Shown here piece by piece: positions 1 to 50,164 of a stretch of 50,164 nucleotides of DNA (position 1 is its first letter; every line of letters starts with the position of its first letter). The stretch lies in the NCBI GenBank assembly GCA_027487835.1, contig JAIYCU010000040.1, forward strand, positions 1-50,164, given 5' to 3'. A program made the position numbers and the translations under genes. This DNA comes from Bacteroidota bacterium (GTDB taxonomy: Bacteria; Bacteroidota; Bacteroidia; UKL13-3). Under the pieces are notes generated by a model that saw only the letters and a list, made by a program, of their open reading frames with translations, did no database searches and was not told where the DNA came from.

Positions 1-530
1 GTAATTCCTAAATAAGAAGCTATCATATGCTGAGGAACTCGATTATGAATGTTTGGAAAAACGTCCGTTATGCTGTCATATCGCTGTTTAGGTGTTCTTA
101 CATACAAATTTTTAATTCTATCGTCTTGGTATATAAAATAATACTCTGCAATCAGTCGTCCCATTTTTTGTCCGTCCGTCAAGTTTTTATAACCCCATTC
201 AATAGCAGCACGAGGTAAAATAACTACTTCAGTTTCTTCCAAAGTCTGTAAGCTATAAATTGAAGGTTGCCCTTGAATAAAGTTGGAATAGTCAGCAATA
301 AATTGGTTTTCTAATGCAAAATGTATGGTGTGTTCAGCTCCTTCGTTGTCGGTTACTAAAACTCTAATAAGTCCTTTGTTGATGAAAAATATTTCGTTTG
401 GAACAACATTAGGTCGGCTTAATATTTCTTGTCGTTTAAAAGTTTTGATAACAGCATTATTTAGGAAGTCGTTTAGTTCGTCTTCCGAAACGTTAATCAT
501 CTGTTTCATTACTTGTCTAATTTGTTCCAT
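1..530 (-). CDS. Crp/Fnr-family transcriptional regulator, C-terminus outside window
   Basis: The minus-strand frame is open from an ATG at 530 to the window edge, giving 176 residues. It starts MEQIRQVMKQMINVSEDELN and contains a cyclic-nucleotide-binding-type beta-roll (about residues 25-110) with the usual pattern: EIFFINKGLIRVL, then HFALENQFIADY, then a segment ending EETEVVILPRA. The last visible residues, QHMIASYLGI, match the beginning of the Crp helix-turn-helix, so the recognition helix and the stop lie off the left edge. Bacteroidota proteins of this type usually do not bind cAMP; ligand and targets are unknown here. A CGCTAAC box (576-582) sits just upstream, as for the neighbouring genes. 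The family call is firm; the function is not known. Confidence 0.85.
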   Translation of the reverse strand, partial: MEQIRQVMKQMINVSEDELNDFLNNAVIKTFKRQEILSRPNVVPNEIFFINKGLIRVLVTDNEGAEHTIHFALENQFIADYSNFIQGQPSIYSLQTLEETEVVILPRAAIEWGYKNLTDGQKMGRLIAEYYFIYQDDRIKNLYVRTPKQRYDSITDVFPNIHNRVPQHMIASYLGI

Positions 531-575
531 TTATTTCTTTCTAGGTTGTTCTGTTTGGGTTGGTTGTACAATTAC

Positions 576-582
576 CGCTAAC
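576..582 (-). other. Cassette-boundary core box (GTTAGCG on the minus strand)
   Basis: The plus strand reads CGCTAAC and the coding strand GTTAGCG. It lies in the 87-bp spacer between the VOC gene and the Crp/Fnr gene. It is the shortest member of a set of five similar boxes (see also 1126, 2144, 2614 and 3678), each placed upstream of one minus-strand gene. Confidence 0.4.
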
Positions 583-617
583 GTTTTGTAAAATCGTTTT
601 TCAAATAGGATATAATA

Positions 618-989
618 TCAGCAGCCAATTGGTTCCCATAATTGAATTTTGTTGCCCTCTTCATCAAGTATGTGAACAAATTTTCCGTAATCATATGTTT
701 CAATTTTGTCAACAATTGTTACACCTTCTTTCAATAATTCTTCTACGAGGGCTTCCAGATTTTCAACTCGGTAATTTATCATGAAGTCCTTGTTGAAGTA
801 TTTTGAATCTTCTGCAAATGGTGTCCATTGAGTTTGAGCTTTTGTTGTGCTGTCTGGACTTTCATACCATTCAAATGTTGCACCATATGGATTTGTTTCA
901 AGTCCAAGGTGTTTTTGATACCATTCAGTTGTTGCTTTTGGGTCTTTGCATTTGAAAAATACACCCCCAATTCCTGTTACTTTTTTCAT
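618..989 (-). CDS. VOC-family (glyoxalase/bleomycin-resistance fold) protein
   Basis: This 123-residue single-domain protein begins MKKVTGIGGVFFKCKDPKAT, the first beta strand of a vicinal-oxygen-chelate fold. It continues with TEWYQKHLGLE and ends in the paired strand VHILDEEGNKIQLWEPIG, whose terminal Glu is the usual metal ligand. Length and layout match the small stand-alone VOC proteins that work as dimers; substrates range from methylglyoxal adducts to antibiotics and cannot be read from sequence. It sits in the cassette-like block between two boundary boxes, with an 87-bp spacer to the Crp/Fnr gene. The family is certain and the substrate unknown. Confidence 0.88.
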   Translation of the reverse strand: MKKVTGIGGVFFKCKDPKATTEWYQKHLGLETNPYGATFEWYESPDSTTKAQTQWTPFAEDSKYFNKDFMINYRVENLEALVEELLKEGVTIVDKIETYDYGKFVHILDEEGNKIQLWEPIGC

Positions 990-1125
990 TTTATTATCCT
1001 TATTTTTTGTTGTTAATGGTGATAAGAAAGTTATTGGTAAGTATCAAATTTATTAAAATTAGCCTCTTCATTAATATTAAATTTAATATTGTCATTCCTG
1101 TTAGTGTCGGTTCTCTATGCTTATC

Positions 1126-1264
1126 ACTAACCTTTGGGCGAATGGCGAAGGCGGGGATTTTAAGTACTAAACCCTCGCTTTTGCAAATCGGCTGTTGCCA
1201 GTAGTTTTTCATTTTAACTTACTGGCATGGCTTGCAGATACCAAGAAATACTAGCTGTTACCGG
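1126..1264 (-). other. attC-like gene-cassette boundary (spacer between lipoprotein and VOC gene)
   Basis: On the minus strand this stretch of about 139 bp starts with CCGGTAACAGCTAG, just after the lipoprotein stop, and ends with CGCCCAAAGGTTAGTG, upstream of the VOC gene. The outer triplets AAC and GTT are inverted, as in integron attC sites, and the length is within the attC range, but the boxes do not fit RYYYAAC/GTTRRRY exactly. The spacer between the ends is partly self-complementary. Its left-end element recurs at 3207-3247. The recombination role is inferred and no integrase gene is visible. Confidence 0.4.
1224..1264 (-). repeat. 41-bp dispersed element, copy 1
   Basis: This 41-bp element matches 3207-3247 at 32 of 41 positions by hand alignment, with shared cores GGCTTGCAG and CTAGCTGTTA. 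Both copies lie directly at the 3' end of a minus-strand gene in the same orientation, so they look like the proximal half of a cassette boundary. Confidence 0.6.
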
Positions 1265-1272
1265 TAGTTTTA

Positions 1273-2133
1273 TTAGTTTTCAACTTTCTTTTCATGTGAA
1301 AATGCAATTACAATCGAATCCCCTTTGACATAAATATCCCCTATTGAATTACAGTTGCTTCTAGTTTGATGGAAATTATAATGAAGATATCCATTTATTT
1401 TATTGTTTATTTCAAAATCATAACTCCAAGTTGGTATATTTATTAATGTATCTATAGTTCTCAATTCTTTATTTGTTAATAATCCTAAATAAGTATACTT
1501 TCTGTCAGAAAAAATTAAGTAATTTGAATTGTTATAACCAAAAAACACGCTGAATGTCAAACCAAAGGTGTCAACTAATATTTTGCCTTGATTATTAAGT
1601 AATCTATAAATACTATCTTCAGTTAGGTTAGGAAATTTTTTGAATTTCCATTCTGTTTCAAGACTATCAGAATGTACTTTTACCAATTCTTTGGGCGATT
1701 TTAAAAATCTCACTTTCCCAAATCCAGCTGAATGAGCTAAAGACTCTGTAATGTAAAAGCCATCATTTCTTTTGTCTATCATTACTGGGCAAGTGCTAAT
1801 AAGGTAATAAATGGAGTCCTTATAAATTATGTCTTGAAACATAACCGCCCCGCCATATTCTCCCCAACAATATCCATAAACTAAAAATTTAGAATCTTCG
1901 TAGAGTAAAAAACCTATTATCTTTTTATCCTTTGAATATAAGAAGTCAATATTTTTGTTTTCTATATTGCGAACATTATTATGTAAATGTGTCTTTTTCC
2001 AATGACCAAAGTTAATTGAGTCTTGAAAATTGTCTAAATTAAAAACAATAGTGTTAAAGTCTACTGAATTTATTTGTGATTCAGTTGAACAGGCTACAAA
2101 AACTAATATAATTATATATATGATATGTCGCAT
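1273..2133 (-). CDS. Putative lipoprotein of unknown function
   Basis: The 286-residue product starts MRHIIYIIILVFVACSTESQ, a short hydrophobic leader with a lipobox ending at Cys15 (FVAC), so it should be lipidated and exported. The rest is rich in Asn, Asp, Ile and aromatic residues, with no domain I recognise. Alternating short strands such as FLYSKDKKIIGFLLYEDSKF suggest a beta-rich fold. It is an accessory gene: boundary sites flank it on both sides (1126-1264 and 2144-2281), and its A+T-rich codon use resembles the other cassette-block genes more than the core genes to the right. Confidence 0.6.
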   Translation of the reverse strand: MRHIIYIIILVFVACSTESQINSVDFNTIVFNLDNFQDSINFGHWKKTHLHNNVRNIENKNIDFLYSKDKKIIGFLLYEDSKFLVYGYCWGEYGGAVMFQDIIYKDSIYYLISTCPVMIDKRNDGFYITESLAHSAGFGKVRFLKSPKELVKVHSDSLETEWKFKKFPNLTEDSIYRLLNNQGKILVDTFGLTFSVFFGYNNSNYLIFSDRKYTYLGLLTNKELRTIDTLINIPTWSYDFEINNKINGYLHYNFHQTRSNCNSIGDIYVKGDSIVIAFSHEKKVEN

Positions 2134-2143
2134 TTAAAAATAC

Positions 2144-2281
2144 CACTAACGTTTGGGCGCTTGGCGCAGTGAGGATATGGTTAGCGCTTTTTCGCCTCAA
2201 CACTTTACCCCAAAAATAAACTTTTCTGCCGTTTCTTTTTCATTGTATTCTAAGGCACTTATGACCGCCAAACGTGTGTTA
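2144..2281 (-). other. attC-like gene-cassette boundary with inverted ends
   Basis: On the minus strand the spacer begins TAACACACGTTTGGCGG, which contains the doc-remnant stop codon, and ends GCGCCCAAACGTTAGTG, 10 bp before the lipoprotein ATG. The ends are imperfect inverted repeats (TAAC..ACGTTTGGCG against CGCCCAAACGTTA) spaced to give a site of about 138 bp. This is the clearest of the boundary sites. Identification as a recombination site rests on geometry and on the truncated toxin gene ending exactly at it. Confidence 0.5.
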
Positions 2282-2380
2282 TGCCTCTTCTAGTGAGCCA
2301 TGGTCACGAACTCCCTTACTTCCTCCAAACTTAACAATAAGAATGTTGTGAATATTTAGAACGTCTTGTAGTTCAATCAT
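2279..2380 (-). pseudogene. Truncated Doc/Fic-family toxin (33-codon remnant)
   Basis: An ATG at 2380 overlaps the antitoxin stop as ATGA and opens 33 codons, MIELQDVLNIHNILIVKFGG and onward to RDHGSLEEA. This is the N-terminal helix pair of death-on-curing (Doc) toxins in Bacteroidota, where the sequence normally continues to a full length of about 125-130 residues. Here it stops at a TAA that belongs to the attC-like boundary at 2144-2281. The catalytic HPFxxGNKR motif is missing, so the protein cannot have AMPylating or phosphorylating activity. The antitoxin upstream is intact. The loss looks like a recombination or deletion event at the boundary. Confidence 0.7.
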
Positions 2381-2571
2381 TGAGCAAGTTTCTCGAGAAG
2401 TTCCTTATCTTCAGATAGTATTTGCCGCAAGTTATTCGTCAATCTAACCTTGTCGGCTGGCTGATCTTGAAGTGCCTTCAAAAAGTCAAGGACGTCTTGT
2501 AAAATAGTCTCAGGAACACTTTCGAGTACCTTTTGAATTTCTGATTTTATTTGTGTCTTGGTCATTTCCAA
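2377..2571 (-). CDS. Small antitoxin-like protein of a Doc-type toxin-antitoxin pair
   Basis: The 64-residue, charged, helix-rich protein starts MEMTKTQIKSEIQKVLESVP and ends with a helix EDKELLEKLAQ. It resembles the short acidic proteins encoded just upstream of Doc toxins in Bacteroidota. The stop overlaps the toxin-remnant ATG by 4 bp, typical of translationally coupled toxin-antitoxin operons. No DNA-binding motif is obvious. With the toxin cut to 33 codons, it would be an orphan antitoxin that might still neutralise a related Doc elsewhere. The family is inferred from context more than from its own sequence. Confidence 0.6.
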   Translation of the reverse strand: MEMTKTQIKSEIQKVLESVPETILQDVLDFLKALQDQPADKVRLTNNLRQILSEDKELLEKLAQ

Positions 2572-2613
2572 ATATAATTAAATACTTAATTTTTTACCAA
2601 GATTTTAACATGA

Positions 2614-2700
2614 CACTAACTCATTTATTGGTACATAAAGCATTATCAGAGCAAGCCAAATTGGTTGGCTTTGCGCATAAATTATGCGGTTTATTTTTTT
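2614..2700 (-). other. Cassette-boundary-like element (CACTAAC box plus hairpin)
   Basis: A CACTAAC box (2614-2620) is followed on the plus strand by TCATTTAT, CATAAA and the small inverted repeat AAGCCAAATTGGTTGGCTT. The same order (ctaactcatttat, cataaa, ggttggctt, taaattat) occurs at 3678-3762, so the two are diverged copies. Each precedes a minus-strand gene. Confidence 0.4.
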
Positions 2701-2841
2701 TATTCGTAGGGTAATTAATTTTCATAAGCTCTTGGTTCAGCTGAATTATTGGTTTTTGAGTGAAACTACAAGTACTATTGGCATGCTTTAAAAAAGAGTT
2801 TACACAATCTAGTTTACACTCTCCTGATGATTTTCTCAATA

Positions 2842-3177
2842 CGTTCAACCAAAATCATTGAAAGCATTATGTTTTAAGTAATACTTTCAACTAAAATCAT
2901 TGAACGTTTAACCAAAATCATTGAAAGCATTATGTTTTAAGTAATACTTTCAACCAAAACCATTGAACGTTCAACTAAAATCATTGAAAGCATTATGTTT
3001 TAAGTAATACTTTCAACCAAAACCATTAAACGTTCAACCAAAATCATTGAAAGCATTATGTTTTAAGTAATACTTTCAACTAATATCATTGAACGTTCAA
3101 CTAAAATCATTGAAAGCATTATGTTTTACCTAATACGTTCAACCAAAACCATTGAACGTCCCCCAAAAATCATTGAA
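2842..3177. repeat. 63-bp tandem repeat array, five full units plus a partial
   Basis: Units begin at 2842, 2905, 2968, 3031 and 3094, exactly 63 bp apart, with a degenerate partial at 3157-3177. Each unit reads as three 21-bp segments; the first and third are near copies (c[gt]ttcaac[ct]aaaatcattg) and the middle is unrelated. Each unit holds a 33-nt inverted repeat with 12-bp arms (TTGAAAGCATTA and TAATACTTTCAA, 11 of 12 paired). The only odd pair is C-A on plus-strand RNA and G-U on minus-strand RNA. The unit junction is the palindrome TTGAACGTTCAA. Stop codons interrupt the frames I checked, so the array is not coding. This array occupies most of the 669-bp gene-free stretch 2572-3240. 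Confidence 0.9.
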
Positions 3178-3206
3178 AATTACAAGCATTTGCCTCTTAA
3201 TTTCAT

Positions 3207-3247
3207 GGCTTGGCTTGCAGCCAGTATGAAACGCTAGCTGTTAGCGG
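3207..3247 (-). repeat. 41-bp dispersed element, copy 2
   Basis: This is the second copy of the element at 1224-1264 (32 of 41 identical). It overlaps the stop codon of the 131-residue gene, so the gene's TAA is part of the element on the minus strand (CCGCTAACAGCTAG). Confidence 0.6.
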
Positions 3248-3636
3248 TTCGTTGTTTTGGTTGTCCAAATATCTTGCATACATGGAGTTAACTTATAACA
3301 TTCCTTATCTGTTTTTAGGTCAAGGCAAGCATAAGTATGTATCGTATATTCATGTAACGCAAAGTCTCTATTTAAAATTTGTCTTACTATATTCCAATAT
3401 TTTAAAAAGAGCTCTTCTGTTGGTTGATATTCTGTTGTGTCCAATATGCCTTCCATTAATACAAACTTCTTATCATCGTCAGTAAGCTTGTCGTAATGGT
3501 CAATATAAATCTGAATGTCAGAAGGAACCATTACTTCAATTGGCCAGTCTTGCATCCAATTCTCGTTAGGTAAATTTAATTCTACGGATAACTCATCAAT
3601 TGCTTTCCTTGTTCCACATCTAAAAGCTGGTTCCAT
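3241..3636 (-). CDS. Hypothetical protein (131 aa)
   Basis: The product begins MEPAFRCGTRKAIDELSVEL and has no signal peptide or membrane segment, so it should be cytoplasmic. It is acidic and helical in its middle (residues 35-100, DHYDKLTDDDKKFVLMEGIL) and ends with a Cys-containing tail (YACLDLKTDKECYKLTPCMQ). Small proteins of this look are common in Bacteroidota accessory regions as immunity-like or orphan genes, but I do not recognise the family. The gene lies between a boundary box at 3678 and the 41-bp element that supplies its stop, so it looks like one cassette. Confidence 0.6.
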   Translation of the reverse strand: MEPAFRCGTRKAIDELSVELNLPNENWMQDWPIEVMVPSDIQIYIDHYDKLTDDDKKFVLMEGILDTTEYQPTEELFLKYWNIVRQILNRDFALHEYTIHTYACLDLKTDKECYKLTPCMQDIWTTKTTNR

Positions 3637-3677
3637 TTATGTTCTGTTTCTCTTATCGTGTTTTTTGTTACAATTAC

Positions 3678-3762
3678 ACCTAACTCATTTATAAGCACAT
3701 AAAAAAACTCCCACAACCCATTTAGGTTGGCTTTAGGCTTAAATTATTGGAAGTTTTATCTT
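3678..3762 (-). other. Cassette-boundary-like element, copy next to queD
   Basis: The box ACCTAAC (3678-3684; GTTAGGT on the coding strand, a perfect GTTRRRY) heads a segment that shares the order ctaactcatttat, cataaa, ggttggctt, taaattat with 2614-2700. A CAACC..GGTTG hairpin lies inside. It marks the right end of the accessory block; beyond it lies queD, a core gene. Confidence 0.4.
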
Positions 3763-3778
3763 GGATTTTTAAAACCGC

Positions 3779-4204
3779 CTACTCCCCAAAGTACTCTACG
3801 TAATTGTTCTCAGTTTCGATGAGCTTAACGCAATGGAGTTTGCCGTTTTCTATGTGTGGGGCCAAAATATCCCAAATGGCAACAACAATATTTTCAATGG
3901 AAGGCATCATGTCTTTCAAAAAATCCACGTCTTCATTCAAGTTGCGGTGGTCTAACTTTTCGGTGATGAGCTCCTGAATAATTTTCTTTAACTTCTTTAA
4001 ATCCATTACCATCCCTGTTTCTGGGTTGGCAATTCCTTTGATGGTAACCAAGAGCTCAAAATTGTGTCCGTGGTAGTATTTATTGGAGCATTTGCCAAAA
4101 AAAGCTTCGTTTTCGGCCTCGGTCCATTTGGGGTTATACAGTTTGTGCGCCGCGTTAAAACGTTCTCGACGGGTGATATAAACTATTTTTTCTTTTGTTG
4201 CCAT
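3779..4204 (-). CDS. queD: 6-carboxy-tetrahydropterin synthase / 6-pyruvoyl-tetrahydropterin synthase family
   Basis: The enzyme converts 7,8-dihydroneopterin triphosphate to 6-carboxy-5,6,7,8-tetrahydropterin, the second step of queuosine precursor synthesis. From the ATG at 4204 (MATKEKIVYITRRERFNAAH) it has 141 residues. The zinc ligands are visible as the His of RFNAAHKLY and the two of YYHGHNFEL; the catalytic Cys is in FGKCSNKYYHGH. The C-terminal VKLIETENNYVEY carries the conserved Glu. Longer starts exist at 4228 (ATG) and 4240 (TTG) but add residues not seen in the family. No other queuosine gene is adjacent. It is divergent from hldD. Some homologues act as PTPS, so the exact product is inferred. 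Confidence 0.9.
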   Translation of the reverse strand: MATKEKIVYITRRERFNAAHKLYNPKWTEAENEAFFGKCSNKYYHGHNFELLVTIKGIANPETGMVMDLKKLKKIIQELITEKLDHRNLNEDVDFLKDMMPSIENIVVAIWDILAPHIENGKLHCVKLIETENNYVEYFGE

Positions 4205-4227
4205 TGAAATGAGGTCACAAATATTCA

Positions 4228-4235
4228 TACTTTCG
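4228..4235 (+). promoter_or_regulatory. Possible -7 element for hldD
   Basis: TACTTTCG is one base from TAnnTTTG and lies 18-25 bp before the chosen hldD ATG. The nearest TTG (4204-4206) is 21 bp upstream instead of 19, so the call is weak. It favours the ATG at 4253 over the GTG at 4235. Confidence 0.3.
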
Positions 4236-4252
4236 TGCAATTGTCAAAACTT

Positions 4253-5221
4253 ATGATAGTAATTACAGGCGCTGAAGGATTTATTGGAAGCTGTTTAGTG
4301 GCTCATTTAAACCATAATCATTTTAATGATTTGGTCTTAGTCGATGATTTTGGGCATGTTGCAGGGCGAGAAATGAACCTGGAAGGAAAAAAATATTCTT
4401 TAAAAATTGAACGGAAAATATTTATCGAATGGCTTTCTGAACATGCCAATTTAGTGCAATTTGTATTTCATATTGGTGCTAGAACAGATACCACAGAGAA
4501 AGATGAAGCCATTTTTAAGACCTTAAACCTAGATTATAGCAAGGCGCTTTTTAAAATTTGTGCCCAAGAAGGCATTCCTTTGGTATATGCCAGCAGTGCG
4601 GCTACTTATGGCAATGGCGAGTTTGGATATGAAGATAGCGAAGATATTTTAGACCAATTATCGCCTATGAATCCTTATGGAAGGTCAAAAAACGACTTCG
4701 ATAAATGGGCCTTGGTTCAAACCGAAAAACCTTATTTTTGGGCCGGACTAAAATTTTTTAATGTTTATGGGCCAAATGAGTTACACAAAGGGAGAATGGG
4801 CAGTGTAATTATGCATGCCTACCATCAAATTAAAAATACCGGTGGGGTAAATTTATTTGAGAGTCACCGCCCAGATTACCAGCATGGAGAGCAAATGCGT
4901 GATTTTATTTATGTGAAAGACCTGTGTGAAGTGTGCCTTTTTCTGATGAAAACCCGCAAAAATTCTGGTTTATATAATCTAGGAACGGGTAAAGCTAGAA
5001 CTTGGAACGACCTTGCCTCAGCAATTTTTGCGGCTTTGCAGTTACCTGTAAACATCAATTATATTCCAATTCCTGCCGATATTCGTGATACCTACCAATA
5101 TTTTACCGAAGCGAATATGCAAAAGCTTATAGAAATTGGCTATCAAAAACCTTTTACTGCCATTGAAGATGGGGTAAAAGACTACGTTACAAATTATCTT
5201 GAAACAGGAAAATATTATTAA
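4253..5221 (+). CDS. hldD: ADP-L-glycero-D-manno-heptose 6-epimerase
   Basis: This extended short-chain dehydrogenase inverts C6 of ADP-D-glycero-D-manno-heptose to give the heptose donor for lipopolysaccharide core. The start MIVITGAEGFIGSCL carries the NAD(P)-binding TGxxGFIG at the very N-terminus, as in the family; an in-frame GTG at 4235 would add six residues. The active-site pieces are ASSAATYG (Ser) and the YGRSK motif in PMNPYGRSKNDFD. FFNVYGPNE and the RDFIYVKDL block are typical of HldD. At 322 residues it is the normal length. It heads a run of four same-strand genes; the next gene starts 5 bp after the stop. No other heptose gene is in the window. Confidence 0.93.
   Translation: MIVITGAEGFIGSCLVAHLNHNHFNDLVLVDDFGHVAGREMNLEGKKYSLKIERKIFIEWLSEHANLVQFVFHIGARTDTTEKDEAIFKTLNLDYSKALFKICAQEGIPLVYASSAATYGNGEFGYEDSEDILDQLSPMNPYGRSKNDFDKWALVQTEKPYFWAGLKFFNVYGPNELHKGRMGSVIMHAYHQIKNTGGVNLFESHRPDYQHGEQMRDFIYVKDLCEVCLFLMKTRKNSGLYNLGTGKARTWNDLASAIFAALQLPVNINYIPIPADIRDTYQYFTEANMQKLIEIGYQKPFTAIEDGVKDYVTNYLETGKYY
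4714..4723. repeat. GGTTTGAACC-family near-palindrome, copy 1
   Basis: The plus strand reads GGTTCAAACC, inside hldD, with codons GTT CAA ACC (VQT). Confidence 0.8.
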
Positions 5222-5226
5222 ACACC

Positions 5227-8200
5227 TTGGTATCTAAATCTGTAAAATATCTCCTTTGGCTCCTCGGCGGATTGTTTCTGCTACTGATTTTATTGGCTAC
5301 CGAGATTGGGATTTTAAAAAATACTAAACAACAAGAAGCCCAGAATTTAGAACAGGTTCAGTTTCTAATGAACGAAAAGGAGGCTGAAAGTAAGGATTTA
5401 ATTTATGCCGTTTTACAAGATACATCCCAGTTAAATAAACACTGGATGGATTATCTTGCTCAGGCTCGCAACCAACATTTTATTTTAAGTGTTTTTAGGA
5501 ATGATACATTGATTGGTTGGTCGGATCAATTGATAAATGCAGGTAAATTAGTAGGTGGTTTAAAGGATGGGTTTTTTTATATAAACACTAATAATGGGGC
5601 GTATTGGGTATCTTCTTTGAGTAAAGGCAATTTTAAAATTGCCGTATTTTATCAATTAAAAACCAATTATAAATTTCAAAATCAATACATTCAAAATCAC
5701 TTTAATGAAGAGTTAAATTTTATAGGATCGGCCTTGTTTAGTCCTTCGCCTATTCAAGATTTTGTTGATTTGAAAGATAGAAAGGGCAATTATATATGTT
5801 CCATTCAACTGTTTGGCTCTCCTAAAACAACGCCTTGGTGGCTTAAATTTCTAATTATTCTTACAACCCTATTGGTTGCTTGGTATTTTCATTTACTAAG
5901 TTTACAATTTATCCATCAGCATTTTGGTTTAGGTACTTTATTTTTTATCGGTTTGACCCAAACCGCGCGCTGGTTATTTTTAAATTATAAAATTCCAGTT
6001 TTTGTGTATGCACACCAGTTGTTTAGTCCAGAAATATATGGTTCCTCCACCTTTAACCCATCCCTAGGTGATTTCTTAATTGCTGCCTTAAGTTTATTTT
6101 GGTATTTATTGTTGATTAGGGATACAGAATGGCGCATTAGTAAGTCGAGAGTTTACTATTATTTACATTTAATTTTTGCCTCTCTTTTGGCGATGATTCT
6201 TGCAGATGGCGCGTTTGATGCCATTAAAAGTTTGGTATTTGATTCTCAAATTTCCTTTGATGTAAAGAATATTTATTCCCTTAATGTATTTACATTTTTA
6301 GCACTTTTATTGGCATTTATAATTCTGTTATGTTGTTATCAAATATTTATAAGACTCTATAAGTTAATAAGTGTTGGTACCATAAACCACTATGAAAAAT
6401 TAATTTTAGTGGGCTTGGTTTTCTTTTTTATTGAGCCCTATTTGGTAGAAAATTTATTTGAACGACCTGTTAATTATGTCAATGTTAGCAGTTCTTTATT
6501 GCTTGCTTTCTTTGTTTTTTATCATTGGGTAAAGCCACGATTAAATAGGTTTCAAGGTTATTTTATTCTGGTATTGTTAATTTCTGTTTTTACCTCTATG
6601 TCGCTTTATTATTTTAGTAAAGACAAGGAGTATGAAAGTAGAATAACCTTTGCAGGAAATATCGTTTCTCAGAATGATGTAAATGCAGAATATTTCTTAA
6701 AAGATATTGAAAATGAGATTTCAAAAAGCATATTGGTTAAATCATATTTTACCAATCCCATTGCCTTAAAATCTCAATTGGTAAAGCACCTGCAACAGCT
6801 CTATTTCTCTGGTTATTTAAGTAAGTACAGTGTGTCAATTTATGATTATGATTCGGCCTACAACCATTATCATTCTCGCAATCCCTATTCCTTTAGACAA
6901 GTAGATTTTATTTATAAGCAATTGGGTGCCCCAACTATTAATAGGCATTTTAGGTTTCTTAAGAATAATGCTTATTTAAAAGGGTATTTAGGTAAATTTA
7001 ACATTCGCATAAAAGGTAAATTAGAAGGTAGTATTTTTATTCATTTACAACCAAAATTGCAACAAGATGTGACTCGCTTTGACGAATTGTTGATTGATGG
7101 GTTTAGAAATACAAAAAACAAAAGAACCGAGTACTCCTATGCGATTTTTAAAGACTTACAATTATTGAGTCAGAGCGGCCATTATGCCTACCGCACTACC
7201 TATACTTGGAAGGGGATTAGCCAAAAATCGGAGCTTTTAGAAGAGAATGGATTTAACCATTTAATATTTAAAGAGAACGAACAATTATTAGTGGTGGTGA
7301 GCGAGAAAACGCCAGAATGGTATGAGCCTTTTGGCTTATTTTCTTTGTCGTTTACCTTTTTCAATATTTTATTAATTGCCCTCATTGGTTTGTATATTTT
7401 ATTCAATAATAATTGGGTAAAAACAAATTGGTTCAAACCGAAACCTTACATACAGAATCTACAAGTTATCATCAATAAATTATTGTTTTTTAAGGAAGGT
7501 GATTTAAAGTTTATACGCACACAAATACAACTGGGCATTATCTTAATTGTATTTTTTACCTTAGCCATTACGGCTTATTTTACCATTAGTTTTATTACCA
7601 ATCAAAACCTCTTAAAGCAGAATGATAAGTTGGTAAGAAAATTAAGAAGTGTCACCAATGCGTTAGAGAATGAAAGTCAGGAAGTGAATTTTAAAGGCCG
7701 CATTAGTGATACAGAGGCAAGCCTTAATCAGATTGCTGATTTTTATAATACAGATATTAGTTTTTTTAATCCAAGTGGAAACCTTGTTGCTTCTACCATT
7801 AAGAAAGTTTATGAAGCAGATATTATAGCACCATTAATGAACCCAGAGGCGTTTTTCCATTTAAATAACTTGAGAGAATCTCAGTTTATTCAAAAGGAAG
7901 CCATTGCCACCTTTACTTACACGGGTGCTTATGCGCCTATTTTCTCTAGAAATAAAGAGTTATTGGGCTTTGTGCAGCTTCCCGATTTTTATCAAACCTC
8001 TGATTTAAATGCAGAAATTTCCTCTATCATGGTTGGTTTTATCAACCTGTATGCTTTAATGTTTTTTGTAATTGGTGCAATGGCTTGGTTGGTATCTAGA
8101 AATATTTCATATCCGCTGCGTTTAATTCAAAAACAAATGGCACAAACTAGCATAGGAAAGAAAAATGAGCCAATTGATTGGGAACGCAATGATGAGATTG

Positions 8201-8946
8201 GTGAGCTGGTGAAGGCTTATAACCGAATGATAGATGAGTTGCAAGAAAGTGCAGAGAAACTCGGTAGAAGTGAAAGAGAAGGGGCTTGGCGAGATATTGC
8301 AAGGCAGATTGCCCATGAAATTAAAAATCCGCTTACGCCCATGAAACTTAGTGTACAGCACCTTGAGCGGGCTTGGAACGACCAATCTCCTAAGTTACCA
8401 GAAACCTTTAAACGCGTTACCAAAACCCTGATTGCACAAATAGATATATTGAGCGAATTGGCTACAGAGTTTAGCAGTTTTGCTAAAATGCCTGTTCCAG
8501 AATGTCAAGAAATTCAATTGAATGAAATGATTGAACAAGTGCTTCATTTGCAAGAACAAACATTTGATGGTCAGTTGATTTTTGAACCCACTCGTCTACT
8601 TACCATTAATTTTGATTATGGTTACTTAAATAGAACCTTAACCAATTTGGTTAAAAATGCAATCCAGGCTATACCTGAAGATAGAGCAGGCATTATTAAG
8701 GTATTAGCTGAAGAAGAGGCCTTGAATTTACATATTCAAGTAATTGACAATGGAACAGGAATTCCGCTTGCACAGCAAGAAAAAATATTTATGCCTTATT
8801 TCAGCACCAAGGTTATTGGGATGGGTCTAGGTTTGCCAATTGTTAAAAGCATGATAGAAAGTGGAGGCGGTAAAATTTGGTTCGAAACCGAAGTTAATAA
8901 AGGCACAACATTCCATATTTTATTGCCGTTAAGTAGGGAAGAATGA
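5227..8946 (+). CDS. Large multi-pass sensor histidine kinase, NtrY-like C-terminus
   Basis: This 1239-residue membrane sensor should autophosphorylate and pass phosphate to a response regulator. A first TM helix (8-26) and an extracytoplasmic loop precede a cluster of TM helices (about 205-460). Next come a second extracytoplasmic region (about 470-700), TM helices near 715 and 765, a third sensory loop, a TM near 945, HAMP (RNISYPLRLI to YNRMIDEL), HisKA with the phospho-accepting His1030 in IAHEIKNPLTP, and HATPase with NLVKNAIQAI (about 1141), DNGTGI (about 1174) and MGLGLPIVKS (about 1199). The start is a TTG 5 bp after hldD; the first ATG would delete the first TM. The stop overlaps the next ATG (ATGA). 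No response regulator lies nearby. The unusual length comes from stacked sensory regions. Confidence 0.9.
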   Translation: MVSKSVKYLLWLLGGLFLLLILLATEIGILKNTKQQEAQNLEQVQFLMNEKEAESKDLIYAVLQDTSQLNKHWMDYLAQARNQHFILSVFRNDTLIGWSDQLINAGKLVGGLKDGFFYINTNNGAYWVSSLSKGNFKIAVFYQLKTNYKFQNQYIQNHFNEELNFIGSALFSPSPIQDFVDLKDRKGNYICSIQLFGSPKTTPWWLKFLIILTTLLVAWYFHLLSLQFIHQHFGLGTLFFIGLTQTARWLFLNYKIPVFVYAHQLFSPEIYGSSTFNPSLGDFLIAALSLFWYLLLIRDTEWRISKSRVYYYLHLIFASLLAMILADGAFDAIKSLVFDSQISFDVKNIYSLNVFTFLALLLAFIILLCCYQIFIRLYKLISVGTINHYEKLILVGLVFFFIEPYLVENLFERPVNYVNVSSSLLLAFFVFYHWVKPRLNRFQGYFILVLLISVFTSMSLYYFSKDKEYESRITFAGNIVSQNDVNAEYFLKDIENEISKSILVKSYFTNPIALKSQLVKHLQQLYFSGYLSKYSVSIYDYDSAYNHYHSRNPYSFRQVDFIYKQLGAPTINRHFRFLKNNAYLKGYLGKFNIRIKGKLEGSIFIHLQPKLQQDVTRFDELLIDGFRNTKNKRTEYSYAIFKDLQLLSQSGHYAYRTTYTWKGISQKSELLEENGFNHLIFKENEQLLVVVSEKTPEWYEPFGLFSLSFTFFNILLIALIGLYILFNNNWVKTNWFKPKPYIQNLQVIINKLLFFKEGDLKFIRTQIQLGIILIVFFTLAITAYFTISFITNQNLLKQNDKLVRKLRSVTNALENESQEVNFKGRISDTEASLNQIADFYNTDISFFNPSGNLVASTIKKVYEADIIAPLMNPEAFFHLNNLRESQFIQKEAIATFTYTGAYAPIFSRNKELLGFVQLPDFYQTSDLNAEISSIMVGFINLYALMFFVIGAMAWLVSRNISYPLRLIQKQMAQTSIGKKNEPIDWERNDEIGELVKAYNRMIDELQESAEKLGRSEREGAWRDIARQIAHEIKNPLTPMKLSVQHLERAWNDQSPKLPETFKRVTKTLIAQIDILSELATEFSSFAKMPVPECQEIQLNEMIEQVLHLQEQTFDGQLIFEPTRLLTINFDYGYLNRTLTNLVKNAIQAIPEDRAGIIKVLAEEEALNLHIQVIDNGTGIPLAQQEKIFMPYFSTKVIGMGLGLPIVKSMIESGGGKIWFETEVNKGTTFHILLPLSREE
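7430..7439. repeat. GGTTTGAACC-family near-palindrome, copy 2
   Basis: The plus strand reads GGTTCAAACC, inside the sensor kinase, with codons TGG TTC AAA CCG (WFKP). Confidence 0.8.
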
Positions 8947-11900
8947 AATTCGCCTTGCGGATAGTTTTTGGTTTTATCTTTTTGTTTTCCGGTGCGGAAA
9001 TACAAGCGCAATATAAAGTTCCCATTAAAACCAAGAGTCTTGTTTTAGTTAGCGATTCTTTCTTATTAGATAGTCAGTTGATTTTAAAAGGAAGCGTATA
9101 CGTTAAGGATTACAGCGCAGCCATCGATTATGATTTTAATTATTATACCAGCACATTTAAGAATATAAAAATACCTAAAGGCACTTTGCTTCTAATAAGC
9201 TACCAGCCTGTAAACCCTGGTTTAATGAGGGTATATAAAAATAAAGATGTTAATTTATTGCTTCCAGCTATTCAAGCAAATCCAAACCCATATCAATATG
9301 TACCTGGCAATAAAAACTTTGATTTGGGCCTGGGAAAAGAAGGGGTATTGGTGAATGGAAGTATCATGCGTGGGCTTAGCCTTGGCAATAACCAAAATGC
9401 CATTGTGAATGCAAATCTTAACCTTCAATTGAGTGGACGGATAAACAATGAAGTAGATATTTTAGCAGCCATTAGTGATGATAATAATCCCATTCAACCA
9501 GAAGGAAATACGCAAGATATCCAAGATTTTGACCAAGTCTTTGTGCAGTTAAGCAAGGGCAATAATCGTGTGGTGGTTGGAGATTATTTATTGAACCGAC
9601 CCAAAGATTCTTACTTTTTAAATTACCAGAAAAAACTACGTGGAATTCAATTTGGATCAACCCAACAATTTAAGAATAAACAAAGCCTAAGCATAGAAAC
9701 AGAAGCTGCATTGTCTAGAGGACGGTTTGTTAGAAATACGCTTCAAGGCTTAGAAGGTAATCAAGGGCCATATAGGTTAAGTGGACCCAATGGTGAACTT
9801 TTTATAATAATTGTATCAGGTACAGAGGTAGTTTATTTAGATGGCGAGCGCCTTACTCGTGGGGAGCAAAATGACTATATTGTAGACTATAATACAGGAG
9901 AAATAACCTTTATGCCTAAGCGCTTAATTACGGGTTACTCGCGCATTGTAATCGAATTTCAATACGCAGATAGGTATTATGCACGCACCGCATTAGGGAC
10001 CCATCTGCAATATCAAGGCACTAATTTCAAAACCTATTTAAATTATTTCACAGAAACAGATAATAAAAATCAACCCTTTCAACAGCTATTATCTGATAGC
10101 AATAAACTACTTTTATCTAAGGTGGGTGATCAATTAGACCAAGCATTTACAAGCAGTGCAATCCCTGTGTTTCCGTTTGACCCTAAAAGAATTTTATATA
10201 GAAAAGTAGATAGCATTGGGTTTGAAAATATTTATGTACATACGCCAATTGCTGGCAATGATGCGGTTTATTACGAATTGCGTTTTACCTATGTTGGACC
10301 CAATAAAGGAAATTATAAGCAAGCAGCTTCGGCAAGTAATGGGCGGGTTTTTTCTTGGGTTAGTCCCATAAATGGCGTGCCTCAAGGCGACTTTGAGCCA
10401 CTTACTTTTTTGGTAGCGCCCAACCGTAGACAAATGATTAGTACAGGTGCAATTTTGCAAGCACACAAAAATCATTTATTAAAGTTAGAACTTGCCCTAA
10501 GTGATAATAATAAAAACTTATTTAGTGAGATAGATAAACAAGATAATGTTGGCTATGGATTAAAGATGGAATCGGCACACAAATTCTATTTTTCAGACAC
10601 CAACAGCAGGGTAGAGAGCCAAGTTTTTTATGAGGTAATTAGTGCTACTTTTAGAAATATTGAACGATATCGCCCAGTTGAGTTTGATAGAACTTGGAAC
10701 AGGCAATTGCAAAATTTTGCCAATAAAGATACCGGCAATCAAGAGCATATTTTAAATTGGAGAACCACATTTGTAAATAAAGATAAATGGCTAATGTACT
10801 ATCAGTTGGGATACTACAACAGAGGATTGAACAGCTATATAGGAAACCGCCACCAAAGCGGATTGCGTTATAAGGATGAAGTTAATACCTTTAATTTAAA
10901 TGCAGAATTATTAAAAGGTAAACAGGAAGAACTAACATTTTTAAAGGGGTTTAATAATAATGTAAAAGTGCTTCAAGGGCAATTTACGCGTTTAGTTTAT
11001 AAACAATTAATCAGTGCAAGATTGATGTGGGATGAAAGTAAATTTTCAACCAATAGTGATAGCCTATTAAGTGGCTCTTATGCGTATAGAGAATATGGTT
11101 TTGGCATACAACCACAAGACTCAATTAAATTCTCTTATTATATTGATTATAAAAATAGGGTAGACCAATTGCCCATAAATTACGCCTTTAAAATGCATAC
11201 TGTGGCAAATGATTATAAGGCAGGCATAAATTGGGTTCAGAAAAATTTTAACCGACTCAATGCCGACATCGCTTTGCGAGATTTTAAAGTTTTAGATACA
11301 GCCTTTGCAGGCTTAAAGCCAGAGCTTACTTTTTTGAGCAGACTTACTTATGATTATAGTTTTTTTAAGCGAAAAATTACTGCAAACTCTTATTTGCAGT
11401 TGGGTTCTGGAAATGAGTTAAGACGAGATTTTCAATATTTACAGGTACCGGTAGGGCAAGGCATTTATGTTTGGAAGGATTTTAATTCAGATGGGATTCA
11501 GCAATTAAACGAATTTCAGTTGGCCTCATTCGCCGATAAAAATCTTGCCGATTATATCAAAGTTTTCCTTCCAACCACTTCATTAATTAGTACCTATACC
11601 ACGCAAATAAGTCAAACCTTGAACCTTAGTTTTGGAAATCCTTCCAATAAGCAACACAGTTTTAAAAACTTCCTCAAAAGATTTAGCAATCAATCTGGCT
11701 TGCGGTACGAGAAAAAAACAGGTGCAGCCGAACGCCTGCAACTCAACAGATTTACCACTTTCAATCCAAGCGATACCAACCTATTAACTTTAAATTCTTT
11801 GCTAAGAAGCACTTTATTCTTTAATAGAAGCGCCGCTGTTTGGGGCATGGATTTTAGTTGGAATAGACAATCCTCAAAAGCATTACTTACTAATGGATTT

Positions 11901-12437
11901 GAACTTAGGACTAAGGAAGAAAATGGGTTTAACTTTCGCTATAATTTTAATCAAAGCTGGACCTTTAACAACGGAATTTTACAAGGTATAAAGGCATTTA
12001 GCTCCGACTTTTTCTCAGAGAATAATTATCAATATAGATTTATAGAAGCAAAGCCTAAACTAAGTTATCAATACAATCAAACTTGGCGCATCAGTATAAA
12101 TTACATGCATTCCCAATCAAATAATAGGCAAGATCTTGGTGGAGAGCAAGCTTTGGTTAATCAAGCCGGTACAGAAGTTAGGTATGCCATGCCCAAGTTG
12201 GGCGTGTTAACAATCAGTTATAACTTTTATGAAGTTAACTTTAAAGGAAGTATAAATAGTCCTTTGGCCTATGATATGCTACAAGGCTTAAGCGCAGGTA
12301 ATAATCAATTAGCGACTTTTAATTTACAACAAAGAATTGGGCAGAATCTTCAAATTAACTTTAATTATGAAGCGAGAAAAAGTGGTAATATTCCTATTAT
12401 TCATACAGGAAAAATGGAGGCACGTTACTTATTTTAG
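8943..12437 (+). CDS. Large outer-membrane beta-barrel protein of unknown function
   Basis: The 1164-residue product starts with a signal peptide (MKFALRIVFGFIFLFSGAEIQAQ) and ends in GKMEARYLF, an aromatic-terminated strand as in barrel proteins. Residues about 125-235 read as amphipathic strands (LNLQLSGRINNEVDILAAIS). Residues about 265-345 hold the block GPYRLSGPNGELFIIIVSG followed by VVYLDGERLTRGEQNDYIVDY, which I know from uncharacterised outer-membrane proteins of the Bacteroidota/Chlorobi/Fibrobacteres group. The C-terminal two thirds is Asn/Tyr/Phe-rich alternating strand, typical of a big barrel. It overlaps the sensor kinase by 4 bp (ATGA), which implies coupled translation. It is not SusC: there is no plug or TonB box. 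The function is unknown; envelope transport or assembly is only a guess. Confidence 0.75.
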   Translation: MKFALRIVFGFIFLFSGAEIQAQYKVPIKTKSLVLVSDSFLLDSQLILKGSVYVKDYSAAIDYDFNYYTSTFKNIKIPKGTLLLISYQPVNPGLMRVYKNKDVNLLLPAIQANPNPYQYVPGNKNFDLGLGKEGVLVNGSIMRGLSLGNNQNAIVNANLNLQLSGRINNEVDILAAISDDNNPIQPEGNTQDIQDFDQVFVQLSKGNNRVVVGDYLLNRPKDSYFLNYQKKLRGIQFGSTQQFKNKQSLSIETEAALSRGRFVRNTLQGLEGNQGPYRLSGPNGELFIIIVSGTEVVYLDGERLTRGEQNDYIVDYNTGEITFMPKRLITGYSRIVIEFQYADRYYARTALGTHLQYQGTNFKTYLNYFTETDNKNQPFQQLLSDSNKLLLSKVGDQLDQAFTSSAIPVFPFDPKRILYRKVDSIGFENIYVHTPIAGNDAVYYELRFTYVGPNKGNYKQAASASNGRVFSWVSPINGVPQGDFEPLTFLVAPNRRQMISTGAILQAHKNHLLKLELALSDNNKNLFSEIDKQDNVGYGLKMESAHKFYFSDTNSRVESQVFYEVISATFRNIERYRPVEFDRTWNRQLQNFANKDTGNQEHILNWRTTFVNKDKWLMYYQLGYYNRGLNSYIGNRHQSGLRYKDEVNTFNLNAELLKGKQEELTFLKGFNNNVKVLQGQFTRLVYKQLISARLMWDESKFSTNSDSLLSGSYAYREYGFGIQPQDSIKFSYYIDYKNRVDQLPINYAFKMHTVANDYKAGINWVQKNFNRLNADIALRDFKVLDTAFAGLKPELTFLSRLTYDYSFFKRKITANSYLQLGSGNELRRDFQYLQVPVGQGIYVWKDFNSDGIQQLNEFQLASFADKNLADYIKVFLPTTSLISTYTTQISQTLNLSFGNPSNKQHSFKNFLKRFSNQSGLRYEKKTGAAERLQLNRFTTFNPSDTNLLTLNSLLRSTLFFNRSAAVWGMDFSWNRQSSKALLTNGFELRTKEENGFNFRYNFNQSWTFNNGILQGIKAFSSDFFSENNYQYRFIEAKPKLSYQYNQTWRISINYMHSQSNNRQDLGGEQALVNQAGTEVRYAMPKLGVLTISYNFYEVNFKGSINSPLAYDMLQGLSAGNNQLATFNLQQRIGQNLQINFNYEARKSGNIPIIHTGKMEARYLF

Positions 12438-12463
12438 TGAGGTAAAATTATTAACTTGCCGCG

Positions 12464-13528
12464 ATGAATGAGTCTAAACAAACCCAACAATCTGTAGATT
12501 TAATTATTCGAATTGCTTTGCTCTTGGGTCTTTTATTTTGGTGCTTTCTAATTTTAAAGCCCTTTTTAGAACCATTTATATGGGGAACAATCATTGCAGT
12601 TGCTCTTTTTCCAACCCATCAATGGCTCGTTATTAGGTTTGGTTTGAACCGAAAGTTAGTTGCATTTTTATTAAGTACTATTCTCATTTTAGGTGTTTTT
12701 ATTCCGGCCTACGGTTTTTTTGCAACCATTACAGAACTAATAATTGAGACAAAGGCTAGCTTTGAAGCAGGTAATATTCCTATACCAGCCTTACCAGAGG
12801 AAATTAAAAATTTACCTATCGTAGGCGAAACAATTGCTAAGTTTTTAGATAACTTACAATCTAATTTTTCACAATTATTGGTCGATTATCAATCAGAGAT
12901 ATTAACCTTACTGCGCAAATTTGCTACCTTATTATTAGATACAGGTATTAATTTATTTTTACTGATTGTGGCCATCATCATTGCTGGTGTGCTCCTTGCT
13001 TATGAGGGCTTAGAAGATTGGACGGACAAGCTATTTAATAGAATTATTGGTAAGGAAGGATATACTTATGCAGAGCTTAGCGCTCGAACCATCAGAAGTG
13101 TGGTAAAAGGTGTTTTAGGAGTAGCAGTAATACAGGCATTGCTTGCAGGTTTAGGATTAAACTTGGCGGGAATTCCACATGCTCCCATTTGGACCCTCAT
13201 TGCTTTAATCTTTTCGATTATACAAATTGGACCCTCCATTGTAATGGCAGGTGCAGCAATTTATTTGTTTTTAACCCAAAGCATGTTGTTTGCTTCCTTG
13301 TGGACAGTTTACTTTTTGTTAGTTTCTATTTCTGATAATATAATGAAGCCATTTTTACTTGGCAAGGGCGCCGAAGTGCCCATGCCTGTAATATTTATTG
13401 GAGTAGTAGGAGGGTTTTTGCTTTCCGGATTTATTGGTCTATTTGCGGGAGCAATTGTGTTAAGTATTGGCTATAAATTGGTTCAAAAATGGATTGAAGA
13501 ACATACCAATAAAACGGCCAATTCTTAA
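12464..13528 (+). CDS. AI-2E family transporter (PerM/TqsA-like permease)
   Basis: This 354-residue inner-membrane protein has the family layout. There are paired TM helices at 15-60 and one near 68-90, then a non-membrane stretch (about 95-150, [20 protein letters not shown]), a TM at about 165-185, the amphipathic segment [20 protein letters not shown], and a C-terminal cluster including [22 protein letters not shown] and the block [20 protein letters not shown]. This last is the most conserved part of the family. Members export autoinducer-2 or small ions, or act as Na+/H+ antiporters; the substrate cannot be told. It starts 26 bp after the barrel gene and overlaps leuS tail to tail by 4 bp. 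Confidence 0.92.
12641..12650. repeat. GGTTTGAACC-family near-palindrome, copy 3
   Basis: The plus strand reads GGTTTGAACC, inside the AI-2E gene, with codons GGT TTG AAC CGA (GLNR). Confidence 0.8.
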
Positions 13529-16425
13529 ATCACAATATTTACAATTTTCCCTTTAACAAAAATTACTTTTTTAGGGGTATTGCCTTCTAACCACTTTTTC
13601 ACAATTTCATCTTCTAAAACCGTTTTGCTAACCTCATCTTGAGTGGCACTCATAGAAAACGCTATATTAGTTCTATGTTTTCCATTGATAGAAATTGGAT
13701 AACTAAAGGAATCTTCTACCAAGTATTCTGCCATAAAGGTTGGGAACTGGGCCATTACAATGCTGCCTTTTTCACCTATTGTATGCCAAAGTTCTTCGGT
13801 AATATGAGGCGCATATGCACTTAAGCATAGGAGTAAATCTTTTAGAATTAGCTTTTTGCTGCACTTTAATTCACTGAGTTCATTTACGCAAATCATAAAC
13901 GTACTTACAGAAGTATTAAAGGAGAAATTCTCAATGTCTTCACCCACCTTTTTAATGGTTTTGTGGAGTGATTTTAACTCAGGTTTAGTGGGCGCTTCCT
14001 CTGACACAATTAAGTTGCCATCTTTATCATAAAATAGACGCCATAATTTTTTCAAAAACCTGTGAACCCCTTCTATGCCTTGCGTATTCCAAGGTTTACT
14101 TTGCTCAATTGGTCCTAAGAACATTTCGTATAAGCGCAGGGTGTCTGCACCATATTGGGCTACTATCGCATCTGGTGTTACAACATTCCACTTATTCTTG
14201 CTCATTTTTTCAACTTCCCAAGTGCAATGGTATTGGTTATTTTCTAAAACAAATTTAGCATCTTTAAAATCAGCTCTCCAGTTTTTAAAAGCGTCCAAAT
14301 CAAGCACATCATCCTTCACAATGTTTACGTCTACATTGAGTTTTACAACCATAATTTTTGTGAAATCTATGCGACTATTCCGATGATTTTGTGTGTTGAA
14401 TTGTTCAAATAAAATTGGAATGTTTTTAATTTTTTCATTTTCATCGATAAAGCCTTTGGAGGCAAAAAAGCTTAGTTCTTTTTTATCCTCAATAAAGCAA
14501 TCAATTCTAAATACAAAGTTACTTCTTCCTTGTATCATTCCTTGATTGATAAGCTTTTTTGCGGGTTCATTCTTTGGAATTAAACCTAAGTCAAACAAAA
14601 AATGTGTCCAAAAACGCACATACAATAAATGCCCAGTTGCATGTTCACTACCGCCAAGATATAAATCTACTTGCTGCCAGTAATCAGCAGCTTCTTTTGC
14701 CACAAATACGTTTTGATTCTTATTGTCCATGTACCTAAGAAAATACCAACTGCTGCCTGCCCAACCTGGCATGGTACTAAGTTCAAAGTCGAACGTTCCC
14801 TTGTACTTCCAATTCTCTGCCCTACCCAAGGGAGGTTCTCCTGATTCTGTAGGCAAAAATTTATCAACTTCAGGCAATATAATTGGCAAGTCCTCCTCGG
14901 CAACAGGATAAGGCATTCCTTCTTTATAATAAATAGGAATCGGCTCGCCCCAATACCGCTGACGACCAAAAATTGCATCTCTTAGTCGGTAATTAGTTTT
15001 TCCTTTTCCAATATCACGCGATTCAATTTCTTGTATGGCTCTTTTGATGGCCTTTTTAACTCCAAGGCCATTCAAGAAAGAAGAATTAACACAATTTCCC
15101 TCTTTACCATCATAACTGCCTTCATCAAAGTTATGTTCCTGTGTGCTTTCAATAACTTTTATAATTGGCAAGTTAAAATGTTTGGCAAAGGCGAAATCTC
15201 TCGTATCATGAGCCGGCACGCCCATTACAGCGCCAGTTCCATACCCGCCTAAAACATAATCTGCAACCCAAATCGGCACCTCTTTTTGGGTAAATGGATG
15301 AATGGCATAAGTTCCTGTAAAAACGCCACTTATCCTTTTTACATCACTTTGACGCTCTCTTTCACTTCTATTTTTTGCTGCGCTTACATATTCTAATACT
15401 TCGTCCAAATGACTTGGGTCAACCAATTGGTCAAGCATTTCATGTTCTGGCGCAATGGCTAAAAAGCTAACACCAAAGATTGTATCCGGACGCGTAGTGA
15501 AAACTTCAATGGCAAATTTATTATCTTGTACCTCAAATAATACACTGGCTCCTTGAGATTTTCCAATCCAATTTTTCTGACTTTCTTTTATACTTTCCGA
15601 CCAATTTAAATCCTCTAAACCTGATAGTAACCGCTCGGCGTAAGCGGTGATTCTAAGGCTCCATTGGTTCATTAACTTACGCTCAACTGGATATCCACCC
15701 CTTTCACTTACTCCATCCTTTACCTCATCGTTACTTAAAACGGTACCAAGTTCTGGGCACCAATTCACATAGGCTTCGCTTAAATAGGCTAATCTAAAAC
15801 CAAGTAATATTTTCTGTTTGGTTTTCTCTTCAAATTTATTCCATTGTTCTACCGTAAATGCCGGGTAGTCAAACTCAATTCCGCCAGTTAAAATACTGTC
15901 ATCACTGCCTTTAAATCCTTCTGTTTCAAATTTAGAAAGTAAAGTTGCAATGGGCTCGGCTTTTTGGGTATTCGGGTTGAACCAACTGTTAAATAATTGA
16001 ATAAATATCCATTGGGTCCATTTATAATAAGAAGGATCAGAAGTTCTAACCTCTCTATCCCAATCATAACAAAATCCTAATTGGTCTAGTTGTTCTCTAT
16101 AGCGCTTGATATTATTTTCGGTAGTTATAGCAGGGTGCTGACCTGTTTGAATGGCATATTGTTCCGCAGGCAAACCAAAGGCATCATACCCCATAGGATG
16201 CAATACATTAAAACCTTTAAGACGTTTATATCGGCTGTAAATATCAGAGGCAATGTAGCCAAGCGGGTGACCTACATGTAAGCCTGCTCCGCTAGGGTAA
16301 GGAAACATATCCAATACATAGAATTTAGGTTTTTGTGCGTCTTCATTTACTTGGTAAATTTTTTCATGCTTCCAAAAAGATTGCCATTTAGCCTCAATTT
16401 CGTTTGGTTTATATTCGTTAATCAT
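13525..16425 (-). CDS. leuS: Leucine--tRNA ligase
   Basis: This class I synthetase charges tRNA-Leu. The 966 residues show the HIGH motif as HVGH in [20 protein letters not shown]. The editing domain contains [19 protein letters not shown] and [16 protein letters not shown]. The catalytic-core [11 protein letters not shown] and the KMSKS loop [10 protein letters not shown] follow, the loop having Asn for the usual last Ser. A leucine-specific insert of about 100 residues precedes that loop. The start [18 protein letters not shown] at 16425 is normal for the family. A TTG at 16453-16455 lies inside the predicted -7 element, which rules it out. The gene stands alone, divergent from ftsX. Confidence 0.97.
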
Positions 16426-16452
16426 CTCGCAGGGTGTTACAATAAAAGTCTG

Positions 16453-16484
16453 CAAAAATAGACGGAGCAGCCTCCTTTTCCAAA
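16453..16484 (-). promoter_or_regulatory. Predicted leuS promoter
   Basis: On the minus strand TTTG (16484-16481), a 20-bp spacer and TATTTTTG (16460-16453) match the Bacteroidota sigma-70 form. Transcription would start near 16446, giving a leader of about 20 nt before the ATG at 16425. Confidence 0.6.
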
Positions 16485-16501
16485 GTGTGGGTTAAATAAT
16501 C

Positions 16502-16531
16502 TTTGTAGGCACGTTTTGATTTTTATTTTTG
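16502..16531 (+). promoter_or_regulatory. Predicted ftsX operon promoter
   Basis: TTTG (16502-16505), an 18-bp spacer and TATTTTTG (16524-16531) form a near-consensus promoter back to back with that of leuS. It covers the TTG at 16529, which argues that ftsX translation starts downstream of it. Confidence 0.5.
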
Positions 16532-16543
16532 CTGAACCAAATA

Positions 16544-17416
16544 TTGAAAATTTTGACTACCACTCTTAAAAAACGTAGAAAGTTTAGCTACTTTTCTGCT
16601 ATCCTCAGTATCTCTATGGTCCTATTAATGTTAGGACTATTTGGCTATTTATATTTAGGAAGCAAAGCAGCGGAGAATTATATCCGCGAAAATTTGACCG
16701 TTCAAGTTTTTTTAGACCCAAATCTTTCGGATAGTTTAATTTCAAAGTACGATGGAGCATTGAAACAGGAACCCTATGCTGCATCGGTAGTTTTTATTAG
16801 TAAAGAACGCGCCGCCATTGAGTTTAGCAATGAATTGGGTCAAGACTTCACTGGCTTTCTTGGGTTTAATCCTTTAATGGGCAGTTTTCAAATAAAACTT
16901 AAAGAGGGGTTTAACCAACCTAATCAATTAAAAGATATTGAAACCCAACTCACCAAATGGGCAGGTATTACAGAAGTTAATTATCCCAAAGCTGCCTATG
17001 GCAATGCACAAGCAAATATTCAACGCATTGGTATATTGTTTATAGGATTATCCTTGATTTTTGGGGCCATAGCAGTGGTATTAATTCATAATACGGTACG
17101 ACTTAATTTATATGCACGAAGGTTTACCATTAAAAGCATGCAATTAGTAGGAGCAACTCCCTCTTTTATAATTAAGCCATTTTTAATTAGAGGTTTAATA
17201 AATGGAATTTGGGGTTGGCTCATTGCCGTTGTTTTATTATGGCTTATCCAAAGAAGCTTGCCTATTTGGATTCCTGAATGGGAAAACTTTTTTGGTGAAC
17301 TTTTTAATATAAGTTTATTTGGAGCGCTGCTCCTTGTAGGTTTGCTCATTAGTTTGATCAGTAGTCTTTTAAGCACAAGAAAATTCTTAAATACCCGTTT
17401 AGACGATTTGTATTAA
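16544..17416 (+). CDS. ftsX: Cell division protein FtsX (ABC permease-like)
   Basis: FtsX pairs with the ATPase FtsE at the division septum and controls peptidoglycan hydrolases. The protein has the four-TM layout: TM1 (ILSISMVLLMLGLFGYLYLG), a large periplasmic domain (ENYIRENLTVQVFLDPNLSD and onward, about 115 residues), then the block NTVRLNLYARRFTIKSMQLVGA between TM2 and TM3, and a last TM before STRKFLNTRLDDLY. No ATG precedes TM1. Start choices are TTG at 16529, 16544 or 16553; I use 16544 because the first lies in the predicted -7 box, but this is uncertain. ftsE is not adjacent, as is usual in Bacteroidota. The operon continues with DUF3098, uppP and truB. Confidence 0.9.
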   Translation: MKILTTTLKKRRKFSYFSAILSISMVLLMLGLFGYLYLGSKAAENYIRENLTVQVFLDPNLSDSLISKYDGALKQEPYAASVVFISKERAAIEFSNELGQDFTGFLGFNPLMGSFQIKLKEGFNQPNQLKDIETQLTKWAGITEVNYPKAAYGNAQANIQRIGILFIGLSLIFGAIAVVLIHNTVRLNLYARRFTIKSMQLVGATPSFIIKPFLIRGLINGIWGWLIAVVLLWLIQRSLPIWIPEWENFFGELFNISLFGALLLVGLLISLISSLLSTRKFLNTRLDDLY

Positions 17417-17450
17417 TTGTAAAATCATTAAATTTTTAGATATTGCACCC

Positions 17451-17681
17451 ATGAGTAAAGAAAAGTTGAGCGCTAAAAAAGTAGAAGTGGCAAATGAGGC
17501 TAGCTTCGTATTTGGAAAACAAAATTACATGCTAATGATTGTTGGCATTTTGGTCATAATAGTTGGCTTTTTTTTAATGGCTGGCACCGAAGACATTTTT
17601 AATTTTCAAAAACTTACCCTTGCCCCAATTCTAGTATTGGTTGGATTTGTGATTGAAATCTATGCTATCATGAAGAAATAG
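17451..17681 (+). CDS. DUF3098 family small membrane protein
   Basis: The 76-residue protein has an N-terminal charged stretch, then [20 protein letters not shown] forming TM1. The conserved [20 protein letters not shown] follows as TM2, with a short basic tail. This is the DUF3098 pattern found almost only in Bacteroidota and usually placed between ftsX and uppP, as here. Its role is unknown; the position suggests a link to division or wall synthesis. The gene follows ftsX by 34 bp and precedes uppP by 26 bp. Confidence 0.9.
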
Positions 17682-17707
17682 CATTTTCTAATTTAGATTT
17701 TAGCGCT

Positions 17708-18496
17708 ATGAATTATTTTGAGGCAATAATACTTGCCATTATTGAGGGATTAACAGAATACCTGCCAGTTAGCTCAACTGGACACATGATTATTGCCTCT
17801 TCCATCATGGGTATTCAGGCAGATGAGTTTGTTAAATTGTTTACCATTGCGATACAATTCGGTGCTATTTTGTCGGTAGTTGTATTGTATTGGAAAAGGT
17901 TTTTCCAAAGCCTCGACTTTTATTTCAAACTATTTGTGGGCTTTTTACCTGCAGCAATTTTGGGCTTTTTGCTTAATGATTATATAGATGCCATGCTCGA
18001 AAATGTAATTGTGGTAGCTACTAGTTTAATGGTTGGTGGGGCCGTCTTACTTTTTATTGATGATTGGTTCAAACATACAGAAGAAGATCCAAGTGAACTT
18101 ACCTATGGAAAATCTTTTATAATTGGGTGTTTTCAAGTAATTGCAATGATACCAGGTGTTTCACGCTCTGCTGCTACAATTATTGGTGGATTAACTCAGA
18201 ACCTTACTAGAACTGCTGCGGCAGAGTTTTCTTTCTTTTTGGCCGTTCCAACCATGTTTGCTGCAACCGCCTATAAAATGTTGAAATTTCAACAAGATTT
18301 TGGTTTTACAATGGATAATGTTCCCATTTTAATAGTTGGAAATGTAGTTGCTTTTGTGGTAGCTATGATAGCTATTAAAGCATTTATTTCTTATCTTACT
18401 AAACACGGATTCAAGGTATTTGGTTGGTATAGAATAATACTGGGTGCTGCAATTCTTTTGTTGTATAGCTTGGGTTACCAATTGCAAATTATGTAA
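17708..18496 (+). CDS. uppP: Undecaprenyl-diphosphate phosphatase
   Basis: The enzyme recycles undecaprenyl diphosphate to the monophosphate carrier for cell-wall and polysaccharide synthesis; overproduction gives bacitracin resistance. Both active-site signatures are present: [18 protein letters not shown] near the N-terminus (catalytic Glu and His) and [13 protein letters not shown] in the middle. The 262 residues are mostly membrane helices, matching the family length. It sits third in the ftsX operon, with truB starting about 10 bp after its stop. Confidence 0.96.
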
Positions 18497-18506
18497 TTAT
18501 TGGATT

Positions 18507-19274
18507 TTGATTTTAGATATTAATGAAGATCTTGGAACAGTGCTTTTGGTGCACAAACCATTAGGCTTAACAAGCTTTGATGTTACTTATAAAATTAAAC
18601 GCCTTATTCATAAACGATGGCGAAAACATTTACCAGAGGCAATCGCTAAGAAAAAGAAGGTTAAAGTGGGTCATGCTGGCACTTTAGACCCATTGGCTAG
18701 TGGTTTATTGATTGTATGCATTGGTAAGGAAACCAAAAACATAGAAAGTTATATGGGTTTGGAAAAGGAGTACACAGGTACTTTTGTGCTAGGGGCAAGT
18801 ACCCCTAGTTTCGACAGAGAAACCCCAATTAGTCAAACTTATCCTATCGAACATATTACCTTTGAAGGTATTTTAGCAGCGGCTAAAGAACTAAGTGGGG
18901 AAATTGCGCAAGTACCTCCAGCTTTTTCTGCTATTAAGGTAGATGGGAGGAGAGCCTATAAAAGTGCAAGGGCAGGAGAGGAACTCGAGTTAAAAACACG
19001 GCAAGTTTGCATTAATGAGTTTGAAATAGTGAAGGCAGAAGGGCCAGAAGTTTATTTTAGGATTAGGTGCAGTAAGGGAACATATATACGCTCAATTGCT
19101 AGAGATTTTGGTGCAATTTTAGGGAGTGGCTCATATTTAGGAAGCTTACAAAGGACTAAAATAGGGGACTATGACCTTAAAAACGCATTTACCTTGCAAG
19201 AAATCGCAGAATACTTTGGCGAAAAAATTGAAATTAAAGAGGGGGCTAAAATAAGAAACTATGGTAATCAGTAG
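18507..19274 (+). CDS. truB: tRNA pseudouridine(55) synthase
   Basis: TruB makes the universal pseudouridine 55 in the T-loop of tRNAs. The catalytic Asp is in VGHAGTLDPLASGLLIVCIG. Other family blocks are VLLVHKPLGLTSFDV at the N-terminus, QVPPAFSAIKVDGRRAY and CSKGTYIRSIARDFG. There is no in-frame ATG near the start. TTG at 18507 gives MILDINEDLGTVLLVHKP, the normal N-terminal length, and 255 residues overall; upstream extension would run back into uppP. The C-terminus lacks a long PUA domain. It closes the operon and is followed by tRNA-Lys. Confidence 0.95.
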   Translation: MILDINEDLGTVLLVHKPLGLTSFDVTYKIKRLIHKRWRKHLPEAIAKKKKVKVGHAGTLDPLASGLLIVCIGKETKNIESYMGLEKEYTGTFVLGASTPSFDRETPISQTYPIEHITFEGILAAAKELSGEIAQVPPAFSAIKVDGRRAYKSARAGEELELKTRQVCINEFEIVKAEGPEVYFRIRCSKGTYIRSIARDFGAILGSGSYLGSLQRTKIGDYDLKNAFTLQEIAEYFGEKIEIKEGAKIRNYGNQ

Positions 19275-19309
19275 GTTAATTGGAATAATGAAAAAAAATC
19301 CAAAAAGGC

Positions 19310-19339
19310 TTGTGGAATCTCAATATACCTATATCTTTG
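19310..19339 (+). promoter_or_regulatory. Promoter of tRNA-Lys
   Basis: TTG (19310-19312), 19 bp, then TATCTTTG (19332-19339) is a perfect Bacteroidota promoter. It is followed by CACCCC; the same TTTGCA-plus-pyrimidine tract follows the tRNA-Val promoter and the two at the right edge. Confidence 0.8.
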
Positions 19340-19368
19340 CACCCCGTTACACATAAACAATGTAGCAT

Positions 19369-19441
19369 GATTCGGTAGCTCAGCTGGTAGAGCATTACAC
19401 TTTTAATGTAGGGGTCCTGGGTTCGAATCCCAGCCGGATCA
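19369..19441 (+). tRNA. tRNA-Lys (anticodon TTT)
   Basis: The acceptor stem pairs GATTCGG with CCGGATC (one G-T pair). The D arm is AGCTCAGCTGGTAGAGC, the anticodon loop is CTTTTAA within ACA..TGT, and the T loop is GGTTCGAATCC. The discriminator is A and CCA is not encoded. The 73-nt gene has its own promoter and terminator. Confidence 0.97.
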
Positions 19442-19445
19442 CATA

Positions 19446-19475
19446 AGCCTTTGAGAAATCAAAGGCTTTTTTTTT
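19446..19475 (+). terminator. Rho-independent terminator of tRNA-Lys
   Basis: The stem AGCCTTTGA / TCAAAGGCT (9 bp, GAAA loop) is followed by a run of T from 19467 to 19475, five bases after the tRNA. Confidence 0.9.
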
Positions 19476-19591
19476 GGTAATTGGCAACTAAAATTCTCCC
19501 AATTTTAGCATACATTTTAATTCTATAATTTCTCAATGAAATTAAGTAGATATTTTATATTTTACCATCTTTATTCATTCTAACCCATATC

Positions 19592-21046
19592 ATGCTTTTC
19601 AATTCAATTGATTTTGCTTTTTTCTTACCCATTGTTTTTGTTTTATATTGGTTTATTAGCCCTAATAATGTTAAGTATCAAAATTTATTGATTGTTATAG
19701 CTAGTTACTTCTTTTATGGGATGTGGGATTGGCGGTTTCTATTTTTGATATTATTCAGTTCATTGGTTGATTTCACTGTTGGACTTGCTCTCTTAAACCA
19801 AGAAGATTGGCGGAAACGAAAACTACTACTTTGGGCTAGTATTTTTATTAATCTTGGTATTTTAGGTGTATTTAAATACTATAATTTCTTTGTTCAAAAT
19901 TTTGTAGATGCTTTTTCATTTTTTGGAAAAGAAATAGAGATTAGATCCATAAACATCATTTTACCTGTTGGTATAAGTTTTTATACCTTTCAAACCCTTA
20001 GTTATGGTTTTGATGTGTACAAGAAAAAATTGATTCCTACTAAAAGCTTTATTGATTTTTCTGCCTTTGTAAGTTTTTTTCCCCAATTGGTAGCAGGGCC
20101 CATCGAACGAGCAACCCATTTATTACCCCAATTTTATAAGAAAAGGACTTTTAATTATGAACTCGCATCTGATGGTCTTAGACAAATGCTTTGGGGGTTT
20201 TTTAAGAAAATTGTAATTGCAGACAATTGTGCTAACCTAGCAAATCAGATTTTTGATAATTATACAGAATATCCAGGCAGTGCTCTGTTTTTAGGAGCCC
20301 TATTTTTTACTTTTCAAATTTATGGTGATTTTTCTGGCTATTCAGATATTGCAATTGGTTGCGCACGTTTGTTTGGATTTGACCTCATGCAGAATTTTAA
20401 TTTCCCTTATTTCTCTAGAGACATAGCTGAGTTTTGGAGACGTTGGCATATTTCGCTTTCTACTTGGTTCAGAGATTATTTATACATTCCACTCGGCGGG
20501 AGCAAGGGTAGTTTGTGGATGAAAATTAGAAATACTTTTATCATATTCATAGTAAGCGGATTTTGGCACGGAGCAAATTGGACTTTCATTACCTGGGGTG
20601 CTTTAAATGCACTATATTTTTTACCATTATTGTTAACCCAAAGAAATAGAATCAACCTTGATGGTATTGCTCAAGGCAAATTGATTCCTAAGTTTAAGGA
20701 TTTTATAGCCATGCTTTTTACATTTATATTAACTGTTATTGCTTGGATATTCTTTAGGTCGCAAAGCATGCATCAAGCCATTGAAATTCTAAATAGAATC
20801 TTTTCGGCTTCACTCTTTTCTAACCCCCAGTTAATGGATGTAAGGCATACCTATTTGGTTATGTTTTTAATCCTTGTTTTTATTGTTTTTGAATGGTTAG
20901 GAAGGGAAGGTAAATACGGATTTTCTTTCGTAATGAAGCTTAAACAGAAATGGATGCGATGGGTTTTTTACTGCTTTCTACTATTGATAATTTACTTGTA
21001 TGGATATCAGGGTGAGGCCATAGAATTTATTTATTTTCAATTCTAA
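19592..21046 (+). CDS. MBOAT-family membrane O-acyltransferase (AlgI/PatA-like)
   Basis: The 484-residue polytopic membrane protein matches the AlgI branch: an N-terminal IDFAFFLPIVFVLYWFI, the middle signature QLVAGPIERATHLLPQF, YGDFSGYSDIAIGCARLFGF, then FWRRWHISLSTWFRDYLYIP and the catalytic His in SGFWHGANWTFITWG. Such proteins move an acetyl or other acyl group across the inner membrane to a periplasmic partner that decorates alginate, peptidoglycan or other glycans. Here the partners are probably the three SGNH-like proteins that follow 10 bp downstream. The acceptor is not known; no alginate genes are present. Confidence 0.93.
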   Translation: MLFNSIDFAFFLPIVFVLYWFISPNNVKYQNLLIVIASYFFYGMWDWRFLFLILFSSLVDFTVGLALLNQEDWRKRKLLLWASIFINLGILGVFKYYNFFVQNFVDAFSFFGKEIEIRSINIILPVGISFYTFQTLSYGFDVYKKKLIPTKSFIDFSAFVSFFPQLVAGPIERATHLLPQFYKKRTFNYELASDGLRQMLWGFFKKIVIADNCANLANQIFDNYTEYPGSALFLGALFFTFQIYGDFSGYSDIAIGCARLFGFDLMQNFNFPYFSRDIAEFWRRWHISLSTWFRDYLYIPLGGSKGSLWMKIRNTFIIFIVSGFWHGANWTFITWGALNALYFLPLLLTQRNRINLDGIAQGKLIPKFKDFIAMLFTFILTVIAWIFFRSQSMHQAIEILNRIFSASLFSNPQLMDVRHTYLVMFLILVFIVFEWLGREGKYGFSFVMKLKQKWMRWVFYCFLLLIIYLYGYQGEAIEFIYFQF

Positions 21047-21056
21047 AAAGGTTGAA

Positions 21057-21953
21057 ATGAGGAAATTTACTTTAAATATTTTTGGTATTGGTTTGATTTT
21101 GGTGTTTTTCAACTGCATGCTATTTTTTATTGCCAATGAGATTTATTTTAATAAATATAAGTTTAAAGAATCCAGGAAATTTCACTCATTTATTTTTGCT
21201 GATTCCCATGGAAAGTGTTTAAATATCTACGGCGAAAGCAAAGGCATTTGCAATCTATCTGCTGGTTACGAGTCTTATTTTGATATGAATAGGAAATTAA
21301 AATACTTAATTCAACATAATTATGTAATTGATACCATTTACATATCGGTTGACGACCACTTATTAAGTCCTATTAGATGTAAAAACAATAATTTAGATAG
21401 AAGTATTCACTATTCAACAGCTCTAGAATTTGATCATTATTTTGAATATTTTTTCCTTAAATATATAAACTATTACCTGCCAATTTTTAATTTTAGGTTT
21501 AGGGTGGTGCTCAAGAAATTTCTCAAATCTCAAGCTGATTTTTATCTTTTCAATAAAAATAGTCAGTTAAACCAAAATGCGTGGATTAAATTTTCTGAAC
21601 AAGATAGAATTAGATTCGCTAAATCAACATATTCAGTTTCTTATCCTTATTATCAACGAAGTAAAGAACTTACTGCTTCATTTTTGGATATTATCAATAT
21701 TTGTAAGTCCAAAAATATCAATTTAATTGGGGTTAAATTCCCATTGTCTAGAAATCTAATTGAAGTGCTTGGCAATTCAAATTATGGTGCAGATTCCATC
21801 CTTAAAGCAAACGGATTTCCAGTGTTAGACCATAAATTAGATTTTGTAAATGATGATTGCTATTTTAGAGATGTTGATCATTTGAATAATACAGGAGGAA
21901 AGGAATTTGCCAAAAAGCTCTTTTCAATAACTACGAAAATTGGGAGTAATTGA
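21057..21953 (+). CDS. SGNH-like membrane-anchored protein, tandem copy 1
   Basis: The 298-residue product has one N-terminal TM (about residues 7-28) that would anchor it outside the inner membrane. IFADSHGKCLN contains a GDSx-like Ser50, and YFRDVDHLNNTGG gives the block-V DxxH (Asp272-His275), the order seen in SGNH/GDSL hydrolases such as AlgX, AlgJ and PatB. The motif KLIGVKFPLSRNLIEVLGNS-type segment (about 220-245) is conserved in all three copies. I infer an acyl transferase or esterase working with the MBOAT protein. The catalytic roles are read from motif spacing only, and the Gly of GDS is Ala here. Its TGA is one base before the next ATG. Confidence 0.65.
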   Translation: MRKFTLNIFGIGLILVFFNCMLFFIANEIYFNKYKFKESRKFHSFIFADSHGKCLNIYGESKGICNLSAGYESYFDMNRKLKYLIQHNYVIDTIYISVDDHLLSPIRCKNNNLDRSIHYSTALEFDHYFEYFFLKYINYYLPIFNFRFRVVLKKFLKSQADFYLFNKNSQLNQNAWIKFSEQDRIRFAKSTYSVSYPYYQRSKELTASFLDIINICKSKNINLIGVKFPLSRNLIEVLGNSNYGADSILKANGFPVLDHKLDFVNDDCYFRDVDHLNNTGGKEFAKKLFSITTKIGSN

Positions 21954-21954
21954 A

Positions 21955-22833
21955 ATGAGAAAATTCCTCTTAAATATAATTGTCTTCACCCTGGTTTTGG
22001 TGGCATTTAATATTGCTATTTTCTTTGTTGCTCAACTAGTTTACTATAAAGAATATCGGTTTAAGCCAACCAGAAAGTTTAAATCATTTATACTTTCTGA
22101 TTCGCATGGTAAATGCTTAAAGAATTACGGTGAGCCTTTTTTAATCTATAATTTTTCTGCAGGAAGTGAGTCTGTTTTGGATATGAATAGAAAATTGAAA
22201 TATCTCATTGCCAATGATTTTGAAATTGAAACAATTTATTTCTCAGTAGATGATCATATTTTAAGTCCACATAGAATAAAATACAGTAATTTAGATAGGA
22301 GTATATATTATTCTAATGTTTCTGAATTTAAAAGTTATTATCAGTATTTGGTAAATAGGTTCATTAAATATTATTTGCCAATTTTTCATACTAAAGTCCG
22401 ATTGGTCATCAAATCGTTGCTTATTTTAAAAGTAAAAAGCTTGTTATTTGATGTTAAGGATGAATTTAAAACAAAGGAATGGATTTACCTTTTGGATAGT
22501 GATCGAAAGAAGCAAGCATTGAAAAGGTTCAAAATTCAGTTTTCTTATAAGAATTCAAGTGAAGAACTAACTGCTTCATTTTTAGAGATTATTAATATCT
22601 GCAAAGCCAGAAACATCAGTTTAATTGGAGTTAAATTCCCATTGTCTAGAAATTTAATTAAAGTGCTTGGCAATTCAACTTATGGCGCAGATTCAATCCT
22701 TAAAGCAAACGGTTTTCCAGTGTTAGACCATAAATTAGATTTTGTAAATAAAGATGAGTACTTTTATGACGCAGACCATTTGAATTCTTATGGTGGTATC
22801 GTTTTGTCACATAAATTGTTTTTTAATAAATAG
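21955..22833 (+). CDS. SGNH-like membrane-anchored protein, tandem copy 2
   Basis: The 292-residue paralogue has the same layout: TM at 7-28, LSDSHGKCLK with Ser50, and YFYDADHLNSYGG with the DxxH. The ATG at 21955 lines up with MRKF of copy 1; a TTG 15 bp upstream overlaps the previous gene and is less likely. The C-terminal third is much closer to copy 1, even at the DNA level (about 21660-21850 against 22560-22750), than the middle. That points to recent duplication or gene conversion. Presumably it is a partner of the same MBOAT enzyme with a different acceptor or site preference, which is inference. Confidence 0.65.
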   Translation: MRKFLLNIIVFTLVLVAFNIAIFFVAQLVYYKEYRFKPTRKFKSFILSDSHGKCLKNYGEPFLIYNFSAGSESVLDMNRKLKYLIANDFEIETIYFSVDDHILSPHRIKYSNLDRSIYYSNVSEFKSYYQYLVNRFIKYYLPIFHTKVRLVIKSLLILKVKSLLFDVKDEFKTKEWIYLLDSDRKKQALKRFKIQFSYKNSSEELTASFLEIINICKARNISLIGVKFPLSRNLIKVLGNSTYGADSILKANGFPVLDHKLDFVNKDEYFYDADHLNSYGGIVLSHKLFFNK

Positions 22834-22875
22834 ATTTTTTAAATAGAGTGAATTTTTAATGTTCAATTTCCATTA

Positions 22876-23754
22876 ATGAAAAAGTTCCTTTCGAATATAC
22901 TTGGCTTCTTCTTCATAATTCTACTATTTAATTTTGTTGTATTTTATTTGGCGAAAGAAATTTACTTTAAAACATATCAGGTACAACCAAGTAAAAAGTT
23001 TAATTCATTTATATTTGCAGATTCTCACGGAAATTGTTTGTATAATTACGGTGAACTCTCTAATTGCTATAACTTTTCAGCTAGCAGTGATTCCTATTTG
23101 GATATCAGTAGGAAATTAAAATACTTGATTAAAAATAATTATAAAGTTGATCGTGTTTTCCTTTCTGTTGATGATCATATGCTAGGTCATAATAGGTTTA
23201 TAAATAACAATCTAAAAAGAAGTGTTTACTATTTAGAATTATCTGAAGTTGATAATTATCCTGAATATTTTTATGCTAAATATTTGCATTACTATTTGCC
23301 TATAGTTAATAAAAAAATTCGTATTCTGGCATCAAAGTTTTTGATTTCCCGCTTTTTATTTTTTTTCTTTCATATTAAAAATTTAGATAATACAAATAAA
23401 TGGGATCAACTTACAGAGTTTGAGAAGAACACTTTATCTGAAAAGCTTAAAGAAAATTCCTTTACTGAAAATAACCGGCATGAGGAATTAACAAAAACCT
23501 TTTTGGAAATAATAAATATATGTAAAAAAAGAAATATAAAATTGGTTGGTGTTAAGTTTCCACTTTCTAGAAATCTAATTGCCGCAATTGGGAATACTAA
23601 TTATGGGGCAGATTCAATCCTTATTTGTAGTGGTTTTCCAGTGCTAAATTATAAACATGTTTTTTCTCAAAATGATGATTATTTTAAAGATGCAGATCAT
23701 CTGAATGCAATAGGGGGACAAATATTAGCTGAAAAGCTTTTTAATCAATATTAG
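22876..23754 (+). CDS. SGNH-like membrane-anchored protein, tandem copy 3
   Basis: The 292-residue third paralogue starts MKKFLSNILGFFFIILLFNF (membrane anchor) and keeps FADSHGNCLY (Ser50) and YFKDADHLNAIGG (DxxH). It is the most diverged copy in the middle (residues 130-195) and is separated from copy 2 by 42 bp, unlike the 1-bp gap between copies 1 and 2. It ends the MBOAT run; the next gene is convergent. The same inferred role as its neighbours applies. Confidence 0.65.
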   Translation: MKKFLSNILGFFFIILLFNFVVFYLAKEIYFKTYQVQPSKKFNSFIFADSHGNCLYNYGELSNCYNFSASSDSYLDISRKLKYLIKNNYKVDRVFLSVDDHMLGHNRFINNNLKRSVYYLELSEVDNYPEYFYAKYLHYYLPIVNKKIRILASKFLISRFLFFFFHIKNLDNTNKWDQLTEFEKNTLSEKLKENSFTENNRHEELTKTFLEIINICKKRNIKLVGVKFPLSRNLIAAIGNTNYGADSILICSGFPVLNYKHVFSQNDDYFKDADHLNAIGGQILAEKLFNQY

Positions 23755-23833
23755 CTAGCAACTTTTTCTATTTTCATTCAAGTTAATAGGCTTCTGCCTT
23801 ATCAGCAATTTTTCTATTTAGTTTGATCCCAAT

Positions 23834-26728
23834 CTAATCACGTAAGACCTTGTAATTGTATAACTGCCCGTTAAGATCAACTAGTTGTAAGATATACATG
23901 CCAGATGGCTCCGGCAACTTGATAAGATGATTGAAATCCATGCTTAATTCTTCTGTTCTGTATGTTTTGCCTAATAAATCCAAAATCTGGTAACGCTTAA
24001 TTTCAGAGCCGCCCAAGTTTAACATCACCTCGCCATTACTCGGATTAGGATAGATTTGAATCTGATTTAGGGCCTCCTCGCTAAGTCCAACACTCATCAC
24101 CCTGATAAATTGAAGAGCCTGCAACTTTACTGTGGTATCGCTTAAGATATAATCCAAATAAATATCATAAATACCAGGCTTATTAAACCTCACATAACAA
24201 GTATCAGATTGGGTGTTGGTTCCTCGAACAAAAGTGCCAATGCTATCTGGCAAAATCCATCTTTTCTGATGCGGAAAGATGCTGTTGTTTAAGGTAAGGT
24301 ATATCTCTTGATTGACAGCAATATTGGTATTGCTAGCATAAATGCTCATTTGATTATAGGGGAACTTATTGTCTGGTGTCACAGTTATTTCAGAGATAAA
24401 AAAGGCACTGTCTGTAACCCTTAACAGCAATACGTTATTGTTATGGTAAGCGCCAAATGCGCAGGACTTTACATTATTATAATAACTGCCGTTGGCAAAA
24501 ATGTCTTGAACCAATTCAATTTTTCCTGTTACATTAAATGAATCATTTAGGAGGTGGTTCTTAAATTGTACAATGCCTGAAGTCGAGTAAGTAAAATCCT
24601 CTATGCGCTTTGTGGGTGAAACCAAGCCTGCATTGTTGGGCAAGGCCAAATGAAGGGCGCTGCTATTAAGGTTTGCTGGATTTCTAAATATATTTTTATT
24701 TACCTTGCCATCTTCGGATAAAAGAAATGTTCCAATATCATATCTTGGACTATTTACGTAAGAATAATAGGTACCTGAAGCCAATACCATTAATCCTCTG
24801 TAATCATAAGATAAATCTGTACAAACAAAACTAAGCTTTTGATTCCTAAAATTTATTATCGTATCGGTAAAGTAGCCATTTATTCCAAAGGTCACATCTA
24901 AATCCCCATTGCTTTCTATTTTCTTAATACCAAAATTGCCCCCTACTAAAAACTTACCATCCTTTAAAACCATGGCTGCTTTAAGGCCTCCCAAAACTTG
25001 GAAGTTTAGGCTAGGATCTAATTGTCCGTTTGCTAAAAACCTTAAGAATCTATTTCCTGCCAATACAATTCTGTCTTGTTCATCGGTGAACAGTTTAATA
25101 AACCCGGCATTGGCCAAAGAAAATATAGACTTTCCATTCGTGGCAAAACTGCTATCCAATGTCCCATTGGCAAGGTAGCCATGCAATTGGGCTTGCATAT
25201 TACTTTCTGCATAAGCCAACAAAAATTTATTGTCGTTTATAAACCTTAGGCTAAAGGCATTGTCTCTAAACTGATTGATATTTAAATAGATTAAACCATT
25301 CTGGCCAAAACTAGAATCTCTCTTGCCATCTGACATAAACTTAACCAAAAACAATTGCAAGGGGTTGATGATACTATTGGCCAAGCAAATCATTTCGCCT
25401 TGGTTATTAGATGCCGTGGCCAGCAAAACAATTTTAGATTTATTAGCAATTACGTTGCCAATAAACTTAATAAAACCTCCTCCTTTAAAGGCATTGAAAT
25501 TCTGATTTCCAGCTAAATCAAAGGCATGATAGCTTAGTTCATTATTATAATCATATTTTATTAAGTTGTTTGGTTTAAGTCCTAAAACCAATAATTGTTG
25601 CTTATGGATACACACTAAATCTACATCTGTACCATTATAGGCCTTATAATAATCAATGAAAAAAGTGGTATCAATACTTCCATTAGGTTGGTATTTTCTG
25701 ATGCTAAATCGATTGTAAACATAAAGGTTCCCAGAGGTGTCTGACTCAGCGCCTTTAAAACTGTTCCATTGTAAATTGAGTACACCATTGATGCCAAAAT
25801 TATCTTCTCTTCTGCCATCAACTTTCCATTGAATGGCCGCATTGGTGGTGCTCACAATTTCTATTTGTGTAATGGCTAATACATTTCCATTTGGCAATAC
25901 TACTAGGTCTAACAATAGGTCGTCTTTTGTACCAATAACCTCTATCGATTTTCCATTTTGTGCAAAAGATGAGTCTAAGATTCCATTTGACAATAATTTT
26001 GAAATTCCAATTTTTGCTTTTCCATTTAAAAATACCTTCCCCACAACCCAAATATGATTATTTGGCAAAATGTATAATTTCTGTGCTAGGTCGGCCGAAC
26101 CAAAATCTATGGAGCTTACTCCATTGGTATTAAAACTTGAGTCTGTTTCTCCATTTGCATTAAAACGATATACTTTGAAATTTTCTCCTAAAGCATCATT
26201 GGTAAGCATTGCAATTTTGCCATCTGATTGCAAAGCAATATCCTGCACATAATCGTTTAAATAAGTAAAGGGTTTTTTTAAGATTCCACCATTACCAAAA
26301 CTGCTATCTATGGTGCCATTGGAGAAATATTTTGCCAAGTAAACATCTCTTAAAGTTACACTGCTATCCGAACCTGCCACCAATATGGTTTGGTTTGAAC
26401 CGATGCAGACTTTTGAGAAAATAAAGTTTTGAGGGAATGAGAGGTATAATTCACCATTTATGCCAAAACTACTATCTGGATTAAGAAGTTCATCAAAGCA
26501 TTGGATAAATAAAACAGTTTGCTGAAAACGAGTTGTTTTGGCTGCCCTATAAGATTTAGTTGTAGATAGTTGAAAGACCTCTATAGATTTTATATCCGCT
26601 CCAACAATATAATTGTTAAATTGATGTTTGAGAATTCCCTTGCCGTTATTATAGGAAGGGTTGGTACCATCGGAAAATCCTATTTTGGTTATCGCAAGTA
26701 GCAGTAAAAAGAAACTTAACTTTTTCAT
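23834..26728 (-). CDS. Secreted delta-60/DUF5122 repeat protein with T9SS sorting domain
   Basis: The 964-residue product has a signal peptide (MKKLSFFLLLLAITKIGFSD) and about ten degenerate delta-60 repeats of the form G-x-L-D-S-S-F-x-x-N-G. Examples are DSSFGINGELYL, GTIDSSFGNGGIL, GTLDSSFATNGKS and GDLDVTFGINGYF, spread over residues 60-660. These repeats build a beta-propeller-like structure. The C-terminus (about 890-964) is a type A T9SS domain: IQIYPNPSNGEVMLNL, the strand QILDLLGKTYR, then GMYILQLVDLNGQ and a basic end. It should be exported through the outer membrane by the Por system and kept at the surface or released. The ligand is unknown. It is monocistronic and convergent with the SGNH genes. 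Confidence 0.88.
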   Translation of the reverse strand: MKKLSFFLLLLAITKIGFSDGTNPSYNNGKGILKHQFNNYIVGADIKSIEVFQLSTTKSYRAAKTTRFQQTVLFIQCFDELLNPDSSFGINGELYLSFPQNFIFSKVCIGSNQTILVAGSDSSVTLRDVYLAKYFSNGTIDSSFGNGGILKKPFTYLNDYVQDIALQSDGKIAMLTNDALGENFKVYRFNANGETDSSFNTNGVSSIDFGSADLAQKLYILPNNHIWVVGKVFLNGKAKIGISKLLSNGILDSSFAQNGKSIEVIGTKDDLLLDLVVLPNGNVLAITQIEIVSTTNAAIQWKVDGRREDNFGINGVLNLQWNSFKGAESDTSGNLYVYNRFSIRKYQPNGSIDTTFFIDYYKAYNGTDVDLVCIHKQQLLVLGLKPNNLIKYDYNNELSYHAFDLAGNQNFNAFKGGGFIKFIGNVIANKSKIVLLATASNNQGEMICLANSIINPLQLFLVKFMSDGKRDSSFGQNGLIYLNINQFRDNAFSLRFINDNKFLLAYAESNMQAQLHGYLANGTLDSSFATNGKSIFSLANAGFIKLFTDEQDRIVLAGNRFLRFLANGQLDPSLNFQVLGGLKAAMVLKDGKFLVGGNFGIKKIESNGDLDVTFGINGYFTDTIINFRNQKLSFVCTDLSYDYRGLMVLASGTYYSYVNSPRYDIGTFLLSEDGKVNKNIFRNPANLNSSALHLALPNNAGLVSPTKRIEDFTYSTSGIVQFKNHLLNDSFNVTGKIELVQDIFANGSYYNNVKSCAFGAYHNNNVLLLRVTDSAFFISEITVTPDNKFPYNQMSIYASNTNIAVNQEIYLTLNNSIFPHQKRWILPDSIGTFVRGTNTQSDTCYVRFNKPGIYDIYLDYILSDTTVKLQALQFIRVMSVGLSEEALNQIQIYPNPSNGEVMLNLGGSEIKRYQILDLLGKTYRTEELSMDFNHLIKLPEPSGMYILQLVDLNGQLYNYKVLRD
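26392..26401. repeat. GGTTTGAACC-family near-palindrome, copy 4
   Basis: The plus strand reads GGTTTGAACC, inside the delta-60 gene (minus strand), with codons GGT TCA AAC CAA (GSNQ). Confidence 0.8.
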
Positions 26729-26896
26729 AGTGTAATCTTTAGCCTGTCAAATTATCTACGTCAAATATAACTTATTATTAATAGCCAAGTCGGTAAAAAA
26801 CGAAAGATTATTTTGAACCCTGCACTTAAACCTATTGCTAAATTTATATTTTTGATACTAGATTGCATTTCCTTAGCCATAACAAATCAAATAAAC

Positions 26897-28270
26897 ATGA
26901 AACAGAAATTTTACCTAATTGCCCTATTTTCTATCTATGCCACTTTTGCTTCTGCTCAAATTTCACCTGATTTGGCGGGCCGATTGCAAAACACTTTAGA
27001 TAGTATTTGTACAAAATATAAAGTGAAAGGCGCTTCTGCCGCTTTGCTTTTGCCTAATGTTGGCACATGGACAGGGACCAGTGGCATCTCTAAACCTGGT
27101 GTACCTTTAACGCCTCAAATGGCTTTGGGCATGGGCAGCAATACCAAAACCTATATTGCTACACTTCTGCTAAAATTACAAGAAAAGGGCTTGGTAGATT
27201 TAGATGATTCGATAGGAAAATGGATTCAAGGTTATCCCAATATCAATACCCGCGCAAGCATCAGACAATGCCTTAACCATACCTCTGGAAACAAAGAATA
27301 TTTGAATGCTAGTTTTAATGATAGCTTGCTTTTAAACCCTTCTAAAATTTGGACAATGCAAGAGGTGTTAAGCACAGTTGGGACACCAAACTTTGTACCT
27401 GGTGCCTCATGGGGATATTCTAATACAAATTTTGTTATTGCGGGAATTATTATTGAAGAAGTAGCTAAAATGTCTTTTGCCAATGCCATGAGTGTTTATG
27501 TACTTGAACCTAACAATTGGAATAGCACTTTCTTTTTTGGAGAACCAAATCCAGCGCCTATTCCTAGTCAATGGACGATGAACCTTACTGGAACTAGCAT
27601 GGTAGAAATGAATACCTATCCCATTAACATTATTAACCAGTTGTTTAGTGCTGCTGGCCCCGCAGGGGCCATGATGGTAACAGCAGAGGAGAATGTTCAA
27701 TTTTGGCACAAACTCATCAAAGGTAATTTGCTTACTAAGGCTTCACTTCAAGAAATGACCACTACGGTAAGGCTAAATAATTTAGTTTCTTATGGCTTAG
27801 GTATCTTTAGATACAATAGAGAAATTAACAACCGCACCATTTATTGCCATGGAGGCACTTTCATTGGTTTTATTAACGAGAATGCAGTAGATACGCTTTC
27901 TGGTGTTACTATTTCTGTTTTAACAAACCAAGATAGTTTGGGTAACGATTTTCTGCTAAGTGTTGTCATTCCTGCTTTGCACAAACATGTGCTCAATGCA
28001 CCTCCAACTGCAATCGATAAGCTGCAAAGCCAAAGTCAAGTATTGGTTTACCCTAATCCCGCCAACGAGTTTGTAACTATTGAAAGTTCGATGTTAAACT
28101 CAACTGATGTTTGCCAAATCCTCGATATCAATGGTAGAATTGTAATGCAACAGAACTTGGCTCAAAACAAAATTAATGTAGCCGAACTAAAAGATGGCAT
28201 TTATTTTCTTCAAGTAATTTCTGAGAATAAACAAACTGTTTTCACCCAAAAATTGGTAGTAACCCATTAA
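26897..28270 (+). CDS. Secreted serine hydrolase (class C beta-lactamase fold) with T9SS sorting domain
   Basis: The 457-residue protein begins MKQKFYLIALFSIYATFASA (signal peptide); upstream in-frame codons from 26813 lie before it and are unlikely to be used. The catalytic set of the penicillin-binding-protein/beta-lactamase fold is visible: SNTK (SxxK) in MGSNTKTYIATLLLKLQEKG, YSN (YxN) in SWGYSNTNF, and HGG in YCHGGTFIGF. The C-terminal 80 residues are a T9SS domain (VLVYPNPANEFVTIESSM, then GIYFLQVISE, ending in KLVVTH). Members are D-aminopeptidases, esterases or peptidoglycan-active enzymes; the substrate is unknown. It is convergent with the glucan locus, with 10 bp between stops. Confidence 0.92.
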   Translation: MKQKFYLIALFSIYATFASAQISPDLAGRLQNTLDSICTKYKVKGASAALLLPNVGTWTGTSGISKPGVPLTPQMALGMGSNTKTYIATLLLKLQEKGLVDLDDSIGKWIQGYPNINTRASIRQCLNHTSGNKEYLNASFNDSLLLNPSKIWTMQEVLSTVGTPNFVPGASWGYSNTNFVIAGIIIEEVAKMSFANAMSVYVLEPNNWNSTFFFGEPNPAPIPSQWTMNLTGTSMVEMNTYPINIINQLFSAAGPAGAMMVTAEENVQFWHKLIKGNLLTKASLQEMTTTVRLNNLVSYGLGIFRYNREINNRTIYCHGGTFIGFINENAVDTLSGVTISVLTNQDSLGNDFLLSVVIPALHKHVLNAPPTAIDKLQSQSQVLVYPNPANEFVTIESSMLNSTDVCQILDINGRIVMQQNLAQNKINVAELKDGIYFLQVISENKQTVFTQKLVVTH

Positions 28271-28280
28271 TTTAAATTTT

Positions 28281-28880
28281 TTATTTAAAGGTAATTTTTA
28301 ATCCTAAGGCTCGATTTTCAATGCCAGGGCTATAAATAAGATAAATGGTTCTCCCTTTCAATTCTTTTAGGGCAATGTTGTTTTTTCCTGGTTCAAACAA
28401 ACTTCCAACGCTTCTTAAACCTACCCAATTCTCTTTTGTAGTTCCCCAAACTTGGTTAAAACGGATAAATTCTTCATCCTCGGAAAATGCAAACAAACAA
28501 TGGTAACCATCAGAAGCATTATTAACCACTGTTAAATCGTGGTCTTTGTTTTTTCTATCTTCAGCAAAGGTTTGTGGCGGTGTAAATACATCAATTTTCT
28601 CCAATTGATTGCGTAAGGCATAATAGTAAGCCATTGAATCAAAACTGCAATTTAAAAATACACAGTCCGCATTTTGTGTAGTAAAGTATAACCGAAATGA
28701 ATCTGCAAATAGTACAAGTTCTTTAGTTTGATCTGTAATTACCAAGCTATCTTTTCCTTGCACAATACTTAGCACAGTTTTGGGGATGGTATCGGAAGAT
28801 TGAATTTGATTCCCCATAAGCTTTTGGTTCAAACCGAACAAAAACAATAAGGCAAGTATGAATAGTGGTTTAATCTTCAT
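28281..28880 (-). CDS. Small secreted protein of unknown function in the glucan locus
   Basis: The 199-residue product starts MKIKPLFILALLFLFGLNQK, a signal peptide with no lipobox Cys. The ATG at 28880 lies 7 bp after the GH3 stop; an ATG seven codons upstream would overlap that gene. The mature part looks beta-rich, and the end NRALGLKITFK is strand-like. I recognise no domain. As the last gene of the PUL operon it may be a binding or accessory protein, which is inference from position. Confidence 0.6.
   Translation of the reverse strand: MKIKPLFILALLFLFGLNQKLMGNQIQSSDTIPKTVLSIVQGKDSLVITDQTKELVLFADSFRLYFTTQNADCVFLNCSFDSMAYYYALRNQLEKIDVFTPPQTFAEDRKNKDHDLTVVNNASDGYHCLFAFSEDEEFIRFNQVWGTTKENWVGLRSVGSLFEPGKNNIALKELKGRTIYLIYSPGIENRALGLKITFK
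28826..28835. repeat. GGTTTGAACC-family near-palindrome, copy 5
   Basis: The plus strand reads GGTTCAAACC, in the signal-peptide region of the small secreted protein, with codons GGT TTG AAC CAA (GLNQ). Confidence 0.8.
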
Positions 28881-28887
28881 TGTTATG

Positions 28888-31152
28888 TTACTTAAGTTCA
28901 AAGCCAGCTTCTAACAAATCCGCACTATTTCTTCCTACAAATATTTTAAACATGCCAGGTTCAAGCAAATGCTCCAATTGCTCATTGTAGTATTTTAAAT
29001 CGTCTGTATGTAATTCAAATTGAATAGTTTTAGTCTCACCTGGATTCAAATAAATTTTTGCAAATCGCTTCAACTCCTTTGCAGGTCTAGTATTAGAGCC
29101 AACAATATCTTGCACATATAACTGCACAATTTCATATCCAGCCATTTTTCCTGTGTTTTGTACACTTATACTCACTTTTAGTTTATCACCTGTTTTAAGT
29201 TGATTGTTGCTTAGTGTTAAGTTACTATACGCATAATTGGTATAACTTAAGCCATAACCAAATGGATACAAAGGTGTATTGGCCACATCTAAATATTTTG
29301 TGGTGTATTTAATGTTTTCATCAAATGGTCTTCCCGTGGATTTTTCGGCATAAAATATGGGCACCTGGCCAACGTTTCGTGGAAAGCACATGGTGAGTTT
29401 ACCAGATGGATTTGTATTGCCAAACAAAATATCAGTTAAAGCTTTGCCAGAGCGTGTACCCAAAAACCAATTGGCCAAAATAGCCTGTGCATGAGTATCC
29501 TCCCAACTTAAATCCAAGGGGCGACCACTGCTTACCATTAATACCACTGGCTTGCCTAATTTAAGGATTTCAGCCATAAGGGCGCGTTGATTTTCTGGAA
29601 TTCTAATGTCTGTGCGGCTAGAAGCTTCGCCACTCATCCCTTGCGACTCGCCTAAAGCCAAAACAATAATTTCAGCATTTTTAGCCACTGCAATCGCCTC
29701 TTGAAGTAACACCTCTTTACTACGTTTGTCTATAAACTCTTGGATATACATTTTCTTAATTAGCGTAGTATCCTCTGTTACATTTGCACCCATTGCATAA
29801 CTATAATTGCTAGCGTTTCCGGTTTGAACCAAAGCATCCCATAAACTTAAGGCCTTGGTATAATCTCCAGCACCGCTCCAATTGCCAATTAAATCGCGTT
29901 GGTTCTTAACATGTGGTCCAATAAAGGCAATTTTACTTCCGGCTTTTAAAGGCAATATATTGTCTTTGTTTTTTAACAATACCACCGATGCTTTGGCAAT
30001 TTCTTCTGAAGTTTGCAAATGTGCGGGTGTCATTATTTCGCTTTTCGCTCTTTTAACATCGCAGTATAAATACGGATTTTCAAACAATCCTAAATCCCAT
30101 TTAGCAGCCAATATTCTAGTAACAGCATCATTAATTTCTTCTATCTTAACTTCGCCTTTTTCTAGGGCTTTTGTTAGGAAGGAGTAATAAACAGAGCCTT
30201 GCATATCCATATCAATTCCTGCCTTTAAAGCCAAAACGCCAGCTTCATATTCATTGGCTGCAACCCCATGAAGCACCAATTCGTTAATTGAGGTATAATC
30301 GGTTACAATAAAACCTTTAAATCCCCATTGCTTGCGCAACAAGTCATTCATTAACCAACGATTAGCAGTGGCAGGCACGCCATTAATGTCATTAAACGAA
30401 CTCATCACACTTCCTGCCCCAGCATCTACGGCCGCTTTGTAAGTAGGCAAATACACATTAAACATCTGGCTCATGCTCATGTCAACAGTGTTGTAATCTC
30501 TGCCCGATAAGGGAGCGCCATATAAAGCAAAATGCTTCACACAACTCAAAACAGTTTCTTTACTTTTTAAGCTACTGCCTTGATATCCTTTTACCTTTGC
30601 CCTTGCAATGGCTGCACCCAGGGTTGGATCTTCACCTGCTCCTTCAGAAACTCTTCCCCAGCGAGCGTCGCGCGATATATCTACCATGGGGCTATAGGTC
30701 CAATGTAAACCGTCTGCACTTGCTTCCTTTGCTGCAATACGCGCAGATTCTTCCATCATTAAGGTATCCCAACTGCAAGATTCACCTAATGGAATTGGGA
30801 AAATGGTTTTATGGCCATGTATCACATCATACCCAAATAACAATGGAATCTTTAACCTGCTTTGCATAGCCAAGTCTTGGAGTTTTCTTGTATATTCTGG
30901 AGTATAGGCATTGAAAATATTGCCACATTTTCCAGTAGCTATGTCTTGTTTATAGGTATCTCGCATTACAGGGCCTGTAACCGACATATCACTCGTATAT
31001 AAAGTTAACTGACCTAGCTTTTCTTCTAAGGTCATTTTGCTTATTAGCTCGCTGATAAATACGTCTTTTGATACATTTTTTGCTGGTTTTTGTGCCATAC
31101 TCATACCTATTATCATTAGGTTCAAACCGAAAATTATATATAGCTTTTTCAT
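28888..31152 (-). CDS. bglX: Glycoside hydrolase family 3 beta-glucosidase (BglX-like)
   Basis: This 754-residue exported enzyme (signal peptide MKKLYIIFGLNLMIIGMSMA) has the full GH3 layout. The (beta/alpha)8 domain begins ISKMTLEEKLGQLTLY and contains LLFGYDVIHGHKTIFPIPLG and the nucleophile Asp285 in GFIVTDYTSI. The alpha/beta sandwich has VVLLKNKDNILPLK and LALGESQGMSGEASSRTDI. A fibronectin-III-like C-terminus (about 660-754, YVQDIVGSNTRPAKELKRFA) ends it. It removes terminal glucose from beta-glucans or oligosaccharides. Two GH144-type genes lie directly upstream, with a 1-bp gap, so short beta-1,2-glucans (sophorose and longer) are the likely substrate. Location is probably periplasmic. 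Confidence 0.93.
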   Translation of the reverse strand: MKKLYIIFGLNLMIIGMSMAQKPAKNVSKDVFISELISKMTLEEKLGQLTLYTSDMSVTGPVMRDTYKQDIATGKCGNIFNAYTPEYTRKLQDLAMQSRLKIPLLFGYDVIHGHKTIFPIPLGESCSWDTLMMEESARIAAKEASADGLHWTYSPMVDISRDARWGRVSEGAGEDPTLGAAIARAKVKGYQGSSLKSKETVLSCVKHFALYGAPLSGRDYNTVDMSMSQMFNVYLPTYKAAVDAGAGSVMSSFNDINGVPATANRWLMNDLLRKQWGFKGFIVTDYTSINELVLHGVAANEYEAGVLALKAGIDMDMQGSVYYSFLTKALEKGEVKIEEINDAVTRILAAKWDLGLFENPYLYCDVKRAKSEIMTPAHLQTSEEIAKASVVLLKNKDNILPLKAGSKIAFIGPHVKNQRDLIGNWSGAGDYTKALSLWDALVQTGNASNYSYAMGANVTEDTTLIKKMYIQEFIDKRSKEVLLQEAIAVAKNAEIIVLALGESQGMSGEASSRTDIRIPENQRALMAEILKLGKPVVLMVSSGRPLDLSWEDTHAQAILANWFLGTRSGKALTDILFGNTNPSGKLTMCFPRNVGQVPIFYAEKSTGRPFDENIKYTTKYLDVANTPLYPFGYGLSYTNYAYSNLTLSNNQLKTGDKLKVSISVQNTGKMAGYEIVQLYVQDIVGSNTRPAKELKRFAKIYLNPGETKTIQFELHTDDLKYYNEQLEHLLEPGMFKIFVGRNSADLLEAGFELK
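29821..29830. repeat. GGTTTGAACC-family near-palindrome, copy 6
   Basis: The plus strand reads GGTTTGAACC, inside the GH3 gene (minus strand), with codons GTT CAA ACC (VQT). Confidence 0.8.
31119..31128. repeat. GGTTTGAACC-family near-palindrome, copy 7
   Basis: The plus strand reads GGTTCAAACC, in the GH3 signal-peptide codons GGT TTG AAC CTA (GLNL). It lies 1.3 kb from copy 6 in the same gene. Confidence 0.8.
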
Positions 31153-31153
31153 A

Positions 31154-32497
31154 TTATTTAGTAATTGCAGGACTTGTAAATCCTAGTTTTTTTAGCCCTT
31201 CAATAATTTCTTTATTTTGCATAAAGCATTGCCACAATAGGCCACTTCTATAGTTTTCTATCATTACCACAATTGGCCCTTGATCAATAGCCAAATACGA
31301 GCTTGCGGTCCAATCTTTACTTTCGTTAAAGGCATCCACAAAACCATATTCACCCCATATTTGATTGCCTTTTTCAAAATAAAAGTGACGCAAGGCAGCC
31401 ATACTTTCTTTAGGTGTATATGGAAAAGCAGAAAGGGCCGCAGTAGGGGAGATTACCCCCAAATCATTGTCTGGCGAATGGGCATTGTATCCTTCATGGT
31501 TATCGCTAGCGGTAAGTCCCCAGCAATTTTTACCATATCCTTTAAATCCCTTTGGATTGTTTACACAATGCTGATAATTGATGCGCGTATGGTTTAAATT
31601 CTGAGTCCAATAATCTGCGTATTTATCTTTTAACCCACGTGGGTCTAATCCAAGAAAAGAGTAATGGGAAAAGAACAATGGTCCACCATACGGAAATCCA
31701 AGTTGCAAAGGAATGTCATAATAACTCTTACCATTTTTAAAAAACCAACCTGTTGCCCAGCCTTTATGATATACCGATGGTTTAATGGCATACCTTGGCG
31801 AACTTGCTGCCAATACATAAGCAATTAAACATTCATTCCAACCATGTATGGCAAAGTTCATGCTCCAACCGTTATTAGGACTCCAGTGCCAATACAGCAC
31901 TTCTTGATTTTGTGTATACCAATTCCATTCTGCCGCTTCCCATAACCAAGTAATTCTATTTCTTAACTCCTTTTCTTTGGGTTGATCCAAGTTAAAATAA
32001 CTCCTAGCACTTAGCAATCCTGTAAATAGAAATGCCGATTCTACAATATCTCCTCCATCATCTTTTCTGCTAAAGGGAATAGTTTTACCCGTTTCGCCAT
32101 GCAGCCAATGAGGGAAAATACCATGATAATGATTGGCTTTCTCTAAAAACTTCACCATTTTAAGCAAATGATTTACTGCAGAATCTCTATCATACCAACC
32201 TCTATTTACTGCGGCAACAATGGCCATAATGCCAAAACCGGTGCCGCCTGTTGTAACCACTTCGTTGCCATAATCGTAGGCCACATTGCTACGCTCACGC
32301 GCCATGCCGCTAACTGGGTGAGCAAATTCTCTAAAATATTTAAAGGTTTGTTTTTGTACCTCATCCAATAAAAGTGAGTCTGATTGAAGACTTGTATTAA
32401 TGGGCGCATGGTACATTGAAACTTGCTGGGCTTGAAGGGTAGCGCAAGCAAAAATCAATAGAAAAAGAAGTTGGAAAAGATAACTTTTTGTATGCAT
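31154..32497 (-). CDS. PF10091 glucoamylase-like / GH144-type endo-beta-1,2-glucanase
   Basis: The 447-residue exported protein (MHTKSYLFQLLFLLIFACAT, cleaved near LQAQ; a lipobox-like FAC is also present) is an (alpha/alpha)6-toroid enzyme of PF10091. Family blocks are LLDEVQKQTFKYFREFAHPV, SGMARERS, GGTGFGIMAIVAAVNRGW, FPHWLHGETGKTIPFSRKDD, the Trp-rich EWNWYTQNQEVLYWHWSPNN and CWGLTASDNHEGYNAHSPDN. PF10091 contains GH144, whose Chitinophaga members are endo-beta-1,2-glucanases. It lies 2 bp after a second paralogue and 1 bp before the GH3 gene, so the three are translated together. The specificity is inferred from family and context. Confidence 0.85.
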   Translation of the reverse strand: MHTKSYLFQLLFLLIFACATLQAQQVSMYHAPINTSLQSDSLLLDEVQKQTFKYFREFAHPVSGMARERSNVAYDYGNEVVTTGGTGFGIMAIVAAVNRGWYDRDSAVNHLLKMVKFLEKANHYHGIFPHWLHGETGKTIPFSRKDDGGDIVESAFLFTGLLSARSYFNLDQPKEKELRNRITWLWEAAEWNWYTQNQEVLYWHWSPNNGWSMNFAIHGWNECLIAYVLAASSPRYAIKPSVYHKGWATGWFFKNGKSYYDIPLQLGFPYGGPLFFSHYSFLGLDPRGLKDKYADYWTQNLNHTRINYQHCVNNPKGFKGYGKNCWGLTASDNHEGYNAHSPDNDLGVISPTAALSAFPYTPKESMAALRHFYFEKGNQIWGEYGFVDAFNESKDWTASSYLAIDQGPIVVMIENYRSGLLWQCFMQNKEIIEGLKKLGFTSPAITK

Positions 32498-32499
32498 AA

Positions 32500-34170
32500 T
32501 TAGTTAAGGAAAGGACTTGTAAAACCACATTTTTTCATGCCTGCTTTTACTTCGGGGCAACTCATAAATAAATTCCAACAAAGCCCACTTCGGTAATTTT
32601 CTATCATCACAATAATAGGACCTTGGTCAATGGCCAAAAATGAATTGGCAAACCAAGGCGTGTTAAAGTTCATGGCATCTACAAAACCATATTCCTTGTA
32701 AATTTTATCACCAAGTTTATAATAAAAATACCTAAGTGCACGCATAGATTCTACAGGTGTGTAGGGCATTGAACTGAGGGCAGCGGTTGGACTAATAATT
32801 CCCAAATCATTGGTGGGTGAATGGGCGTTGTATCCGCTAATATTATTATCCGAAGCGGTAAGTCCCCAACACTGATTATTGTATCCTGCATGGTTTCTTG
32901 GGTTTGCTACACAATAATTATAATTGATAAGCGAATGGTGCTTGTTTTGCACCCAATAATCTGCATATCCATCTGTTAACTGATTGGGATTAATGCCCAT
33001 AAAAGAATAATGTGTAAAGAATAATGGTCCGCCTAAATTCTCACCCAAAGGCAAAGGATAGCCGTAGAAACTTTTCCCATTTTTAAAATTGCCATTGCTT
33101 GCCCACCCATTGTGATAAACACTGGCTGGAATTGAGTCGCCATCGTCAGAAATAGCCATTACATAGGTAATTAAAGCCTCGTTCCAACCCTTTACTTGCA
33201 TGTTTATTGCCCAAGATTGATTGGGGCTCCAATGCCAGTAAAGGGTTTGTTCATTGTTTTTTCTGAACCAATTCCACTCAACCCCATGGTATAATTTATT
33301 AATGGTTGTTCTTATTTTTTCTTCTTGAACCGAGTTACCATCAAAGTATTGTCGTGCAATTAGTAACCCTTGCATTAAGAAAGAAGTTTCTACCAAATCT
33401 GCGCCATTATCTTTGCTGCTAAATGGCACCACAACACCGCTTGTTCCATTGAGCCAATGCGAAAATGCTCCGTGATATTTTTGGGCTTTTGTATCTAAAA
33501 AGTCAACTATTTTTTCTACCCTATCTGCTGCTTGTTGGCGGGTAATAAAGTTTCTTGAACTGGCCACCACAATAGACATAACTCCAAAGCCACTACCACC
33601 AATGGTAACCGTTTCGCCAGATGTATTACGTTCTCTAGCCAATCCAGAAACGGGATGCCCAAAATCCCAAAAGTATTTAAAGGTTGTTTTTTGAACCTCA
33701 TCCAATAATTGATCATCACTTATTCTTGGAAACTTATCTGAGGTATCTAGCTTAGTAATAAAAGCATAATTATAATTGCTACCTAAACTAGTACCATTGG
33801 TATTGGCCAATAAATAGTTAATACTTAAGGTGTGTCGCGCAAACTGATTAAGCGTTTTGCCTAATTTAATTTCTAAAACGGTATCGGCCTGTATAAAGTT
33901 CCAAGAGTAGTTAAGTTTATTAGAGTTTTCATCAAATACAAACAAAGATTTTAAAAACGAATTGCTATCAGGCTTTGCATTCAAAAAAATTTTAATGCTA
34001 GGCTGTATTGAAATTTCACGATAAGGATTGTTCATGACCCCATCAATTTCAACTTTATAAATGGTAAAAGTTTTAACAGGCAATAAGGGGGTTTCTTTTG
34101 TTGTCTCTTCATTTTTCTTGCAAGCTGAAAGAACCAAAAGCATTATAAAAACAAGTATGAATTTGTGCAT
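32500..34170 (-). CDS. Lipoprotein PF10091/GH144-type glucanase with N-terminal Ig-like domain
   Basis: The 556-residue product has a lipoprotein signal (LVLSAC, Cys17, then KKNEETTKE, an acidic tail like surface-export signals). An Ig-like/Big_5-type beta domain (about 35-140, ISIQPSIKIFLNAKPDSNSF) precedes the same catalytic toroid as its neighbour: LLDEVQKTTFKYFWDFGHPV, SGLARERN, FSHWLNGTSGVVVPFSSKDN, TLYWHWSPNQSW and CWGLTASDNNISGYNAHSPT. It is probably the surface enzyme that makes the first cuts, while the shorter paralogue works in the periplasm; this split is inference. It is preceded by a strong hairpin separating it from the SusCD-LamG part. Confidence 0.85.
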   Translation of the reverse strand: MHKFILVFIMLLVLSACKKNEETTKETPLLPVKTFTIYKVEIDGVMNNPYREISIQPSIKIFLNAKPDSNSFLKSLFVFDENSNKLNYSWNFIQADTVLEIKLGKTLNQFARHTLSINYLLANTNGTSLGSNYNYAFITKLDTSDKFPRISDDQLLDEVQKTTFKYFWDFGHPVSGLARERNTSGETVTIGGSGFGVMSIVVASSRNFITRQQAADRVEKIVDFLDTKAQKYHGAFSHWLNGTSGVVVPFSSKDNGADLVETSFLMQGLLIARQYFDGNSVQEEKIRTTINKLYHGVEWNWFRKNNEQTLYWHWSPNQSWAINMQVKGWNEALITYVMAISDDGDSIPASVYHNGWASNGNFKNGKSFYGYPLPLGENLGGPLFFTHYSFMGINPNQLTDGYADYWVQNKHHSLINYNYCVANPRNHAGYNNQCWGLTASDNNISGYNAHSPTNDLGIISPTAALSSMPYTPVESMRALRYFYYKLGDKIYKEYGFVDAMNFNTPWFANSFLAIDQGPIIVMIENYRSGLCWNLFMSCPEVKAGMKKCGFTSPFLN

Positions 34171-34212
34171 TAAAATTAATTAGTAGATAAGTAAGCAATA
34201 TATAAAAAATAA

Positions 34213-34255
34213 AACAAAAGAGGCTGTCTCCGTTAGGATGACAGCCTCTTTTGTT
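34213..34255 (-). terminator. Strong intra-operon hairpin (terminator or attenuator/processing site)
   Basis: A 16-bp perfect inverted repeat (AACAAAAGAGGCTGTC and its complement) with an 11-nt loop is followed on the minus strand by a U-rich tract (TTATTTTTTATA). It lies between the LamG gene and the first GH144 gene, in a 100-bp gap with no consensus promoter that I can see, so it probably lowers enzyme expression relative to the SusCD part. Confidence 0.85.
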
Positions 34256-34270
34256 AAAAATGCCGTGGAA

Positions 34271-35161
34271 TTATCTTCCAGCAGTTTCTAAATCATACAA
34301 TGCTTTAACGTCTGCATCAGCAAGTGCTTTGCTATACACACGGAATTCATCTAACATACCTGTGTAGTTAAGCATCCAAGTTTCAGGAGCACTCCATGGA
34401 GCACCTAAGTTATTTTGTAATCCACCAATTACAAATTTGTTAGCCTTGATAAAATTTAAGTTACCAAGTGGCGCACCGCCTGCAGCAGGATCATCACCAT
34501 AACGGTCAGATGTACCAGCAGCTAAAGTTAATTTAGCACCATTCACATACATTGCAAATTTTGAAGAAGCTGCATCATAAGAGAAAGTAATGTGGTTCCA
34601 TTTTCCAAAAGCATTTGGAATTCTGTTTGTACCATTAAACTCAACCCATTGCTCTTTCCAAGCTGGTGCATCATTCTTTTCGAAATGAACTTTGCAAAAC
34701 ATAGAATCTGATGTACCACCTTCAATTAAGAAGAAGAAATTACCCCAGAAAGCTGAGTCTTTTGATAACATAAACACTGATTGAGCGCCACCTTCGTGTT
34801 TCTCAGTGTTCATCCAGAAAGCAGCTGTAAAGCTCTTTAATGCTGGAAGCGCAGTACCTGCACTGTTAAATCCTACAAATGCACCCGTGCCACCTTTGTA
34901 AGCTTTACCTTTTTTACCAGCTACCAAAGAACCACCATTGTTGGTTCCAGATAAGTTTTGTTTAGCCTCATTGTAGTTCTCATCAAATGACCATTTAGCC
35001 ACTAAACTAGAAGCTCCAACTTCATCTGCATTGTTGTAACCACCGATTGAAGGAAGTGTTACATCTTCTTTTTTGTCTTCTTTGCATGATTGTAAAGTTA
35101 CAACGCCAGCAACCATTGCTAACATTGCCATCGATTTGATTGTTAAATTGAACTTTTTCAT
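34271..35161 (-). CDS. LamG-domain surface lipoprotein, putative glycan-binding protein
   Basis: The 296-residue product has a lipoprotein signal with Cys26 (VVTLQSC) followed by KEDKKED, an acidic run like the surface lipoprotein export signal. A concanavalin-like LamG/laminin-G-3 domain follows (about 55-290): LVAKWSFDENYNEA, FTAAFWMNTEKHEGG, KWNHITFSYDAASSKFAMYV and the closing MLDEFRVYSKALADADVKAL. It sits in the SusE/F position directly after SusD, so it most likely binds the target glycan at the cell surface. It is separated from SusD by 36 bp. Binding specificity is unknown. Confidence 0.85.
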   Translation of the reverse strand: MKKFNLTIKSMAMLAMVAGVVTLQSCKEDKKEDVTLPSIGGYNNADEVGASSLVAKWSFDENYNEAKQNLSGTNNGGSLVAGKKGKAYKGGTGAFVGFNSAGTALPALKSFTAAFWMNTEKHEGGAQSVFMLSKDSAFWGNFFFLIEGGTSDSMFCKVHFEKNDAPAWKEQWVEFNGTNRIPNAFGKWNHITFSYDAASSKFAMYVNGAKLTLAAGTSDRYGDDPAAGGAPLGNLNFIKANKFVIGGLQNNLGAPWSAPETWMLNYTGMLDEFRVYSKALADADVKALYDLETAGR

Positions 35162-35197
35162 TTTGTAAAAGTTGTTTTATTGTTTTTATTTAGGGTT

Positions 35198-36673
35198 TTA
35201 GTATCCAAGGTTTTGTATTAATAATCCGCCACTTAAATCTATTTGACGTTGTGGAATAGGGTAGAGCTCATGCTTGCCGTCAACAAATGGAATTCCAGCT
35301 GCTCTTAATACTTTGCCTGCACGACCAGTTCTTCTTAAGTCAAATAACCTATCATGTTCAAAGGCCATTTCTACGCGTCTTTCTTTGTAAACAGCTTCTC
35401 TCATTTCGTCCACACCTATCGCTAGCGTTGGGTTCAAACCGGCCCTGTTTCTTAAAGTGTTTAATGAAACCCTTGCTTTGGCAGTATCGCCAAGTTCTGT
35501 GCAAGCCTCTGCATGTATCAGGTACATTTCTCCTAACCTTAGCACGCGTAGGTTTTTATTTGTTTCGTTGTCGTTGCCATTAAAGGTCTCTAAAGTTTTG
35601 CTAATATAGGCTTTATAATTATATCTTGGATTAGGTGCTCCAGGATTTACAGGAAATCCGTCCCATAGTGTTTGCCCTGCAAAAATAATGGTGGCGTCTT
35701 TCCTCACATCTCCAGGTTCGTAGGCATCTACTAATTTTTGAGATGGGGTGTTAAAACCCCAACCTAAACCACCAGCGCCTCTAGGCGCTTGAACTACAAA
35801 ATAGCCAATAAGGCCTTTGTTGGGGTCGGTGCCCTTTCCATTAATCTCCCAAATAGATTCACTGTTAAATTCGCCTGATTCTTTCCAAATATTAGCATAG
35901 TTAGGCGTTAATGAGTAGGTGCTTGAACCAATTAATTGCTCTGAATAATTTTTAGCCATGGCCCAATCTTTTTGATACAAAGCAACCTTTGCCAAAAGCC
36001 CAATACATGCTCCACGAGTAGCTCTGCCTGCATTGTCGGCATCGTAACTGCTTGGTAAAGCTACTAACGCCTCATTTAAATCTTGCTTGATAAATGCATA
36101 AATTTCTTCTGCACTTACACGAATATTGGCTTGAATAATTTCTTCTTGTGTTTGAATAAGCCTATCCGATTTAGGAACTCCTCCAAATGTTCTTACTAAA
36201 TTCCAATAGTAATACGCCCTTAAAAACTTCACTTCACCAATATACCTAGCTTTCTTTTCTGCTGGCAAATTGTTAAATTGAGGCAGGTAAAATAACGCCT
36301 GATTGGCGCGAGCAATTCCTTTAAAATTGGATTCCCAAATATCATTAAATGATAAACTAGAAGAGGTAAAGGTGAATTTATCCAATTGATCTTTATCGGT
36401 TCCTGTATCCCCAGGGTCAGATCCTTTTTCTGCATCATCATCTGCAATGCTGGTAATTCCTATCCAACTAAATGAGTGTTGTTGCCATTCATACAATTCA
36501 TTGTAAACAGCCGTTACCAATTGTTCAGGGGCATCTGGGTTTGCAAAAAAATCTTCTGGCGTTTGATTCCGAACAAGTTCATTTAAAAATGACTTTTTAC
36601 AAGCGCTAATTCCTACCAAACCGATTATTAGCAGGATGGCTGAAAATGAAAATTTACGATTTATACGTTTCAT
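35198..36673 (-). CDS. SusD/RagB-family nutrient-binding lipoprotein
   Basis: The 491-residue product starts MKRINRKFSFSAILLIIGLV and is lipidated at Cys25 (GISAC). An ATG eight codons upstream would overlap susC. TPR-type helices and the family blocks are seen: EDFFANPDAPEQLVTAVYNE, ARANQALFYLPQF, EVKFLRAYYYWNLVRTFGGV (the classic SusD signature), and RVLRLGEMYLIHAEACTELG with RRVEMAFEHDRLFDLRRTG at the end. It caps the SusC barrel and hands oligosaccharides to it. It starts 10 bp after susC. Confidence 0.95.
   Translation of the reverse strand: MKRINRKFSFSAILLIIGLVGISACKKSFLNELVRNQTPEDFFANPDAPEQLVTAVYNELYEWQQHSFSWIGITSIADDDAEKGSDPGDTGTDKDQLDKFTFTSSSLSFNDIWESNFKGIARANQALFYLPQFNNLPAEKKARYIGEVKFLRAYYYWNLVRTFGGVPKSDRLIQTQEEIIQANIRVSAEEIYAFIKQDLNEALVALPSSYDADNAGRATRGACIGLLAKVALYQKDWAMAKNYSEQLIGSSTYSLTPNYANIWKESGEFNSESIWEINGKGTDPNKGLIGYFVVQAPRGAGGLGWGFNTPSQKLVDAYEPGDVRKDATIIFAGQTLWDGFPVNPGAPNPRYNYKAYISKTLETFNGNDNETNKNLRVLRLGEMYLIHAEACTELGDTAKARVSLNTLRNRAGLNPTLAIGVDEMREAVYKERRVEMAFEHDRLFDLRRTGRAGKVLRAAGIPFVDGKHELYPIPQRQIDLSGGLLIQNLGY
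35431..35440. repeat. GGTTTGAACC-family near-palindrome, copy 8
   Basis: The plus strand reads GGTTCAAACC, inside susD, with codons GGT TTG AAC CCA (GLNP). Confidence 0.8.
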
Positions 36674-36683
36674 ATTATTTTTT

Positions 36684-39647
36684 TTAAAATTGAACATTTA
36701 CACCAAACATATAAGTAGCTGAAGTAGGATAGATGTTTTTCTCTATTCCCGACTCATACGGTGCGCCTGGAAGCTCTGGCGAATAGCCGCTAAAACGCAT
36801 CCATGTATACATGTTTTGTGCAGATACATAAGCTCTAAATCTGCCAATTTTCCATCTGTCTGTAAGTTTGCTTGGTAGGGTATATCCTAATGCTAATGTA
36901 TTTAACCTAATATAGGTGCCAGATTCTATGAAGTAATCACTTGGTACTGGCACACCATTATAAGCCCTTGGATTAGTATTAGATGGATTGGCTGATGTCC
37001 ATCTTTCCATGGCAACATCATATTCTATATTGTAATTACCGCCATACCTAACAGTTTTTTTGCCATTAAAAACCACATTACCTGCATTTCCTTGGATAAT
37101 CGCAGCTAAATCCCAGTTTTTGTAATAAAAGTTATGGTTCAATCCAAAATAAAACTTGGGTTGGTAAGAGCCTTTATAAATTCTATCCTTATTGTCTATT
37201 TTACCATCTCCATTTTGGTCAACAATTCTAAAATCTCCAACTTGGGTACCAGTAAGCGTTGCAGCCTTGTCAACCTCTTCTTGGGTTTGATAAACTCCAT
37301 TGGTCTCAAACACCCAAAATACGCCAATTGGCTGTCCATTTACCACTCTGGTGGCGGTGTACCCATTATCTAAACTTCCATAATCCAATGCTTTTCCAGC
37401 ACCTACATCTGTTACCTCATTTTTATTGAAGGTAATATTACCCCTGATGGTGTAATTAATGTCTTTCTTGATACTTTGATTCCAGCCAATGGCAATTTCT
37501 AATCCACTGTTTGAAATGGTAGCTGCATTTGTGGTATAAACATTATCCCTATCTCCGGCTACTCCAGGCAAAGCAACTAGGTACAAGGCGTCTGCTGTTG
37601 TCTTTTTGTATAAGTCAATTTCACCTGTTAAACGATTGTTTAACATTCCAATTTCTAAACCAATATTTGATTGTGTTGTGGTTTCCCACTTTAAATTGGG
37701 ATCAATAATTTGGTCTGGAATTGCACCTGGTGCTAGGTTTGCGCCAAAGGCTGCTGAAAGGCCTGTGCCAAATTGTGTTACAAATTGACCTGGTGAAATA
37801 TTATCATTTCCAATTAAACCCCAACTTGCCCTCAATCTAAGCACATTAATGGTTTCTTGTTTCGACATAAAATTCTCTTTATGAATAGACCATCCAAATC
37901 CTACAGATGGAAAAGTTCCCCAACGATTTTGAGCAGGGAATTTAGAGGCGCCGTCTCTTCTAATTGTTGCGTTTAAATTGTACTTACCATTATAGGTATA
38001 AATAGCCCTTCCAAAATAAGACTCTCTTCTGCCATAAATGCCATCATTGCCACTATTTAAGATTACTGAACTTGGGTCGCCAAAACTAAAATCCCAATAT
38101 TGTCGCTGGGCAGGTATATCTTTTTTAGAACCACTCAACCACCTTCCATCTTGGCGTTCTGCGGTATGGCCCACACTTAAATTAACATCATGCTTACCGT
38201 TGAAACTTTTTGTATAGTTAAAATAATTGTCCCATACCCAACGGTAGCTATTAGAGCGATATAAGTTTAATTGGCTTCTGTCATTTCTTTGAGCAATGGT
38301 TACAAAATAAACCGGTGTGTAATTGCGCGAATGAGTGAAGTTTCCATCTACTCCAAATGAACTCTTAAAGGTAATGTTTTTCCAAATATTGTATTCTCCC
38401 CATACTGTTCCTTGAATACGGTTAGCCCAACTTTGATCATTGGTATAATCCAATTTAGCCAATGGGTTTCCAACATTGCTAGTTTGGGTTGAACCATATG
38501 AACCATCAGGGTTTTTTGCATCATAAATAGGCGCGGCATTATATGCATCTGTAAATAAAGAAAATGGTTTATTATTTCCAAAACTGTATGCATAGCTGAG
38601 GGTTTGACCCACCTTTAATTTTTTATTGATTTGAATATCATTATTGGAGCGAATAGAAATACGCTCAAAATCATTTCCCTTCAATATCCCTTCCTCTTTA
38701 AAATAGCCTAAAGAAAAATAATAACTATTGCTTTCACCACCTCCATTAAAGGATAAGCTATGGCTCTGAATTTGCCCAGTGCGCGTAATGGCATCCATCC
38801 AATCGGTAGAACCTGTAATATCTTCCTTTTTGATGGCTTGGGTTCCTGCTGCCTCATTAGAATAAACGGCAAATAAATTTGGGCCTGCCATTTCAACTTT
38901 ATTCACCAATTGCTTGATCCCATAATAAGCATCATAATTTACTTTCACTTTTCCCTTACCGCCACTTTTGGTTGTTACCAAAATAACTCCATTGGCAGCA
39001 CGCACGCCATAAATGGCCGTAGAAGCAGCATCTTTAAGCACATCAATTGAAACTATATCTGCTGGATTAATATTGCTAATATCATTGGTCAAAATTCCAT
39101 CTACCACATACAATGGATCAACACCACCTAAAATAGACCCGGTTCCTCTAATCCTTACATTTGGTTTACCACCAGGTTCTCCTGAAGCTACAATTTGCAC
39201 ACCAGCCGCTTTTCCTTGTATGGCCTGAGTGGCCGTTAACGTTGGAAGAGAAATGATTTCTTTAGCCTCAATTCGAGAGCTAACACCTGTAAGTTCTTTC
39301 CGCTTTGCAGTACCATAACCAATCACCACAACATCATTTAAATTGGTAACGGATGGCTTAAGTTTAACATCAATTTCAGTTTTATTGGCAATTGAAATTT
39401 CTTGTTTTTCATATCCTATGAAGGTGAAAACGAGAATGGCATTTTCTGTTTTATCAATCTTTAACACAAACTTGCCTTCTGCATTTGTTGCTGTTTCAGT
39501 TTTTGTACCTTTTAAGGTAACCCGCACACCAGGTAAAGCCCCTTGATCAGAGGCATCAGAAACTTTTCCTTTGATTTCTGTGGTTTGTGCAAATAAAGGT
39601 TGAATTACCAGTGCCAAAAAGAATAGCGTGAGTAATTTTGTTTTCAT
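36684..39647 (-). CDS. SusC/RagA-family TonB-linked outer-membrane transporter
   Basis: The 987-residue barrel has a signal peptide (MKTKLLTLFFLALVIQPLFA) and a carboxypeptidase-regulatory-like domain (about 22-100, TEIKGKVSDASDQGALPGVR). The SusC linker NLNDVVVIGYGTAKRKELTG and a plug domain (VDPLYVVDGILTNDISNINP, SIDVLKDAASTAIYGVRAAN) follow, then 22 strands ending YMFGVNVQF. There is no extra N-terminal secretin/FecR-interacting domain, so control is not by an anti-sigma factor of that type. It imports oligosaccharides released from the glucan with TonB energy. It is the first gene of the PUL. Confidence 0.96.
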   Translation of the reverse strand: MKTKLLTLFFLALVIQPLFAQTTEIKGKVSDASDQGALPGVRVTLKGTKTETATNAEGKFVLKIDKTENAILVFTFIGYEKQEISIANKTEIDVKLKPSVTNLNDVVVIGYGTAKRKELTGVSSRIEAKEIISLPTLTATQAIQGKAAGVQIVASGEPGGKPNVRIRGTGSILGGVDPLYVVDGILTNDISNINPADIVSIDVLKDAASTAIYGVRAANGVILVTTKSGGKGKVKVNYDAYYGIKQLVNKVEMAGPNLFAVYSNEAAGTQAIKKEDITGSTDWMDAITRTGQIQSHSLSFNGGGESNSYYFSLGYFKEEGILKGNDFERISIRSNNDIQINKKLKVGQTLSYAYSFGNNKPFSLFTDAYNAAPIYDAKNPDGSYGSTQTSNVGNPLAKLDYTNDQSWANRIQGTVWGEYNIWKNITFKSSFGVDGNFTHSRNYTPVYFVTIAQRNDRSQLNLYRSNSYRWVWDNYFNYTKSFNGKHDVNLSVGHTAERQDGRWLSGSKKDIPAQRQYWDFSFGDPSSVILNSGNDGIYGRRESYFGRAIYTYNGKYNLNATIRRDGASKFPAQNRWGTFPSVGFGWSIHKENFMSKQETINVLRLRASWGLIGNDNISPGQFVTQFGTGLSAAFGANLAPGAIPDQIIDPNLKWETTTQSNIGLEIGMLNNRLTGEIDLYKKTTADALYLVALPGVAGDRDNVYTTNAATISNSGLEIAIGWNQSIKKDINYTIRGNITFNKNEVTDVGAGKALDYGSLDNGYTATRVVNGQPIGVFWVFETNGVYQTQEEVDKAATLTGTQVGDFRIVDQNGDGKIDNKDRIYKGSYQPKFYFGLNHNFYYKNWDLAAIIQGNAGNVVFNGKKTVRYGGNYNIEYDVAMERWTSANPSNTNPRAYNGVPVPSDYFIESGTYIRLNTLALGYTLPSKLTDRWKIGRFRAYVSAQNMYTWMRFSGYSPELPGAPYESGIEKNIYPTSATYMFGVNVQF

Positions 39648-39653
39648 CGAGTA

Positions 39654-39676
39654 GTAATTATTGGATGGGTAATTAC
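39654..39676. promoter_or_regulatory. Inverted repeat just upstream of susC (possible operator)
   Basis: GTAATTA, 9 bp, TAATTAC is a perfect 7-bp dyad, 6 bp before the susC ATG. The 115-bp gap holds no consensus TAnnTTTG, so the PUL may rely on an activator or alternative sigma factor. The dyad could be an operator or a leader hairpin; this is weak evidence. Confidence 0.3.
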
Positions 39677-39731
39677 AACATTTTTGAGGATGAAAAAAAT
39701 GATAAAAAATATTTAAATGATATTTTGAGGG

Positions 39732-39759
39732 AAAAAAAAAGACTCAGCTATGCTGAGTC
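39732..39759 (-). terminator. Rho-independent terminator of tRNA-Val
   Basis: On the minus strand GACTCAGC / GCTGAGTC pair (8 bp, 3-nt loop) and are followed by nine T. It starts 5 bp after the tRNA. Confidence 0.92.
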
Positions 39760-39764
39760 TTTTG

Positions 39765-39839
39765 TGGAGGCTATAGGATTCGAACCTATGACCCTCTGCT
39801 TGTAAGGCAGATGCTCTAAACCAACTGAGCTAAGCCTCC
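39765..39839 (-). tRNA. tRNA-Val (anticodon TAC)
   Basis: On the minus strand the acceptor GGAGGCT pairs with AGCCTCC. The D arm is TAGCTCAGTTGGTTTAGAGC, the anticodon loop is CTTACAA between TCTGC and GCAGA, and the T loop is GGTTCGAATCC. The discriminator is A and CCA is not encoded. The gene is 75 nt. Confidence 0.96.
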
Positions 39840-39863
39840 ATTTATATTCCCTTAAGGGGAGTG

Positions 39864-39893
39864 CAAAGATAAATTTAGGCCTCGTAAATGCAA
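39864..39893 (-). promoter_or_regulatory. Promoter of tRNA-Val
   Basis: On the minus strand TTG (39893-39891), 19 bp, TATCTTTG (39871-39864), then CACTCCCC. Both boxes and the spacing match the tRNA-Lys promoter exactly. Confidence 0.8.
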
Positions 39894-39957
39894 GTCTTTT
39901 TTGAATTTATTTGATAAATTTCCCCTTTTAGTTTTCTAATTATTCAAAATCAAGCGC

Positions 39958-40254
39958 TTAATTTTCTTTTTTTACACTGATATACTGCTTCAAATTTTTA
40001 ACATATGCCTCAAATGCTTTAATTCCTGCCACATTAATTTTACAAGTAGTTAAAGGGAAATTAGATTTAAATGACTTCTCAATTTCAATATAACCTGCTT
40101 CTTTAAGTTTTTGTAATTGCACGCTTAAGTTGCCAGCACTCGCCCCAGTTTTTTCTTTAATGTAGTTGAATTCAGCCTCATTTACTGAAATAAGTATAGA
40201 AATGATAGCTAGCCTAAGCTGAGAATGTAATAGGGGATCTAGGTCCTTATACAT
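39958..40254 (-). CDS. Small winged-helix transcriptional regulator (HTH_34/ArsR-MarR-like)
   Basis: The 98-residue protein begins MYKDLDPLLHSQLRLAIISI and carries one winged helix: helices DELNYIKEKTGASAGNLS-like (visible as NYIKEKTGASAGNLSVQLQK, recognition helix about residues 38-55) followed by the wing GYIEIEKSFKSNFPLTTCKI. It should bind DNA as a dimer. The ATG lies inside the last codons of the membrane-protein gene upstream (8-bp overlap), so the two are one transcription and probably one functional unit. Such pairs are common in Bacteroidota; the target is probably its own operon. Confidence 0.85.
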   Translation of the reverse strand: MYKDLDPLLHSQLRLAIISILISVNEAEFNYIKEKTGASAGNLSVQLQKLKEAGYIEIEKSFKSNFPLTTCKINVAGIKAFEAYVKNLKQYISVKKEN

Positions 40255-40819
40255 TCCTATTAAATTTTAAGTTTAGTAAATGCCCAGGTATCACAAAACC
40301 TAACAATACGCCTGCTGCTAATAATAAAAGTTGGTGCTGGTAAGGGAGCATGAACGCAATTGCTCCTAGAATCCAAACAGCTATAGCCCCAAATTGAAGC
40401 GCTTTAAACCTAATTATGCCACCTGAAACATATAATGCAAACGCATAAATTACCATTAGGGTTGGAAAAAACGAGCGCCAATTGTTTTGTGTCATGGGCA
40501 TGATAAAGCAAACTATAATCAGGCTAATGGTAAAAGCAATCATTAATTGCTTAAACATTTCATCAACATAGGTTTCCACTTCTTGTTTCTTTTTATCTTT
40601 TAAGCCTTTAACTATACTAACAATTCCACCCATTGGCATGGCAATGGCCCAAACCAACGCATGATTATTATTATTGCCCATTAGTAAAAAATAATCAGTT
40701 AAAGCTGATAAAAATACTAAATAACCCCAAAACATATAGTAAAACCCATTGTCTTTAATTTCTCTTTTCGCAGTTAATATCATATTCTCAATAAGAGTAA
40801 GTGCTTCTTTAGTTTCCAT
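40247..40819 (-). CDS. Multi-pass membrane protein paired with the winged-helix regulator
   Basis: The 190-residue product has a cytoplasmic-looking N-terminal helix (METKEALTLIENMILTAKRE) and about six TM segments: YYMFWGYLVFLSALTDYFLL, ALVWAIAMPMGGIVSIV, a charged loop KGLKDKKKQEVETY, then LMIAFTISLIIVCFIMP, FPTLMVIYAFALYVSGG, LQFGAIAVWILGAIAFML and LLLLAAGVLLGFVIPG. I recognise no catalytic motif. The 8-bp overlap with the regulator gene suggests it acts with it, perhaps as a sensor or as the regulated product. Its function is unknown. Confidence 0.7.
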   Translation of the reverse strand: METKEALTLIENMILTAKREIKDNGFYYMFWGYLVFLSALTDYFLLMGNNNNHALVWAIAMPMGGIVSIVKGLKDKKKQEVETYVDEMFKQLMIAFTISLIIVCFIMPMTQNNWRSFFPTLMVIYAFALYVSGGIIRFKALQFGAIAVWILGAIAFMLPYQHQLLLLAAGVLLGFVIPGHLLNLKFNRNV

Positions 40820-41009
40820 CTTGCAAATGATTAATGATTAGTTGATGTATTGAATTTGTAGTTTCATCTGATAATTGAAGAAAATAATTTCCATTGATTA
40901 ATTGGTTCAAACCGAAAACCTTTGAATCTTTTGTTTTTCCGCTCATTACCAAAGAACCTTGGGCGTTATAGATTTTAAAATTCAAATCGTTTTTTAAACC
41001 ATTAATTCA
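40809..41009 (-). pseudogene. Severed T9SS sorting tail of the 41007-41735 gene
   Basis: Directly after the TGA at 41007-41009, the same minus-strand frame stays open for 66 more codons to a TAA at 40809-40811. It reads INGLKNDLNFKIYNAQGSL, VMSGKTKDSKVFGLNQLING, then NYFLQLSDETTNSIHQLIIN. That is the remainder of a T9SS sorting domain whose first part, LKIYPNPVNEMV, is at the end of the upstream protein. One base change, for example TGG to TGA, would explain the break. The end overlaps the membrane-protein gene start by 11 bp. Confidence 0.75.
40904..40913. repeat. GGTTTGAACC-family near-palindrome, copy 9
   Basis: The plus strand reads GGTTCAAACC, in the severed T9SS tail, with codons GGT TTG AAC CAA (GLNQ). 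Confidence 0.8.
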
Positions 41010-41735
41010 AACCATTTCGTTTACGGGATTAGGATAAATTTTTAGTTTTGAAGCATTTTGTTCTTTTAATGCATCTGTGTAAAACAATTGCAATTGGTCA
41101 ATTAAAAACCAACTTCCAGCTACGGGGCTAAATCCATTTTTACTAGAACTAGCAATAAATGACATTGAATCTGGTAACTCATTCTCTATTTGATAAATTA
41201 CAGGTACAATGGCATAAGTATAATTATCAACGGTTGAATCCGTCTCAAAACTTGCAATCCCAATGGTATCTCGTTTGCCATTTTTCCATTTGGTTAATAC
41301 CATTAAAATTACATTGGCATCACCAACTTCTGGTCCAGATTTATAGTAGAAGGAGAAGCCTCCGGGTAAACCTTGAAACGGCACTTTGTTTTTTTCTAGG
41401 TCTGGCATTCCATCTTGACCCAAAATGTTTTGAATTAAAAGTAGGCCTGGTAATGTGTTAAATGGGCCAACTATTGTTTCTAACATTACAGCTTTATTAC
41501 CAACCTTTGCTTCGCTGCTTTCAAAAGTTGTTTCTTCATAACCAAAAGCTTTTAGCTGATTAAGCGTGAACCAGCCTTGTGGCTGCTGAAATGTGATATT
41601 ATTAAAGGTTTTTGATTCCCAATTCTCAAATCCAATATTGGGTAATTGTTGCGCACTAATCTTAAATCCTAACAATAAGCTTATAACTATCATAAGGCTT
41701 TGCGGTTTGGGGAGTTTATTTTTCATTTGTTTCAT
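41007..41735 (-). CDS. Secreted protein with interrupted T9SS sorting domain
   Basis: The 242-residue product has an N-terminal signal peptide (SLMIVISLLLGFKISAQ) and a beta-sandwich-like body beginning LPNIGFENWESKTF, a start seen in PCMD/carbohydrate-binding-like secreted proteins of Bacteroidota. It contains QPQGWFTLNQLKAFG and GSWFLIDQLQLFYTDA. It ends at KLKIYPNPVNEMV, the first strand of a T9SS domain, where a TGA cuts the frame; the rest of that domain continues in frame downstream. Without it, the protein should stay in the periplasm. TGA is a normal stop elsewhere here (the sensor kinase), so recoding is unlikely. An alternative ATG lies three codons in. Confidence 0.75.
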   Translation of the reverse strand: MKQMKNKLPKPQSLMIVISLLLGFKISAQQLPNIGFENWESKTFNNITFQQPQGWFTLNQLKAFGYEETTFESSEAKVGNKAVMLETIVGPFNTLPGLLLIQNILGQDGMPDLEKNKVPFQGLPGGFSFYYKSGPEVGDANVILMVLTKWKNGKRDTIGIASFETDSTVDNYTYAIVPVIYQIENELPDSMSFIASSSKNGFSPVAGSWFLIDQLQLFYTDALKEQNASKLKIYPNPVNEMV

Positions 41736-41745
41736 TATTGTTCAA

Positions 41746-41777
41746 CAAATATATAGAGTAGTTTATATTATAAACAA
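41746..41777 (-). promoter_or_regulatory. Possible promoter of the 41007-41735 gene
   Basis: On the minus strand TATATTTG (41753-41746) fits TAnnTTTG and lies 11 bp before the ATG. The nearest TTG (41777-41775) is 21 bp upstream, 2 bp off the ideal. Confidence 0.35.
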
Positions 41778-41905
41778 CTTTATGTACTTTGATTTGAATT
41801 AAAACATTGATTAACATAATTATATATTTTAGTAGCTACTTTATTTTCTGCCTATTTTTTTAACTATTTAAAAAGTTTTCCGCCATATATTGTGTATTAT
41901 TCTGC

Positions 41906-41934
41906 TTGTATTATCGTTATGTACAAATACCTTG
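41906..41934 (+). promoter_or_regulatory. Possible promoter of the AsmA-like gene
   Basis: TTG (41906-41908), 19 bp, then TACCTTG (one T short of the consensus) place the transcription start close to 41940. That supports translation from one of the ATGs at 41942 or 41945. Confidence 0.35.
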
Positions 41935-41944
41935 CATGGCTATG

Positions 41945-44425
41945 ATGAATAAGTATTTCAAAATATTTTTAATAAGTATTTTAAGCCTTTTAGGCATCCT
42001 TGGAATTGCCTTTGTGCTTATTTATCAAAATGTTGAAACACTTAAGAAATATGCGCTTGAGGAATTGAACAAACACCTTAAATCGCCGCTTACTACCTCA
42101 GAAATATCAGTTTCAGTGTTGAGCACTTTCCCGCTAGTAAGCCTCGAGTTAAAAGAAGTGAGCATGGCTGATCCACTTTTTAAAAATAAAAAATTAATTG
42201 AAGCGCAACGTCTCTTTTTGGGTTTTAACCTATTCGATGTAATTAACAAAAACTACAAGGTACAGTTGATTCAATTGGATAGTGGCAGTTTAAATTTAAG
42301 GCTTGATGCTAAGGGAAATCAAAATTTTAATATACTTAAATCGGAATCCACACAGGCCAAATCGGTTGCTACGCCCTTTTCTTTTCAATTAAATAGGGTC
42401 GGTTTGAACCGAATGAATTTAAGTTATGATGATTTATCTACGCAAACTTATATTAATGTATTTGCACAATCTGCTGAAATTGGAGGTCAGTTTACGGATA
42501 AAGAATTTGAAATGTCCCTTAAGTTAAGTGGCTTGTCAAATGAAATGCGTTTTGGTTCTGTTAATATGTTTAAAGATAAAAATTTAAACCTAAACTTGGC
42601 ATTTCAAGTTAATAACCAAACCAATTCTTATGTAATTAAAAAGGGGGAATTCTCTGTAAATACACTTTTCTTACACCTTATTGGAGATATGAAGTTTAAT
42701 AAAAAATCATCTGATTATAATCTTTCATTTTCTGCAGATAAAATTACTATTCAAGACCTAATCTCTATCATGCCAATTGAAGTGCCCGAAAAAATAAAAG
42801 CTGCTGCATCACAAGGGAAAGTTTTTTTTAAAGGGAAATACTTAGGTAAACAATCACAGCAATTAAGTCCAGAACTTTTGATTGATTTTGGTATCGAAGA
42901 AGGCAAACTAATTGATCCTGATTCAGGTTTGGAGATTGATAAAATTAACCTTACAGGCAAGTATAGCGGAAATAGTGATATAAGAAAGGCTAAGTTATAC
43001 CTTTCCTCCCTAACTGCCCAACTTCCAGGCTCAACACTTACAGGTAGCTTAAGCCTAGAAAACCTTGAAAATCCCCAACTTTTTGCAGAATTAACGGGTA
43101 TTGCCGATCTGGCTACTTTGCATGAATTCTTTAAGTTTGAAGATGTTAATTTACTTTCGGGTAACCTTGATTTTACTTTAACCATTAAAGGGAACAAAGT
43201 AGATTCTACTTGGAAATGGGACCCGAATTTTTCTAAAGGAATTTTTAAGCTTTATATACCTGCTTTAGGAATAAGCTACCTTTCTAAACCCTTTAAAGAC
43301 ATTGAACTTACCGCTGCCCTTAATGGCAATAATCTAACCATAGATAATTTGAAATTTTTAATAGGTGAAAGTGATTTTAGACTACAAGGTGATTTCCCAA
43401 ACATACTTGATAATGCTAATCACGTGCTGAATGGAAATGTAAATCTTGTTTGTGAATTTTTATCAAGTGATGATTTATTGTTATACAATTCTAAAGATCC
43501 TAAAGAAGCGGGGGATGAAACCTTTGAGTATAAAATCGCCTTAAATTTATTAGCAAAGAAGTTTAAATCTGGAAATTTTTCTGCCAATAACCTTGCTTGT
43601 AAAACACGCTTAACACCAAGCAAGACAGAAATACCTTATTTTAGTTTGCAAACCTGTGAAGGCAGTTTTTCTGGTGAGGCCTCTTGGCAAATGACACCTG
43701 ATGGCTATTTGCTAAAAGCTAATCATCAAGCTACCCATATTAACCTTTCACAATTGCTAACTTCATTTGACAATTTTGGTCAAACAGAAATTACAGCAAC
43801 ACACCTAAAAGGTTTTCTTTCTGCCCAAACAGATATGATTATTTATGTTGACCCTAAACTAAAGGTTGATTTGAATAAATTACTATTAGTGACAGCCATG
43901 AATATTAAACAAGGTGAACTAATTGATTATAAGCCTTTACTTGGCTTGTCTAAGTTTGCAGATGTTGAGGAGTTAAAACACCTTAAGTTTTCTGAATTGC
44001 AAAATACCCTTACCATTAAAAATAATGTTATCACGATTCCAGAAATGGACATTCGAAGCAATGCATTCAATTTGGGTTTTAGTGGCAAACACACTTTTGA
44101 AAATAAAGTTAATTACAGAATAAAATTGGCCCTATCACAACTCATTAAGAAAAAGAGAAAAATTCAACCCAATGAATTTGGGGAAGAAGATCCTGTTTCT
44201 AAAAATTGGATTATTTATGTGAATATTGAAGGGCCACTTTCAAATTTAAAATATACATTTGATAGAAAAGGTGCTAGCCAAAACCTTAAAGAAGAAGTAA
44301 AAAAGGAAAAAGATAATATCAAGGAAATTTTGAAACAAGAATTTCAGGTAAAAAAAGATACTAGTCTTAAAAATGTTGAAACCAATAATGATAACCCAGA
44401 TGAACTTGAATTTGAAACAGAATAA
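41945..44425 (+). CDS. AsmA-family envelope protein
   Basis: The protein of about 826 residues begins MNKYFKIFLISILSLLGILG (signal anchor), then continues with ALEELNKHLKSPLTTSEISV, SVLSTFPLVSLELKEVSMAD, the conserved AsmA N-terminal block. Repeating beta strands fill the middle (TLTGSLSLENLENPQLFAEL), and the AsmA C-terminal region includes NTLTIKNNVITIPEMDIRSN and FNLGFSGKHTFENKVNYRIK. The tail (about 780-826) is highly charged. AsmA-like proteins form beta-groove bridges that move phospholipid between membranes. The ATG is one of a cluster (41936, 41942, 41945); I take the last. The 3' end overlaps the next gene by 26 bp. Confidence 0.85.
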   Translation: MNKYFKIFLISILSLLGILGIAFVLIYQNVETLKKYALEELNKHLKSPLTTSEISVSVLSTFPLVSLELKEVSMADPLFKNKKLIEAQRLFLGFNLFDVINKNYKVQLIQLDSGSLNLRLDAKGNQNFNILKSESTQAKSVATPFSFQLNRVGLNRMNLSYDDLSTQTYINVFAQSAEIGGQFTDKEFEMSLKLSGLSNEMRFGSVNMFKDKNLNLNLAFQVNNQTNSYVIKKGEFSVNTLFLHLIGDMKFNKKSSDYNLSFSADKITIQDLISIMPIEVPEKIKAAASQGKVFFKGKYLGKQSQQLSPELLIDFGIEEGKLIDPDSGLEIDKINLTGKYSGNSDIRKAKLYLSSLTAQLPGSTLTGSLSLENLENPQLFAELTGIADLATLHEFFKFEDVNLLSGNLDFTLTIKGNKVDSTWKWDPNFSKGIFKLYIPALGISYLSKPFKDIELTAALNGNNLTIDNLKFLIGESDFRLQGDFPNILDNANHVLNGNVNLVCEFLSSDDLLLYNSKDPKEAGDETFEYKIALNLLAKKFKSGNFSANNLACKTRLTPSKTEIPYFSLQTCEGSFSGEASWQMTPDGYLLKANHQATHINLSQLLTSFDNFGQTEITATHLKGFLSAQTDMIIYVDPKLKVDLNKLLLVTAMNIKQGELIDYKPLLGLSKFADVEELKHLKFSELQNTLTIKNNVITIPEMDIRSNAFNLGFSGKHTFENKVNYRIKLALSQLIKKKRKIQPNEFGEEDPVSKNWIIYVNIEGPLSNLKYTFDRKGASQNLKEEVKKEKDNIKEILKQEFQVKKDTSLKNVETNNDNPDELEFETE
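42401..42410. repeat. GGTTTGAACC-family near-palindrome, copy 10
   Basis: The plus strand reads GGTTTGAACC, inside the AsmA-like gene, with codons GGT TTG AAC CGA (GLNR). With flanks TC and GA the arms pair over 6 bp. Confidence 0.8.
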
Positions 44426-45179
44426 GTGCCTTTTAATTTTGGCAATTTTAGCATTCAATTACTTTCAGGTGAGTGCACAATCAAAATCAAAATTAGCAAT
44501 TGCTGGCTCGCTAAATTTTGGATTAGGTTCTGCCAAAATTGGAGACGAAAAATACCAAAAGTATATGGACTCCATGCAATCAGAAACCAATAATGTGCTT
44601 ACAAAAGCGGCAAATGTTTGGTTAATGTACAGCTATAATAAAAAGGTAGACCTTCTTTTTGGAATTGGTTACCAAGAGGCAGCATTTGGTAGAATTCAAA
44701 GCAATTTAAACTTTAATAATTATACCTATCCTGGAATTGGAATTGGAAAAATTGAAGAATTGTCGAACCTAGAAAGAAACATCCAATATACATATCGCTT
44801 TTCTTATTTAAACATCCCTTTTCAAATGATGCTTAATACAGGAAGATCCGGCAACTTTAAATGGACTTATAGCTTTGTGCCAGGCGCTGGACTTAATATT
44901 TTGCTGAACCATAAAATGATTGCAGACCTTGGCGATGGATTTTTGATAGATGAAAAGGATAAATTCGTATTTGATTCAACAGGCTTTAAAGCTCGTCCGA
45001 TTGCCCTAAATTTTAGCGCAGGATTTAGATTACAAAAGAAAGATGAGGATGGTAAATCGTATTTTATACAACCAATGGCCATTGTTTACCCGCATTCAAT
45101 AACCAATTCAGATTTAAAATCTGTTCCTTGGATGATCTCCCTTCAATTTGGTGCCGTTTTTTCAGCCTCTAAAAAATAA
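44400..45179 (+). CDS. Outer-membrane beta-barrel protein (PorT-like, OMP_b-brl)
   Basis: The 259-residue product starts MNLNLKQNKCLLILAILAFN with a signal peptide ending near VSAQ. Barrel strands then alternate: KLAIAGSLNFGLGSAKIG, LLFGIGYQEAAFGRIQ, YRFSYLNIPFQMMLNTGRSG, KWTYSFVPGAGLNILLNH and ALNFSAGFRLQKKDEDG. The end WMISLQFGAVFSASKK lacks a terminal Phe. The size fits the 8-10-stranded OMP_b-brl group. The start overlaps the AsmA 3' end by 26 bp, and the stop shares one base with the Nudix ATG, so translation is coupled. The role is unknown. Confidence 0.78.
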   Translation: MNLNLKQNKCLLILAILAFNYFQVSAQSKSKLAIAGSLNFGLGSAKIGDEKYQKYMDSMQSETNNVLTKAANVWLMYSYNKKVDLLFGIGYQEAAFGRIQSNLNFNNYTYPGIGIGKIEELSNLERNIQYTYRFSYLNIPFQMMLNTGRSGNFKWTYSFVPGAGLNILLNHKMIADLGDGFLIDEKDKFVFDSTGFKARPIALNFSAGFRLQKKDEDGKSYFIQPMAIVYPHSITNSDLKSVPWMISLQFGAVFSASKK

Positions 45180-45646
45180 TGGAAATCAATAGATTCACTA
45201 TCAGGGTTTATGGCCTGCTTCTAAATGAAAATCAGGAATTACTATTGGTTCATGAAAAAATGCCACACCTGCATTTTACAAAATTCCCAGGAGGAGGCAT
45301 GGAGTTTGGCGAAGGAACCCGCGATTGCTTAAAACGAGAGTTTATGGAAGAAACAGGCTTGGAGGTAGAAATTGGCGACCATATTTATACAACCGACTTT
45401 TTTCAACCAAGTGCTTTCAAGCAAGGCGACCAACTCATGGCTATTTATTATCAAGTTCTTTTACAGAATACAAATCAAACACTATCGCTAGAAGAAAATA
45501 CAATTTATGCAGGTGGAAAGGCTGAAACATTGCGCTTCTTTTGGAAAAATATTAATGAGATTAGCCCCGAACAAGATTTAACTTTTCCAATTGATAGAAT
45601 TGTGGCACGAAAATTTCTTTCTAATTTTAAACAATTATCCAAATGA
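45179..45646 (+). CDS. Nudix hydrolase
   Basis: The 155-residue cytoplasmic protein has the Nudix box as GGGMEFGEGTRDCLKREFME followed by ETGLEV (about residues 37-63), with all metal-binding Glu in place (REFMEE). It opens with a strand FTIRVYGLLLNENQELLLVH typical of the fold. Substrates may be nucleoside diphosphate derivatives, damaged nucleotides or a sugar nucleotide; nothing here decides. It shares one base with the preceding stop and overlaps the next gene by 4 bp (ATGA), so it is inside an envelope-gene cluster although it is not itself an envelope protein. Confidence 0.92.
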   Translation: MEINRFTIRVYGLLLNENQELLLVHEKMPHLHFTKFPGGGMEFGEGTRDCLKREFMEETGLEVEIGDHIYTTDFFQPSAFKQGDQLMAIYYQVLLQNTNQTLSLEENTIYAGGKAETLRFFWKNINEISPEQDLTFPIDRIVARKFLSNFKQLSK

Positions 45647-46197
45647 AAAAGCTAATGATAATGTCTGTAGGTATGATTTTAATTTCCATTATTGCCTGCA
45701 AAAGTTCCTTTAATGGCATGGAACAAGTCAAAATTCCTTTCAAAGGAAATGCCTATGAGTCGAACAAAAGATACTTTAGAAGTGTGGCAAGCGGTGAAAG
45801 TATAAACCTCGAAACTGCGCGCAGCAAAGCCTTGCTCACAGCCAACCAACGCATCGCCTCCTCGGTTCAAACCGAAATAAAAAATGTAACAGAGAATTAC
45901 CTAAATGAAAGAAAAGATGGAAACCAATTGGGTGATTATGGAGAGCGATTTCAACAACTTACCCGCGAAGTAATGAGCACCAGTATTAATGGTATGCGCA
46001 CTTTCGACGAAAAAGTTTTTATGAAACCTGATAAGTCTTATCAAGTTTGGGTGGCCGTAGAGGCGCGTAAAAAGGAAATTTATAAACGAATCAAGCAAAA
46101 TGCAAAAGCTAGGGCTACTTTAAGTGAAGCCGAGAAAAAGGCCATTGACGAAATGATAGATAAAGCCATTGACGAAACGGGTGATACCGAAAACTAA
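45643..46197 (+). CDS. LPP20-family lipoprotein
   Basis: The 184-residue product has a lipoprotein signal with Cys19 (ISIIAC). The LPP20 domain spans about residues 30-150: RYFRSVASGESINLETARSK, ALLTANQRIASSVQTEIKNV, then TFDEKVFMKPDKSYQVWVAV. This pattern (aromatic start, ExxAxxxA helix, YxVWV strand) is shared with flagellar FlgT-like and LPP20 proteins. The C-terminus is a charged helix (ARATLSEAEKKAIDEMIDKA). It is probably anchored to the outer membrane facing the periplasm. The function is unknown; it is last in the overlapping cluster. Confidence 0.85.
   Translation: MKKLMIMSVGMILISIIACKSSFNGMEQVKIPFKGNAYESNKRYFRSVASGESINLETARSKALLTANQRIASSVQTEIKNVTENYLNERKDGNQLGDYGERFQQLTREVMSTSINGMRTFDEKVFMKPDKSYQVWVAVEARKKEIYKRIKQNAKARATLSEAEKKAIDEMIDKAIDETGDTEN
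45864..45873. repeat. GGTTTGAACC-family near-palindrome, copy 11
   Basis: The plus strand reads GGTTCAAACC, inside the LPP20 gene, with codons GTT CAA ACC (VQT). With TC/GA flanks the arms pair over 6 bp. Confidence 0.8.
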
Positions 46198-46254
46198 TTA
46201 CAAAATTTGTCTCATTAATTTTCTTTTGATATATTTACAATATTATAGTTAGTC

Positions 46255-48003
46255 ATGACCGATTTAATAAGCGAAGAAGATTTTGCCAAAGCACTTAAAC
46301 TCGAAAAGGTAAAACTTAACCTTTTAGCCCCGGCGCTCATGCGCCTGCTAAAACTTGATGAGGTTAATGAAATTTATTCAGAAAATTCTGAGTTTACCGG
46401 CGCAGACTTTGCCGAAAAAATGCTTGAACGCTTGGGCGTTGAATATGAAGTTAGCGAAAATGATTTAGCTAATATTCCAAAAACAGGACCTTTTATTTTA
46501 ATTGCAAATCATCCATATGGGGGCATTGATGCCATTATTTTAACGGCTGTTTTGGTTAAATTAAGGCCCGATATTAAGTTTATAGCTAATTTCTTACTCA
46601 AACAAATAAAGCCCTTTAGAGATTATATTATTCCTGTCAATCCCTTTGATGATATTGGCGATAAAGCCATGAACATAAAAGGAATAAAAGATATTTTAGA
46701 ACAATTAAAAACAAGCCCTATAGCCATTTTCCCTGCCGGTGAAGTGAGTTCTCTCAAGCTAAATAACTTGAAAATAACAGATAAAAAATGGGAACCTGGT
46801 GTGGGTAAAATTATCGCAAAAGCAGGATTAAAAGTTGTTCCAGTTTATTTCTCTGGCCATAATAGTCTTGCCTTTAATTTACTTGGTTTGGTGCATCCTG
46901 GTCTGCGAACCATTAAGTTGCCTTCCGAAATGTTTAATAAATCTAAACAGAAAATTAAACTGAGAATTGGTAAACCTATACCATTTAAAGAACTTCAAGA
47001 TTTGGATCAACCCAGACTCATGAATTTTTTAAGGGCCAAAACCTACGCACTTGGCGCTAGCGAAGAACAAAAAACTAAGTTTAAGCTTGATTTAAAGAAA
47101 CTTGCTCGTCCGCAAAAAATTGTAAATGCAATTTCAAAAGAAATATTAGCGAAAGAAATAGAAACTTTACCTACCGAGTGCAAGCTTTTTAAGTACGATA
47201 ATTTTGAGGTTTACATTTCCGATTATAAAAGTATCCCCAATTTGATGCATGAAATTGGTCGTTTGCGTGAAATTACTTTTAGAGATGTGGGTGAAGGGAC
47301 CAATCGCAGCATCGATTTAGACGATTTTGATAAATATTATAAACATCTTTTTGTATGGGATAAAGAAGCCAACGCAATTGCCGGCTCATACAGAATTGGT
47401 GAAGGAGATGAGCTTTTTAAAAGGTTTGGTGTAAATGGTTTTTACCTAAATCAGCTTTTTAAAATGAGCAAAGAAATGTATCCAATGATTTATCAATCCA
47501 TTGAACTTGGTAGATCTTTTGTTCCCATCGAATACCAAAAGAAACCCGCAAGTCTTATGTTGCTTTGGAAAGGTATTAACCTCTATATTAAAAAGCAACC
47601 TCATCGATTTAGGTACATGATAGGCCCAGTAAGCATTAGCAGCAGCTTCTCTAATCTTTCAAAAGATTTGCTTGTAGCCTATATTAGGCACAACCATTGG
47701 GATAGCAAAATTTCTAAATGGATTGAACCTAAAAAGCGATTTTCCTATACCTCCAAAGCAGAGGGTAAAAACCTTTTGCTTCAAACCCATTCAGAAGATA
47801 TTAAACGACTTGATAACTTTATTGGTGATATAGAGGGCAATCAAAAGCTAAAAATCCCAGTTCTGGTAAAAAAGTACCTAAAACTTAATGGCAAAATTGT
47901 TTCGTTTAATGTCGATCCAAATTTTAACGATTCCTTAGATGGTTTCCTTATTGTAGATATTGCTGGCATCCCAGACGATGCCTTTGAAATGGTAAATAGA
48001 TAA
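46255..48003 (+). CDS. Bifunctional aminolipid acyltransferase (OlsF / fused glycine-lipid synthase type)
   Basis: The 582-residue protein fuses two acyltransferases. The N-terminal half (about 1-270) is a PlsC-like O-acyltransferase with IANHPYGGIDAIIL (His86 and Asp92, spaced H-x5-D) and IAIFPAGEVSSLKL. The C-terminal half (about 310-540) is the OlsB/GNAT-like N-acyltransferase with LREITFRDVGEGTNRSIDLD, AGSYRIGEG and SIELGRSFVPIEYQKKPASL. OlsF of some gammaproteobacteria and Flavobacterium makes ornithine lipids, and Bacteroides splits the two functions between GlsB and GlsA to make glycine lipids. Whether Orn, Gly or another amino acid is used is not readable. It is monocistronic, ending in a hairpin. 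Confidence 0.82.
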   Translation: MTDLISEEDFAKALKLEKVKLNLLAPALMRLLKLDEVNEIYSENSEFTGADFAEKMLERLGVEYEVSENDLANIPKTGPFILIANHPYGGIDAIILTAVLVKLRPDIKFIANFLLKQIKPFRDYIIPVNPFDDIGDKAMNIKGIKDILEQLKTSPIAIFPAGEVSSLKLNNLKITDKKWEPGVGKIIAKAGLKVVPVYFSGHNSLAFNLLGLVHPGLRTIKLPSEMFNKSKQKIKLRIGKPIPFKELQDLDQPRLMNFLRAKTYALGASEEQKTKFKLDLKKLARPQKIVNAISKEILAKEIETLPTECKLFKYDNFEVYISDYKSIPNLMHEIGRLREITFRDVGEGTNRSIDLDDFDKYYKHLFVWDKEANAIAGSYRIGEGDELFKRFGVNGFYLNQLFKMSKEMYPMIYQSIELGRSFVPIEYQKKPASLMLLWKGINLYIKKQPHRFRYMIGPVSISSSFSNLSKDLLVAYIRHNHWDSKISKWIEPKKRFSYTSKAEGKNLLLQTHSEDIKRLDNFIGDIEGNQKLKIPVLVKKYLKLNGKIVSFNVDPNFNDSLDGFLIVDIAGIPDDAFEMVNR

Positions 48004-48039
48004 AAAAAGGGAAGCCACTGTAAAGCGCTTCCCTTTTTT
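48003..48039. terminator. Bidirectional rho-independent terminator
   Basis: AAAAAAGGGAAGC and GCTTCCCTTTTTT (13 bp) enclose an 11-nt loop, directly at the stop of the acyltransferase gene and 20 bp past the paaN stop. It serves both convergent genes. Confidence 0.92.
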
Positions 48040-48044
48040 GTTTC

Positions 48045-48054
48045 GGTTTGAACC
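48045..48054. repeat. GGTTTGAACC-family near-palindrome, copy 12
   Basis: The plus strand reads GGTTTGAACC. It is the only copy outside any reading frame, placed between the terminator and the paaN stop. Confidence 0.8.
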
Positions 48055-48058
48055 AAGA

Positions 48059-49720
48059 TTACATAAAGCGATTGCCTACCCATACAAATCGTTTGCTTAC
48101 AAATTCACTATTTGCAAATGAGGCATTTCCCGCCGGATTACCACCACTTAAGTGAAAATCACTAAACGCCGCATGGCTATTAATAAAGCCAGCACCCGTA
48201 AAGTTAAAACTCACTGGTACAAATACACTGTTCATTGCATCCGCTATCACTGCTTTGCTTTCGTCTGATGTTGTGTATGCACCGCAGGTTAAAGCCCCTT
48301 TATCTTCAGCTAAAGCTTTAGCTAATGAAATTGAATCTTCAACTGAATCGGTTTTTATTACAAATACAATTGGCCCAAAACATTCCTTATTATAGATGTT
48401 TCCTTGCGACTTATCCAATTCTATAACTACCGGAGTGGCAATTCTTGCATCTTTAAACTCTTCATTCACAATAGATTTACTTGGCAATATTACTTTACCG
48501 CCTAAATTTATTGCTTCATTTACTCTATTATAGGTTACATCTGCTTGTATAGCTCCCAAAGTGCCTGGTCCAGCCTTTGGATTATCCACCAATCCAGTGA
48601 TTGCGGCACCTAATCCTGCTACTACTTCGTCAAATGATACAGTTCCTTCTGCAGTTTTTACACCGTCTTTACTGATAAAAATATTTTGCGGAGCAGTACA
48701 CATTTGCCCACTATATAAACTTGCACTAAAAGCAATATTTCCTAAAACAGATTTTAAATCATTAACAGAGTCTAGGATAATCGAATTTACGCCAGCCTTT
48801 TCGGTAAAAGTTGTTTTTGGTAATTGTTCTATATAGTTGCCAAATTCGCTTCCCCCAGTAAAATCAACCATTTTCACAGACTTGTGTTCTGCCAACTTTT
48901 TGGTAATTGGTGCATTTTGAGTATCTGGCGCCAATTGAACAACCGCTTTGCTAAATCCATTAGCAGCCAAAACCTTTTGCAATTCTTCAACCACAATCGC
49001 AATAGCCAAAATGGCCTTAGGATGTGGTTTTACTATTGTAACATTCCCTGTGATTAAAGAAGCAAACAAACCAGGTACTGTATTCCAAACCGGAAAGGTA
49101 GAACAACCAATTCCCAGTGAAATTCCCTTTGGAACAGCCTTCCAGGTTTTGTTCATTTTTAAATCAAACTTGCCCAAGTTCTTTACCCACTCAGCACTTT
49201 CAGGTACACTTTTTAATTCCTTGTAACCCATGGCAACAGCCTCTAAAGCCCTATCATTTGCATGTGGTCCACTTGCTTGAAAACTCATCATATACGCCTG
49301 GCCAGTAGTATGCATAGTTGCGTAAGCAATATCAAAAAACCTATGTTTAACCTGCTCTAAAGCCTCAATTAATAAACCTGCTCTGGTTTCCGGACTAGTA
49401 TTTCCCCATGCTTGTTGGGCGGCTTCGGCTTTTTCTATTAAGGTTTGTTCAGAAAAATAAGGATACCTAACGCCAATCCCCATTTGTAAGAAAGGAGAAA
49501 TCTCTTCTCCAATAAATTCAGAAGAGCCGGTTTGATCCAAGCCTTCATAGTTATTATTCATTATAGCACTTATCCATGCTTTCGCTTTAGCATCCCCGTC
49601 TTCTGCATAAGCCTTTGGACTTTCTGGATAAGGAGAATAATAAGCTCTTTTACTTAAAGCTTCAATTGCATCATTTAATAAAGATTGATGCTTTTCAAAT
49701 AAATTCTTTGCAGTATTCAT
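48059..49720 (-). CDS. paaN: Phenylacetic acid degradation protein PaaN (aldehyde dehydrogenase superfamily)
   Basis: The 553-residue protein is an aldehyde dehydrogenase relative of the PaaN subfamily. The N-terminal extension (YYSPYPESPKAYAEDGDAKA) is typical of PaaN. NAD-binding and catalytic parts follow: CSTFPVWNTVPGLFASLITG, KPHPKAILAIA, MVDFTGGSEFGNYIEQLP, the Glu in TEKAGVNSII, the catalytic Cys in YSGQMCTAPQNIFIS, and ECFGPIVFVI. It is thought to oxidise a ring-opened CoA semialdehyde in phenylacetate breakdown. No other paa gene is in the window, so the pathway must be encoded elsewhere. It has its own promoter and terminator. Confidence 0.92.
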   Translation of the reverse strand: MNTAKNLFEKHQSLLNDAIEALSKRAYYSPYPESPKAYAEDGDAKAKAWISAIMNNNYEGLDQTGSSEFIGEEISPFLQMGIGVRYPYFSEQTLIEKAEAAQQAWGNTSPETRAGLLIEALEQVKHRFFDIAYATMHTTGQAYMMSFQASGPHANDRALEAVAMGYKELKSVPESAEWVKNLGKFDLKMNKTWKAVPKGISLGIGCSTFPVWNTVPGLFASLITGNVTIVKPHPKAILAIAIVVEELQKVLAANGFSKAVVQLAPDTQNAPITKKLAEHKSVKMVDFTGGSEFGNYIEQLPKTTFTEKAGVNSIILDSVNDLKSVLGNIAFSASLYSGQMCTAPQNIFISKDGVKTAEGTVSFDEVVAGLGAAITGLVDNPKAGPGTLGAIQADVTYNRVNEAINLGGKVILPSKSIVNEEFKDARIATPVVIELDKSQGNIYNKECFGPIVFVIKTDSVEDSISLAKALAEDKGALTCGAYTTSDESKAVIADAMNSVFVPVSFNFTGAGFINSHAAFSDFHLSGGNPAGNASFANSEFVSKRFVWVGNRFM

Positions 49721-49738
49721 GTTGTTTATTTAGCCTTG

Positions 49739-49768
49739 CGAAGATAGAACACTAACTTATAAATACAA
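49739..49768 (-). promoter_or_regulatory. Predicted paaN promoter
   Basis: On the minus strand TTG (49768-49766), exactly 19 bp, TATCTTCG (49746-49739), one base from consensus. The ATG is 19 bp further on. Confidence 0.6.
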
Positions 49769-49958
49769 TTTAGGTTTTTACTGTAGGTTCTTTTCTCTTA
49801 CACTTTCTCTTTCTTGTGTTTGACCCAAGCGCAATTTACAACTAGTTAATAGGAGTAAAGAAGCGTAGTGCATAATGGCCAAAAGCCAGCAGCCAAAAGT
49901 ATTTTTTAAATTTTAGTAACAGAGGAATAGGATGTTAGGTAATAGTTAAGAAAATAGA

Positions 49959-49989
49959 TTTGCGAGTAAGGATGAGATTCATAGTTTTG
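49959..49989 (+). promoter_or_regulatory. Consensus promoter P1 firing out of the window
   Basis: TTTG (49959-49962), 19 bp, TAGTTTTG (49982-49989), then CACCCCC. No gene follows inside the window. The 444-bp stretch from 49721 holds only this, the next promoter and the paaN promoter. Confidence 0.7.
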
Positions 49990-50068
49990 CACCCCCATTG
50001 AGAGAGAGGAAGTGAGTGGTAGGGGGGATTGAAAGGATGAGGGAGTGCGAAGAATTTTGAAAAATAAA

Positions 50069-50099
50069 TTTGGAAGTAAAAGAAAGAAGGTTACCTTTG
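50069..50099 (+). promoter_or_regulatory. Consensus promoter P2 firing out of the window
   Basis: TTTG (50069-50072), 19 bp, TACCTTTG (50092-50099), then CATCCCC. It lies 110 bp after P1, with a leader that resembles that of P1. Confidence 0.75.
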
Positions 50100-50164
50100 C
50101 ATCCCCTTAAAGAAAGGGAATTGGACAGCGGAAGAGTTTAGGTTTAAAAATAGTTTAAAATAAA

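Follow-up and report, generated by a model that had tools for sequence, protein, structure and literature searches.

A single MBOAT O-acyltransferase gene with three tandem SGNH-type partners in a Bacteroidota genome

In the window, i.e. the whole 50,164-nucleotide stretch of contig JAIYCU010000040.1 analysed here, one MBOAT O-acyltransferase gene is followed by three tandem paralogues, SG1, SG2 and SG3, whose products are SGNH proteins as judged by profile comparison and modelling. The kind of locus is ordinary; the number of partners is unusual. The arrangement suggests that one donor serves several finishing enzymes, and we consider it somewhat probable that the block encodes a PatA/PatB-like module for acylating envelope glycans, with its finishing enzyme in three forms, working as in the relay proposed below.

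The MBOAT gene (484 aa, 19592..21046) opens the block, followed on the same forward strand by SG1 (298 aa, 21057..21953), SG2 (292 aa, 21955..22833) and SG3 (292 aa, 22876..23754), with intergenic gaps of 10, 1 and 42 bp. The ORF list starts SG2 at a TTG at 21940; starting instead from the ATG at 21955, SG2 has 292 aa and is colinear with SG1 and SG3. SG2 has an orthologue (80% aa), La, at locus L010 of a sister genome. The preliminary description had reported an MBOAT gene and three tandem paralogues of about 295 aa, with coordinates that proved right. At the 5' edge of the block, a terminator-like hairpin with a 10-pair stem and a T run (19445..19468, +) follows a tRNA-Lys gene (19369-19442). 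Judged by spacing, the four genes probably form one transcription unit. Promoter-like sites number 14 vs 26.6 in shuffles, i.e. below expectation, and three weak terminator-like stems lie in the coding sequence of the block (20282, 20597 and 21986). The next gene downstream of SG3 is a DUF5122 gene on the opposite strand. Among the window genes no polysaccharide cluster adjoins the block, as had been noted before, but envelope genes do occur in the window: UppP (17708-18496) about 1.1 kb and an ADP-heptose epimerase gene (4235-5221) about 14 kb upstream of the block. Genome-wide, three Poly_export and six Wzy_C proteins were found, families that also match in 4/14 and 9/14 control genomes, respectively, and the AT3-type SGNH family PF19040 has one match, away from the block.

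The first protein belongs to the MBOAT family by its PF03062 match (97.3 bits, E 1.4e-27; Pfam gathering cut-off 27), and it matched the DltB structures 6bug and 8jem (E 2.6e-22 and 5.1e-22); the DltB-like model TIGR04091 scored 136 bits, under its cut-off of 375. The conserved MBOAT histidine in WHGANW, His326 (codon 20567..20569, +), is the same in 11/11 aligned MBOATs, and its equivalent is required for PatA labelling (PMC12148441). The protein ends in FIYFQF (residues 479-484; 21026..21043, +), a predicted acyl-shuttle hexapeptide with Tyr481, of which F479, Y481, F482, Q483 and F484 are unchanged in all 11 aligned MBOATs. The pattern F.Y..[FY] forms the C-terminal end of 74/82 MBOAT ORFs, truncated and split ORFs included, and a C-terminal acyl-shuttle motif of this kind has been shown for PatA (PMC12148441). 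Apart from two loci with the same partner subfamily, MBOATs that share 57-65% identity with that of the window have partners that share only 17-22% with SG1-SG3. Because such alike MBOATs have unlike partners, specificity seems to lie with the partner, and the MBOAT to be generic.

SG2 and SG3 are 57% and 50% identical to SG1. Searches of SG1-SG3 against Pfam and NCBIfam returned nothing significant (the best hits, E 0.07 and 0.12, were SG3 matches to unrelated families): no match assigns them to PatB, the DltD model PF04914 gave no match at E <= 1, and Pfam found no second domain. Their homology to the partners of other MBOATs is clear. An hhalign comparison with 43 such partners gave a full-length match (probability 99.5, E 1.8e-22), and a partner profile built without window or L010 sequences matched SG1, SG2 and SG3 at 3.4e-20, 2.8e-20 and 5.8e-23, in line with the SGNH-like character first attributed to them. 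A PDB search yielded no helpful match when the three paralogues were the only query; the 43-partner profile matched the acylhydrolase 4ppy (E 4.8e-4), with further SGNH rows weaker (>0.03). DUF1574 was matched by 15/43 outside partners at E <= 0.1.

SG1 was modelled with AlphaFold from an input that included one added viral-contig relative; confidence is moderate overall (mean pLDDT 64.8) and low (<50) at residues 264-274. The model has a helix at residues 2-32, hydrophobic by eye and a predicted membrane anchor, followed by an SGNH domain. Ser50 lies just after the first core strand and His275 directly ahead of the last helix. Plain Foldseek gave no match for this model at E 0.001. VIA-align 2, which re-ranks the 1000 best Foldseek chains and is a second look, not an independent search, aligned it with TesA (Z 14.0, rmsd 3.2, 160 aligned), the PatB proteins of N. 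gonorrhoeae (Z 12.3, rmsd 4.4, 173 aligned) and C. jejuni (Z 12.2, rmsd 4.2, 168 aligned), OatA (Z 11.8, rmsd 3.5, 154 aligned) and, with a large rmsd of 6.6-8.0, DltD (Z 8.4-9.2, 195-203 aligned). Rows 1-49 (Z 8.4-14.5) are mostly proteins that we class, partly by title, as GDSL/SGNH; the others are designed scaffolds (ranks 1, 10 and 16) and the unclassified 8a2n (rank 30), and rank 50 is an SDR (Z 7.8). By these best 50 rows the SG1 model has an SGNH fold, which the preliminary description had proposed to look for by structure prediction. AlgX and AlgJ are missing from the best rows, which we do not count as evidence against them. A model of SG2 built from 5 sequences (mean pLDDT 57.1) yielded no useful Foldseek result.

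Block I of SG1 reads ADSHG, with the Ser50 codon at 21204..21206 (+), and block V runs from Asp272 to His275 (21870..21881, +); Ser50, Asp272 and His275 are present in all three paralogues, and D49, S50, H51, D272, D274 and H275 are invariant among them by alignment. For comparison with outside partners, alignment A3 used 43 of 50 candidates (L027, L038, L083, L084, L096, L104 and L111 were left out); the 56-member group further contains L087, L094 and L100, likewise outside the 43, and adding all ten gives 53. In this recount the block I Gly, the Ser and the block V His are each found in 53/53. The block V Asp, taken from the start as part of the triad, is less constant outside the array than within it (D/N/E 43/8/2 of 53), and the more distantly related G188 and G308 have Asn there. 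The DSHG motif, initially regarded as unusual, is not, as His directly follows the catalytic Ser in 10/43 and 10/53 outside partners. By alignment, the true oddity of the array partners is the lost block I Gly, which is replaced by Ala or Ser and is present in 43/43 outside partners of the smaller set as well.

The oxyanion-hole Gly of block II is likewise not found in the array: the aligned residue 71 is Tyr in SG1 and Ser in SG2 and SG3, and the position holds Gly in 26/53 outside partners (alignment-based). At the presumed block III site SG1-SG3 read SVDDH, and Asn occurs there in only 3/53 outside partners; PatB1 makes no use of the block III Asn (PMC9487903). OatA and PatB also deviate at block II, where Ser or Asn accompanies transferases (PMC12148441). 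These residues bear on whether at least one SG is an esterase that removes acyl groups, Ape1-like beside PatA/PatB. Ester hydrolysis is common among SGNH folds and the PatA/PatB operon includes Ape1 (PMC12148441), but the presumed block II residue is Ser, Tyr or His throughout SG1-SG3, La and Lb, another copy in the sister genome, and SG1-SG3 are all paralogues in one subfamily. Although the Tyr of SG1 is neither of the two transferase residues, we regard this explanation as highly improbable.

To see how unusual three partners are, MBOAT loci were surveyed, starting from 113 MBOAT matches in 59 genomes, of which 60 were examined, with further loci from other searches. Setting aside seven of 81 MBOAT ORFs as truncated left 74; L078, L081, L116 and L130 (all from G066, 68-70% G+C, with the MBOAT ORF missed by the ORF picker) and L033, without an MBOAT ORF, were not counted, and related genomes each count on their own. 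One SG stands beside the MBOAT in 53/74, and three in 1/74, the window MBOAT only. By score, 18/74 are without a downstream partner; among these, four have a profile-positive partner directly upstream, two (L092 and L099) are MBOATs split over two ORFs, followed by the partner, and several adjoin a member of another partner subfamily. A second partner at L091 was missed by the profile, and pairs are therefore undercounted by at least one. A 99-genome profile search (E <= 1e-6; in some genomes 22 of the candidates scored) gave one triple, the window locus, and one pair among the candidates scored; a 395-genome search scored, as a rule, six candidates per genome. A search for other copies in the same genome, as recommended earlier, found five more MBOATs, each beside a single SGNH-like gene. 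One SG likewise adjoins the MBOAT in the nearest single-copy relatives, G188 and G308. As to the acceptor class, related modules adjoin glycan genes (L031 and L138) or, on a predicted viral contig, integrase and repressor genes (L139). Scanned for SG relatives, viral contigs gave no hit and genome contigs a single locus, L010. Open-access titles and abstracts contained nothing on three tandem SGNH partners per MBOAT, which does not imply absence from print.

The survey also touches on a serial scheme of the kind proposed for AlgJ/AlgX: a first SG would be loaded by the MBOAT and would in turn load a second, polymer-contacting SG. A division of labour between two SGNH proteins is described for alginate (PMC4148444) and proposed for cellulose (PMC10302187). 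However, SG1-SG3 are alike in length and plan, with no second domain by Pfam, and single partners prevail in the survey and in G188 and G308, although gene number is not functional proof; such a scheme is very unlikely here.

We then consider how the copies have diverged. In SG1, SG2 and SG3 dN is below dS, a rough comparison because dS is often saturated or could not be computed. Divergence peaks mid-gene, at about alignment codons 106-203, where dN among the three is 0.55-0.66. Further along, at codons 205-269, a segment of SG1 (21657..21851, +) and one of SG2 (22555..22749, +) look homogenised: 76% of polymorphic sites are shared vs 34% elsewhere (permutation p 0.0005), and dS is 0.37 vs 1.43 overall. 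With all polymorphic sites, this is the sole within-window pair with a signal (SG1-SG3 p 0.16, SG2-SG3 p 0.74); other pairs gave 0.0005 (SG3-Lb), 0.003 (SG1-La), 0.01 (SG1-Lb) and 0.044 (SG2-La), ten pairs in all with uncorrected p values. Restricting the test to third positions leaves SG1-SG2 at 0.0005 and gives 0.02 for SG3-Lb and 0.83 for SG1-La; the signals of SG1-SG3 (0.0015) and SG2-SG3 (0.019) fall in other segments. The test permutes polymorphic sites as if rates were uniform along the gene, so that conserved segments can mimic exchange. Lb, from the sister genome, is SG3-like at codons 208-290 (p 0.0005) and closer to SG1 over most of 61-203, with weak tree support for the SG1-like part (62-68%) and weaker support for SG1+SG2 in the exchanged segment (46%). 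The copies thus seem to have exchanged segments while their middle region diverged, and since SG2 and La are orthologous, they are probably older than the split from the sister genome.

Three copies that carry out the same reaction on the same acceptor, with the array merely raising the amount of enzyme, would fit the alike C-terminal segments of SG1 and SG2, as of copies kept for one job, and the identical catalytic residues. The middle-region dN, the differing block II residue and the probable age of the copies speak against such redundancy, which we hold to be rather improbable, though the strongest of the alternatives. The SG1-SG2 signal and the mosaic look of Lb also fit an array that exists for recombination, yielding new mosaic transferases and a varied surface glycan. 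Yet only two genomes are involved, the tree support is weak, and conversion occurs among tandem copies even without a selected role; this explanation is unlikely. Barely less doubtful is the idea of a diversity set, in which the MBOAT would load whichever SGNH protein docks and recombination would pair the conserved C-terminal half with divergent middles. If true, the surface acylation pattern would shift fast between lineages with the donor machine constant.

In the favoured PatA/PatB-like relay, the MBOAT would load Tyr481 of FIYFQF with an acyl group from acyl-CoA (acetyl from acetyl-CoA being the likeliest), and this motif would pass it to Ser50 of any one of the three predicted membrane-anchored SGNH proteins, each presumably able to dock on the single MBOAT. 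These would acylate hydroxyls on a glycan of the periplasm or surface, probably differing in acceptor or position through the divergent middle region, and gene conversion would keep the C-terminal segment alike. What sequence and model show directly is the gene block, homology, motifs, SGNH fold, dN below dS and statistical exchange signal. Three different acceptors would be compatible with the divergent middle region; a single shared acceptor is possible because SG2 and SG3 are 50-57% identical to SG1. The locus is a natural test of where the specificity of MBOAT-SGNH acylation resides, as it asks, within one cell, whether a single shuttle peptide can serve several SGNH proteins, each with its own acylation site. 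In summary, the preliminary interpretation is partly supported: an MBOAT with three SGNH-type partners stands, whereas the DSHG oddity and the AlgJ/AlgX likeness do not.

Among known systems, PatA/PatB of Neisseria and Campylobacter (peptidoglycan O-acetylation) shares the MBOAT with the conserved His and C-terminal FXYXXF, and an SGNH partner that has an N-terminal helix, with its Ser towards the N-terminus and its DxxH towards the C-terminus (PatB Z about 12). It differs in having one SGNH protein, not three tandem paralogues, and Ape1, not an opposite-strand DUF5122 gene, as the downstream neighbour; no family model places SG1-SG3 in PatB, and the acceptor here is a putative glycan. DltB/DltX/DltD (teichoic acid D-alanylation) resembles the block in its DltB-like MBOAT, Tyr shuttle and DltD match (Z 8.4-9.2). 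Here, in contrast, the shuttle motif is fused to the MBOAT and there are three partners; no DltX-, DltA- or DltC-like genes were seen among the flanking genes read. In a Gram-negative bacterium one would not expect teichoic acid. In AlgX the catalytic Ser comes after the Asp-His pair in sequence. Ser50 precedes Asp272-His275, the reverse of this order, and on this ground the AlgJ/AlgX family was rejected for SG1-SG3 and is a poor model for them. AlgI/AlgJ/AlgX/AlgF and WssFGHI do share more than one SGNH protein per MBOAT, but AlgJ and AlgX have distinct roles and SG1-SG3 are paralogues of one plan; AlgX carries a carbohydrate-binding module and has D174 and H176 as its Asp-His pair (PMC4148444). 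The single-partner MBOAT-SGNH modules of related genomes have the same MBOAT family, mostly with the FIYFQF end, and a homologous partner; unlike the array with its three partners, they have one each and keep the block I Gly.

The MBOAT gene (19592-21046, + strand; 484 aa) is the first of four genes in a block and is followed on the same strand by three SGNH-type paralogues, SG1 (21057-21953, 298 aa), SG2 (21955-22833, 292 aa counted from the ATG at 21955) and SG3 (22876-23754, 292 aa), with successive intergenic gaps of 10, 1 and 42 bp. A tRNA-Lys gene (19369-19442) and a terminator-like hairpin (19445-19468) lie 5' of the block, whose G+C content is 29.2%, compared with 35.6% in the remaining window; the window makes up one contig of a genome that comprises 3.38 Mb in 46 contigs and is 99.92% complete. 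Identity to SG1 is 57% for SG2 and 50% for SG3, so the repeat is real rather than a chance resemblance, which bears out the preliminary description of one MBOAT with three tandem paralogues.

Pfam and NCBIfam models gave no significant match to SG1-SG3. We built an alignment from the neighbours of other MBOATs (43 of 50 candidates aligned, the window and the sister-genome locus left out), and in a profile-profile comparison the SG subfamily of the window matched it over the full length (probability 99.5, E 1.8e-22). A genome search with the same alignment recovered SG1, SG2 and SG3 at E values of 3.4e-20, 2.8e-20 and 5.8e-23, respectively. Against solved structures, the alignment gave weak matches to SGNH acylhydrolases (best E 4.8e-4); DUF1574 was matched at E <= 0.1 by 15 of the 43 aligned partners. 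An AlphaFold model of SG1, of middling confidence, predicts a helix at 2-32, a strand at 44-48 ahead of Ser50 and a last helix at 278-295 directly after His275. VIA-align 2 placed this model close to E. coli TesA (Z 14.0), two PatB entries (Z 12.3 and 12.2) and OatA (Z 11.8), and matched DltD at Z 8.4-9.2 with a large rmsd, in a list headed by a designed scaffold and with an SDR at rank 50 (Z 7.8). Plain Foldseek with the model returned no significant match.

Equivalents of Ser50 and His275 are present in all 43 outside partners, and in 53/53 once the ten omitted partners are added. A His follows the catalytic Ser in 10 of these 53, so the DSHG motif is not unusual, contrary to what had been proposed from the sequence. 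The SG subfamily (SG1-SG3, the sister-locus partners La and Lb, and two more distant relatives, in genomes G188 and G308) is instead marked by Ala or Ser at the block I Gly, which is Gly in 53/53 others, and by a DDH close to the presumed block III. Asp272 is replaced by Asn in G188 and G308, both of which retain Asp274. The presumed block II residue is Tyr in SG1 and Ser in SG2 and SG3; Ser or Asn at this position accompanies transferases (PMC12148441).

By PF03062, the genome holds six MBOATs, and the five others have one SGNH-like neighbour each (downstream in four, upstream in one). The loci examined contain 81 MBOAT ORFs, of which 7 are truncated and were set aside; the 74 counted have one downstream partner in 53 cases, two in 2 (the sister locus L010, and L095), three in 1 (the window) and none recognised by the partner profile in 18. 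At L091, a second partner is present that the profile overlooked. A search of 99 genomes (E <= 1e-6) found partner matches in 48, adjacent ones being limited to the window's three and two in G067. The SG subfamily itself is rare: across 64 genomes from the family, its members were confined to this genome and the sister genome G007, with a weak match in G011, and among the candidates scored in 395 class genomes (few per genome) in these two, G188, G308 and, weakly, G068. In G188 and G308 the partner is single-copy and adjoins its MBOAT. Partner duplication has occurred more than once, since L095:3956-6031 and L091:3955-6005 also carry MBOATs with tandem SGNH pairs, from other partner subfamilies. 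In two genomes of one genus (L092:2590-4046 and L099:5115-6574), the MBOAT reads as two ORFs, behind which lies a full-length SGNH partner; gene breakage, a sequencing error and a genuine split are the candidate explanations.

The sister locus L010 carries two partners: La is orthologous to SG2 (80% aa), and Lb is nearest SG3 at both ends and mostly, not at every step, nearer SG1 in codons 61-203. A permutation test identified an SG1/SG2 segment at codons 205-269, where 76% of polymorphic sites are alike versus 34% elsewhere (p 0.0005) and SG1-SG2 dS is 0.37 versus 1.43 overall, and a common SG3/Lb segment at codons 208-290 (p 0.0005). Segment trees agree with the test; only SG3+Lb is well supported (codons 204-270, 97% for nucleotides and 92% for amino acids), SG1+SG2 reaching 46% in the same codons and Lb+SG1 62-68% in codons 1-203. 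The three sequence types thus probably predate the split of the two genomes, the sister lineage having merged or lost one of them. Pairwise dN/dS values are 0.33/1.43 (SG1-SG2), 0.38/2.21 (SG1-SG3) and 0.42/1.50 (SG2-SG3), and 0.11/1.86 between the two MBOATs; dN is below dS in all copies where computable, many dS values being saturated, and is highest in the middle region. L010:1996-8420 and window positions 18444-28270 have a downstream serine-hydrolase gene in common; L010 has glycosyltransferase-like genes upstream and no DUF5122 gene between the SG and serine-hydrolase genes. The neighbourhood is rearranged.

Partners of MBOATs 57-65% identical to the window's share 17-22% identity with SG1-SG3, except for the subfamily members L137 (38%) and L138 (27%). 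In the MBOAT identity bands of 50-60% (218 pairs) and 60-70% (69 pairs), partners over all pairs share a median of 17% identity (range 11-48). This pattern fits a generic acyl exporter, with specificity residing in the partner. No gene in the window names an acceptor. About 1.1 kb upstream is the gene for UppP, an enzyme of glycan lipid carrier recycling, and ~14 kb upstream that for an ADP-heptose epimerase of LPS core synthesis, both being general envelope genes; the genome also encodes 3 Poly_export and 6 Wzy_C proteins, a common trait. Related modules at L031 and L138 adjoin sugar and glycan genes, as named from their translations, and at the sister locus a GT2-like gene lies upstream. The acceptor is likely a surface or periplasmic glycan, peptidoglycan being possible.

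Related genes also occur on viral contigs. On one predicted viral contig (IMGVR_UViG_2684623028_000001; L139:1313-6361), a full MBOAT-SGNH pair, its MBOAT 57% identical to the window's, has integrase and CI-like repressor genes as neighbours, a vicinity where phages often carry surface-altering genes, and sits as a lysogenic-conversion module would. Three others (L142, L143 and L148) have MBOAT genes near tail or depolymerase, endolysin, and portal or terminase genes, and MBOAT genes seem to travel with phages.

The window MBOAT scores above the Pfam MBOAT cut-off and also matches solved DltB structures, and His326 in WHGANW is kept in 11/11 aligned relatives. Its C-terminus, FIYFQF, is the strongest pointer to mechanism and was absent from the preliminary description: F479, Y481, F482, Q483 and F484 are kept in 11/11 relatives, and F.Y..[FY] is the ending of 74 of the 82 MBOAT ORFs in the comparison, which took in truncated and split ones. 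In PatA, the Tyr of this hexapeptide undergoes auto-acetylation from acetyl-CoA, assisted by the conserved His, and the acetylated hexapeptide is a donor for PatB (PMC12148441). Two MBOAT-SGNH modules, L029:7360-13970 (G000:C22; by NCBIfam) and L040:430-5192 (read from sequence), lie beside acyl-AMP ligase-like genes, and the L029 MBOAT is without the FXYXXF end; given these ligase-like neighbours, both modules may perhaps use a carrier-bound donor, as in Dlt. For the three paralogues of the window, we infer as the best reading that each would serve a different acceptor. Overall, the four genes form a genuine MBOAT-SGNH acylation block of the PatA/PatB kind: its mechanism is ordinary, and what is unusual is its set of three paralogous, apparently recombining finishing enzymes.
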